A DNA stretch of 45,530 bases. Origin: Sphingomonas sp. (GTDB lineage Bacteria > Pseudomonadota > Alphaproteobacteria > Sphingomonadales > Sphingomonadaceae). Within the stretch, counting starts at the first letter, position 1. Each line of letters begins with the position of its first letter. Of the stretch, positions 1 through 45,530 are shown piece after piece. The notes beneath the pieces were generated by a model. The model was not told where the DNA came from, searched no databases, and saw only the letters and a list, made by a program, of their open reading frames with translations. The stretch lies in assembly GCA_013816595.1 (NCBI GenBank), contig JACDEB010000006.1, forward strand, positions 1-45,530, read 5' to 3'. The position numbers and the translations under genes were made by a program.

Positions 1-67
1 GGTTTGAGCCGCACGCCCCATGGGTTGCGCGGCCCCTAGCAAGGGGTCGCTCGGGATGCAAGGCGAC
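1..67. other. Window edge, possible 3' end of an upstream gene
   Basis: In the plus frame starting at base 1 a short open stretch reads GLSRTPHGLRGP and stops at TAG 37-39, so it could be the last residues of a gene that begins outside the window. A small inverted repeat CCCCT/AGGGG with a 4-base loop sits over the stop. There is no T-tract. Nothing in it allows a family to be named. Confidence 0.2.
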
Positions 68-553
68 TTAGAGCGCCTTGGTGTAGAAATGGGTGAACGC
101 GGTCGGCTGGTAATCGCCGAACGGCGGACACCGCTCAAAGCCGTGAGCGAGGTACAGCCAGTTGGCGGGCTCGAACAACGTGCTGTTGCCGGTTTCCAGG
201 CTAAGGCGAGACATGCCCATTGCTCGGGCTGCATCGATCAACCGCTCAAGCATTTGCCGCCCGACGCCGCGGCCAAGCGCCGTTGGGCTGGTGCGCATCG
301 ATTTCACTTCACCATGCCCCGGAGCGATGACTTTCAGGGCGCCGATCCCGAGCAATGTGCCGTCACCATCGCGCAGGGCAAAGAGCCGCAATCCAGGTTC
401 CGCCATCCGGTCCGGCGGGAGGACGTGACAGGCTTCTGGCGGCGAATCGGCGCGCATTTCGGTGAAATGATGAGTCAGCAGGGCGCGGACATCGCCCCGG
501 TCATGCTCGCCTTCGCTGAGCTCCCAATCATTGTTGCTTTGATCGCAAGCCAT
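68..553 (-). CDS. GNAT family N-acetyltransferase
   Basis: A 161-residue protein that should transfer an acetyl group from acetyl-CoA to an amine; the substrate cannot be told. The central part shows the GNAT core: a beta strand ending GEVKSMRTSP (about residues 82-91) followed by the acetyl-CoA pyrophosphate loop GRGVGRQMLERLI, fitting the Q/R-x-x-G-x-G/A consensus, then an SLETGNSTLFEPANWLYLAHGF stretch in the usual beta5-alpha4 place (quoted in part: LSLETGNSTL and LYLAHGFE). Length matches a single GNAT domain, with no signal peptide or membrane segment. It is read divergently from ada with only 38 bases between the two start codons, so the two may share a control region. The family resembles small cytosolic PhnO/YhbS-like acetyltransferases, but assignment beyond GNAT is not justified. 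Confidence 0.85.
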   Translation of the reverse strand: MACDQSNNDWELSEGEHDRGDVRALLTHHFTEMRADSPPEACHVLPPDRMAEPGLRLFALRDGDGTLLGIGALKVIAPGHGEVKSMRTSPTALGRGVGRQMLERLIDAARAMGMSRLSLETGNSTLFEPANWLYLAHGFERCPPFGDYQPTAFTHFYTKAL

Positions 554-591
554 CGGACGCGCGACCTACCGCTGCGACTTATGATAGGTCC

Positions 592-1662
592 ATGTTGATG
601 CGAACAATTAACCAGCGACCCGACGATGCAACCGCGTGGGCGGCGTTCGAGGCACGCGATCGATCGCTTGATGGCGAAGTCATCGGAGCGGTCACCACGA
701 CCGGCATTTATTGCAAGCCGAGCTGCCCGGCGCGAAGGCCCAAGCGCGAACACGTGGTGTTTTATGCAACGCCCGACGAAGCGCGCGCCGCTGGCTTTCG
801 TGCCTGTCTGCGCTGCCGGCCCGATGAGGTCGGACGCGATTCAGTGGCGGTGACCAAAGCGGTGGCACTGATCGAGGCGGCGGAAGAAGCGCCATCGCTT
901 GCCGAGCTGGCTGCGGCGGTCGGCTATGCACCGCATCATTTCCAGCGGCTATTCACGCGTTCGGTGGGGATTTCGCCGGCCGCTTATGCGCGCGGCATTC
1001 GGGCGCAGCGCGCCGAGCGCCATCTGGCGAGCAACGAGCGCGTGACCGATGCCATTTACGATTCGGGCTATTCCAGCCCGAGCGGTTTTTACAGCGACGC
1101 AAAGGAACGGTTTGGAATGACTCCATCGGCATGGCGCAATGGCGGGGCGGGTGAGACGATCCGCTGGACGACGTTCGACAGCCCGCTGGGCCGGATGCTG
1201 ATTGCATCGACCAGCAAGGGCATCTGCCGGCTAACGTTCAACGACAATGAAGATTCGCTTCGGCGATTGTTTCCAAAGGCCGAGATCGTCGAAGATAGCG
1301 ACGGCCTTCGCCAAGTGGTCGAGGGCTGTCTGGCGGCTATCGAACGGCCGGCTGCGGCGCCCGACATTCCGATCGATGTCGCCGGCACCGCCTTTCAGGA
1401 AAAGGTGTGGCAGGAATTGCGCAAAATCCCGCTCGGCGAAACCCGCAGCTACGCCCAGATCGCCGCCGCCATCGGCCAGGCCGGAGCAGTCCGGGCGGTC
1501 GGCACCGCCAATGGCAGCAACCACGTCTCGGTGTTGATCCCGTGCCACCGCGTGATCCGCTCCGACGGATCGCTTGGCGGTTATGGCGGAGGCCTGCCCA
1601 ACAAGCGCAAATTGCTCGAGGCGGAAGGGATTTCGGTTCCCCAACCGGCACTCGACCTTTAG
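592..1662 (+). CDS. ada: Bifunctional DNA alkylation repair protein and regulator Ada
   Basis: Ada repairs methylphosphotriesters and O6-methylguanine by irreversible methyl transfer to its own cysteines and, once methylated, activates the adaptive response. All three parts are present in 356 residues. The N-terminal zinc domain has Cys41, Cys45, Cys72 and Cys75 (GIYCKPSCPARRP ... ACLRCRP). An AraC-type helix-turn-helix pair occupies about residues 100-180 (SLAELAAAVGYAPHHFQRLF; VTDAIYDSGYSSPSGFY). The C-terminal methyltransferase domain carries IPCHRVIRSDGSLGGYGGG with the acceptor Cys near 317. ATG codons at 592 and 598 are both possible starts. Its TAG stop overlaps the stop of the convergent metallopeptidase gene within the four bases TTAG at 1659-1662. 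The domain order is complete, so the protein should be functional. Confidence 0.96.
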   Translation: MLMRTINQRPDDATAWAAFEARDRSLDGEVIGAVTTTGIYCKPSCPARRPKREHVVFYATPDEARAAGFRACLRCRPDEVGRDSVAVTKAVALIEAAEEAPSLAELAAAVGYAPHHFQRLFTRSVGISPAAYARGIRAQRAERHLASNERVTDAIYDSGYSSPSGFYSDAKERFGMTPSAWRNGGAGETIRWTTFDSPLGRMLIASTSKGICRLTFNDNEDSLRRLFPKAEIVEDSDGLRQVVEGCLAAIERPAAAPDIPIDVAGTAFQEKVWQELRKIPLGETRSYAQIAAAIGQAGAVRAVGTANGSNHVSVLIPCHRVIRSDGSLGGYGGGLPNKRKLLEAEGISVPQPALDL

Positions 1663-3218
1663 CGGCGCGGCGGCTCCGTCGCTTCTCCGGAGTCGTCGTC
1701 ACCGCTATTGCCAAGGAGGTCGAGCGCCTGGCGCGAATTCCCCGCGGCAATCGCCGCCATGACCCGGCGCGCCTGTTCCCGCGAGCGCTCCGACTGGTGC
1801 GGATCATAAGCATACATCTGGAGCGCCCTCGGCAAGTCCTTGTCGAACAGCAATTGCTGGGTCGCAAGGAAGCGTAATTCGTCGACCTGCGGGACCAGAT
1901 CGGCGGCGTAAATCAGGCCGGTGACCGCATTGCGCGACGGATTATCGCCGGCTTCGGGATAGGACAGATAATAATACATCAGCGGTTCGGGATCGTCGGG
2001 ATCGAGCCGGTTGGCCTTGATCAGAAGCGCCCGGATGTCGGTCCAGTTGACCTTCGCCTTGCGCGCTTCGGCATCCTCCTTGAGCGCCCGTGCCTTGAAG
2101 ATCAGCGCCTTGTTATTGGTCGGATCAAGTGCAATTGCCTTGGTCGAAGCAGCGATCGCGGCGGCATATTGGTTGGCGTCGCGCTCGGCTTCCGCGTGCG
2201 CGGTCATCACCGCCGGGTCATTGGGATATTGGCCGGCAATCTTGCGGGCCTCGGCGGCGACCCCCGGAGCGGTCTTGGTATTGACGCCCCGATTTGAGCG
2301 AGCACGCACAGTCATGTTCGCCGCTTCGCCCGGCTGCATCTGGCGGATCGCGATCGCGCCCGCGCCCGCCGCAGGGCGCGGCACCACCAACGTCGTCAGC
2401 CGCCGACGCTTCACATAAGCATCGAGATCGCGTTCGAGCTGGTCGATATTCCCGAACGCCGCCTGCGCCGCGGCCAGTGCCGGCTGGCCTTTCTGAAGTG
2501 CCTTGAGATAGGTGTCGAGCTGGCCGCGCCGGGTCGGCTCGAACGTCAGATAATGGGTCAGCAGCCAGCCGCGACCGTAAAGGTCGTCGCTCTGCTCATC
2601 ATTGAGCTTGGAATAATTGTCCTCAAGCATGGTTTTGAACGGCAGATTGTGACCCGAGAGCAAGGTCGAGGCGCGATGATTGGCGGGAGCGCCGAAGCGG
2701 ATCGACCCGTCCTTTTCAATCCCGGCGGTGCTGAAAAATTCCGCCGTTCCCTCGACCAGCCAGCGCGGGATCACCGCAGACGTGTTCTGCAACTGGAGGT
2801 GGTGGGCATATTCGTGGAAGAAGATGATCTGCGAATTGAGCTCGAAAAAAATCTCGCCCTTGTCGCGCGACATCTTGGGCACGAACGCGATCAGGCCCGA
2901 GGTTTGCGGCACATACATTCCGCGGACGTTGGCGATACCCAGGAAGCGATCGATATTGTCATAGTCGCTGACGACATAGATTTTGACCCGCCCGGCATCG
3001 CTCAGCGCCGGGTCGGTCATCGAGCGGGCGCTTCGCACGCCCTAGTCGAATAGTTCGAGCCGGGTCGCGAAATCGCGCAGCAGGTCGGGCTTTTCATTGG
3101 CGTAGATGATGAAGTGGCGAGTCTTGACCTCGGTCCACCCGGCCTGCGCCTGACTGGGCAGCGAAATGGCTGCGAAAACCAGCAATTTTCCTAATATACG
3201 CAACGTGTTGAAGGTCAC
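1659..3218 (-). pseudogene. Secreted TPR metallopeptidase interrupted by in-frame TAG
   Basis: Read through the TAG at 3044-3042 this is one 518-residue product. Starting at GTG 3218 it opens with a Sec signal peptide (ILGKLLVFAAISLPSQAQA, cleavage after about residue 26), then GWTEVKTRHFIIYANEK, a typical opening of this family. The stop is codon 59, directly after LELFD; translation resumes in the same frame as GVRSARSMTDPAL. A CAG to TAG change would explain it. The rest has HEYAHH with a glutamate in WLVEGTAEFF about 20 residues on, the zinc-binding set of gluzincin (HExxH+E) peptidases, then TPR-like helices (about residues 330-480). An internal GTG at 3038 could start a 459-residue form, but that form would lack the signal peptide. 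The nearest in-frame stop upstream of GTG 3218 is a TAG just before it, so no longer start exists. Could be true decay, a base error, or stop read-through. Confidence 0.75.
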
Positions 3219-3346
3219 CCAACGAACGATTCGGCGACCCGGAGCCTATCAGCGATTGGAGCTGAGTCCATCGCTTCGCCACATATTGGCGGCGTGGGGT
3301 TGCAGCGACTGGCGATAGCGCCGAATATCGCCAAAAGGGGGACCGA

Positions 3347-4258
3347 ATGAGCGACACCGACGGCGATGAAGGCGAGCCCCTGTGGGTAAGAATATTGGAA
3401 TTCCCGCTCGTCGCCTTGGTCATTGCGACGATCCTGTTCGCGGTTGCCAGTTACCTCGCCGATCTGTTCCTCGCCTATCAACCGAACATGGGTTCCAGTG
3501 CCAATGCGGTGTCGCGGGCGGTGCTGACCATCGCCATGCTGTGGGTGACCTATAAGCTGATCATCAGCCATTTGGGTGACAAGCCGCGCGACGATCTGCC
3601 GTTGGCCGGAGCGATCGCGCGTGGCGCGCAGGGCCTCGTCATCGGCTTTCTGTTGTTCAGCGCGGTGGTCGGTGTGGCGTTCATTTGCGGCGCGTATCGC
3701 GTTACAGGTTATGGCGGGACCAACGGATTTCTGATCAATCTGGCGAGTTTCGCCTTGCTTCCGGCATTTGGCGAAGAATTACTGTTCCGCGGGATGTTCT
3801 TTCGCTGGATCGAGGAGTTCGGCGGCAGCTGGGCGGCGCTGGTGGTGACTTCGGCGCTGTTCGGGCTGGCGCATATTCTCAACCCCAATGCGACCTGGTT
3901 TTCATCCTTCGCGATCGCCTTGGAAGCAGGGGTGCTGTTGGGCGGCGCCTATATGCTCACGCGCAGCTTGTGGCTTCCGATCGGCCTCCACGCGGCCTGG
4001 AATTTCACCCAAGGCTTCATCTTCGGAGTGCCGGTGTCGGGCATTGCGTCCAACGGGCTGGTGCGGTCCGAACTGTCCGGGCCGGACTGGCTGTCGGGCG
4101 GCAGCTTCGGGCTCGAGGCTTCGGTTATCGCACTGGTGCTGGCGACCGCGGCCGGTACGTGGATGGCGGTCCAGGCGAAGAAGCGCGGGCTGGTGTTCGG
4201 GCCGATGTGGACCCGCCCAGGCGCCATCGTCATCGCCGGGCAGAAGAGGCTCGCCTAG
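3347..4258 (+). CDS. CPBP family intramembrane glutamic endopeptidase
   Basis: A 303-residue polytopic membrane protein of the CPBP/Abi (CAAX protease-like, Rce1-related) family. The three conserved motifs are visible: EELLFRGMFFRW (EExxxR) at about residues 144-155, FGLAHILNPN (FxxxH) about 30 residues on, and GLHAAWNFTQG (HxxxN/D) about 50 further. Around them are about seven hydrophobic helices. Family members cleave within membranes; bacterial substrates are mostly unknown, and some act in peptide maturation or bacteriocin immunity. The ATG has a strong purine-rich site (GGGGGA) a few bases upstream. It is divergent from the interrupted metallopeptidase gene across 128 bases. Its TAG stop shares the four bases CTAG at 4255-4258 with the stop of priA on the other strand. 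Confidence 0.9.
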   Translation: MSDTDGDEGEPLWVRILEFPLVALVIATILFAVASYLADLFLAYQPNMGSSANAVSRAVLTIAMLWVTYKLIISHLGDKPRDDLPLAGAIARGAQGLVIGFLLFSAVVGVAFICGAYRVTGYGGTNGFLINLASFALLPAFGEELLFRGMFFRWIEEFGGSWAALVVTSALFGLAHILNPNATWFSSFAIALEAGVLLGGAYMLTRSLWLPIGLHAAWNFTQGFIFGVPVSGIASNGLVRSELSGPDWLSGGSFGLEASVIALVLATAAGTWMAVQAKKRGLVFGPMWTRPGAIVIAGQKRLA

Positions 4259-6423
4259 AGGAAGCTATAAGGGTCGACGTCGACGCTGACCCGGACTTTC
4301 GCTCCCCAGTCGACCGTGTCGAGCCAGTCGCGGATGACGTCTTGGACGTCGAGGCTACGCTGGGCATGGACCAAAAGGCGCTGGCGGTGGCGCCCGCGGA
4401 GCATCGCCAGCGGGGCGGGGGCGGGGCCGAACACCGCCATTCCCTCGACCCTCGGTGCGGCATGGCCGATGCGCCGCGCGACCGCTTCGGTTTCGGCCTG
4501 GTCCTCCGCCGAAATGATGATCGCCGCCAATCGCCCGAATGGCGGCATCGCAGCTTCGCGGCGGGATTCGGTTTCGGCGGCGTAAAAGCCGGCGGCGTCG
4601 CCCGACACCAAGGCCGAAATGACTGGCGCGTCCGGATCGTGGGTCTGGACATAGACCCGGCCGGGCTTGCCACCGCGACCGGCGCGGCCGGCAACCTGGC
4701 TGATCTGCTGAAAGCTGCGTTCGGCCGCGCGCAAATCGCCGCCCTGGAGGCCGAGATCGGCATCGACCACCCCGACCAGGGTCAGATTGGGGAAGTGATA
4801 GCCCTTGGTGATGAGCTGGGTACCGATGACGATGTCGATCGCTTGCGCTTCCATCGCAGCGACGAACTCCGCTGCTTTGGCGGGCGACCAGATAGTGTCG
4901 CTGGTGACGATCGCGGTGCGCGCTTCGGGGAACAGCGCCGCAACTTCGTCGGCGATGCGCTCGACCCCGGGGCCGCAGGCAACCAGGCTGTCCTCCTCGC
5001 CGCATTCGGGGCATGCCTTGGGCGGCGGCATGACATGGCCGCAATGATGGCACGCCAGTCGGTGCATCAGCCGGTGCTCGACCATCCAGGCGGTGCAATT
5101 GGGGCACTGGAAGCGATGCCCGCAGGTGCGGCACAGGGTTAAAGGCGCAAAGCCGCGGCGGTTGAGGAACAGCAGCGACTGTTCGCTCGCGGCCAAGTTC
5201 GCCTCGAGCTCTGCCACCAGGCTCGGCGCCAGCCAGCGCCCGCGCGGCGGCATGTCCTTGGTCATGTCGATGAGTCGAATCTCCGGCAGCTGCGCGCCAG
5301 CGAAACGGCTCGCAAGCACCAGCTCGCGATAACGGCCGAGCTCGACCATCTGCTTGCTCTCGATCGCTGGTGTGGCAGAAGACAAGACAACCGGAATATC
5401 CTCGAACTTGGCGCGCATCACCGCGGTGTCGCGGGCGTGATACTGGACTCCTTCTTCCTGCTTGAAGCTCGGCTCATGGGCCTCGTCGACGACGATCAGG
5501 TCGAGGTTGGGGTAGGGCAGGAACAGCGCCGAGCGCGCACCCACGACGACCCGCGCTTCGCCGCTGGCGATGCCGCGCCACGCGCGCCGCCGCTGGGATG
5601 AGCGCAGATCGCTGTGCCAGGCAACCGGAGCGCAGCCGAAGCGCGCCTCGAAGCGCTTGAGGAACGGTTCGGTGAGCGCGATTTCGGGAAGCAGGACGAG
5701 CGCCTGCTTGCCCGCTCGAACGGCTTCGGCAATCGCCTCGAAATAGACTTCGGTCTTGCCCGAACCGGTGACCCCGTCGAGCAGGACCGGGTCGAAGCCG
5801 CCGCCGATCGCTGCAATCAATGAAGCGGCGGCCGATTGCTGGTCGGGATTGAGGTTGGGGGGCGCGAAATCGGGATCGGGAAGGGGCAGCGGTCGGTCGG
5901 CGTCGACCCGCATCGCTTCCAATGCTCCGGTGTTGACCAGTCCGCGCAGCACCGTGTCGCTGACGCCGGCATGGTCGGCGAGTTCGCGGATGGTGCCTTG
6001 GCGGCCGGCCAGCCGCGCCAGCGCCTGCTCGCGTTGCGGGGTGAGGCGATTGGGGATCAGGCCGGTCGGTTTGTATTCGGTCAGCTGGCGCGGGCCGTCG
6101 AGCGCTGCGGCGGACGGCAGCACCATCCGCAAGACGCTCGCCAGCGGGCTCAGATAATAATCCGCGGTCCATTCGCACAATCGCCGAAGCGGGGCCGCCA
6201 GTGGCGGTACATCGACCAGGCTGGCGAGCGGGCGCAGACGGTTGTCGCCGACTTCCTCGCTCGGCACGCGCTCCGCCTCCCACGCCACGCCGAGCAACTG
6301 GCGCGGACCCAGCGGCGCGACGACGACGCTGCCGGGCTCGACGTGCATCCCATCGGGCACCGCATAATCGAGCGGGCCCAGCGCGGCGTTTAGGGTGATG
6401 ACACGGGTGCGGGCGCGGGGCAT
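4255..6423 (-). CDS. priA: Primosomal replication restart helicase PriA
   Basis: PriA binds stalled forks and D-loops, unwinds DNA 3' to 5' and reloads the replisome through DnaB. The 722-residue protein has an N-terminal DNA-binding region, a helicase core with Walker A GVTGSGKTE (about residue 219) and DEAH box VVDEAHEPS (about 312), and the PriA zinc-binding module inserted in the second helicase lobe with paired cysteines (CRTCGHRFQCPNC, CHHCG, CPECGEE) at about 431-483. Later helicase motifs GTQLITKGYHFPNLTLVGV and QVAGRAGRGGKPG are intact. Length is normal. It follows purC on the same strand with a 59-base gap. No other primosome gene is adjacent. Confidence 0.97.
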   Translation of the reverse strand: MPRARTRVITLNAALGPLDYAVPDGMHVEPGSVVVAPLGPRQLLGVAWEAERVPSEEVGDNRLRPLASLVDVPPLAAPLRRLCEWTADYYLSPLASVLRMVLPSAAALDGPRQLTEYKPTGLIPNRLTPQREQALARLAGRQGTIRELADHAGVSDTVLRGLVNTGALEAMRVDADRPLPLPDPDFAPPNLNPDQQSAAASLIAAIGGGFDPVLLDGVTGSGKTEVYFEAIAEAVRAGKQALVLLPEIALTEPFLKRFEARFGCAPVAWHSDLRSSQRRRAWRGIASGEARVVVGARSALFLPYPNLDLIVVDEAHEPSFKQEEGVQYHARDTAVMRAKFEDIPVVLSSATPAIESKQMVELGRYRELVLASRFAGAQLPEIRLIDMTKDMPPRGRWLAPSLVAELEANLAASEQSLLFLNRRGFAPLTLCRTCGHRFQCPNCTAWMVEHRLMHRLACHHCGHVMPPPKACPECGEEDSLVACGPGVERIADEVAALFPEARTAIVTSDTIWSPAKAAEFVAAMEAQAIDIVIGTQLITKGYHFPNLTLVGVVDADLGLQGGDLRAAERSFQQISQVAGRAGRGGKPGRVYVQTHDPDAPVISALVSGDAAGFYAAETESRREAAMPPFGRLAAIIISAEDQAETEAVARRIGHAAPRVEGMAVFGPAPAPLAMLRGRHRQRLLVHAQRSLDVQDVIRDWLDTVDWGAKVRVSVDVDPYSFL

Positions 6424-6482
6424 TCGCCCTCAGTTAGCGCGTGAGCGACGTCCTCGCCATGACCCCGTCATGGCTGCGGGCG

Positions 6483-7262
6483 TCACTTCCCCCGCTTCTT
6501 GCGGTGGCTGTCGAGGTCGAGCACCGCGACTTCGTCTTCTTCGCGGAGAAGGCCCAAGCGGCGGGCGACTTCCTGATAGGCTTCCTCGACCCCGCCGAGG
6601 TCCTGGCGGAAGCGGTCCTTGTCGAGTTTCTGGTTGGTCTTGCTGTCCCATAAGCGGCAGCCGTCGGGGCTGATCTCGTCGGCCAGGATGACGCGCGCGA
6701 AGTCACCGTCCCATACCCGCCCGAACTCGAGCTTGAAGTCGATCAGCCGGATTCCGATCGCTGCGAACATTCCCGACAGAAAGTCGTTCACGCGGATCGC
6801 CATGTCGGCGATGTCGTTCATCTCGTCCTGCGTGGCCCAGCCGAAGCAGGCGATATGCTCATCCGCGATCATCGGATCGCCGAGCGCGTCGTCCTTGTAA
6901 TAATATTCGATGATCGTTCGCGGCAGCTGGGTGCCTTCCTCGATCCCGAGGCGCTTGGTGAGGCTGCCCGCGGCGACATTGCGGATGACGATCTCGATCG
7001 GGATGATCTCGACCTGGCGGATCAATTGTTCGCGCATGTTGAGGCGGCGGATGAAATGGGTCGGAACGCCGATTTGCTGGAGAGCGGTGAAAATATGCTC
7101 GCTGATGCGATTGTTGATCACGCCCTTACCGGCGATGGTGCCGCGCTTCTGCGCGTTGAACGCAGTCGCATCGTCCTTGAAATACTGGATCAGGGTGCCG
7201 GGCTCTGGACCCTCGTAGAGGATCTTTGCCTTGCCCTCATAGATTTGGCGGCGGCGGGCCAT
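6483..7262 (-). CDS. purC: Phosphoribosylaminoimidazole-succinocarboxamide synthase
   Basis: SAICAR synthetase, the ATP-dependent step that joins aspartate to CAIR in purine biosynthesis, in the cytosol. The 259-residue product starts with the family opening [18 protein letters not shown] and holds the two signature regions: the [20 protein letters not shown] stretch (about residues 91-110) and [10 protein letters not shown] (about 173-182), followed by [13 protein letters not shown]. Length is that of the short bacterial monofunctional form. A basic tail (HRKKRGK) ends the protein. It lies between the S9 peptidase gene (83-base gap) and priA (59-base gap), all on the same strand; no other pur gene is in the window. 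No clear Shine-Dalgarno sequence precedes the ATG. Confidence 0.97.
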
Positions 7263-7345
7263 GGATGTTGCTGTTCGCTTTCGAATGTGCGGCGGAAGGC
7301 GGGCCTATAGGCGACCCACCCCCCGTCCGCAATTCGTCTGCTGCG

Positions 7346-9370
7346 CTATTTCGAGCCGAGCGCGGCCCCCAAGCCTGGAACGTTGGCGGCGCCTTCGGGG
7401 ACCTTGATCGACGACCCCTTGGCGGCATCGCCAATCGCTTCGGCGCGACCGCCCAGGCACGGCTGGAGGAAATTCTCCGCCACCGCGTTGAAGGCGATAT
7501 TATTGGCCGGCCGGGCAAAGCCATGCCCTTCGTCGGGAAACAGGACATAGGTCACCGGAATGTTCTTGGCCTTCATCGCAGCGACGATCTGGTCCGATTC
7601 CGCCTGGTTGACGCGCGGGTCGTTGGCGCCCTGGCCGATCAACAGCGGGCGGACGATCTTGTCGGCATAGGTCAGTGGCGACGCCGCCTTGAGCAATGCC
7701 CTGCCTTCGTCCGTGTTGGGATTGCCCATCCGCTGATAGAATTGCTGCTTCCCGGCCTCCCAATAAGCGGGAATGGTCTTGAGCAAGGTGAATAGGTTCG
7801 ACGGGCCGACGATATCGACCCCGCAGGTGAACTTTTCGGGCGTCATGGTAACCCCGGCAAGAGTTGCATAGCCGCCGTAGCTGCCGCCCATGATCGCGAC
7901 CTTGTCAGGCGTGGCGATACCCTTGGCGACAGCCCAATCGACCGAGTCGATGAGGTCGTCGTGCATCTTCTTGCCCCATTGCAGATTGCCGGCGGTGATG
8001 AAGTCCTTCCCGAACCCGGTCGAGGCCCGGTAGTTGACCGACAACACCGCATAACCGCGGTTCGCAAGCCACTGGTGGTAGCTGTTGTAGCCATATTCAT
8101 CGCGCCCCCACGGGCCGCCGTGAACCAGCAGCACCATTGGCACCGGCTGGTCTGCGGCACCGTCATGATTGGCGTCGGCAGTGGCCGGAAGAGTCAGATA
8201 ACTGGGCAGGGTCAGGCCGTCGCGGGCCTTGATTTCAACCGGCCACATCGGCTGCAGCGGAGCCCCGATCAATTGTTCTCGGCCGGTGTACAATTTGGTC
8301 AGGCTGCCGGCCGTTCGATCGAACAGATAGACCGACGCCGGCGATGTCACCGGGTCGGCGCTGACGATCCAGCGGCTGTCGTCGTCGGTCCGCGCCTGAA
8401 CCGTCGGCGGAGCGCCAAGCTTATATTCGAGCCACGTCAATGTCGTCGCAATGGCCGGATCGAGACCGGTCCATTCGGGCTTGAGATAATCGGACTGATA
8501 GGCCTCGACTTCGAGCGTCCGGGGATTGGCGAGCACCCCCGAGATGTCGGATCTGGCATTTTCAGCGACAATCTTGGTCGCTCCGGTGGCGACATCCATC
8601 GCCAGCAGCGCCGCAGTGTTCCGCCCGCGGCTGTCGATCCAGTACAAGGTCTTGCCATCGGCGGTGAACCCGGCCGGACTGGTGGTCAGCGAATCTTCCA
8701 GCGCGATGCTCGCGAACGGCTTTGAATCGACGGTCGAATTATGCATCCAGTAAAAGTCCGAACCGCCGTCGTCGCGGGCCTTGACCGCCATGCGCAATTT
8801 CAAATCGTCGTCCGCGACAAACCCGGCAAAGCCGTCGTTTTTCTGGACCAGGGTCAATTTGCCGGTCTTGAGGTTGAGGCCGTAGACGTCGTGCCACTTG
8901 GCATCGCGATTGTTGAGCCCGACCAGGATCCGGTCGGTGTGCTTGACCGACGTGCCGACGATCTCCGCGCGGGTTTTGTTGAACGGTGTCAGGGTCGTCT
9001 GTTTGCCCGTCGCGACATTGACTCCATAAAGGAGGAAGTTCTCGTCTCCGCCCTTGTCCTGGGTGAACAGGATGCTGCGCGAATCCGGAGCCCAATAATA
9101 TTGCCGGATCGGGCGCGACTTTTCCGCGGTGAGGAGCTTTGCCGAGCCCGGCGCGTCGACCGGAGCGATGTAAAGATTGAGCACGCCATCGACCGGCGCC
9201 GTCCAGCTCAGCCATTTTCCGTCGGGGGAAATGCGCCCGTTGGCCTTGACCGGAGCGCCGAACAATTTCGACCGCTCGATCAGCGGGACGTCGTCGATGC
9301 TCGCGGCCAGAAGCGGCTGGGCGGAGATGACCATGGTCGCGCAAACGACGCTTTTCAACAGGATACGCAT
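7346..9370 (-). CDS. Secreted S9 family prolyl oligopeptidase-like peptidase
   Basis: A 674-residue exported serine peptidase of the S9 (acylaminoacyl-peptidase/dipeptidyl-peptidase) group, expected to trim peptides in the periplasm. The ATG at 9370 is chosen because it has a GAGGGGA site upstream and begins a Sec signal peptide (ILLKSVVCATMVISAQPLLA); the frame stays open further upstream without such features. The first about 400 residues form the WD/beta-propeller part (repeats such as ISPDGKWLSW and YWAPDSRSILFTQD). The alpha/beta-hydrolase domain supplies the triad: Ser in GGSYGGYA (about 497), Asp in GANDPRVNQ (about 583), His in DEGHGFARPAN (about 615). Such enzymes are abundant in sphingomonads. 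No partner gene is evident nearby. Confidence 0.94.
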   Translation of the reverse strand: MRILLKSVVCATMVISAQPLLAASIDDVPLIERSKLFGAPVKANGRISPDGKWLSWTAPVDGVLNLYIAPVDAPGSAKLLTAEKSRPIRQYYWAPDSRSILFTQDKGGDENFLLYGVNVATGKQTTLTPFNKTRAEIVGTSVKHTDRILVGLNNRDAKWHDVYGLNLKTGKLTLVQKNDGFAGFVADDDLKLRMAVKARDDGGSDFYWMHNSTVDSKPFASIALEDSLTTSPAGFTADGKTLYWIDSRGRNTAALLAMDVATGATKIVAENARSDISGVLANPRTLEVEAYQSDYLKPEWTGLDPAIATTLTWLEYKLGAPPTVQARTDDDSRWIVSADPVTSPASVYLFDRTAGSLTKLYTGREQLIGAPLQPMWPVEIKARDGLTLPSYLTLPATADANHDGAADQPVPMVLLVHGGPWGRDEYGYNSYHQWLANRGYAVLSVNYRASTGFGKDFITAGNLQWGKKMHDDLIDSVDWAVAKGIATPDKVAIMGGSYGGYATLAGVTMTPEKFTCGVDIVGPSNLFTLLKTIPAYWEAGKQQFYQRMGNPNTDEGRALLKAASPLTYADKIVRPLLIGQGANDPRVNQAESDQIVAAMKAKNIPVTYVLFPDEGHGFARPANNIAFNAVAENFLQPCLGGRAEAIGDAAKGSSIKVPEGAANVPGLGAALGSK

Positions 9371-9468
9371 GAATTTCCCCTCAGATTTGGGGACGCCAGT
9401 AAACCTGCCGCTGACGAATTTCCAGTGAATCGAAAGTTCGGCGTGCAGTGTCCGCTGGGGAAGGGGGA

Positions 9469-9499
9469 CGGAGCGCGGCGGGGACGTGGCCGCGCTCCG
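9469..9499 (-). terminator. Perfect 11-bp hairpin after the small-gene pair
   Basis: CGGAGCGCGGC (9469-9479) pairs perfectly with GCCGCGCTCCG (9489-9499) around a 9-base loop. It lies just downstream of the stop of the 61-residue gene at 9511 on the minus strand, where a terminator would be expected. It lacks a U-tract on either strand, so it may instead stabilise the 3' end of the mRNA. Confidence 0.45.
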
Positions 9500-9510
9500 C
9501 CCGGGGTCAC

Positions 9511-9696
9511 TTAACCGCAGTGGCCGGTGCGGCGGCGCTCGGCCCACGGGGCTGCATATTCGATCCGGTTCAAGGCCCGAAAGGCAGCACCGACGGACAA
9601 GAACAGCAGCCGAATTTGCTTGGCGGTCTCGATGTTCATCTGTGCGCGCGCGGATTGATAGCTGCGGTCGTAAAGCTGGTCGATCATGGTCAGCAT
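9511..9696 (-). CDS. Small protein of unknown function, second of a pair
   Basis: A 61-residue reading frame (58 if the second ATG at 9687 is used). It begins MLTMIDQLYDRSYQSARAQM and runs into a moderately hydrophobic stretch IRLLFLSVGAAFRALNRI, which could be a membrane-surface amphipathic helix. An AGGAAAGG sequence precedes the two ATGs, too close to the first and well placed for the second. It starts 18 bases after the stop of the next small gene upstream, so the two are likely cotranscribed from the region shared with the LysR gene. A strong hairpin follows it. I do not recognise the family. The composition and the ribosome site support real translation. Confidence 0.6.
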   Translation of the reverse strand: MLTMIDQLYDRSYQSARAQMNIETAKQIRLLFLSVGAAFRALNRIEYAAPWAERRRTGHCG

Positions 9697-9714
9697 CCTT
9701 TCCTGTTCCTTTGG

Positions 9715-9888
9715 CTAGCGCCCGGCGACGGCCGAAGCGCAGCCGAGATTTTGTTCGATCAAGGCGAACCGGCGGTCGGGATCGAAGCCGCTCCAGTCGC
9801 TGGTTTCCGATTGCTGGGCTGGTTCGGCGCACGATGACCGAACGGCTTTCAGGAAACCGGGCATCAATCGTCCGTGGCCATAAATCAT
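9715..9888 (-). CDS. Small protein of unknown function, first of a pair
   Basis: A 57-residue reading frame starting MIYGHGRLMPGFLKAVRSS and ending FALIEQNLGCASAVAGR. Its ATG is preceded at 7 bases by AGGAG, one of the best ribosome-binding sites in the window, which is why this internal start is preferred over the longer frame that stays open to 10020. There are two cysteines (residues 20 and 50) and no membrane helix. It is transcribed divergently from the GcvA-type LysR regulator, an arrangement in which LysR regulators often control the divergent gene. The function is unknown to me; the case for a gene rests on the ribosome site, pairing with the next small gene and position. Confidence 0.6.
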   Translation of the reverse strand: MIYGHGRLMPGFLKAVRSSCAEPAQQSETSDWSGFDPDRRFALIEQNLGCASAVAGR

Positions 9889-10043
9889 GGCGTCGCTCCT
9901 CAACCTGTCTAACGCCGCCGGCGGGGGGCCAATGTGTAGGGAGTTTACCCTCGCCGACGACTGGCTATTAGATAGGTCAGTGAAGATTGTTTCGCCAATC
10001 AAACGCTCGACAGAAGCCATAAACCAGGCTTATCGATGCGGCG
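9889..10043. promoter_or_regulatory. Divergent control region of the LysR gene and small-gene pair
   Basis: 155 bases separate the two start codons. An inverted repeat AGGGAGTTTACCCT (9938-9951) is a plausible operator half-site arrangement. For the LysR direction TTTACC (9944-9949) and TATTAG (9966-9971), 16 bases apart, resemble a weak -35/-10 pair. These assignments are by eye only. Confidence 0.3.
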
Positions 10044-10997
10044 ATGCGCATCTTGCCCCCACTGGCTGCCGTCCGGGCCTTTGAAGCGGCTGCCCGGACC
10101 GAGAATTTCACCGCCGCGGCGGCCGAATTGGGGATGACCCAGGCGGCCGTATCCTATCAGGTCAAATCGCTCGAGGAGCGCTTGGGCGCGGCCTTGTTCG
10201 TGCGCGAAAAGGGTCGGGCGCGATTGACTCCGCTGGGCGCTCGCTTGCTGCCGTCGCTGACCTCGGCGTTCGATTCGATCGAGACCGCGTTCGCCGCGCA
10301 CCGCCAGGACGATGAATCCTTGTTGACGGTGACCACCACCCACACCTTCGCCAACACCTGGCTGGCGTGGCGGCTGGGTGCGTTCCAGATGCAGCATCCC
10401 GACCTCGCCGTGCGGATGACGACCAGCAATGACGTGGTCGATTTGCGCACGGGCGAGGCCGATATCGCGATCCGCGCCGGACGCGGCGATTGGGCCGGGG
10501 TCGAATGCCACCGCCTGTTCCGTTCGAGCTTCACACCGATGGCCAGCCCGCAGAATATCGCGGCGATCGAGGCGCAACTCGGCCGCCCGCTCGAACCAAG
10601 CGACATCCCCGGCCTCAATCTCATTAATCCGAGCGACGATTGGTGGCAGCAATGGCTCGCCGACAATGGCGTCCAGGTCGACAGCGGGCTGTTCCGCCGC
10701 CCGGGCGTGCGCTTCGAGAACCAGGCCAATGAAGGACATGCGGCAATGGCCGGGCAGGGCTTGGCCTTGCTGACGCCGTTACTATGGCATGGTGATGTTG
10801 CGGGCGCCCGACTCGCTATCCCGTTCCCCGATCGGGTGTCGACCCGCGGCTGGGCCTATTGGCTGGTGGTGCCGGCAGAACGGCGCAATATTCCCAAGAT
10901 CAAACGCTTCAGCGAATGGCTGGTGGTGGAGATTGCAAAGGCAATAGAAGAGGACGGGATCAGCGCTGCCGAGGCGGCGCGCGACGTCCACCGCTGA
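10044..10997 (+). CDS. LysR-type transcriptional regulator, GcvA-like
   Basis: A 317-residue LysR regulator. The opening LPPLAAVRAFEAAARTENFT is the characteristic GcvA-subgroup N-terminus, followed by the winged helix-turn-helix (AAAAELGMTQAAVSYQVKSL, about residues 30-50) and a substrate-binding domain from about residue 90 (TVTTTHTFANTWLAWRLGAF; DLRTGEADIAIRAGRGDW). In enterobacteria GcvA controls glycine cleavage genes, but no gcv gene is here; many alphaproteobacterial GcvA-like proteins regulate unrelated neighbours such as beta-lactamases or membrane proteins. The divergent small-gene pair is the obvious local target by position. The effector is unknown. Length and domain order are normal for the family. 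Confidence 0.9.
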   Translation: MRILPPLAAVRAFEAAARTENFTAAAAELGMTQAAVSYQVKSLEERLGAALFVREKGRARLTPLGARLLPSLTSAFDSIETAFAAHRQDDESLLTVTTTHTFANTWLAWRLGAFQMQHPDLAVRMTTSNDVVDLRTGEADIAIRAGRGDWAGVECHRLFRSSFTPMASPQNIAAIEAQLGRPLEPSDIPGLNLINPSDDWWQQWLADNGVQVDSGLFRRPGVRFENQANEGHAAMAGQGLALLTPLLWHGDVAGARLAIPFPDRVSTRGWAYWLVVPAERRNIPKIKRFSEWLVVEIAKAIEEDGISAAEAARDVHR

Positions 10998-11040
10998 CAA
11001 CGTTCAACGAGCGCATCGCAACCTGTCCCACGATAGGACA

Positions 11041-11313
11041 ATTCGCCGACCGCCACCGCCACCGCCACCGCTACCGCCACCGCCACCGCCGTCGCCACCA
11101 CCTCCGCCGCCACCGCCGCCGGAGACGTTCCCGACGATTCCGCGCGACGAAATCGTGTTCCTGTTCGGCCAGGATCTCTGGTGGATTTACGGCCTCGGCG
11201 ACGACGAGGAGGTTGTCGACCTGTCCGGGCTGCTGGAAGAGGACGAAATTGGCGGAAGCATCACCAGCGGATCCGATCCGAGCGGCTGGGACCCGGTCGG
11301 AAACAAGAAATAG
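11041..11313 (+). pseudogene. Proline-rich reading frame without a usable start codon
   Basis: A reading frame ending at TAG 11311 encodes a run of 22 prolines interrupted by one Leu and one Ser, then a protein-like acidic tail: ETFPTIPRDEIVFLFGQDLW, then WIYGLGDDEEVVDLSGLLEE and a short end PVGNKK. The frame is open back to TAG 10945 inside the LysR gene, but contains no ATG, GTG or TTG before the proline run; the first such codon is GTG within DEIVFLFG. Either the 5' part has been lost or shifted out of frame, or it starts at an unusual codon, or the frame is fortuitous. The tail composition (FLFGQDLWWIYGLG) looks coded. No family is recognised. Confidence 0.35.
11050..11121 (+). repeat. 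CCGCCA-type short tandem repeat
   Basis: 72 bases made almost wholly of CCG and CCA triplets, with single deviations at 11071 (CTA) and 11092 (TCG). In the plus frame they encode polyproline. Such tracts are prone to length change by slippage, and could shift or lengthen the reading frame around them. Confidence 0.8.
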
Positions 11314-11397
11314 AGAGATTGCTCAGCGCCGGTCGCCGATGAATTGGCCTGCGATGAAGCGGTGGCGGTGAAACCGGCGGCTTGCTAGGCACTGCCA

Positions 11398-13671
11398 ATG
11401 GCCGATTCCGAAACCACTTCCGTCATTGAAACGCCGTTCGATGCGGCATTGTCCGAACGTTATCTGGTCTATGCGCTGTCGACGATCACCGCGCGCTCGC
11501 TGCCCGATGTCCGCGACGGCCTGAAGCCCGTTCACCGCCGCTTGTTGTGGGCGATGCGGCTGCTCAAGCTGGATCCCGCGGGAGGTGCTGGCGGCACGCT
11601 CGCCCGGCGCGAGCGCAACACGACACCGTATAAGAAATCGGCGCGGGTGGTCGGCGATGTCATCGGCAAATATCACCCGCACGGCGACCAGAGCGTCTAT
11701 GATGCGATGGTCCGCCTCGCTCAGGATTTCGCGCTGCGCTATCCATTGGTCGACGGCCAGGGCAATTTCGGCAACATCGATGGCGATAATGCAGCCGCCT
11801 ATCGCTACACCGAAGCGCGGCTGACGGCGGTCGCGGCGCAATTGATGGCTGGGCTCGACGAAGGAACGGTCGCCTATCGGCCGACCTATAATGGTGAGGA
11901 CGACGAGCCCGAAATATTCCCCGGCCTGTTCCCCAATTTGCTGGCCAATGGCGCCAGTGGGATCGCGGTCGGTATGGCGACCAGCATCCCGCCGCATAAT
12001 GTGCGCGAGCTGGCCGATGCGGCGGCAGCGCTGATCGACGATCGCCGGCTCGATGACCGGGCCCTGTTGCAATTCGTACGCGGCCCGGACTTTCCGACCG
12101 GCGGCGTGTTGATCGACGATGAGGACATGGTCGCCAAGGCCTATGTCAGCGGCCGCGGCTCCTTCCGGATCCGCGCGAAAATTGAAAAGGTCAGCGAGAA
12201 GGGCGGCGGCTGGCACCTGCTGGTCAGCGAAATCCCGTATGGCGTTCAAAAAGGCAAATTGATCGAGCAGATCGCAGGCCTGATCGGCGACAAGAAACTG
12301 CCGATCCTGGCCGACGTTCGCGACGAGAGCGCCGAGGATCTGCGGATCATCCTGGAGCCCCGCAGCAGGACCGTCGATCCGGCTTTGCTCGAGGAGAGCC
12401 TATATCGCCTGACTGACCTTGAAACCCGCTTCCCGCTCAACCTCAATGTCCTCGACAAGGAGCGCACGCCGGGGGTCATGAGCCTCAAGGAAGTTCTTCT
12501 GGCATGGCTCGATTTCCAGTTCGATGTGCTGGTCAATCGATTGCTCCACCGGATGGCCAAGATCGACGACCGGCTCGAGCTGGTGGCGGGTTTCCTGATC
12601 GCGTTCCTCAACCTCGACCGGATCATCGCCATCATTCGCTCCGAGGACGAACCCAAGCCGGTGATGATCGCCGAATTCGGACTGACCGATCGTCAGGCCG
12701 AAGCGATCCTCAACATGCGCTTGCGGACATTGCGGCGGCTCGAGGAAGCGGAGCTGGCCAAGGAACGCGCGGCGCTGACCAAGGAGCGTGAGGAACTGGC
12801 CCGGCTGGTGGGCAGCCGCGAGCGCCAGAAAACCCGCCTCAAACGCGACCTCGAGGCAATGCGCGAGCGGTTTGGCGATGATCGGCGGACCGCGATCCGG
12901 CCCGAAGCGGCCACTGCCCGGACGGAGATCGACTGGAGCCAGATGATCGAGAAGGAGCCGATCACGGTGATGCTGTCGCAACGCGGCTGGGTCCGGGCGA
13001 TGAAGGGTCATGCCGCGCTTGGCGAAGTTGCCGAGATGAAATGGCGCGAAGGCGACGGCCCGTTCATCCATTTTCACGCCCAGACCACCGACCGCCTCGC
13101 TTTGTTCGCGTCGAACGGGCGGGTGTACACGCTTGCAGCCGACAAATTGCCCGGCGCGCGCGGCTTTGGGGAACCGGTGCGGTTGTTCATTGATCTCGAG
13201 GCCGAGGTCGATATCGTCGCGCTGCTGCTGCTTAGGCCAGACATGAAGCTGCTGATTGCCTCGTCCGACGGGCGCGGCTTCGTCGCTACGGGCGAGGCGG
13301 TGTTGGGCGAAACCCGCAAGGGCAAGCAGCTGGTCAACCTCCGCCCCAGTGCCCGGGTCGCAGTCATCCGCCGCATCCCCGACGGCGCCGATGCGGTCGT
13401 TGCGATCGGCGAAAACCGCAAGATGCTGGTCTTTCCTTTATCCGAATTGCCCGAACTCGGGCGCGGGCAGGGGGTCACCCTGCAACGCTATCGCGACGGC
13501 GGTCTGTCGGATGCGATTGCGGTTCGGATGGCCGATGGGTTGAGCTGGACGCTGGGCGGCGAGACCGGCCGGACCAGGACCGAAGGCGACCTTAATGCAT
13601 GGCGCGCGGCGCGCGGCGCGGCGGGGCGCATGCCGCCGATCGGATTCCCGCGCGACAACCGGTTCGAATAA
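11398..13671 (+). CDS. parC: DNA topoisomerase IV subunit A
   Basis: ParC cuts and rejoins DNA in the ParC2ParE2 enzyme that decatenates daughter chromosomes. The 757-residue product has the breakage-reunion domain with [20 protein letters not shown] near the N-terminus, the catalytic Tyr in [11 protein letters not shown] (about residue 136) and the coiled-coil/tower region (about 380-480). A C-terminal beta-pinwheel follows, from about 500 to 740. Length, and the absence of a GyrA-box QRRGGKG motif in the C-terminal part, favour ParC over GyrA. In the quinolone-resistance region it reads [15 protein letters not shown], so the position equal to E. coli ParC Ser80 is Gln and Glu84 is Asp. No parE is adjacent. 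The 84 bases before the ATG hold no obvious hairpin. Confidence 0.95.
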
Positions 13672-13725
13672 CCAAATAGGGTCAACACAAGGCGCTGCGG
13701 GGCTGGATACGCGAAATTAACCGTT

Positions 13726-13745
13726 GGGCGCGCATAGCCGCGCCC
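13726..13745 (+). promoter_or_regulatory. Hairpin abutting the GGDEF-EAL start codon
   Basis: GGGCGCG (13726-13732) pairs with CGCGCCC (13739-13745) around CATAGC, and the stem ends directly at the ATG at 13746. It replaces the place where a Shine-Dalgarno sequence would sit, so translation from this ATG would be poor unless the hairpin opens. It could also close transcription from parC, though no T-run follows. Confidence 0.4.
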
Positions 13746-15486
13746 ATGCAGGCCGCCTCAAGTCGCCTGCCCGGTCGAAAGGTCGGGCGGACGGCAAATT
13801 CCAGTGAACCGTCGCACTTCGTCAGTGCGAACGAATTCGGCTTGCTCGCGGCATTGCCGTTGCCCGCCGCCGTGGTCGGCCGGACTCCAGGCCGAGTGCT
13901 CAAGCTGCTCGACCATAATGGCCGGTTCGACGAGGTTATCGCGATGATCGGCGGACCATCTATGAAGGAGGGCGATTTCAACGCCTGTTCGCACGGCGGG
14001 ATCGCCCAGCTGATGATCAATTTTCTCGCCGATACGAACGCTCCGACCGACCTCGATTTCATCGACGGCGATGGGCTTTCGGCGCGACATTTCCGGGTCA
14101 AGCTGGCGCCACTGGCGCGTTGCCCCGACTTCGGCCCGCGCTGCCTGGTCAGTCTTGTCGACCGCACCGTCGAAGTCCAGTCAGAGCGGGCACTGCGCGC
14201 CGAAATGCTTCGAGACAGCCTCACCGGCCTGCCCAATCGCGTGGCCTTCGCCGAAGCGGTCGAAGTTGCTGGCGAAGAGGATGAAAGCGACCTCGAGCAT
14301 GCCGTGCTGGTGGTCGACATGCTGCGCTTTTCGCGGATCAACGAGAGCATGGGCAGCCTGGCCGGCGACGAACTGCTGATCACCTTTGCGCGGCGTTTGA
14401 TCCTGGCGCTTCGGGCCGGCGACGTCTTGGCCCGTACCGGCGGCAATGAATTCGGCATCCTGGTGTCGCTTCGCCGCGGGGTCGAGGATGCACTGACGGC
14501 GGCCGAGCGAATCCAGGAAGTGATGACCGCGCCGTTCAAGATTTCCGACCTCGAAATCCGCGTCGAATGCGCGATCGGGGTGGCGTTGATGCATGTCGGC
14601 CAGGACGCCGAAGAGTTGTTCCGCAACGCCCAGTTCGCGGTCAAGCAAGCCAAATTGGCGGGCCGTCCGCAGGTCTATGAACCCAAGCAGGCGACCGAAG
14701 CGCGGCGGCGGTTTTCGATCGAGACCGAACTTCGCTGGGCGCTTGAGAAGGATCAGCTCAAGCTCCATTACCAGCCGCTGATCGACCTCAAATCTGGCCA
14801 GGTCGCAGGGTTCGAGGCGCTGGCTCGCTGGACCCACGAGGATCGCGGCGAAATCAGCCCGCAAGAATCATTCCGGTGGCCGAGGAATCGGGGTTGATCC
14901 TGCAGCTTGGCCGTTGGGCGATGGACGCCGCGCTCCAGACCCTGGCCAGCTGGGACAGCGACGCCGACGAAGCGCTGCCGATTTACGTCGGGGTCAATAT
15001 GTCGGCGATCCAGGTCGCCCGCGACAATATCGCGGAAATGGTCGCCGATGCGCTCAAATCGAGCGGGCTCGCTGGCAACCGGCTAACGCTTGAATTGACG
15101 GAAAGCTCGATCGTCCAGGACCCGGGCCGGGCAACCCGCGTATTCGATTCGCTCAAAGGGCTCGATACGATTGTCGCGATGGACGATTTCGGGACCGGTT
15201 ACTCGAGTCTCGCATACCTCCAGCGGCTGCCGATCGACGTGCTCAAGATTGACCGCAGCTCGTCTCGGGGATGATGGTCGATCCCGATAGCGTGGCGATC
15301 GTCCGGGCGGTGCTCAGTTTGGCCGACGCGCTTGGTATGTCGACCACTGCCGAGGGCATTGAAACGGTCGAACTGGCGACGACCCTGGCCGCGCTCGGCT
15401 GTGCCGCAGGCCAGGGCTATTATTTCGCCAGGCCGCTCGAGCCCCCGGATGCAATCGACTATTTCCGGTCCCGCCGACGCGCCTGA
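13746..15486 (+). pseudogene. GGDEF-EAL protein broken by two single-base losses
   Basis: Three consecutive reading frames (13746-14897, 14876-15274, 15271-15486) together form one PAS-like/GGDEF/EAL protein of about 580 residues for cyclic-di-GMP turnover. The diguanylate cyclase part has DSLTGLPNRVAF, an RAGD inhibitory-site motif five residues before the signature, and a signature reading GGNEF instead of GGDEF (about residue 233), so cyclase activity is doubtful. The EAL part has GFEALARW, GVNMSA, ELTESS and DDFGTGYSSLAYL. The first break is at 14868-14869, where GAATCATTCC should be GAATTCATTCC (Q-E-F-I-P). The second is at 15260-15261, where AGCTCGTC should be AGCTTCGTC (R-S-F-V-S). Adding one T at each place restores one frame from end to end. 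Both losses remove a T from a phenylalanine TTC codon. Confidence 0.85.
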
Positions 15487-15515
15487 CGCCTTATGAGGCG
15501 GAGCGGTCGTCGACG

Positions 15516-16163
15516 ATGCGCACTTGCGGTCACGTCGAAGTTTTGACCAGAATGCGCGGCATGACCGCACACATCGCCTTGAGGAACTCACTGGCCGACA
15601 GCCCGATTGCGATGGTCGCGACCAATCCGCGCCATCCCGACAACGTCATTGAGGTTGCCAATCGCGCCTTTTGTGCATTGTCGGGCTATTCGGAAGCGGA
15701 AATCATCGGCCGCAATTGTCGTTTCATGTCGGGTAAGGACAGCGATCCGGCGGCCATCGACCGCATGCGCGTCGCCATCCGCGAGAAACGGCCAGCGCTG
15801 ATTGAAATCCTCAATTACCGCAAGGATGGAAGCACGTTCCTCAATGGGGTGATGATTGCGCCCTTGTTCGACAATGATGGTCAGCTCACCTATTTCCTCG
15901 GCTCTCAGGTCGATCTTGGAAAAGCCGCCGGCGAAGCAATGCCGGCGCGGACCGCGCGTGCCTCGCAACTCGTCCGGCAATTGCCCGGACGGCAACGTGA
16001 GGTGCTCGGCGGGATGGCTGAAGGCTTGCTCAACAAGCAGATTGCCTATCGCCTTGGGATTGCCGAAAAAACCGTCAAGATGCACCGCTCGTTATTGCTT
16101 GAGCGGCTGGGCAAGGTGACCAGCGCCGAAGCGATCCGGATCGCGGTCGAAGCCGGGCTCTAG
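15516..16163 (+). CDS. Blue-light sensing LOV-HTH transcriptional regulator, EL222-like
   Basis: A 215-residue protein with one LOV (PAS) domain and a LuxR-type helix-turn-helix. The flavin-adduct motif GRNCRFM carries the photoactive Cys at residue 68; flavin contacts are in place as LNYRKDGSTFLNG (Asn100, Asn110) and FLGSQVDL (Gln131). The C-terminal part (about 150-215) reads LPGRQREVLGGMAEG, then NKQIAYRLGIAEKTVKMHRS. Sequence, order and length match EL222 of Erythrobacter litoralis as I recall it, which dimerises and binds DNA in blue light. ATGs at 15552 and 15561 are also possible starts; 15516 has a purine-rich site GGCGGAG upstream. It follows the broken GGDEF-EAL gene by 29 bases, and its TAG stop shares CTAG with the stop of the convergent cca. 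Confidence 0.9.
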   Translation: MRTCGHVEVLTRMRGMTAHIALRNSLADSPIAMVATNPRHPDNVIEVANRAFCALSGYSEAEIIGRNCRFMSGKDSDPAAIDRMRVAIREKRPALIEILNYRKDGSTFLNGVMIAPLFDNDGQLTYFLGSQVDLGKAAGEAMPARTARASQLVRQLPGRQREVLGGMAEGLLNKQIAYRLGIAEKTVKMHRSLLLERLGKVTSAEAIRIAVEAGL

Positions 16164-17353
16164 GCGCTCGCCTGGGCGAGCATTTCAGCGACCAGTGCGT
16201 CGAACTCCGCGCCCTTGGGAAAGCCGTCATCGGCCCACCGCCGGTCGATCGCGCGCAATGTCCGGGCGACAATCGGCCCTTCCTTGAGTCCGCCAGCGAT
16301 CAAGGCGCCGCCGCCGATCGGAAGCCGCGGCGGAACCCAGTCGCGGATCGATGAAGCCTCGGCGGATTGGCCCGCGAGCAACAGCCGGTCGAGCGCGCAG
16401 TCACTGCCGATGCGATAGGCCAGCGCGCGGGACGAGGTCATCAGGTCGGTACCCGCGGCGCACGCCAACCGCTTTTTCGCCTTGTTGGACAGCTTGAGCC
16501 GCGCCGCGACGGCTTCTGCTACGACGGGTTCGCGCGGCAACAAGGCGGCGAGGCGGCGCAGTCCATCGGGATCGACCCGGGCCTTGCGTTCGGCCGCGAT
16601 CAGCGCGCTTAGAATCTCGGCCTGAAGCGGACCGATTTCGGGGATGATCGGGGCGATGATCCCGCGCTCGAGCATCAGCGCGACGGTGGCCGCGGGGTCG
16701 GGCAAGCCGAGCAGCTTGACGATTTCATCGGCAATTCGTTCGCGCGAGAGGGTCATCAGATCATTGGCGCGCGCGGTGCAGGCGGCGAGCGCTTGAGCGT
16801 CGGGCTCGCCGCGGCCGAAGCGGGCGTGAAAGCGGAAAAAGCGCAGGATCCGCAAATTGTCCTCCGCGATGCGCTGTAGCGGGTCGCCGATAAACCGCAC
16901 CCTACGGGCTTCAAGATCGGGGAGTCCGCCAAAATAATCGAAAATCTCGCCGCTCACCGGATCGGCGGACAATGCATTGATGGTGAAGTCGCGGCGCGCC
17001 GCATCCTCCCGCCAGTCGTCGGAGAAGGCGACCGTCGCGCGCCGGCCATCGGTGGTGACATCGCGCCGCAAAGTGGTGATCTCGACCGGCCTGCCATCGC
17101 TGACCGCCGTGATGGTGCCATGATCGATGCCGGTCGGAACCGCCTTGATCTTCGCCGCCTTGAGGCGTTCCAGAACCTCGTCCGGAAGCAGCCTGGTGGC
17201 TAAGTCGAGGTCGCTGACCTTAATCCCCATGAGCACGTCGCGGACCGCTCCGCCGACATAGCGGGTTAGCGCCTGATCGCCGCCAAGCGCGTCCAGCACC
17301 CGGCCGACGCCGCGCCGCCGGCGCCATTTTGCGGCATCGATGGTTAGGGCCAT
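16160..17353 (-). CDS. cca: CCA tRNA nucleotidyltransferase
   Basis: Adds or repairs the 3'-CCA end of tRNAs. The 397-residue class II nucleotidyltransferase shows the head-domain motifs RYVGGAVRDVLMG (GGxVRD) and VSDLDLAT, with the metal-binding DxD, at about residues 31-55. Next comes RRDFTINALS (about 128), the neck element GDPLQRIAEDNLRILRFFRF (about 157-176), then the helical body and tail. In alphaproteobacteria this protein is often annotated as a poly(A) polymerase relative, and this single copy is probably the CCA-adding enzyme. It is the last gene of a tight minus-strand run: DUF1285 gene, Nudix gene (ATGA overlap), cca (10-base overlap with the Nudix gene). Its stop is fused with that of the LOV-HTH gene. 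Confidence 0.93.
   Translation of the reverse strand: MALTIDAAKWRRRRGVGRVLDALGGDQALTRYVGGAVRDVLMGIKVSDLDLATRLLPDEVLERLKAAKIKAVPTGIDHGTITAVSDGRPVEITTLRRDVTTDGRRATVAFSDDWREDAARRDFTINALSADPVSGEIFDYFGGLPDLEARRVRFIGDPLQRIAEDNLRILRFFRFHARFGRGEPDAQALAACTARANDLMTLSRERIADEIVKLLGLPDPAATVALMLERGIIAPIIPEIGPLQAEILSALIAAERKARVDPDGLRRLAALLPREPVVAEAVAARLKLSNKAKKRLACAAGTDLMTSSRALAYRIGSDCALDRLLLAGQSAEASSIRDWVPPRLPIGGGALIAGGLKEGPIVARTLRAIDRRWADDGFPKGAEFDALVAEMLAQASA
16166..16181 (+). terminator. Short hairpin after the LOV-HTH gene
   Basis: GCTCGCC (16166-16172) and GGCGAGC (16175-16181) form a near-blunt stem followed by ATTTC on the plus strand. It begins 3 bases after the LOV-HTH stop and lies inside the last codons of the convergent cca gene. 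The T-run is weak, so this is only a possible terminator. Confidence 0.35.
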
Positions 17354-17931
17354 TGCAGCCTCAGCGACAAATTGACGATCATCGCCGCGGTTGCCCCCCA
17401 GATCTTCCGGCCGTTCCAGTTGATCTCGTAATAGTGGCGGTCGCGGCCGCGGAACAGCGCTGTTCGGCGGTGCTGGTTGGAGGGATTGAGGACGAAGTCG
17501 AGCGGCGCCTCGAACCAGTCGGCGACTTCGTGTTCATGCGGCTCGAGCGCGAGCCCGGGCGGGATTATGCCAAGCACCGGCGTGACTTCGAACCAAGTGA
17601 TCGTTCGATAGGGGTCGAGCGCGCCGATGATGGTGACATTTGCAGGATCGAGGCCAAGCTCCTCATTGGCCTCGCGCAACGCTGCCGCGATTGCGCCCTC
17701 GCCATCATCGATCGTACCGCCGGGAAAGGCGACTTGGCCGGCATGGGTTCGCATATGTTCGCGCCGGACGGTCAGAATCATGCCGGGGCTTGCCCTATCA
17801 GTGATCGCGACGAGGACCGCGGCGGGAATCGCCGGTTGGTCCGCGTTGCCGTCGAAGTCGTCGCCATCGAGCAACGGTCGCGACTGATGCTGGTCAAGCG
17901 ACAAGCGGAACCGGTCGGCGAGCGCGCTCAT
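17344..17931 (-). CDS. Nudix hydrolase, CoA pyrophosphatase-like
   Basis: A 195-residue Nudix hydrolase. The Nudix box GGTIDDGEGAIAAALREANE followed by ELGL fits G-x5-E-x7-R-E-x2-E-E-x-G-U (about residues 72-95). Preceding it, the HMRTHAGQVAFPGG stretch with TVRREH matches the NudL/CoA-diphosphatase subgroup, which cleaves CoA into 4'-phosphopantetheine and 3',5'-ADP. The N-terminus reads MSALADRFRLSLDQHQ. Its ATG overlaps the TGA of the DUF1285 gene (ATGA) and its end overlaps the start of cca by 10 bases, so the three are translationally coupled. The substrate is inferred from the subgroup; the usual second motif LLTVRxxxLxxHAGQxxFPGG is only partly conserved. Confidence 0.9.
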   Translation of the reverse strand: MSALADRFRLSLDQHQSRPLLDGDDFDGNADQPAIPAAVLVAITDRASPGMILTVRREHMRTHAGQVAFPGGTIDDGEGAIAAALREANEELGLDPANVTIIGALDPYRTITWFEVTPVLGIIPPGLALEPHEHEVADWFEAPLDFVLNPSNQHRRTALFRGRDRHYYEINWNGRKIWGATAAMIVNLSLRLQWP

Positions 17932-18494
17932 TGCGGCTCAAGCCGGAAAAACGCGCCGTGGCTCCAGATGCCCGGCGGCTCATGGCCCTCGGCCAAGGCA
18001 ATTTCGGCAAGCTCGTAATAAATCGCGCGCGAAATTTCCGCTTCGAGACCGTGACGAACGAGCAGGCGCGGACTTGGCCCGGAAGCAGTGTCGACTATCG
18101 TCAGCGGGTGAGCGTCGTCGAGCATGACTGCGTCACCGCTATCGAGCGAGAAAGCGATGCGCCGCTGCTCGCCGTCGCCCTCGCTGCGCATGTCGATCGC
18201 TCGAAAGGCGGTGGTTTCAACCTCGATGCGGAGCTTTTCGACTGGCGTGACGAGGACGTGGCTGCCGTCGGGTTCCCGCCGCAACACGGTCGAAAACAGC
18301 CGGACCATCGCCGGTCGGCTGATCGGACTGCCCTGGTGGTACCAGGTGCCGTCGCGAGCGATGCGCATATCGGATTCGCCGCAATGGTCGGGGTTCCAGC
18401 GGTCGACCGGGGGTAGCCGACGCTCGTCGATCGCCTGTTGCAATTCGAACAGGCTGATACCCTGAAGGGCGATCGGGGCGCGGATTTCGGGCAT
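17928..18494 (-). CDS. DUF1285 domain protein
   Basis: A 188-residue cytosolic protein of the DUF1285 family. The signature is clear: PPVDRWNPDHCGESDMRIAR (about residues 31-50), then DGTWYHQGSPISRPAMVRLF and STVLRREPDGSHVLVTPVEK. Function is not established; structures of the family show a compact beta fold, with no known catalytic site. The ATG at 18494 is chosen because it has GGGGAGG immediately upstream and fits the family start; the frame stays open to 18875 but those residues show no coding character. It heads the operon with the Nudix and cca genes, a gene order common in sphingomonads and rhizobia as far as I recall, and is divergent from the SDR-folB pair across 81 bases. Confidence 0.9.
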   Translation of the reverse strand: MPEIRAPIALQGISLFELQQAIDERRLPPVDRWNPDHCGESDMRIARDGTWYHQGSPISRPAMVRLFSTVLRREPDGSHVLVTPVEKLRIEVETTAFRAIDMRSEGDGEQRRIAFSLDSGDAVMLDDAHPLTIVDTASGPSPRLLVRHGLEAEISRAIYYELAEIALAEGHEPPGIWSHGAFFRLEPQ

Positions 18495-18575
18495 ATGCCT
18501 CCCCTTGGATTGCTTCGCGCTTCCGCTCAATAGCTGGATTGCGTCGCTGCAGCGCTCGGTGCAGGAGTCGCGCCA

Positions 18576-19316
18576 ATGAACGGCCAGTCCGCCCGAACCG
18601 CAATTGTAACTGGTGCCGCTCGGCGCGTCGGAGCGGCGATTGCCGAGGCGCTGCTGGCCGATGACTGGACAGTCGTCGCTCACGTTCATCACGCAAACGA
18701 TGACGTGCCCAAGGGCGCTCACAAAATCGTCGCCGATTTGGCCGACCCGGCTTCGGCGGCGCGGATCATTGCAGCAGCGGATGGACATGCGCCGCTGCGC
18801 CTGTTGGTCAATAATGCGGCGCGCTTTGCGTGGGATGGGCCGGGCGAATTCAGCGCCAGTGAATTCGGTTCGCACATGGCGGTGAATTTGCGCGCGCCGG
18901 TAGCGCTCGCCGATGGGTTCGCTGCAGCGCAGGATGGCGAGGCCGATTCGTTGATCGTCAATTTGGTCGATTCGAAAGTCGCTGCCCCAAATCCCGATTA
19001 TCTGAGCTACACTCTATCCAAGATGGGGCTGGCCGACTGGACCAGGCTGGCGGCGCGGGCGTTCGCGGCGCGGCGGGTGCGGGTCAATGGAATCGCACCG
19101 GCACTAATCCTCCAGTCTTCCGGGCAGAGCGCCGAAAACTATCGCTCGATGCACGACCATAATCCGCTCCGCCGCGGGGTCGAGCCGGCGGATGTGATTG
19201 CAGCGCTGCGCTATTTGATCGACGCTCAAACGATGACCGGGCAAGTGCTGATCCTCGATTCGGGTCAACATTTCATGGCGCTCGACCGGGATGTTCAGTT
19301 CCTGGGGGATCGATGA
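18576..19316 (+). CDS. SDR oxidoreductase, pteridine reductase-like
   Basis: A 246-residue short-chain dehydrogenase/reductase. The cofactor loop reads TGAARRVGAAIA, the TGxxxRxG form used by pteridine reductases (PTR1, FolM) instead of the usual TGxxxGxG, and the acceptor NNAARF and catalytic Y-x-x-x-K (YLSYTLSK, about residues 143-150) are present. It overlaps folB by ATGA, so a role in reducing a dihydropterin or dihydrofolate in the folate pathway is well supported by both the motif and the neighbour. AGGAG lies 8 bases before the ATG. The exact product (dihydromonapterin reductase or other) cannot be told from the sequence alone. Confidence 0.88.
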   Translation: MNGQSARTAIVTGAARRVGAAIAEALLADDWTVVAHVHHANDDVPKGAHKIVADLADPASAARIIAAADGHAPLRLLVNNAARFAWDGPGEFSASEFGSHMAVNLRAPVALADGFAAAQDGEADSLIVNLVDSKVAAPNPDYLSYTLSKMGLADWTRLAARAFAARRVRVNGIAPALILQSSGQSAENYRSMHDHNPLRRGVEPADVIAALRYLIDAQTMTGQVLILDSGQHFMALDRDVQFLGDR

Positions 19317-19738
19317 CCGAATTAGCGCCACATATTTCGGGACTCGTTCCCAATCACCTCGCGGTTCGATCGGCGCGGATCATCCTCGATTCGTTCGCGG
19401 TCCAGGTCGATGTCGGCTTTCACGAATTCGAGATTGGAACGCCGCAGCGATTGCTAATCAGCGTCGAGATTTGGCTCGCCGATTCGACCGCGCCGGCCGA
19501 TGACGATCCGGAGCTGGCGTGGAATTACGATGTCGTGCGCCAATTGGTTGAGCGAATCGCCACGAGCCGCCGCTACAATCTGCAGGAAACACTGGCCCAC
19601 AAACTGTTCGAAACAATATCCGCGCACCGCGGTGTGAGCGCACTTCGAGTGCGGACGTCGAAGCCGGACATTTACGCCGATGCGCATGGAGTCGGGGTCG
19701 AAATCGCCTCCTTCAAAGGACTTTGGCCCGATTCATAA
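19313..19738 (+). CDS. folB: Dihydroneopterin aldolase
   Basis: FolB converts 7,8-dihydroneopterin to 6-hydroxymethyl-7,8-dihydropterin in folate synthesis. The 141-residue protein has the family fold elements: an N-terminal strand RIILDSFAVQVDVGFHEFE (compare the usual L-x-V-x-x-x-I-G-V-x-x-x-E), the ISVEIWLAD strand, the NYDVVRQLVERIATSRRYNL segment, and the substrate-binding glutamate in LQETLAHKLFETI. The residue set is intact apart from a longer N-terminus by about 20 residues. Translation is coupled to the preceding SDR by an ATGA overlap. No folP, folK or folE is present in the window. Confidence 0.92.
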   Translation: MTELAPHISGLVPNHLAVRSARIILDSFAVQVDVGFHEFEIGTPQRLLISVEIWLADSTAPADDDPELAWNYDVVRQLVERIATSRRYNLQETLAHKLFETISAHRGVSALRVRTSKPDIYADAHGVGVEIASFKGLWPDS

Positions 19739-19832
19739 AGCGTTATTGGCAAGATCGCGGATTGCTGCCTTTCGGATATGGAACAAAATGCGTTGCACGG
19801 CCTTTGAGGCCGATGTAGGGAAGCGCGCTTGG

Positions 19833-19859
19833 CGTCGATGATATGTTGATACATCGACG
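19833..19859. promoter_or_regulatory. Inverted repeat upstream of tonB
   Basis: CGTCGATG (19833-19840) and CATCGACG (19852-19859) are a perfect 8-base inverted repeat with an 11-base spacer, in the 205-base gap between folB and tonB. It may be an operator or an RNA hairpin in the tonB leader. A smaller hairpin CGGCC-TTTGA-GGCCG lies at 19798-19812 and could mark the end of the folB transcript. The repeat does not resemble a Fur or Irr box. Confidence 0.35.
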
Positions 19860-19943
19860 GCTCAACAAAGGCGGCAGAATGTCCGTTCGGATGTTCGGTC
19901 AGACCGTGAAGCGTCACGGCGTGTCGAGGAGAACATTGGGTTA

Positions 19944-20596
19944 ATGTCATACGCCCAAAAGAAAGAGATTAGCGGCAACCGAACGGTAGCCATTATCATG
20001 GTCGTCGTGATCCAGTTCGCGCTGGGTTATGCGATCGTCACTGGTCTCGCCTATATGTGATCAAGAAGGCGGCCGAGGATCTCAAGACGTTCGACGTCGA
20101 GGAAGAACCGCCGCCCCCCGAGCCGCCGCCCCCGCCGCCCAAGGATATGCCGGATCTGCCGCCGCCGCCGACGACTCCGCCGCCGCTGGTGACGATGAAT
20201 GCGCCGCCGCCGCCGATTCAGATCCAGGTCGCGCCGCCGCCGATGATTCCGCCGGTTGCTCCGCGGCCGCCGGCACCGCCGCCGCCGCCTCGCAAAACCC
20301 AGTCCGCGACCAGCGCTAAGGGCGACCTGCGTACCTTGTTCAGTTCCGACGACTATCCTGCTTCGGCGCAGGCTGCCAATGCTGAAGGAACGGCGCAGGC
20401 GTCATTGACGATCGGGCCAGACGGACGTGTCAGCGGGTGTAACATAACCCGTTCGAGTGGCAATAGTGCGCTCGACGCTGCAACCTGCAGCATCCTCCGT
20501 CGTCGCGCCAAGTTCACCCCGGCGCGCGACAGCAACGGCAATGCAACGTCGGATACTATTACCACGCCGCCGATTAGCTGGCGTCTCGAAGGTTGA
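19944..20596 (+). pseudogene. tonB: TonB energy transducer with a single-base frameshift
   Basis: TonB couples the proton motive force to outer-membrane receptors. Frame one (ATG 19944) gives MSYAQKKEISGNRTVAIIMV and the membrane anchor up to ATGLAYM-like residues (VTGLAYM), then stops at TGA 20058. Frame two (GTG 20057 onward) gives IKKAAEDLKTFDVEEEPPPP, a long periplasmic proline-rich spacer (about 20110-20295) and the C-terminal domain with DYPASAQAANAEGTAQASLT, GPDGRVSGCNI and ALDAATCSILRRRAKFTPAR. One lost base near 20054, where TATATGTG should probably read TATAATGTG (Y-N-V), would join them into a 217-residue protein. The downstream exbB and two exbD genes are intact. Because the broken gene would abolish the whole system, a sequence error is a serious possibility. 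GTG 20057 overlaps the TGA, so re-initiation could occur but would yield an unanchored protein. Confidence 0.85.
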
Positions 20597-20638
20597 TATT
20601 CAAACGACAACGATAGATTTCAAAAGGAAGCACAAGTC

Positions 20639-21382
20639 ATGCAAGCACCTCCGCCCGCAGTCGAAAACCCCTATGGCCTAATTCCAGCCCTGCAACAGGG
20701 TGGCATCATCGCAATTTCGGTGTTCGTCATCCTGGTCGTCATGTCGGTGGCCTCATTCTACATCCTGTTTACCAAGTGGATGCAGCAGCAGAAGATCATC
20801 AACCAGGGCAAGAAGGTCCGGGCCAGTTTCTGGAATTCGCCCAATTTGCGCGAAGCCGCCAACAAGCTCGAAGCCAAGAGCGCCTATCGCTCGATCGTCG
20901 ATGATGCGATCATCGCTCAGGAACAGCATGGTAAACTGACCGACCCGATCGATCAGCACGACTGGATGGCCAACAGCCTGGCGCGCAGCCAGGGTGGCAT
21001 CGGATCGCGCCTCGGCGAAGGTCTGGCCTTTCTCGCCACCGTTGGTTCGACCGCGCCGTTCATCGGTCTCTTCGGTACCGTTGTCGGCATCTATCGCGCG
21101 CTGATCAAGATCGGTGCGGCAGGACAGGCATCGATCGACGCCGTTGCCGGCCCGGTCGGTGAAGCGCTGATCATGACCGCCCTTGGTCTAGTCGTCGCGG
21201 TTCCCGCGGTGCTCGCCTACAACTGGCTGATCCGCCGCAACAAGTCGATCATGGAAGATCTCGCGGCCTTCACCAACGACCTTCACGGCTATCTGATGTC
21301 GAATGGTGCGGTGAAGCCGAACATGGGATCGGCGCCCAAGTCGACGGGTGCGCCCAAGCCGGCAACCGCGCCGGCCCGTTAA
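20639..21382 (+). CDS. exbB: ExbB/TolQ-type proton channel subunit
   Basis: A 247-residue inner-membrane protein forming the pentameric proton channel that powers TonB. It has an N-terminal helix (GGIIAISVFVILVVMSVASF, about residues 21-40) and two further helices around GLAFLATVGSTAPFIGLFGT and MTALGLVVAVPAVLAYNWLI. The conserved ExbB/TolQ/MotA core sequence (GSTAPFIGLFGTVVGIYRAL) is intact. The tail is rich in Pro, Ala and Thr (SAPKSTGAPKPATAPAR). AAGGAAG precedes the ATG. Position after tonB and before two exbD genes favours ExbB over TolQ; no tolR, tolA, tolB or pal follows. Confidence 0.94.
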   Translation: MQAPPPAVENPYGLIPALQQGGIIAISVFVILVVMSVASFYILFTKWMQQQKIINQGKKVRASFWNSPNLREAANKLEAKSAYRSIVDDAIIAQEQHGKLTDPIDQHDWMANSLARSQGGIGSRLGEGLAFLATVGSTAPFIGLFGTVVGIYRALIKIGAAGQASIDAVAGPVGEALIMTALGLVVAVPAVLAYNWLIRRNKSIMEDLAAFTNDLHGYLMSNGAVKPNMGSAPKSTGAPKPATAPAR

Positions 21383-21390
21383 GTCAATTC

Positions 21391-21422
21391 GGGGAAGGGC
21401 GGCTTCAGCCTGCACCTTCCCC
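21391..21422 (+). promoter_or_regulatory. Hairpin between exbB and the first exbD
   Basis: GGGGAAGG (21391-21398) pairs with CCTTCCCC (21415-21422), with an inner GGC/GCC step in the loop. It lies in the 76-base gap between exbB and exbD and is not followed by a T-run. Its likely effect is to protect the exbB message or to reduce exbD expression relative to exbB, which would suit the 5:2 ExbB:ExbD stoichiometry known for the complex. Confidence 0.5.
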
Positions 21423-21458
21423 GTACGTACCAGCGGATCAAGCAAGGAAAGTTAGCCA

Positions 21459-21947
21459 ATGGCAATGACTGTAGGCTCAGGGGACGAAGAAGAGGTCCCC
21501 ATGTCCGATATCAACGTCGTGCCGTTCACGGACGTTATGCTGGTGCTCGTGATCATCTTCTTGATCGCGGTTCCGGTGGCTATTCAAACCGTTCCCATCA
21601 GCCTTCCCAAGGTGCGGTATGAAGCAACCACGACCAAGCCCGAAAACGTCTCGCTGATCGTGCGCAACGGCGCGAACGGAAGCTGCGAGGTTTATTGGGG
21701 CATGCAGCGGGTGAACCAGAAAGAACTGCTCGACCGCGGTGTGAAGAAGCTGGAAGACCAGATCAAGAAGGTCGGCGGAGTCCAGAACATCACTGAAGAA
21801 AACATGCCCGAAGCGCACATCCGCGGGGATATTAACGCACAATATAAGTGCATCGGCGCAGCGATCATCACCATGCAGCAGGCTGGGTTTCAGCGGGTCG
21901 GGTTCATTTCCGAACCGCCGCCGCTGGCCGGCGTCCGGGCCGAGTAG
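21459..21947 (+). CDS. exbD: ExbD/TolR-type transporter subunit, first copy
   Basis: A 162-residue protein with one N-terminal membrane helix and a periplasmic domain. It reads MSDINVVPFTDVMLVLVIIF: the conserved transmembrane aspartate in P-F-T-D-V-M-L-V-L is the proton-path residue. The periplasmic part includes VYWGMQRVNQKELLDRGVKK and ends with QQAGFQRVGFISEPP, as in ExbD. A second ATG follows at 21501 (start of MSDIN), but the upstream MAMTVGSGDEEEVP stretch is typical of sphingomonad ExbD and AAGGAAAG precedes the first ATG. Two differing ExbD copies follow one ExbB in this operon, an arrangement frequent in TonB systems of sphingomonads and xanthomonads. Confidence 0.93.
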   Translation: MAMTVGSGDEEEVPMSDINVVPFTDVMLVLVIIFLIAVPVAIQTVPISLPKVRYEATTTKPENVSLIVRNGANGSCEVYWGMQRVNQKELLDRGVKKLEDQIKKVGGVQNITEENMPEAHIRGDINAQYKCIGAAIITMQQAGFQRVGFISEPPPLAGVRAE

Positions 21948-21959
21948 GAGTTAGCCGCC

Positions 21960-22394
21960 ATGTCAATGCAGACTTCCAGCGAAAACACCACCGGCGAACC
22001 GATGATCGACATCAACACGACGCCGCTTATCGACGTCATGTTGGTGCTTCTGATCATGCTTATCATCACCATCCCGATCCAGAGCCACGCGGTGAAGCTC
22101 GACCTTCCGGTCGCGCAGCAGAACCCGCCGCCGCAAGTGATCGATCCGGTCAAGAATACGGTGGTGATCAGCGCCAATGGCGACATTCTGTGGAATGGCC
22201 AGCCGGTCAGCCAGCCGCAGCTTCGCGCCTATCTCGACGCGACTCAGCAAATGGCGGTGATCCCCGAACTTCACCTTCAGCCCGACGCGACCGCGCGCTA
22301 CATGGTGGTCGATGAAGTGTTGGCGATCACCAAGCAGGCTCACGTCCAGAAAATGGGCTTCGTCGGAAACGAATATTATACAGCGGTCTTTTAG
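21960..22394 (+). CDS. exbD: ExbD/TolR-type transporter subunit, second copy
   Basis: A 144-residue paralogue of the preceding protein, 12 bases downstream. The membrane segment reads DINTTPLIDVMLVLLIMLII with the conserved Asp in P-L-I-D-V-M-L-V-L; the periplasmic domain contains AVKLDLPVAQQNPPP, ISANGDILWNGQPVSQPQLR and TKQAHVQKMGFVGNE. Sequence differs widely from the first copy outside the core, so this is old duplication and not a recent one. It is the last gene of the operon, followed by a strong intrinsic terminator. In Xanthomonas the second ExbD is needed only for some uptake functions; a division of labour here is inference. Confidence 0.93.
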   Translation: MSMQTSSENTTGEPMIDINTTPLIDVMLVLLIMLIITIPIQSHAVKLDLPVAQQNPPPQVIDPVKNTVVISANGDILWNGQPVSQPQLRAYLDATQQMAVIPELHLQPDATARYMVVDEVLAITKQAHVQKMGFVGNEYYTAVF

Positions 22395-22422
22395 GTTCGC
22401 CTGAGACCTGCTGCGAACTGAA

Positions 22423-22449
22423 GGGCGGTCCCGCGGGGCCGCCCTTTTT
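22423..22449 (+). terminator. Intrinsic terminator of the tonB-exb operon
   Basis: GGGCGG-T-CCC pairs with GGG-CCGCCC around GCG (22423-22444), and five T follow at 22445-22449. The stem is 9 base pairs with one bulged T. It lies 28 bases after the second exbD stop and 51 bases before glmU, so it separates the two operons. Confidence 0.9.
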
Positions 22450-22500
22450 CGTGACCCGCGACACTGGCGCTCGGCAAGACGCCATGGCATTGCTCCGCGG

Positions 22501-23855
22501 ATGAAGTCGAAGCATCGTTTTGCAGTCGTCGTGCTTGCCGCCGGTCAGGGATCCCGGATGCGTTCGGACACGCACAAGGTGCTTCACCCGATCGCCAGCC
22601 GGCCGCTTCTGCTTCACCTGCTCGACAGGGTCGATGCACTCGGCGCCGACAAGCGCGTGGTTGTGGTCGGCAAGGGCCGCGAGCAGGTCGAGCAGGCAAT
22701 CGCCGGGCGGGCAACGGAAATCGCCGTCCAGGCGGAGCAGAAGGGCACCGGCCATGCCGTCCAGCAGGCGGCTTCCACATTCACCGGCTACGACGGGCCG
22801 ATCCTCATCCTGTACGGCGACACGCCGTTCGTCGAGACCGAGACTCTGGGCCGGATGCTCGACCGGCTCGACGCTCAGGATGGACCCGGAGTCGTCGTCC
22901 TCGCTTCGCGCCAGGCCGACCCGGCAAACTATGGGCGGATCATCCTTGCCAGCGACGACCGCATCGCACGCATGGTCGAATGTCGTGACGCGACGGCGCA
23001 GGAGCGCGCGATCGACCTGTGCAATTCGGGAATGATGGCGGTCCGCTCCGGCGATTTATTCCGCTGGCTCGACCAGGTCAGCAACGACAATGCGGCGCAC
23101 GAATATTACCTCCCCGACATCGTCAACATCGCCGCCGCCGAGGGGCGCGAGGCGGTGGTCATCATCGGCGATCCGTACGAGGCCGCGGGCGTCAACAGCC
23201 GCGCCGAACTGGCTCACCTCGAGCTCGAATGGCAGCGCCGCCGGCGCGAGCAAATTCTCGACGAAGGCGCGACCCTGATCGACCCCGAAAGCGTGTGGTT
23301 CGCATTCGATACCAAACTCGGGCGCGACGTCACGGTCGAACCGCATGTCGTATTCGGGCCCGGGGTACGCGTCGCCGACAGAGCGACCATCCACGCTTTC
23401 TCCCACATCGAGGGCGCGACCATCGGCGCGGGCGCTAGCATCGGCCCGTTCGCGCGCATCCGCCCCGGTACCGAGCTTGCCGAAAACACCAAGGTGGGCA
23501 ATTTCGTCGAGCTCAAGAAAGCGCAAGTCGCGGCCGGAGCCAAGGTCAATCATCTGTCTTACATCGGCGACACCAAGATTGGCGCGAAGGCCAATATCGG
23601 CGCCGGGACCATCACCTGCAATTACGACGGGTTCGGCAAATATCCGACGGTCATTGGCGAAGGTGCGTTCATCGGCTCGAACAGTGCGCTGGTGGCGCCG
23701 GTGACGATCGGCGCGGGCGCGATTGTCGGCGCGGGGTCGGTCATCACACAGGACGTCGCCGCCGAGAGCCTAGCGGTCGAACGCAGCGAACAACGCGGCA
23801 TCGCCGGCTGGGCCAAACGCTTCCGCGCGCGGATGGACGGAAAGAAAGCCGGCTG

Positions 23856-23856
<1 letters not shown>
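22501..23856 (+). CDS. glmU: Bifunctional UDP-N-acetylglucosamine pyrophosphorylase/acetyltransferase
   Basis: GlmU acetylates glucosamine-1-phosphate and couples it to UTP, giving UDP-GlcNAc for peptidoglycan and lipopolysaccharide. The 451-residue enzyme opens with the nucleotidyltransferase signature VLAAGQGSRMRSDTHKVLHP (about residues 11-30), then EQKGTGHAVQQA and YGDTPFV. The C-terminal left-handed beta helix shows hexapeptide repeats (IGAGASIGPFARIRPG, VGNFVELKKA) and the catalytic region KVNHLSYIGDTKIGAKANIG, with NIGAGTITCNYDG. Length is normal. Its TGA and the glmS ATG overlap (TGATG), so the two consecutive steps of the pathway are coupled in translation. Confidence 0.97.
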
Positions 23857-25678
<1,822 letters not shown>

Positions 25679-25679
<1 letters not shown>

Positions 25680-26449
25680 TGGTTGCCGAGCCGTTTAAGT
25701 TCGCTGGCGTCAATGGCCAGATGCTCGACGGTCGGATCGAGCTTGCGCACGGCAAATTGCGCGGGACTGCATTATTCGCCCATTGTTTCACCTGCGGCAA
25801 ACAAAGCCTGGCGGCGACCCGCATCGCCAAAGCGCTCGCCGCCGACGGCTGGTCGGTGTTGCGGTTCGATTTCACCGGACTCGGCGATAGTGACGGCGAT
25901 TTCGGCAATTCGGGCTTCAACGGCAACGTCGAGGACCTGGTTGCCGCTACGAAGGCGCTGGAACTGACCCATCAGGCGCCGGCCTTGCTTGTCGGGCACA
26001 GCCTTGGCGGTGCGGCGGTGATCGCCGCGGCCGACCACAATGCGAGCGCGACCGCGGTCGCGACGATCGGCGCTCCGTTCAACGTCGAGCATCTGCTCGA
26101 ACGGCTCGATCAGGATGGACTTGCTCGGGTCGCCAAGTCCGGCGCCGCGCCGGTTTCGATTAATGGCCGTGAATTTTGCCTGACCAACGACTTCATCGCC
26201 CAGGTTCACCATCAGCCGCAGGGTGAGCGGCTGGCCAAGCTCGACCGGGCATTGCTGGTCATGCATGCTCCGAGCGATAGAATTGTCGGGCTCGACAATG
26301 CCAAGTCGATCTTCGACGCTGCGAAGCACCCCAAGAGCTTCGTCGCGCTGGACGGTGCCGATCATTTGCTAACGGCGCCTGGATCGGCCGATTATGCCGC
26401 CGGGATCATCGCTGCTTGGGCAAGCCGCTACGCGATGGTTGAACAGTGA
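25679..26449 (+). CDS. Alpha/beta hydrolase, stand-alone relative of OsmC-fused type
   Basis: A 256-residue hydrolase. The sequence ALFAHCFTCGKQSLAATRIA and VLRFDFTGLGDSDGDFGNSG is that of the hydrolase half of the proteins usually found fused to an OsmC peroxidase domain. The nucleophile elbow is GHSLGGAAVI (Ser at about residue 108), the acid is probably in HAPSDRIVG and the His in GADHLL near the end. The protein ends directly after these, so the OsmC half is absent. The start is ATG 25679 (GTG 25676 is the alternative), overlapping the glmS stop, and its own stop overlaps the next gene. The substrate is unknown. Confidence 0.85.
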
Positions 26450-26829
26450 CTGGCGAAGGCGGCTGTCATTGCGGCACGGTGCGGTTCGCGGTCACGTTGC
26501 CCGAGCCGCCAGTGCCGGCACTGGATTGCAATTGTTCGATCTGTTCGATGAGCGGATTTCTTCACATCATCGTCGCGCATGGCGATTTCGAACTGCTGAG
26601 CGGGCGCGATGTGCTGACTGCTTACCGCTTCGGGACCGAAGCGGCAGAGCATCTCTTCTGTTCGAGTTGCGGCGTCAAAAGCTTCTACCAGCCGCGCAGC
26701 CATCCCGATGCGTGGAGCGTCAACGCCCATTGTCTCGATCACTGTCCGGAACTCGCGGTCGAGCAATTCGACGGCCGCAATTGGGAACGCTCGGCCGGGC
26801 GGCTCGACCATAAGCACAGCCCGGACTAG
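26446..26829 (+). CDS. GFA/CENP-V family zinc protein
   Basis: A 127-residue protein of the glutathione-dependent formaldehyde-activating (GFA, CENP-V) fold. Cysteines for the two zinc sites are visible: GGCHCGTVRF, LDCNCSICSM and FCSSCGVKSF. The start is GTG 26446 within the stop codon of the preceding hydrolase (GTGA). Despite the family name, most members are not proven to act on formaldehyde, and the true role is unknown here. Length is typical for the single-domain form. It is followed 8 bases later by alr. Confidence 0.88.
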   Translation: MTGEGGCHCGTVRFAVTLPEPPVPALDCNCSICSMSGFLHIIVAHGDFELLSGRDVLTAYRFGTEAAEHLFCSSCGVKSFYQPRSHPDAWSVNAHCLDHCPELAVEQFDGRNWERSAGRLDHKHSPD

Positions 26830-26837
26830 GCAGGGTC

Positions 26838-27866
26838 ATGCACCAGGCGCTTCGACTGACCTGCGACAAGACTGCGCTCCAGGCCAATTGGCGTTGGCTG
26901 CGCGACCGCTCGGGAGTTGAGGCGGGCGCGGCGGTCAAGGCCGATGGCTATGGACTGGGCGCGCGCGAAACGGTTGCGGCGCTGGCCGAAGCGGGCTGCA
27001 CGACCTTTTACGTTTCGACGTGGGCGGAGGCGCAGGCGCTCGGGGTTCTACCCGATGGCGGGAGCCTTGCGGTGCTCCACGGCTTCGGACCTGATGACGG
27101 GCCCGCAGCCCTCGCCTCGACCGCGCGGCCGGTGCTCAACTCGGCGGAGCAGGCCGCGCGCTGGCGCGAAGTGGCGCCCGGCCGCACCTGCGACGTGATG
27201 GTCGATACCGGCATGAACCGGCTCGGTTTGCGCGCCGAGGAAGCTGGCTGTCTCGAGGGCCTCGAAATCGACACGCTGATGAGCCACCTCGCTTGCGCCG
27301 ACGAGGACAATGCGATGAACGCGGTCCAGCTCGAGCGTTTTCGCCAAGCCGCGGCGTCGATCCCGGCAAAGCGCACCAGCCTCGCTAACTCGGCCGGCAT
27401 CTGCCTGGGGCGCGATTACAGCTTCGACCTCGTTCGCCCCGGCCTTGCGCTCTACGGCGGCGTGCCGCGCGCTGAGGCTGCCGAGCATATCGCCCAGGTC
27501 GCGCGGATCGAAGCGCAGATCGTGCAGCGGCGGACCATCCGCGCCGGCGAAAGCGGCGGCTATGGAGCGACCTTCACCGCCAGCGCGGACACCGAGGCCG
27601 CGATCCTCAACATCGGTTATGCCGACGGCTACTTGCGCGGGTTTTCGGCGCGGGGCTGCGCGTTCGCCGGAGAGATGGCGCTGCCCGTAATCGGCCGGGT
27701 GTCGATGGACCTGATCGCGGTTGACTGCGGTGCGGCAGCGGACCTCAAGGAAGGTGAGTGGGTCGAGATCGATTATGATTTACCGACCGCGTCCGAACAA
27801 TCGGGCCTGTCGCAATATGAGCTTCTGACGGCGCTCGGGAAGCGATTCACGCGGCGCTGGATTTAG
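26838..27866 (+). CDS. alr: Alanine racemase
   Basis: A PLP-dependent enzyme that interconverts L- and D-alanine for peptidoglycan. The 342-residue protein has the PLP lysine motif AAVKADGYGLGA (Lys at about residue 35), VMVDTGMNRLG in the barrel, FDLVRPGLALYGG, and a C-terminal beta domain with ESGGYGATFTAS (the second catalytic Tyr in GYGATF) and IGRVSMDLIAVD. It is slightly shorter than E. coli Alr (about 360), within the normal range. It is the last gene of the glmU-glmS-hydrolase-GFA-alr run, so cell-wall precursor genes frame the run. It converges on nth with a 20-base overlap. Confidence 0.95.
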   Translation: MHQALRLTCDKTALQANWRWLRDRSGVEAGAAVKADGYGLGARETVAALAEAGCTTFYVSTWAEAQALGVLPDGGSLAVLHGFGPDDGPAALASTARPVLNSAEQAARWREVAPGRTCDVMVDTGMNRLGLRAEEAGCLEGLEIDTLMSHLACADEDNAMNAVQLERFRQAAASIPAKRTSLANSAGICLGRDYSFDLVRPGLALYGGVPRAEAAEHIAQVARIEAQIVQRRTIRAGESGGYGATFTASADTEAAILNIGYADGYLRGFSARGCAFAGEMALPVIGRVSMDLIAVDCGAAADLKEGEWVEIDYDLPTASEQSGLSQYELLTALGKRFTRRWI

Positions 27867-28512
27867 CGCGCGGTTGCGGAGCCGGGGTCTTGGGAGTGTA
27901 CCGGCACAGATCGGCCACGACGCACCGCCAGCATTCAGGTTTGCGCGCCTTGCAGGTGTAGCGGCCGTGCAGGATCAGCCAGTGGTGGGCGTGGCTGCGG
28001 AAGAGGTCCGGAGTGACTTTCTCCAGCTTCAATTCGACCGCCAGCGGGTCCTTGCCGGGCGCGAGGCCGGTGCGGTTGGCGACTCGGAAGATGTGGGTGT
28101 CGACCGCGATCGTCGGCTGGCCGAAGGCGACATTGAGCACGACATTGGCAGTCTTTCGCCCGACGCCCGGGAGGGATTCTAGGGCATTGCGATCGGCCGG
28201 CACCACGCCGCCATGATCATCGACCAACAGGCGCGCCGCGGCGATGACGTTCTTGGCCTTGGTATTGAACAAACCGATGGTTTTGATGTGATCTCTGAGC
28301 GTTTCCTCGCCCAGCTGGAGCATCGCCTGGGGAGTGTCGGCGGCGGCGAACAGGGCACGGGTCGCCTTGTTGACCCCGACATCGGTCGCTTGCGCCGACA
28401 AAGCGACCGCGACCAGCAAGGTATAGGGGTTCACATATTCGAGTTCGGTTTCGGGCGCCGGATCATTGTCCGCGAGCCGGCGATAGAATTCGAAAACCTG
28501 GTCGCGTTTCAC
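27847..28512 (-). CDS. nth: Endonuclease III
   Basis: A bifunctional glycosylase/AP lyase that removes oxidised pyrimidines from DNA. The 221-residue protein contains the helix-hairpin-helix ESLPGVGRKTANVVLN with the catalytic Lys, the catalytic Asp in IAVDTHIFRVANR, and a C-terminal iron-sulfur cluster set CKARKPECWRCVVADLC that fits C-x6-C-x2-C-x5-C. The tail is extended by RYTPKTPAPQPRAKSSAA. It overlaps dapB by 4 bases (dapB is upstream) and alr by 20 bases on the opposite strand. Confidence 0.96.
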   Translation of the reverse strand: MKRDQVFEFYRRLADNDPAPETELEYVNPYTLLVAVALSAQATDVGVNKATRALFAAADTPQAMLQLGEETLRDHIKTIGLFNTKAKNVIAAARLLVDDHGGVVPADRNALESLPGVGRKTANVVLNVAFGQPTIAVDTHIFRVANRTGLAPGKDPLAVELKLEKVTPDLFRSHAHHWLILHGRYTCKARKPECWRCVVADLCRYTPKTPAPQPRAKSSAA

Positions 28513-29219
28513 AACGCGCCGACGACATCGCTCATGGAATAGAGGCCGGGTTTCCGAGCGGCGAGGAAGCGCGCCGCGGCAAGCGCCCCGCGGGCGAAGA
28601 TCATCCGGCTTTCTGCGCGGTGCGACAGGATGAGCCGTTCGTCGGGGCCAAGAAACATCACGTCATGGTCGCCGGCGATCGTCCCCCCGCGCAGGGAGGC
28701 GAAACCAATCGCTCCGTCGCCGCGCTCGAGGCCAGTGCCGTCGCGCCCGGCCTCGGCATTCAGTTGGTGTCCGCGGCCGGCTGCAGCGGCTTGCCCGAGT
28801 ATCAGCGCGGTGCCCGATGGCGCGTCGGCCTTGCCGCGGTGGTGGGCTTCGGCAATCTCGATATCCCAGCCCGCACCCAGAACCTTGGCGGCCCGTTCGA
28901 CCAGTTCGGCGAGAACCGCGACCCCGAGCGAGGTATTGGCCGAGCGCAGTACCGCAACGCTCTTCGCCGCTTCGGCAAGCGCGGCATCGGCTTGGGCCCC
29001 AAGCCCGGTCGTTCCAATGAGTATCGGGACCTTGGCCGCGACCGCTTTGGCAAGGCTCGCCTCAAGCGCCGCTGGCACGGAAAAATCGATCAGCAATTGG
29101 CCATTGTCCAGGTCTATGACGAACCGCGGATCCTCGGCAATGGCAAGCGCCAGTGCTTTCCCCATCTTGCCCTCGGGCGCGGTCAGCGAAATGCGCAACG
29201 GTGAAACGGTCTCAGCCAT
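28509..29219 (-). CDS. dapB: 4-hydroxy-tetrahydrodipicolinate reductase, short form
   Basis: DapB reduces hydroxy-tetrahydrodipicolinate in lysine and meso-diaminopimelate synthesis. The 236-residue protein carries the substrate loop EAHHRGKADAPSGTAL (E-x-H-H-x-x-K-x-D-A-P-S-G-T-A, about residues 126-141) and GTTGL and LIDFSVPAALE earlier. The N-terminal cofactor part is unusual: the expected GAxGRMG motif reads APEGKMG, and only about 20 residues separate it from LIDFSVP where other DapB have about 50, so part of the Rossmann unit is missing. The catalytic loop is intact. It overlaps nth by ATGA and follows the DUF72 gene after 11 bases. Confidence 0.9.
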   Translation of the reverse strand: MAETVSPLRISLTAPEGKMGKALALAIAEDPRFVIDLDNGQLLIDFSVPAALEASLAKAVAAKVPILIGTTGLGAQADAALAEAAKSVAVLRSANTSLGVAVLAELVERAAKVLGAGWDIEIAEAHHRGKADAPSGTALILGQAAAAGRGHQLNAEAGRDGTGLERGDGAIGFASLRGGTIAGDHDVMFLGPDERLILSHRAESRMIFARGALAAARFLAARKPGLYSMSDVVGAL

Positions 29220-29230
29220 GGCGATAAGAC

Positions 29231-29971
29231 TTAGCCAAGCCGCTCCTGCAGCGCCAGCGCCGCCGCTGGCGCGCGCAATTTGGCACCGTTGATCATGAAT
29301 ATGTAGGAATCGCGCCCAGCGGCCTGCCAGCGCCGCGCCCGTGCCGCGAAACCGTCGAGCGCTGCTTCGTCATAGCCCGTTGGCACGTCCTCGCGCATGC
29401 GCTGGAGTCGGGCGTAGGAAAAACTCGCGGTGTCCGCCTCGATGCACGGAAATTCATCGTCATCGCCGAACACGACCGCCACATTCTGGTCGCGGCACAA
29501 AGCGAAGAACGCTTCGTCGCGGAAGCTCTCGTGGCGCGGCTCGATAACGTGGCGCAACTGGAGTCCGTCATAGGTTTGCGGAAGCAGACTGAGAAAGGCG
29601 GCGATGTCCTCGCGGTCAAACTTGCGCCGGGCGGCGAGCATCCACAGGATCGGTCCGAGCTTGGGCCCGAGCGCGGTCAGGCCCTGAGCCAGGAAATTGC
29701 GAATCCCTTCGCCGGCATCCGCAAGACGGGGTCGGGTTACGCAATAGCGCGATGCCTTAAGCGCGAACTGAAAATTCTCGGGCACCGACGCCGCCCATTT
29801 CTCCCATGTCGATCGCGCCTGACGCGAATAAAAGGTACCGTTGATCTCGATCGAGCCGAACTGGCGGCTGGCGAACTCGAGTTCCTTCGACTGGGCCAGA
29901 CCCTTGGGAAAGAAATCGCCGCGCCAGGGCGCGAAGCTCCAGCCGCCGATGCCGATGCGAATATCCGCCAT
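29231..29971 (-). CDS. DUF72 family protein
   Basis: A 246-residue protein of the DUF72 (YecE-like) family, a TIM-barrel fold of unknown biochemical function. The opening ADIRIGIGGWSFAPWRGDFF and the FGSIEINGTFYSRQARSTWE and FQFALKASRYCVTRPRL segments are diagnostic. LRHVIEPRHESFRDEAFFAL is the conserved central stretch. The ATG at 29971 fits the family start better than GTG 29989. It sits 11 bases upstream of dapB in the same direction. A role in nucleic-acid metabolism has been suggested for relatives but remains unproved. Confidence 0.88.
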   Translation of the reverse strand: MADIRIGIGGWSFAPWRGDFFPKGLAQSKELEFASRQFGSIEINGTFYSRQARSTWEKWAASVPENFQFALKASRYCVTRPRLADAGEGIRNFLAQGLTALGPKLGPILWMLAARRKFDREDIAAFLSLLPQTYDGLQLRHVIEPRHESFRDEAFFALCRDQNVAVVFGDDDEFPCIEADTASFSYARLQRMREDVPTGYDEAALDGFAARARRWQAAGRDSYIFMINGAKLRAPAAALALQERLG

Positions 29972-30007
29972 CGATGCAGAGTGGCGCACCGGGCGCGCCG
30001 CTGCAAG

Positions 30008-30409
30008 TCAGTCGGCGATGAACTGGACGACGATGTCGCGGGCCAGGCGGGCCGGGCGGCGCGTAACCGAATCGAGGCAGCACCAAGTCGACTGAACCTC
30101 GGCCAGAACCTCCTCACCGCGCTTGATGACGGTGGTGAACATCGCTCTGGCGCCGGCCGTACCGTTGGCAACGACATCGGCGACGACCAGATCGTCGATG
30201 AATGCCGGGCGCCGGTAGGTGATCTGATGCTGCAGCGCGACCCAAAGGTGCCGCGTCACGGCGTCGGCGGGGGCGACCGTTTCCCAGAATTTGACGACCG
30301 CGTCCTGGACCCACTTCAAATAGACGCTGTTATTGACATGACCCATGTGGTCGATGTCGTCGGGCAGAATTCCGATCGGGTAATGGAATGCGTCGCTGGC
30401 CATGATCAT
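30008..30409 (-). CDS. Acyl-CoA thioesterase, 4HBT/YbgC-like
   Basis: A 133-residue single hotdog-fold thioesterase. The motif DDIDHMGHVNNSVYLKWVQD with the catalytic Asp (D-x-D-x-x-x-H-V-N-N-S-x-Y) marks the 4-hydroxybenzoyl-CoA thioesterase group, followed by RRPAFIDDLVVADV and FTTVIKRGEEVLAEVQSTW. It should hydrolyse an acyl-CoA in the cytosol. ATG codons at 30409 and 30403 are both possible. It lies 36 bases upstream of the DUF72 gene and divergent from cobB across only 39 bases. The substrate is unknown, and no tol-pal gene is adjacent, unlike in gammaproteobacterial ybgC. Confidence 0.88.
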   Translation of the reverse strand: MIMASDAFHYPIGILPDDIDHMGHVNNSVYLKWVQDAVVKFWETVAPADAVTRHLWVALQHQITYRRPAFIDDLVVADVVANGTAGARAMFTTVIKRGEEVLAEVQSTWCCLDSVTRRPARLARDIVVQFIAD

Positions 30410-30448
30410 AAGATGGCATAGCTGACATTAATGTCAATTAGGTGACGG

Positions 30449-31159
30449 TTGAGGAACGGAAATATAGTTATCCTGACCGGTGCGGGAATCAGCGCCGAAA
30501 GCGGGCTGCAGACGTTTCGCGCCGCCGATGGGCTGTGGGAAGGCCATAAGGTCGAGGATGTCGCGACTCCTCAGGCGTTCGAGCGCGATCCCGCGCTGGT
30601 CCACGCCTTTTACGATGCGCGGCGGGAGCGCGCGGCAGCGGTCGAACCCAACGCCGCGCATCGAGCGCTGGCGGACCTCGAGGCGGCATGGAGCGGCGAA
30701 TTCCTGCTGGTGACGCAAAATGTCGACGCGCTTCACGAGCGCGCCGGGTCGCGCACGCTGATCCACATGCATGGCGAGCTCAACCGCGGCTGGTGCCTGG
30801 CGTGCGGCGAGCGGTTCGCGTGGGAAGGGGCGATGGGCGAGCAAGTGCCTTGTCCATCGTGCACTGACGTAGGCCAGGTCCGTCCCGACATCGTCTGGTT
30901 CGGCGAGATGCCGTACGAAATGGAGCGGATCGAGACCGCGTTGCGCGGATGCGACCTGTTCGTGTCGATCGGCACCTCGGGCGCGGTCTATCCGGCGGCG
31001 GGGTTCGTCCAGACCGCCAAATATTGCGGCGCGCGAACGCTAGAAATCAACCTCGACCCGAGCATGGGGAGCATCTTCTTCGACGAGCATCGCCACGGCC
31101 CAGCGACGGTCGAAGTGCCGCAATGGGTCAAGGAGATGCTGTCGTCATTGAGAGCGTAG
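30449..31159 (+). CDS. cobB: NAD-dependent protein deacylase, sirtuin
   Basis: A Sir2-family enzyme of 236 residues that removes acyl groups from lysines using NAD. Motifs are intact: IVILTGAGISAESGLQTFR (about residues 6-24), TQNVDALHERAG, the catalytic His in HMHGELNRGWC, paired zinc cysteines CLACG and CPSC, PDIVWFGEMPYEM, and SIGTSGAVYPAAGF near the end. The short zinc module and the YDARR stretch fit class III sirtuins (CobB/SIRT5-like). The only possible in-frame start is TTG 30449, because TGA at 30443 closes the frame; AGGTGA just upstream serves as ribosome site. The last codons and the TAG stop lie inside a palindromic repeat. Confidence 0.93.
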   Translation: MRNGNIVILTGAGISAESGLQTFRAADGLWEGHKVEDVATPQAFERDPALVHAFYDARRERAAAVEPNAAHRALADLEAAWSGEFLLVTQNVDALHERAGSRTLIHMHGELNRGWCLACGERFAWEGAMGEQVPCPSCTDVGQVRPDIVWFGEMPYEMERIETALRGCDLFVSIGTSGAVYPAAGFVQTAKYCGARTLEINLDPSMGSIFFDEHRHGPATVEVPQWVKEMLSSLRA

Positions 31160-31214
31160 CGAAGCAATCCAGTTTCTGGATTGCCGCGTCGCTTATCAGC
31201 TCCTCGCAATGACG
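31143..31214. repeat. Palindromic interspersed repeat overlapping the cobB 3' end
   Basis: The 72-base element runs from CGTCATTG (31143) to CAATGACG (31214). Its centre is a perfect hairpin GCAATCCAG-TTT-CTGGATTGC, and the outer arms pair imperfectly (AGAGCGTAGCGA with TCGCTTATCAGCTCCTCG). The CGTCATTGCGAG...GCAATCCAG pattern is one I know as a dispersed extragenic palindrome in many alphaproteobacterial genomes. It lies between the convergent cobB and era and could act as a bidirectional terminator. It gives cobB its last residues (SSLRA) and its stop. Confidence 0.8.
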
Positions 31215-31221
31215 GGAGCCA

Positions 31222-32124
31222 TCATTCGCTCCAGTCGAGCCCGATGTCCTTGTACAACGTGCGGTCTTCGTCCCACTTGGGATTGACCTTCACGTGGAGG
31301 AACAAATGGACCTTGCGGCCGAGATGCTCGGCTATGGCTTCGCGGGCGGCGGTGCCGATGGCCTTTAGCCGAACGCCGCCTTTGCCGAGCACGATCGCCT
31401 TCTGGCTGTCGCGTTCGATCAATATCTGCTGGTGGATGACCGCCGAGCCGTCCTTGCGGTCGTCCCATTTCTCGGTCTCGACCGCGGCCGAGTAAGGCAC
31501 TTCGGCGTGGAGCTGGAGGTAGAGCTGCTCGCGGGTCAGCTCGGCCGCGACCATGCGCTCGGTGGCGTCGGTCAATTGATCCTCGGGGAAATGCCACGGC
31601 CCCGCTGGCATCGCCGCCGCCAGATGGGCCTTGAGCTCGGCCACTCCGTCGCCGGTCGACGCGGCGACCATGAACACGCGCTCGGGATCGAGCCGTTCGG
31701 CGAGGCGCGCGGCAAGCACTAGTAATTGGTCCTTCTCGGCGATATCGACCTTGTTGAGGACGAGGATTTTGGGTTCGGGCCGAGCTTCGACGCCGGCGAT
31801 GACCTGCTCGACTCGCTCGCCGACCTTGGCTGCGGCATCGATCACCAGCACCAGCCGGTCGGCGTCCACGGCGCCTTCCCAGGCCGCCTTGACCATTGCC
31901 CGATCGAGCCGCCGGTGGGGCGTGAAAATCCCCGGCGTGTCGACCAGCAGCATCTGCGATCCGCCCTCGATGCCAATGCCCATCAGGCGGGCGCGCGTGG
32001 TCTGCGCCTTGGGGCTGACGATCGCGACCTTCTGTCCGACCAAGGCGTTGACCAGGGTCGATTTACCGGCGTTGGGCGCACCCATGACCGCGACCACCCC
32101 GGCGCGGGTTGCGGGCGCGATCAT
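31222..32124 (-). CDS. era: Ribosome-assembly GTPase Era
   Basis: Era binds the 3' end of 16S rRNA and helps mature the small ribosomal subunit. The 300-residue protein has the GTPase motifs GAPNAGKSTLVN (P-loop), DTPGIFTP (G3) and LNKVDIAEK (G4) and ends in a KH domain with SQKAIVLGKGGVRLKAIGT (about residues 227-245). Length is normal. It is translationally coupled to rnc (ATGA overlap), which is itself coupled to lepB; this gene order is standard in proteobacteria. Downstream lies the palindromic repeat and convergent cobB. Confidence 0.97.
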   Translation of the reverse strand: MIAPATRAGVVAVMGAPNAGKSTLVNALVGQKVAIVSPKAQTTRARLMGIGIEGGSQMLLVDTPGIFTPHRRLDRAMVKAAWEGAVDADRLVLVIDAAAKVGERVEQVIAGVEARPEPKILVLNKVDIAEKDQLLVLAARLAERLDPERVFMVAASTGDGVAELKAHLAAAMPAGPWHFPEDQLTDATERMVAAELTREQLYLQLHAEVPYSAAVETEKWDDRKDGSAVIHQQILIERDSQKAIVLGKGGVRLKAIGTAAREAIAEHLGRKVHLFLHVKVNPKWDEDRTLYKDIGLDWSE

Positions 32125-32786
32125 TGCAATTGTTCGAGCAGCGCGGAAGCGGCGGCTTTCTCGGCCTCCTGCTTGCTATTGCCTTCGGCGGTTGCTTCGC
32201 CGAGGCGCGGAACGCTAACCGTGACGGTGAAGCGCGGCGCGTGGTGGGCGCCGATGCGCGAGACCAGGGCATATTCCGGGGTCTTGAGGCCGCGGCTGGC
32301 AGCGATCTCCTGAAGCTGACTCTTGGGATGCTGCGGTGCCCGGCCCTGATTGTCGAGCAACGGCCCCCAGGCCTTGAGGATGAAACGCCGGGCGGTCTCG
32401 ATATCGGCATCGATCATCAGCGCTCCGATCAGCGATTCAATCACGTCGCCGACCAGATTGTCACCATGATTGGCGCTGTCGTCGCGCGCCTGGCGGCCGA
32501 GCCGGATCAATGCCGGAACGCCGAGCGAGCGGCCGATCTCGCCGCAGTTCTCGCGCGCGACCAGAACGTTGTAGCGGCGTGACAGCTGGCCTTCGGGCTC
32601 GTTGGGGTAGCGCTCGTACAGCGCGGTTGCGATGACCAGGCCGAGGACCCGGTCGCCGAGGAATTCGAGCCGTTCGTAGCTTTCGCGGGCCAGGCTGGAA
32701 TGGGTGAAGGCGCGTTCGAACAGGCCAGCGTCGCTGGGCTCGTGGCCGAGCGCGGTCTTGACGAATTCAACGATTTCCGCGGTCAC
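32121..32786 (-). CDS. rnc: Ribonuclease III
   Basis: A double-strand-specific endoribonuclease that processes rRNA and other transcripts. The 221-residue protein has the RNase III signature ERLEFLGDRVLGLVIA (about residues 38-53), the second metal-binding site in GDVIESLIGALMIDAD (about 112-127) and a C-terminal double-stranded RNA-binding domain (PKSQLQEIAASRGLKTPEYA to EAEKAAASALLEQL). It overlaps lepB upstream and era downstream by four bases each, so the three are one translation-coupled unit. Confidence 0.97.
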   Translation of the reverse strand: MTAEIVEFVKTALGHEPSDAGLFERAFTHSSLARESYERLEFLGDRVLGLVIATALYERYPNEPEGQLSRRYNVLVARENCGEIGRSLGVPALIRLGRQARDDSANHGDNLVGDVIESLIGALMIDADIETARRFILKAWGPLLDNQGRAPQHPKSQLQEIAASRGLKTPEYALVSRIGAHHAPRFTVTVSVPRLGEATAEGNSKQEAEKAAASALLEQLQ

Positions 32787-33646
32787 TGCCGATCGCTCGA
32801 ATAGCCCTTGCCGATGCGGTCGCGGCGAAGGGCGCTAAGCCAGCTCAACGGGTTGATGTAGGTGGCGCTTCCGTCGGTCGACCAGAAACTGACCATCGCC
32901 CGGCCAATAAGATGGTCGACCGGGACCATTCCGATCCCGCCGGTATAGGGTTCAAAGCGGCTGTCGAGGCTGTCGTCGCGATTGTCGCCCATCAGGAAAA
33001 CGGCGCCCGCCGGAACGACGGCCGGTCCGAAATTGTCCGCTTCGCCATTGTCGAGCTGGTCGAGCGTGACGTAGCTGGGACCATCCGGCAGCGTCTCGCG
33101 ATAGGCCGCATAGAGGCAAAAAGGCTGGCCGTTTTGGGTGACGACATTGGGCGCCAGCGGCGGAACGGTCTTACACGGGCTATTGGCACTGACCGGGATC
33201 TTCGCGGGCGAAATCGCCGTGCGCGGGAGTGACTTGCCATTGAGGATCACCGCACCGCCGCGCACTTCGACGGTGTCGCCGGCAATGCCGATGATCCGCT
33301 TGATGAGGTCGATCTTGCTGTCGGGGTGGCGGAACACGACGACATCGCCGCGCTTCGCTGGATGGGCGAAAATGCGGCCCTTGAACGCCGGTGTATCCAT
33401 CGGGAAGCTATATTTGGAATAACCATAGGGCCATTTTGAAACGAGCAGATAATCTCCGATGTAGAGCGTCGGGAACATCGAGCCCGAGGGGATGCTGAAC
33501 GGGGCGACGACAAAGCTGCGGATTGCCCAGGCGAGCAGGATCAGAGTGAGGAAGAAGCGCATCGTGCTCCACGAGCCCGCGGGTTCCCGCTCGACCGGGA
33601 TCCCAGACTCTTCGATATCGCGGCGATTTCGTCTTCTGAACAGCAT
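32783..33646 (-). CDS. lepB: Signal peptidase I
   Basis: The inner-membrane enzyme that cleaves Sec and Tat signal peptides. The 287-residue protein has one N-terminal membrane helix (MRFFLTLILLAWAIRSFVV, about residues 29-47), the catalytic Ser56 in IPSGSMFPTL, the general-base Lys116 in LIKRIIGIAGD, and box E as GDNRDDSLDSRF. Insertions near the middle (CKTVPPLAPN ... FCLYAAYRET) are typical of alphaproteobacterial enzymes. It heads lepB-rnc-era and is divergent from pgi across 80 bases. Confidence 0.96.
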   Translation of the reverse strand: MLFRRRNRRDIEESGIPVEREPAGSWSTMRFFLTLILLAWAIRSFVVAPFSIPSGSMFPTLYIGDYLLVSKWPYGYSKYSFPMDTPAFKGRIFAHPAKRGDVVVFRHPDSKIDLIKRIIGIAGDTVEVRGGAVILNGKSLPRTAISPAKIPVSANSPCKTVPPLAPNVVTQNGQPFCLYAAYRETLPDGPSYVTLDQLDNGEADNFGPAVVPAGAVFLMGDNRDDSLDSRFEPYTGGIGMVPVDHLIGRAMVSFWSTDGSATYINPLSWLSALRRDRIGKGYSSDRQ

Positions 33647-33726
33647 GGCGAGCGCTTCTTTCGATACAGCGCTGCAACGTCAAGCCGCACTGGCTTTTAC
33701 CGGGCCGCGGATTAAGAGGCTCGGCA

Positions 33727-35211
33727 ATGGCCAAACGCACCCAATCCGCTACATTGCAATCGCTCAAGGCGTTGTTCGATGGCGATCCCAAGCGGCTCGA
33801 CCGCTTGAGCATGGATGTCACGGGAATTCACTTCGACTGGTCCAAGACCCACCTCGACCAGGATGCGATTGCGAATTTCACCGAGCGGCTGGCCGAATGC
33901 GGGTTCGAAGCGGCGCGTGCCAAGATGTTCGCCGGCGCTGTCGTCAACACCAGCGAGGACCGCCCCGCGACCCACGTATTCGAGCGCGGCAGCGGCACTG
34001 GCGTGGAAGTCGACGTCGCCGCCGCCCGCCGCCAGCGGATGCGCGCTTTGGTCGATGCGGTCGAGGCCGGAGCGTTCGGCGATATCACGGGAATCCTTCA
34101 CATCGGCATTGGCGGCTCGCTGCTTGGGCCGCATTTGCTGGTCGATGCACTTGGCCGCGGCCGCGGGTCATTCACCGCCCGGTTCGTCGGCAATATCGAC
34201 GGCGCGGCGTTCGATGACGCCATCCGGCCGCTAGATCCGGCAACGACTCTGATCGTCGCGGTATCCAAGACCTTCACCACCGCCGAAACGCTGGCCAATC
34301 TCAGCAGCGCGCTGGACTGGCTGCGCGGGGCAGGGGTCGCCGACCCCTATGGCAAAGTGGTCGCGATCACCGCCAGTCCCGACGCGGCGGTCGCGGCGGG
34401 CATCGACGAAACCCGGATCCTGTCGTTCGGCGAGGGCGTCGGCGGGCGCTATTCGCTGTGGAGCGCGGTCGGCTTCAGCGCTGCGCTCGCGCTTGGCTGG
34501 ACGGCGATGGACGATCTCCTCGACGGCGCGGCGCAGATGGATAAGCATTTCCTGACCGCGGCTGCCGCTACCAGCGCCCCAGTCCTCGCCGCCTTCGCTG
34601 ATCGCCTTTATGTCGAGCAATGCGGCTGCCAGACCTGCGCATTATTCGCCTATGACGACCGGCTGGCGCTGCTGATGCCCTATCTTCAGCAGCTCGAGAT
34701 GGAATCGAACGGCAAGTCGGTGACTGCCGCTGGCAAGCCGGTTTCAGCCCCGACCGCACCGGTCACCTGGGGCGGGGTCGGCACCGACGCCCAGCATGCC
34801 ATGTTCCAGCTGCTCCACCAGGGCACGGTGCTGGTACCGGTCGAGTTCGTCGCCGTGCGCGAGAGCGATGACGAGCAGGCCGCCGAGCGGCATTCTTTGC
34901 TCCTCCTCAACGCTTTTGCTCAAGGTGCGACCTTGATGTCCGGAAGCGCCAATGACGATCCGGCGCGGGCCGAGCCCGGCAATCGCCCGAGCACGACCGT
35001 CCTGCTCGACCGGCTCGACCCGCGTTCGCTCGGCGCCTTGCTTGCATTTTACGAACATCGCACTTTCACCAACGCCTTGCTGTGCGGGATCAATCCGTTC
35101 GACCAGTTCGGGGTCGAACTGGGCAAGAAGGTCGCCCGCAATCTGGCTGCGGGCGAACTCGGCGATCTCGATCCATCGACCTTGGCGCTGATCGCGCGGG
35201 CCGGCCTGTGA
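33727..35211 (+). CDS. pgi: Glucose-6-phosphate isomerase
   Basis: Interconverts glucose-6-phosphate and fructose-6-phosphate, feeding the GlmS reaction among others. The 494-residue protein holds the phosphosugar signatures GIGGSLLGPHLLVDAL (about residues 123-138), VAVSKTFTTAETLAN, GGRYSLWSAVGFSAALA (about 239-255), the MESNGKSVT region, and GINPFDQFGVELGKK at the C-terminus. It is shorter than E. coli Pgi (549), as usual for alphaproteobacteria. Its TGA overlaps the GTG of gor. It starts a four-gene run with gor, a PYROXD2-like gene and a CoA transferase. Confidence 0.96.
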   Translation: MAKRTQSATLQSLKALFDGDPKRLDRLSMDVTGIHFDWSKTHLDQDAIANFTERLAECGFEAARAKMFAGAVVNTSEDRPATHVFERGSGTGVEVDVAAARRQRMRALVDAVEAGAFGDITGILHIGIGGSLLGPHLLVDALGRGRGSFTARFVGNIDGAAFDDAIRPLDPATTLIVAVSKTFTTAETLANLSSALDWLRGAGVADPYGKVVAITASPDAAVAAGIDETRILSFGEGVGGRYSLWSAVGFSAALALGWTAMDDLLDGAAQMDKHFLTAAAATSAPVLAAFADRLYVEQCGCQTCALFAYDDRLALLMPYLQQLEMESNGKSVTAAGKPVSAPTAPVTWGGVGTDAQHAMFQLLHQGTVLVPVEFVAVRESDDEQAAERHSLLLLNAFAQGATLMSGSANDDPARAEPGNRPSTTVLLDRLDPRSLGALLAFYEHRTFTNALLCGINPFDQFGVELGKKVARNLAAGELGDLDPSTLALIARAGL

Positions 35212-36560
35212 GCGCCAAACAAAGCCATGACTTCGACCTGTTCGTGATCGGCGCCGGGTCGGGCGGGGTGCGCGCTTCGCGGATCGCCTCGGCTCATGGG
35301 GCCAAGGTCGCGGTTGCGGAGGAATTTCGAGTTGGCGGGACGTGCGTCATCCGCGGCTGCGTGCCCAAGAAACTGCTCGTTTACGGCGCGCATTTCGCCG
35401 AGGACCTAAACGACGCCGCGATGTTCGGCTGGGATGTTCCGGTCAAGCGCTTCGACTGGCCGGTGCTGCGCGACAACGTGCTGGCCGAGGTGACCCGGCT
35501 CGAAAGCGCCTACACCGACACGCTGTCGAACCACGAGGTGACGATCTTTCACGAGCGCGCGACTGTTGCCGGACCCAACATGGTTCGGCTGGCAAGCGGC
35601 AAGATTGTGACCGCGGGCAAGATCCTCATCGCCACCGGCGCCCGGCCCGCTTTGCCCGAAATCGCGGGCGTTGAGCATTCGATCACCTCCAACGAAGTGT
35701 TCCTGCTCGAGAGCTTGCCGAAACGGATCGTGATCGTCGGCGGCGGATATATCGCCAACGAATTCGCTGGCATCTTCCTCGAATTCGGAAGCCAGGTGAC
35801 ATTGGTCAACCGAAGCGACGTCATGCTGCGCCATTATGATCAGCAGATCGTCGACCGGCTGATCCAGATTTCGGTCAAGAAAGGCATCGACTTCCGCTTC
35901 AATGCTCTGGTCGACCGGATCGACAAGAAAGATGGCCGATTGCAGGTCAGCATGACGGGATGCGACGACATTGTGGCCGATGCGGTGCTGTTCGCCACCG
36001 GCCGTGTGCCCAATGTCGAGGAGCTCGGACTCGACGGCGCCGGGGTCGCGCTCAATGACAAGGGTGCGATCAAGGTCGACGCCGACAATCGCTCGTCGAT
36101 CGACTCGATTTTCGCGGTCGGCGACGTCACCGACCGGGTTCAGCTGACCCCGGTGGCGATCCGCGAAGGTCAAGCTTTCGCCGACACCTTCTTCGGCAAT
36201 TTACCAACCCGGGTCGATTATGACTGCATCCCGTCCGCAGTCTTCAGCCATCCGCCGCTTGCAAGCGTCGGCATGACCGAAGGCCAGGCGCGCAATACAT
36301 TGGGATCGGTGAAGACATATTCGTCCGATTTCAGGGCGATGAAGAACGTTCTTGCCGGTCGCAATGAGCGCTCGCTGTATAAAATCGTCGTCGATGGAGC
36401 GACCGACGAAATCGTCGGCATTCACATGATCGGCCCCGACTCGCCTGAAATCCTCCAGGCGGCGGCGATCGCGGTCAAGGCGAAGCTCAAGAAGTCGGAT
36501 TTCGACGCCACCATCGCGCTCCATCCGACAATGGCCGAAGAACTGGTGCTGATGCGATGA
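35208..36560 (+). CDS. gor: Glutathione-disulfide reductase
   Basis: An FAD/NADPH disulfide reductase that keeps glutathione reduced. From GTG 35208, which overlaps the pgi stop, the protein is 450 residues, the family's normal length; the frame stays open 126 bases further into pgi but that extension has no family similarity. It has the FAD motif DLFVIGAGSGGVRASRIAS, the redox-active disulfide GGTCVIRGCVPKKL (about residues 43-56), the NADPH-binding motif IVIVGGGYIANEFAGIF, the second FAD motif DSIFAVGDVT and the C-terminal LHPTMAEELV with the proton-relay His. The VNRSD stretch after the second Rossmann strand, where NADPH-specific Gor carries arginines, leaves cofactor specificity open. 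Confidence 0.94.
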   Translation: MSAKQSHDFDLFVIGAGSGGVRASRIASAHGAKVAVAEEFRVGGTCVIRGCVPKKLLVYGAHFAEDLNDAAMFGWDVPVKRFDWPVLRDNVLAEVTRLESAYTDTLSNHEVTIFHERATVAGPNMVRLASGKIVTAGKILIATGARPALPEIAGVEHSITSNEVFLLESLPKRIVIVGGGYIANEFAGIFLEFGSQVTLVNRSDVMLRHYDQQIVDRLIQISVKKGIDFRFNALVDRIDKKDGRLQVSMTGCDDIVADAVLFATGRVPNVEELGLDGAGVALNDKGAIKVDADNRSSIDSIFAVGDVTDRVQLTPVAIREGQAFADTFFGNLPTRVDYDCIPSAVFSHPPLASVGMTEGQARNTLGSVKTYSSDFRAMKNVLAGRNERSLYKIVVDGATDEIVGIHMIGPDSPEILQAAAIAVKAKLKKSDFDATIALHPTMAEELVLMR

Positions 36561-38140
36561 GCGACCCGGACGCGGTGATCATCGGGGCCGGCCACAACGG
36601 CCTGACCTGCGCTTATTATTTAGCCAAAAAAGGGATGAAGGTGACCGTGCTCGAAGCCGCCGGGACGGTTGGCGGGGCGGCTGTAACTGACGAATTCCTG
36701 CCCGGATTCCGCAATTCGGCGGCGGCCTACACCGTCAGCCTGCTCAACCCGACGGTGATCCGCGACATGCAGCTCGAGCGCCACGGGCTGAAGGTGGTGT
36801 TGCGCAAGACCGACAATTTCCTGCCCGGTGATGGCGACTATCTGCGGTCGGGGCGCGGCGGGCTGACACGCAAGGAGATTGCCCGTCACGTCAAGGCCGA
36901 TGGCGCGGGCTATGACCGCTACCTAGCCGAACTCGAAAGCGTCGTCGGGCTGCTCAAGAAATGGATCTTGCGCGCGCCGCCCAATGCCGGGTCGCGCGAC
37001 CTCGGCAATCTGCTCACGCTCGGGCGCGACCTGATCGGACTCTCCACCCGCGAGATCCGCACCGTCCACGATTTCGCGACGCGCAGCGCGACCGAAGTAC
37101 TCGAACGCCATTTCGAGGGCGATCTGGCTAAAGCGTTGTTCGGCTTTGACGGGGTCGTCGGCAATTTCGCCAGCCCCAGCGCGCCGGGCAGCGCTTACGT
37201 CCTGCTCCACCATCTGTTCGGCGAGGCCGCGGGTGTGCCCGGCGCGTGGGGTCATGCGATCGGCGGGATGGGGTCGATCACCCAGGCGATGGCCCGCGCC
37301 TGCCGCGAAGCCGGGGTCGACATCCTGCTCAATACGCCGGTCGAGGAAGTGATCGTCGAGCGCGGCCGGGCGGCCGGGGTGGTTGCCGGCGGCAAAGGCT
37401 GGCGCGCGAAAAATGTCGTTGCCGGGGTCAATCCGAAATTATTGTTCGACCGCATGATCCCGAATGGCGCGGTCGATGCGGACATCGCCGCGCGGATGCA
37501 CGGCTGGAAATGCGAAAGCGCAACCTTCCGAATGAACGTCGCTTTGTCCGAGCTGCCCAGGTTCACGGTGCTTCCGAAGAAGGGCAATCACCTCACCGCG
37601 GGCATCATCATGGCCCCGAGCCTGGACTATATGCACCGTGCGTGGCTCCAGGCGCAAACCGACGGCTGGGCGAAGCAGCCGATCATCGAAATGCTCATAC
37701 CCTCGACGCTTGATGCCACGCTCGCGCCCAAGGGCAAGCACGTCGCCAGCCTGTTCTGCCAGCATTTCCGCTTCGACCTCGGGCCGGGGCGAAGCTGGGA
37801 CAAAGAGCGTGATGCCGCCGCCGACGCGATCATCGCCACGGTCGACGGCCACGCGCCGGGCTTCGCCAAGTCGGTACTCGGGCGGCAGATTCACTCGCCG
37901 CTCGACCTCGAACGCCGCTTCGGGCTGATCGGCGGGGACATTTTCCACGGCAAGATGGGCATCGACCAATTGTTCAGCGCGCGCCCGCTGATCGGCCACG
38001 CCGATTACCGAATGCCGCTGAAGGGCCTGTATCTGTGCGGATCGGGGGCGCACCCGGGCGGCGGCGTGACCGGCGCCCCGGGGCATAATGCGGCGCGCGC
38101 TGTAATCGCCGACAACCGCTTTTGGAGACGCGCCCGGTGA
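36557..38140 (+). CDS. FAD-dependent oxidoreductase, phytoene-desaturase/PYROXD2-like
   Basis: A 527-residue flavoprotein. The FAD motif DAVIIGAGHNGLTCAYYLAK and VTVLEAAGTVGGAAVTDEF at the N-terminus and the C-terminal GLYLCGSGAHPGGGVTGAPG stretch identify the phytoene-desaturase-like amine oxidase superfamily, PYROXD2 (C10orf33) subgroup. Members of this subgroup are not true carotenoid desaturases; their substrates are unknown. No crt gene is near. It overlaps gor by ATGA and the CoA transferase by GTGA, so it is cotranscribed with both. The PGSAYVLLHHLFGEAAGVPG segment is characteristic of the subgroup. Confidence 0.9.
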   Translation: MSDPDAVIIGAGHNGLTCAYYLAKKGMKVTVLEAAGTVGGAAVTDEFLPGFRNSAAAYTVSLLNPTVIRDMQLERHGLKVVLRKTDNFLPGDGDYLRSGRGGLTRKEIARHVKADGAGYDRYLAELESVVGLLKKWILRAPPNAGSRDLGNLLTLGRDLIGLSTREIRTVHDFATRSATEVLERHFEGDLAKALFGFDGVVGNFASPSAPGSAYVLLHHLFGEAAGVPGAWGHAIGGMGSITQAMARACREAGVDILLNTPVEEVIVERGRAAGVVAGGKGWRAKNVVAGVNPKLLFDRMIPNGAVDADIAARMHGWKCESATFRMNVALSELPRFTVLPKKGNHLTAGIIMAPSLDYMHRAWLQAQTDGWAKQPIIEMLIPSTLDATLAPKGKHVASLFCQHFRFDLGPGRSWDKERDAAADAIIATVDGHAPGFAKSVLGRQIHSPLDLERRFGLIGGDIFHGKMGIDQLFSARPLIGHADYRMPLKGLYLCGSGAHPGGGVTGAPGHNAARAVIADNRFWRRAR

Positions 38141-39333
38141 CGCCGCTGGCGGGCGTCAAGGTGCTCGACTTGAGCCGCGTGCTCGCAGGGCCGTGGTGCA
38201 CCCAATTGCTCGCCGACCTTGGCGCCGAGGTCACCAAGATCGAGCGGCCCGGGGTTGGCGACGACACCCGCCACTGGGGCCCGCCGTGGCATGGCGAGGG
38301 CGACGCCCGCGTGTCCGCCTATTTCCTCAGCTGCAACCGCGGCAAGAAATCGGCGGCGATCGATTTCGGACGCGAAGAAGGCGCGGCGATCGTCCGGCGT
38401 CTGGCGGCCGAGGCCGATGTGCTGGTCGAAAATTTCAAGGTCGGTGGACTGGCCAAGTTCGGGCTCGACGCGGACAGCCTGCGCGCCGCCAACCCGCGCC
38501 TAATCTTCGCCTCGATCACCGGCTTCGGCCAAGACGGTCCATATGCCGACCGCGCGGGTTACGACTACATCATCCAGGGCATGGGCGGGCTGATGAGCAT
38601 CACCGGTTTGCCCGATGGCGAGCCGGGCGGGGGACCGATGCGGGTCGGAGTCGCGGTCGCCGATTTGTTCACCGGATTATATACCGCGGTCGCAGTCCTC
38701 GCTGCACTGTTCCAGCGCGAACGGTCAGGGCAGGGCGCGCATATCGACATGGCTTTGTTCGACACCCAGCTGGCGATGCTCGCCAATCAGGCGACCAACC
38801 AGCTGGTTTTGGGCATCGACCCGGTGCGGCAGGGGGTCGGACATCCCAATCTTGTGCCCTATCAGCCGTTCGACGCGGCGGATCAGCCGATCATCATCGC
38901 CATCGGCAATGAGCGCCAGTTCGACCGGCTCGCGGCCATTCTTGGCCATGAGGAATGGAGCAAGGACGAGCGTTTCGCCAGCAATGCAGCGCGGGTCGCC
39001 AATCGGACCGCGCTGGTCGCGCTTATCGCGGACAAAATCGCGACCCGGAGCGCGGCTGAGTGGCTCGACCGGCTTGAGGCTGCCGGAATACCCGCGGGGC
39101 CGATCAATCGCATCAGCCAGGCCCTGAGCGACGTTCAGGCTCAGCACCGGGCGATGGTCCGGAACATGGCCGGAATGTCGCTCGTCGGCTCTCCGCTGCG
39201 CCTGGATGGCGAACGATTGGACAGCGATTTGCCGCCGCCGGCCCTGGGCGAACATAGCGCGATGATATTGAAAAGCCTCGGTCTCACGGAGACCGAGGCT
39301 CAACAGTTGCGGAAAGCCGGCATTACCGGCTGA
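38137..39333 (+). CDS. CaiB/BaiF family CoA transferase
   Basis: A class III CoA transferase of 398 residues that moves CoA between carboxylic acids. The opening GVKVLDLSRVLAGPWCTQLL with LGAEVTKIERPGVGDDTR and the SCNRGKKSAAIDF stretch is standard, and the catalytic Asp lies in RAGYDYIIQGMGGLMSITG (about residue 145). GTG 38137 overlaps the preceding stop (GTGA) and has TTGGAG about 9 bases upstream; TTG 38122 is an alternative. The acid substrate is unknown; pairing with a PYROXD2-like flavoprotein suggests acyl-CoA degradation but proves nothing. A 12-bp perfect inverted repeat in its 3' codons doubles as a terminator for the opposite strand. Confidence 0.93.
   Translation: MTPLAGVKVLDLSRVLAGPWCTQLLADLGAEVTKIERPGVGDDTRHWGPPWHGEGDARVSAYFLSCNRGKKSAAIDFGREEGAAIVRRLAAEADVLVENFKVGGLAKFGLDADSLRAANPRLIFASITGFGQDGPYADRAGYDYIIQGMGGLMSITGLPDGEPGGGPMRVGVAVADLFTGLYTAVAVLAALFQRERSGQGAHIDMALFDTQLAMLANQATNQLVLGIDPVRQGVGHPNLVPYQPFDAADQPIIIAIGNERQFDRLAAILGHEEWSKDERFASNAARVANRTALVALIADKIATRSAAEWLDRLEAAGIPAGPINRISQALSDVQAQHRAMVRNMAGMSLVGSPLRLDGERLDSDLPPPALGEHSAMILKSLGLTETEAQQLRKAGITG
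39271..39300 (-). terminator. Intrinsic terminator inside the convergent CoA transferase gene
   Basis: AGCCTCGGTCTC (39274-39285) pairs perfectly with GAGACCGAGGCT (39289-39300) around ACG. Read on the minus strand the 12-bp stem runs into TTTT (complement of AAAA 39271-39274), the form of a Rho-independent terminator. It lies 44 bases past the stop of the last minus-strand gene at 39344, and within codons for SLGLTETEA of the CoA transferase. Confidence 0.85.
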
Positions 39334-39343
39334 CCGAACGGGC

Positions 39344-40027
39344 TTATTTGCCCATTTTGCTCGCGCTATCGACCAGCACGTCGAGCTGGTTTTCACAGCC
39401 ATTCTCGATCAGCACCTGGGCCGCGCCGACCAGATCGTCGCCGGAAGCCGGGACCTGGATGATGGTGACGTTGCTTTTCTCGCCGGTGTCTTGCCATTCG
39501 ATCTGATAATCGCCGCCATTGGTGGGTCTCAAGGCTGATGGCCAGGCAACCGAGCTGTTCCCGGCAACCCAGGTCACCGGCTGGACCGCGCCGTCAGCGG
39601 TGCGAATATTGATCGTCGCTTCGGCGGTGCTGTCCGGGCGCCATAATTGAAGTTTGGACACGTCGGTGATGCACACCTTGCCGGTCTGGGTGGCATCGAT
39701 GTCCCAAACACTCGGATTCTTGGCGATTTCGCCGGCGCGAAGGGCACCAAAGCGGCCGCGCTTGCTCGCCGCCGAGGCCAGGCTGACCGTGCTGGTGTTG
39801 AAATTGCCGGGGCCGCGCAATGTCTGTGCGCTATTGGGCCCAAGGACCGTCACGACATCGCCGCCCTGAAGCGTGATCTTCGCACTTTCCGTCAGGGTCT
39901 TGCCCGGCGGATAGGCCTTTGACGACGGACCCAGAGACCGCACGACGACTACGCTTGCGACCGCTGCGGTCGAAGATAGGCCAACCGCGGTCGCGGCCCC
40001 TACCAGCCAAAGCCTTGCTTTCATCAT
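39344..40027 (-). CDS. Exported protein of unknown function, FecR-like beginning
   Basis: A 227-residue exported protein. ATG 40027 is preceded by GGGAG and begins a signal peptide (MMKARLWLVGAATAVGLSS, then TAAVAS). The mature part starts VVVVRSLGPSSKAYPPGKTL and continues AKITLQGGDVVTVLGPNSAQ and TLRGPGNF. This resembles the FecR-type strand pattern seen in periplasmic proteins next to CHAT or caspase-like genes in sphingomonads; this is recall, not a search. Two cysteines (KVCITDV and ENGCENQ) may form a disulfide. It is the last gene of the minus-strand envelope cluster, 10 bases after the ClpP-like gene. No catalytic motif is seen. Confidence 0.75.
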   Translation of the reverse strand: MMKARLWLVGAATAVGLSSTAAVASVVVVRSLGPSSKAYPPGKTLTESAKITLQGGDVVTVLGPNSAQTLRGPGNFNTSTVSLASAASKRGRFGALRAGEIAKNPSVWDIDATQTGKVCITDVSKLQLWRPDSTAEATINIRTADGAVQPVTWVAGNSSVAWPSALRPTNGGDYQIEWQDTGEKSNVTIIQVPASGDDLVGAAQVLIENGCENQLDVLVDSASKMGK

Positions 40028-40037
40028 TGCCACTCCC

Positions 40038-40742
40038 TCATTGCGCATTTGCGACATTATATTTGACCGCTTCCGTCGCGGTCAGGCAGCGGCGGGTCGA
40101 CTTGTCCTCGCCCGATGCAACTGCCTTTTGCTGATACATCACTTCCGTCAGTAATTTTCGGGATACGCCCATGCGAATAAGGAAGTCATTATCCTCACTC
40201 GCGAGAATTGCCGAGTCCTGTTCGACATCGCCGATCAGTCCGATTGCGCTATCGGTCCCCTTGGACAGTTCGGAACGAACCGCTTCCTTGTCACCGACGT
40301 GCGTGAACATGTGTACCACGAACAGGCCGCTGGGATCGACGAAGCGAATGGATCCGCCCATGAACATGAAATTGCACGCCGAAAAACAGGCCCAGCCGGC
40401 GGGGATGCGGGTCGGAACGCCGCTTTCGCGGATGACCTTGCCAGCGGCATTGCCGGCGCGCGCATCACCGCCGGGCGAACGGATCCAGATTTCATCGATC
40501 GGGCTGTTGCTGACAAGCGCATCTTTTAGGCGCAGCGGCACATCCTCGTCGATCCCGCCTTCGGCCCGAAGGACCTTCAATCCCTCGATCGTCTCGGCGG
40601 TGAATTTCATCCGCGGATAGGTTGACCAGTTGAGCGCTTGGGGGCAGCTCGGATTGTGCGGATCGATCGGCGCCGCACTCGCAGTAGCGGTCACCAGCGT
40701 CAGCCCGAAGGCGGCAAAGTGGGTAAAGGCGCGAATGCGCAT
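40038..40742 (-). CDS. Exported ClpP/SppA-fold protein
   Basis: A 234-residue protein with a signal peptide (FTHFAAFGLTLVTATASA) and a ClpP-crotonase-like fold. The hallmarks are IRSPGGDARAGNAAG (residues 88-101, oxyanion-forming SPGG), the presumed nucleophile Ser121 in WACFSACNFMFMGG, and His144 in GLFVVHMFTHVG, in the spacing used by ClpP-type serine peptidases. The group corresponds to the periplasmic COG3904 proteins, whose activity is little studied. ATG 40742 is one base after the stop of the preceding gene. Such proteins could cleave peptides in the periplasm; substrate unknown. Cys33 and Cys219 may be bonded. Confidence 0.8.
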   Translation of the reverse strand: MRIRAFTHFAAFGLTLVTATASAAPIDPHNPSCPQALNWSTYPRMKFTAETIEGLKVLRAEGGIDEDVPLRLKDALVSNSPIDEIWIRSPGGDARAGNAAGKVIRESGVPTRIPAGWACFSACNFMFMGGSIRFVDPSGLFVVHMFTHVGDKEAVRSELSKGTDSAIGLIGDVEQDSAILASEDNDFLIRMGVSRKLLTEVMYQQKAVASGEDKSTRRCLTATEAVKYNVANAQ

Positions 40743-40743
40743 G

Positions 40744-41256
40744 TCAGACCCGTGCAAAGCCCTTGGCGCCGCGGGCACGGCACATCCGCTTCGGCACCGA
40801 CGTTTCCTCGCCATCGACAATGACGATATCGGTCACCGTCATGCATTGGCCGCCGTCGGCCAGTTTCTCCTCGCCGGTGACTTTGGATCGGCCCGAAACA
40901 TTGGAACGGCTCTCGCTTTTCCATGACGATTCGCTGCCGACGCCGCCGCGAATCGCCTGGTCGGTGGCTTGCGCGGCCTGCTGCTGTTCCTTGCAGTCGA
41001 GTAGATTGATGATCGCATCCGACAATAATGACCCGACCGGAAGCGCGATCCCAACGACACTGCTGGGCGCCCCGATACGACCCAATGCGCTGCTGGCAAG
41101 TCCGCCCAAGACGCTGCCAAACAAGGATTTCTTCGTTTTCGCGGCAGGGGTGTCGGCGCACTTCGCGGCGGCTTGTTGCGCGGCAACGGGCACCGCGCTC
41201 AACGCAACGATCGGTGCGGCGGCAATCAGCCCGGACAAGACCAAGGCACGCTTCAT
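40744..41256 (-). CDS. Exported glycine-zipper, surface-antigen-like protein
   Basis: A 170-residue exported protein with signal peptide (MKRALVLSGLIAAAPIVALS, then AVPVAA). The segment LFGSVLGGLASSALGRIG and VVGIALPVGSLLSDAI is glycine-zipper-like and may insert in a membrane. The C-terminus VSGRSKVTGEEK, GGQCMTVTDIVIVDGEETSV and PKRMCRARGA resembles the RT0821/17-kDa surface-antigen domain in shape (two Cys, a Gly/Ser-rich lead). No lipobox cysteine is visible. It is 85 bases after the PDZ sensor gene and one base before the ClpP-like gene, so all are likely in one transcript. Confidence 0.72.
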   Translation of the reverse strand: MKRALVLSGLIAAAPIVALSAVPVAAQQAAAKCADTPAAKTKKSLFGSVLGGLASSALGRIGAPSSVVGIALPVGSLLSDAIINLLDCKEQQQAAQATDQAIRGGVGSESSWKSESRSNVSGRSKVTGEEKLADGGQCMTVTDIVIVDGEETSVPKRMCRARGAKGFARV

Positions 41257-41341
41257 CTCAAACTCCCCCAGAAGAATGACTGAAATTATGCCTTGTTATG
41301 ACCCGGGTCAATGAACGAGAGGTTACAAAGCTTGATCCAGG

Positions 41342-43273
41342 TTACATTCCGAACGACAGCTCGAGGCGCTCGATACGCAGTCGATGTGATTCCATGAGGT
41401 CGAGCATTTCCTGCTTTTCGCGTTCGCGGTTGATGACGACGCGGAGCGATCGGGCGAACGGAACGACGACCCCTTCAAGCCCTTCGCGCTCATCCTTGCC
41501 GGCGATGCTTCCGTCGGGGCGTGGGCCGACCACCAGCCAGCCCATGTCATTGCCGCGTCCATCCTCGACCCGCACCCGCAGCGGAAATAATTTATCGTCC
41601 ATGTTGCAGTCGATCTTCTTTTCATCCTCGCCTTCATAAGGCTTGAAGGCGGCGAGCCAGCGCAGGACCTCGGCCTTGGTCACGCCGATCTGCTGCTTGA
41701 CCTCGCGGCCCATGATGAACGCCACCCGATGAGCATGAACCCCATCGGCGATGCGGGTGAGGACTTCGTCGACGAAATCCTGCAAACTGGCAACATCGCG
41801 CAAATCGCGCATGGCTTCGGGCAGGCCGTTCTTGAGTTCGAGCAGATTCTTGTGGAAATGGCGCTCGGCCCAGCCCTGGACCTTGGAATGGAGCGGCTGG
41901 ATGAGCGCCGTGGCCATGATCGCACCGACCATCGCGGCCGGGGTCTGGCTGCCCGAATAGAGGTTCTGCATCTGGGTGATGATGCCTTCCATCACCCCTG
42001 CAAAACCGGCACCCAGGGCCAAGGTGACGATGGCGATACTCGCGGTTTTGGAGATGATCGCTTCGGCGTCGTAGAGCCGGTAGCGGAGCAAGGCGATGAG
42101 CAGCCCAAGCTGGAGGATGAAGAAGCCCAGAGCATAGGACACGCCGGCCGCCATTTCGATCAGCAGCTGGCTGCCGAAGCTCGACGCCTCCCATTTCAAC
42201 AGGTCGCCGACGATCGAAATGCCGCGCAGCAAGGCGTAGCCGGTGAAGCCGAACAGCGCCCAGCGGATCTGCTGGCGAAGGTCGCTCGACGGGGTGTTGC
42301 GCATGCACCGAAGGAGCATCCACACCGCCATCATCATGAAGCCCAAAAAGGCCGCCTGATAGGTTTGTCCTTCGAGGAACATCAGCGAGGGAAGGAGAGC
42401 GAACAGCCCGACTAGACGCCACGACAGTCGGCCGTGCGGGAATAGCAAAATGCCGGCGAGAAGAAGCACATTGCCAAGGTCGAACAAGGCGACGTTGAGG
42501 AAGCGCGGGATGCCGACGTCGGCGAGGAAGGTCGCGGAGGGCTGCTCCGCGGCGATGGTGCACAACACCGCCAGCGAAAGGATCGAGCTGACCGCGTCAC
42601 GAGCATTGCGGCGATGGAGGATCCACGCCGCCCACAGCAGGAACGGGTAAAACAGCACATGCATCAAATCGATGAATTTGAGCATCTTGGGGCCGACGCC
42701 GAGCTCACGCGCGCTATTGTCTATATGGTTTTCGCCGGTGGTCAGCGTAACTTCGAGGGTCCGGCCTTCAGGGGTCTTGATGGTCAGCGGAACTTCGGCT
42801 TCGTCGGTGCCGAACAATAGATTGCCCATCGCGATATAGGCCGGATCATCGGCATGTTCGGCGAGATTCTGTTCGCTGACCGACATCTGGCGCGGCAACG
42901 GCAGTCCGTAAACCGCGACGATCTTGTCGCCCTTGCGCACGCCTTGCGATCGCGCTTCGGGTCCGACGGTATAGCGGATCAGGGTCGCGTCTTCGGGAGA
43001 GACCGCAACTCCGGTCCGGCTGCCGAGGAGCAGCTGCGAATTATTGTCCGGCGCGGTGTAGCGAAAATACAGGCCGATCATCGGCCCGAGCGTCGCCAGG
43101 ATGAAGGCAAGCGTCCACACAATCGAGAAAATGCGATGGGCGCGGGTATTGAACGGTGGAACCGCCGGCGGCAGCCGGATACGCTGCCACCATGAGCGCC
43201 CGGAAGCGGCGACAGTCGGGGAAATCGGCTGCACGACTGTCATTCCGGGCGTCGTTTCAGCGCGGATCGTCAT
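41342..43273 (-). CDS. PDZ and multi-TM sensor protein lacking a kinase domain
   Basis: A 643-residue membrane protein. After a 45-residue cytosolic lead, TM1 (IFSIVWTLAFILATLGPMIG) is followed by a periplasmic PDZ-like domain (about 83-180; VGPEARSQGVRKGDKIVAVY). About eight further helices follow (about 198-455). The late part RYRLYDAEAIISKTASIAIV, ending LIQPLHSKVQGWAERHFHKN, has the pattern seen in LytS/7TM-type sensor histidine kinases. From about residue 480 a GAF-like domain follows (LQDFVDEVLTRIADGVHAHR), then a coiled-coil end (NREREKQEMLDLMESHRLRI). There is no H-box or ATPase domain. It should sense an envelope signal and pass it on by protein contact. It lies 49 bases after the channel gene. 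Confidence 0.8.
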   Translation of the reverse strand: MTIRAETTPGMTVVQPISPTVAASGRSWWQRIRLPPAVPPFNTRAHRIFSIVWTLAFILATLGPMIGLYFRYTAPDNNSQLLLGSRTGVAVSPEDATLIRYTVGPEARSQGVRKGDKIVAVYGLPLPRQMSVSEQNLAEHADDPAYIAMGNLLFGTDEAEVPLTIKTPEGRTLEVTLTTGENHIDNSARELGVGPKMLKFIDLMHVLFYPFLLWAAWILHRRNARDAVSSILSLAVLCTIAAEQPSATFLADVGIPRFLNVALFDLGNVLLLAGILLFPHGRLSWRLVGLFALLPSLMFLEGQTYQAAFLGFMMMAVWMLLRCMRNTPSSDLRQQIRWALFGFTGYALLRGISIVGDLLKWEASSFGSQLLIEMAAGVSYALGFFILQLGLLIALLRYRLYDAEAIISKTASIAIVTLALGAGFAGVMEGIITQMQNLYSGSQTPAAMVGAIMATALIQPLHSKVQGWAERHFHKNLLELKNGLPEAMRDLRDVASLQDFVDEVLTRIADGVHAHRVAFIMGREVKQQIGVTKAEVLRWLAAFKPYEGEDEKKIDCNMDDKLFPLRVRVEDGRGNDMGWLVVGPRPDGSIAGKDEREGLEGVVVPFARSLRVVINREREKQEMLDLMESHRLRIERLELSFGM

Positions 43274-43322
43274 GGCGATATCATGGTCCCGGGCACAATT
43301 TGGCGCAATGACGTTGCGCAGG

Positions 43323-44141
43323 TCATCCCTTGTCCTTCGCTTTTTTCAAGGCTTCGCGAACCGCCGTGTTGGTGGCCTCCTTTTCCCGTTCGCGGTCCAT
43401 GGCCTCGGTAAAGCTGGCCGCGAACAGGCCGGTGGGCAGTGCAATCAGCATGACCCCCATGATCGCGATTACTCCGGCGAGGAACTTGCCCAGAGGCGTA
43501 ATCGGGAAGGTGTCGCCGTAGCCGACGGTGGTCAACGTGATGATTGCCCACCACATGGCGCGCGGAATGCTGCCGAATTTGTCCGGCTGGGCGTCGCCTT
43601 CGGCCCAGTAGAGAAGCGAGCCGGCGGTCAGGATCATCACCAGCAACATCCCGAGGATCAGCCCGAATTCCTGGCGTTTCTGGATGAAGGCTTCGCGCAG
43701 CAGCACCCAGGCTTTGGACGTCCGGCCGAGTTTGGCCAGCCGAAGCATCCGCAACACACGGAAGAAACGCAGCATCAGGCTTGGCGCGCCGCCGAACGCG
43801 AACAAAGCGGGGATGATCGCGAGCAGATCGATGATCGCGATCGGGGTCATCATGTAGCGGAGACGCGGGAAGCGATATTTGGCGAAGCGCGGATTTTCGA
43901 CCTCGACCCACGCCCGAGCGATATATTCGATGAGGAAAATGATCCCGATCGAGAATTCGACATTGTTCAACAGGCGCTCGCGGCCGTTGGAAATCACCGG
44001 CTCGGTGTCGATCACCGCCTCGATCACCGCGAAGACGATGAGAATGATCAGGCCGAAATTGACCGGCGACAGCCCCTTGCCCGGCCAGGCCGAGGGTTCG
44101 AGCTGGCGATAGGCCAGTTTGCGAAGTTGGATCAGCCCCAT
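43323..44141 (-). CDS. Voltage-gated K+ channel family protein
   Basis: A 272-residue ion transport protein. Six helices are visible: FGLIILIVFAVIEAVIDTE, FSIGIIFLIEYIARAW, MMTPIAIIDLLAIIPALFAF, a voltage-sensor helix MLRFFRVLRMLRLAKLGR with arginines every third residue, and LILGMLLVMILTAGSLLYW. The pore loop follows with selectivity filter TTVGYGD, then IAIMGVMLIALPTGLFAASF. A short charged tail (MDREREKEATNTAVREALKK) follows. ATG 44141 has GGGGGA just upstream; the ATG at 44183 adds a non-conserved lead. Family members conduct K+ across the inner membrane. Upstream is the XpaC-like gene (82-base gap) and downstream the PDZ sensor. Confidence 0.9.
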   Translation of the reverse strand: MGLIQLRKLAYRQLEPSAWPGKGLSPVNFGLIILIVFAVIEAVIDTEPVISNGRERLLNNVEFSIGIIFLIEYIARAWVEVENPRFAKYRFPRLRYMMTPIAIIDLLAIIPALFAFGGAPSLMLRFFRVLRMLRLAKLGRTSKAWVLLREAFIQKRQEFGLILGMLLVMILTAGSLLYWAEGDAQPDKFGSIPRAMWWAIITLTTVGYGDTFPITPLGKFLAGVIAIMGVMLIALPTGLFAASFTEAMDREREKEATNTAVREALKKAKDKG

Positions 44142-44223
44142 CTGATTCCCCCGATGCGTCGCGCAATTGCGGTGCAAGTGCAAAGGTCAAACTGCACGGG
44201 GACGCGCTCCCCTGCAATGGGTT

Positions 44224-45012
44224 TCAATTGTCGAGCGGTTGTTCGCCGTAGCGCGATTCGATGAACCGGCCCTGGGTTTCGAACGCTGCAAGGTCACCCT
44301 TGGCCAGTCGTTCGCCGGTTTCGTCGAGTGCCTCGCGTCCGGCGCGAAGCGCATCGACCAGCCGCTGGTCGACGCTGATCCCATCATTGTCATGATCCCC
44401 GCGATAGCCCGCGGGGACCGCAAGATAATGATCGATCAAATTGGGCAGATGCTTGCCCATCAGCCGCCGCGCATCCTGCGCCGCGGGTTCGAGCGGATCG
44501 ATTCGCTCGAGCGTAGGCTTGAGGTTGGGCAACGCCGCAAGCATCAGATCGACCTCCGACTGGGCCGGAGCCGGAAGCATCGCGCGCGCGCGATAGAGGT
44601 AGGAATCGAGTCGCTCGACCAGGACCGCGCTAGGCAAATCGGGGGCCGGAAGGGCGGGAGCCGATGACCGCCTCGACGAGGCCACGGCAAGGCCGACGAG
44701 GATTACACCGGCGGCGATCGCGAGGATCAGGCCGAACAGCCCGATCGGATTGACGAAACCGACGACCATGGTCGCGATCCACACCGCGAGGATGGCGAGG
44801 CCGACGCGCTTGGTGGTTCGCCCGAGCCCGGCATTGAGCCGCCGCCGCTCGCGCTGGGCGGCTGCCCGGGCGACCCCATCGCGTGAGGCCGAGCGGGCGA
44901 GCACATCGTCGGTGCGGGCGATCGAGCGGTCGGTCTTGACCGAAATCGCCGAGGCGCGCTCGAAGCTGTCTTCGGCGAGCGCGAACACGCGTCCAATATC
45001 GTTAGGGCTCAT
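44224..45012 (-). CDS. XpaC-like membrane protein, TelA partner
   Basis: A 262-residue protein with a charged N-terminal region (about 1-70), two membrane helices (GLAILAVWIATMVVGFV about 71-87; IGLFGLILAIAAGVILVGLA about 90-109) and a helical C-terminal domain (SYLYRARAMLPAPAQSEVDL, ALPNLKPTLERIDPL, ARRLMGKHLPNLIDHYLAVP). The last part has the pattern of the XpaC family (5-bromo-4-chloroindolyl phosphate hydrolysis family), which is commonly encoded beside TelA. It begins 9 bases after telA here. Function is unknown; the pair has been linked to resistance to tellurite, lantibiotics and cell-wall stress in other bacteria. Confidence 0.7.
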   Translation of the reverse strand: MSPNDIGRVFALAEDSFERASAISVKTDRSIARTDDVLARSASRDGVARAAAQRERRRLNAGLGRTTKRVGLAILAVWIATMVVGFVNPIGLFGLILAIAAGVILVGLAVASSRRSSAPALPAPDLPSAVLVERLDSYLYRARAMLPAPAQSEVDLMLAALPNLKPTLERIDPLEPAAQDARRLMGKHLPNLIDHYLAVPAGYRGDHDNDGISVDQRLVDALRAGREALDETGERLAKGDLAAFETQGRFIESRYGEQPLDN

Positions 45013-45021
45013 TTCTAAGCG

Positions 45022-45530
45022 TCACTTGGCCTCAAGCGCCTCGAACGGCGAGCTCTGGCTTTCGAGCTTGCCCTGGGCGACGCCCTCGGCGCGGGCAATA
45101 TAGCCCTTCGATTTCTCGACTTCCGTGCCCAGAGTGGCGACCGTCTGCTTCATGTTTTCGAGCGCCGCCAGTTTGAACGCGTCGATCTGATCCATCGTGT
45201 CGTAGATGTTCTGGAACGCCCGCTGAAGCGTTTCGAGCGGGATGGTCGAACTTGCCGCCTGCTCGTGGATCGCTGCCGATTGCGTCTTGAGCAGCTCGCC
45301 GGTGGTGTCGATCATGCTCGCGGTGGTGGTGTTGAGCGCGCTGACCTGTTCGAGCACCAGCCGCTGGTTCGACATCGCCGAGGCGACGGTGACCGCGGTT
45401 CGAAGCGCCGAAACGGTGGTGGTCGAGGCGCGATCGACCCCTTTGACCAGCTCGACATTGTTCTTCTTGACCAGATCGAGCGCGAGATAGCCCTGGACCG
45501 TGACCGCCATCTGGGTGAGCAGATCGGTGG
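45022..45530 (-). CDS. telA: Toxic anion resistance protein TelA, C-terminal part
   Basis: The gene enters from the right edge, so only the last about 169 residues are present. The sequence DLLTQMAVTVQGYLALDLVK, NNVELVKGVDRASTTTVSAL and AVTVASAMSNQRLVLEQVSA is the diagnostic TelA/KlaA C-terminal core. A long helical tail ends SQSSPFEALEAK. TelA-family proteins are cytoplasmic, coiled-coil-rich and membrane-associated; the mechanism of tellurite resistance is unsettled. The XpaC-like gene follows after 9 bases. The N-terminal half and promoter lie outside the window. Confidence 0.88.
   Translation of the reverse strand, partial: TDLLTQMAVTVQGYLALDLVKKNNVELVKGVDRASTTTVSALRTAVTVASAMSNQRLVLEQVSALNTTTASMIDTTGELLKTQSAAIHEQAASSTIPLETLQRAFQNIYDTMDQIDAFKLAALENMKQTVATLGTEVEKSKGYIARAEGVAQGKLESQSSPFEALEAK

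Follow-up and report, generated by a model that had tools for sequence, protein, structure and literature searches.

A modular, linked gene set around TelA, conserved in part of the genus Sphingomonas, with a possible role in envelope stress

The window, that is, the whole stretch of DNA analysed here, is one complete contig of 45,530 bases whose end lies inside a TelA gene, and its list of open reading frames includes seven that are co-oriented, all on the minus strand, numbered here from TelA downstream. The gaps from gene 1 to gene 7 measure 9, 40 or 82, 49, 85, 1 and 13 bases; the last value holds for a gene 7 start at 40024, and with the first ATG of gene 7 the gap becomes a 20-base overlap with gene 6. 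The seven closely spaced genes of the initial annotation, with gaps of 1 to 85 bases, were therefore recovered, provided that gene 7 starts at 40024. This arrangement reflects more than chance, because the same order recurs in relatives whose gene 4 proteins are only about 54% identical. No description of the gene set was found in the literature searched, mostly outside subscription journals, and this absence is weak evidence.

Gene 1 (45022 to 45530, minus strand) encodes the C-terminal part of TelA, a widespread protein. The part in the window matches Pfam family PF05816 with an E-value of 7.9e-46 and 157.1 bits against a cut-off of 30, which bears out its proposed identity. The N-terminal part was located on contig C16, within positions 12627 to 13514 of L003; the two contig ends share 91 bases, and the pieces from both contigs each score above the Pfam cut-off. 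TelA is the first gene of the set, with a divergent Tad-like gene upstream.

Gene 2 (44224 to 45012, minus strand) encodes a protein with one predicted transmembrane region by hydropathy, and its proposed XpaC-like label is weak, pointing at most to a remote likeness. None of nine gene 2 proteins matched the XpaC family (PF10112, Halogen_Hydrol) at E-values up to 1, and PF10112 matched nothing in the window's own genome, while a true XpaC scored 110.6 bits; the best other Pfam match among the nine proteins was DUF3040 (four members, best E 0.0018). Profile comparison with hhalign aligned 212 columns of gene 2 with the XpaC/PF10112 set at a probability of 50% and E 1.6e-4, where the three controls gave 0.057 to 0.42; this may reflect a distant relationship. 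In our survey of 71 genomes of the genus, whose shared ancestry means that counts are not independent, TelA was found in 66 and gene 2 in 67, and the two are adjacent in 64 of the 65 genomes carrying both. TelA and gene 2 are thus a near-universal pair of the genus.

The xpaC-telA (yaaN) genes of Firmicutes answer to antimicrobials that act on the cell envelope or to stress on the membrane, and the cell-envelope stress response includes XpaC and TelA in Lactococcus and XpaC in Enterococcus (PMC3139573, PMC10269926, PMC12791056). The likeness of our locus to these CesSR and LiaFSR response genes lies in TelA standing beside a small membrane protein whose profile bears a weak likeness to XpaC; here, however, TelA comes first, the XpaC Pfam model misses gene 2, and five more genes follow downstream. 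A study by Collins in 2010 reportedly dealt with TelA and nisin in Listeria. A tie between the Sphingomonas pair and envelope stress would be taken over by analogy from Gram-positive bacteria.

Gene 3 (43323 to 44183, minus strand) encodes a voltage-gated K+ channel, as the initial annotation had it: the protein matches Pfam Ion_trans (E 8.3e-28) and, among PDB entries, Kv channels (best E 1.3e-29), and the K+ filter TVGYGD was found by eye. A K+ channel occupies this slot in six of the 19 genomes with gene 4, and is an optional extra of the cluster.

Gene 4 (41342 to 43273, minus strand) would encode a PDZ domain, several transmembrane helices, a GAF-like domain and a coiled coil, with no recognised kinase domain. 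PDZ_6 was matched in three of eight orthologues (best E 0.0011), a set that excludes the protein of the window, which itself has no Pfam PDZ match. Its structure model (pLDDT 71.5) yielded fold matches to PDZ, GAF and 7TM proteins, the best at E 0.024 and none under 0.02; the PDZ matches were those of RseP, DegQ and DegS (E 0.1 to 0.2), and GAF domain chains were among the best (E 0.02 to 0.2). The orthologue and fold matches agree with one another and lend weak support to the layout first suggested. ComP-type PDZ-7TM sensor kinases combine a PDZ domain, a multi-helix membrane core and a cytoplasmic sensory end, and gene 4, in its predicted layout, would resemble them in all three respects; it differs in having no recognised kinase domain and in a predicted terminus made of a GAF-like domain and coiled coil. 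Gene 4 may act as a signal sensor or transducer. Kinase loss peculiar to gene 4 was rejected, as seven paralogues in six genomes likewise end without a kinase by eye; one paralogue scanned in Pfam gave no match. The gene is broken by frameshifts in three genomes (G010, G053 and G074).

Gene 5 (40744 to 41256, minus strand) encodes an exported protein that alignment assigns to a glycine-zipper or 17-kDa-surface-antigen-like family. The window protein matched no Pfam family, including the 17kDa_Anti_2 and glycine-zipper models, and has no lipobox by eye; among three other Sphingomonadales members rescanned, two had no Pfam match and the third matched only YidB (0.023). Members from Terriglobia and two Acetobacteraceae do match the 17-kDa surface antigen and glycine-zipper models (PF16998, PF13488, PF13441; best 2.3e-7, one above cut-off), and among the members rescanned such matches were confined to L077 to L079. 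The glycine-zipper label is thus carried by these distant family members and not by the window protein itself, which also differs from the antigen families in being linked to gene 6.

Gene 6 (40038 to 40742, minus strand, with 40742 as the most likely ATG start) encodes an exported protein, its signal peptide seen by eye, and the predicted structure has a ClpP/crotonase fold, in agreement with the initial annotation. All 41 proteins compared, one from Terriglobia and one from Acetobacteraceae among them, keep Ser121 and His144; by the ClpP triad numbering, the third catalytic position (Asp) is Arg in 39 of the 41 when aligned by C-terminal register. The Ser-His-Asp triad of the ClpP protease (MEROPS S14) is therefore incomplete, and proteolysis is not assured. 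Cysteines 119 and 123 are kept in all 41 proteins, and 33 and 219 in 39. Gene 6 thus shares the fold of the ClpP superfamily, with Ser and His in place, and differs from ClpP in its signal peptide, the Arg for Asp, the extra conserved cysteines, a fixed partner in gene 5 and a cluster with no unfoldase gene. The substitution, the cysteines, which suggest a disulfide-stabilised secreted protein, and the strict pairing with a single partner would all be consistent with a chaperone, scaffold or other hydrolase for gene 5, not a protease, in a pair that assembles or displays a surface protein; the invariant Ser121 and His144 suggest catalysis instead, and we regard this reading as possible, at less than even odds. 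The protein is possibly akin to COG3904-type periplasmic proteins. An origin from phages or plasmids was rejected, since tblastn matches (24 phage and 161 plasmid records) were all below 60% identity, with no close relative in the collections searched.

All 14 genomes of the genus that carry genes 5 and 6 have them side by side, and in 51 of 51 loci the two lie within 1 kb of each other, on the same strand in 49; these loci cover Sphingomonadales and three more distant MAGs, and at least six genomes of the genus set are represented among them. Genes 4 and 7 accompany them in only seven of the 51. The two accordingly form a separate pair, which mostly occurs without those genes and is alone in other genera. 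In the gene 6 tree, the cluster copies of the genus form one clade (support 0.989), in which the G077b copy, from a separate locus, is also placed; the copies from G014 and G037, which are unlinked, lie outside this clade.

Gene 7 (39344 to 40057, minus strand; start at 40057 or 40024) encodes an exported orphan protein. The proposed FecR-like label was rejected: FecR (PF04773) had no match in nine gene 7 proteins, nor in the window's own genome, and hhalign against a FecR set drawn from nine loci of relatives gave E 0.064, inside the range of four controls (0.018 to 0.39). Against PDB sequences, gene 7 matched a biofilm-associated protein over two stretches (E 0.0023). The single terminator proposed for the end of the set corresponds to a weak candidate, a hairpin 3' of gene 7 (39315 to 39331, 6-bp core), whose surrounding stretch folds at -18.8 kcal/mol (z -2.9); it is followed only by TTT and overlaps the 3' end of a convergent CaiB-type gene. 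A terminator scan made no minus-strand call at this point, both of its minus-strand calls lying inside gene 4, and its total of five compares with 5.8 in shuffled sequences. The sole promoter-like match in the stretch (40085 to 40056, minus strand; one found against 1.8 by chance) stands just before gene 7 and would fit a separate gene 7 start.

Cluster-type gene 4 occurs in 19 of the 71 genomes and gene 7 in 18, and 18 of the 19 genomes with gene 4 have gene 7. Cultured relatives with the cluster include S. hankyongi and S. segetis, as well as S. daechungensis, whose gene 4 is split. In 17 of the 19 genomes, no more than 1.1 kb separates gene 4 from gene 2 (bridged over two contig ends in G063), and five of those 17 have the channel in between; genes 4 and 7 are at most 1.5 kb apart in 17 of 18 genomes. 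Genes 4 and 7 are thus a lineage-specific block downstream of TelA and gene 2, in about a quarter of genomes, and in most of these loci genes 5 and 6 are placed between them. The modules can live apart, because genes 5 and 6 are missing from five of the 17 loci with genes 4 and 7, and G063 has only a gene 6 remnant. G075 (70% complete) is a clear counterexample, with gene 4 inside another contig away from TelA and gene 2, and without gene 7. The initial annotation had named failure of the genes to stay together in relatives as a refutation; the genes are kept together in modules, but not as one fixed seven-gene unit. We consider a modular, linked gene set, conserved in part of one genus, very probable.

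Such a pattern would also be consistent with two independent transcription units in a stable shared neighbourhood, TelA and gene 2 on one side and genes 4 to 7, with their own role in outer-envelope maintenance, on the other. S. deserti carries genes 4 to 7 between MutL and ketol-acid reductoisomerase genes, with no TelA within 10 kb on either side, G077 has a copy of genes 5 to 7 about 264 kb away, and the Tad-like upstream and CaiB-type downstream flanks recur in relatives as well. However, the gaps between gene 2 and gene 4 matches are short (89 to 164 bases in the 12 channel-free loci), and the closeness of gene 4 to the TelA pair in most genomes that carry it also argues against this reading, which we hold to be less likely than not. 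A further possibility is that of a phage-defence or conflict island: TIR-TPR genes (one to three copies) lie just past gene 7 in L029, L030 and L031. They are, however, encoded on the other strand, the window, L019, L020, L021/L032, L035 and L074 lack them at this position, and none of the seven genes matches a known defence family in Pfam, which makes this explanation highly improbable.

We favour a modular envelope-stress operon, to which we assign a probability of roughly 0.55, combining the TelA/XpaC-like pair, a PDZ-7TM-GAF transducer and an exported ClpP-fold module with its fixed partner; a joint function and a single transcript of the seven genes are what we infer from this. In such an operon, gene 4, with a periplasmic PDZ domain, a multi-helix membrane core, and a cytoplasmic GAF-like domain and coiled coil, would sense the state of the periplasm and relay it to the TelA and XpaC-like proteins at the inner membrane. 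Gene 6, as a ClpP-fold protein of the periplasm whose Ser-His pair is conserved, would process or hold its exported, 17-kDa-antigen-like partner gene 5, gene 7 would be a further exported part, and the K+ channel, where present, might repolarise the membrane. This assignment of sensing, relay, processing and repolarisation to individual parts is tentative. More doubtful still is a reading of genes 5 and 6 as a hitherto undescribed pair in the periplasm, either enzyme and substrate or chaperone and client, in which a secreted ClpP-fold protein with Ser and His but no evident unfoldase would serve a single exported protein of the 17-kDa type; in Sphingomonas this pair would be wired, together with a kinase-less PDZ-7TM-GAF receptor, into a TelA envelope-stress operon. 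In this lineage the genes linked to TelA, for a receptor-like protein and for the exported pair of ClpP-fold and surface protein, provide a short list of testable TelA partners, and a strictly paired, secreted ClpP-fold protein with no adjoining unfoldase gene would widen the known roles of the fold. A non-proteolytic gene 6 is compatible with the operon reading.

The seven-gene set is real, conserved and modular, and most likely forms an operon. Its unusual nature was correctly seen in the initial annotation, two of whose gene labels fared less well: FecR fails for g7, an exported orphan, and XpaC is weak for g2. Across 71 genomes of the genus, including the genome of the window, TelA was present in 66 and g2 in 67. 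Matches to g4, which encodes a PDZ/multi-TM/GAF-like protein, occurred in 32 genomes and to g7 in 33 before filtering; cluster-type g4 was taken as the 18 genomes above 500 bits plus frameshifted pieces in G010, leaving out paralogues of at most 296 bits, and g7 was counted in the 18 genomes above 250 bits, leaving out 15 weaker matches (at most 187 bits, away from TelA). The glycine-zipper-like exported gene g5 matched 14 genomes (a second match of 52 bits in G043 was left out), and the exported ClpP-fold gene g6 matched 17, of which 14 were strong, one (G063) was decayed and two at 24 bits (G041, G051) were left out of the count.

What was described as one cluster consists of stacked modules that differ in distribution. 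TelA and g2 were adjacent in 64 of the 65 genomes that carry both, and are split across contigs in the other one; g4 and g7 were adjacent in 17/18. Adjacency of g2 and g4 was found in 17 of 19 genomes, five of them with a channel-sized gap; the two genes are bridged by contig ends in G063, and G075 is a true exception. The K+ channel fills slot 3 in six of the 19 cluster-type g4 genomes, and seven further genomes carry a close channel (264-302 bits) away from TelA. All seven genes stand in order in five genomes: that of the window (across a contig break), G015, G033, G047 and G074, the last with a split g4. Fisher tests of co-occurrence gave 6e-14 for g5 and g6 and 6e-16 for g4 and g7, values that overstate the evidence because the genomes share ancestry.

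The g5-g6 pair is the most interesting part of the set. The two genes are adjacent in all 14 genus genomes. Of the 17 g4-g7 loci, 11 have the pair between g4 and g7, five lack it and one (G063) has it in decayed form. That last locus (G063:C153), where g6 is reduced to fragments at 1553-1902 between g4 and g7 and g5 was not found, is losing the pair. In FastTree phylogenies with midpoint rooting, the genus's g6 proteins from the cluster group in a single clade (support 0.989), which takes in the G077b copy from its own locus, and the unlinked G014 and G037 copies fall outside. Most small groups are common to the g4 and g7 trees, which differ, though, in the position of the window's own pair (G000, G074); the TelA tree was poorly resolved.

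Scanning genome contigs with a g6 profile yielded 51 loci. All have g5 within 1 kb of g6, and in 49 the two genes are co-directional. The loci come from Sphingomonas, Sphingopyxis, Sphingosinicella, Sphingobium, Sphingorhabdus, Erythrobacter and kin, from some unplaced MAGs, and from two Acetobacteraceae and one Terriglobia. Within the fetched flanks, some of them truncated, g4 and g7 accompanied seven loci and TelA five; these counts overlap with the genus survey, as at least six of the seven are genomes of that set. Elsewhere the pair has other neighbours; in Sphingopyxis, for instance, it lies next to genes for an Rrf2 regulator and an HD-domain protein. In S. deserti, g4-g5-g6-g7 is flanked by MutL and ketol-acid reductoisomerase genes, and TelA was not found in the 10 kb fetched either side of g4-g7. 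A second g6-family ORF directly follows g6 in two loci, one from Sphingosinicella and one from a Sphingomonadales MAG (L044, L076), and g5 is divergent from g6 in two Sphingorhabdus loci (L054, L057).

The window is the whole of contig C48 (45,530 bases); the genome it belongs to measures 1.9 Mb, with a completeness of 83%. TelA is cut by the contig end and continues on C16, whose final 91 bases match at 99%. Since a divergent Tad-like Flp-pilus gene lies directly upstream on C16 (L003 11930-12490; Pfam Tad 2.7e-7), TelA is the first gene. A Pfam-supported counterpart occurs in L020 (4828-6174), and clustering places a Tad-like gene upstream of TelA also in L021/L032, L029, L031, L035 and L074; the ORF tried from L021 was without Pfam confirmation. 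At the other end, a convergent CoA-transferase gene ends ten bases past g7 (Pfam 9.5e-126). The seven ORFs match their earlier description, with gaps of 1-85 bases given a g7 start at 40024; the first ATG of g7, at 40057, gives a 20-base overlap with g6. As for the proposed single terminator, the hairpin that follows g7 is a weak candidate: its T run has only three T and the terminator scan did not call it. Terminator and promoter counts from the scan were no higher than in shuffles, and its sole promoter-like match lies directly ahead of g7.

In published work (PMC3139573, PMC10269926, PMC12791056), XpaC and TelA are part of the CesSR-dependent stress response in Lactococcus and XpaC is up in an Enterococcus liaR mutant; PMC12791056 cites TelA for a role in Listeria nisin resistance. 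In the window's gene set, the PDZ domain of g4 may sense the periplasm and its GAF-like end may pass the signal on; g5 could be acted on or held by g6, g7 would be an accessory exported protein, and the K+ channel, where present, might restore membrane potential.

Frameshifts, reflecting sequencing error or pseudogenes, split g4 in S. daechungensis (L021/L032), S. sediminicola (L133/L074) and a MAG (L124/L029), and also g5 and g6 in S. sediminicola. Directly past g7, on the opposite strand, one to three tandem TIR-TPR genes occur in L029 (11435-13231), L030 (4771-10091) and L031 (11379-14925), with TIR_2 Pfam E-values of 1.3e-22, 1.4e-26 and 1.1e-25, respectively, for one gene per locus.
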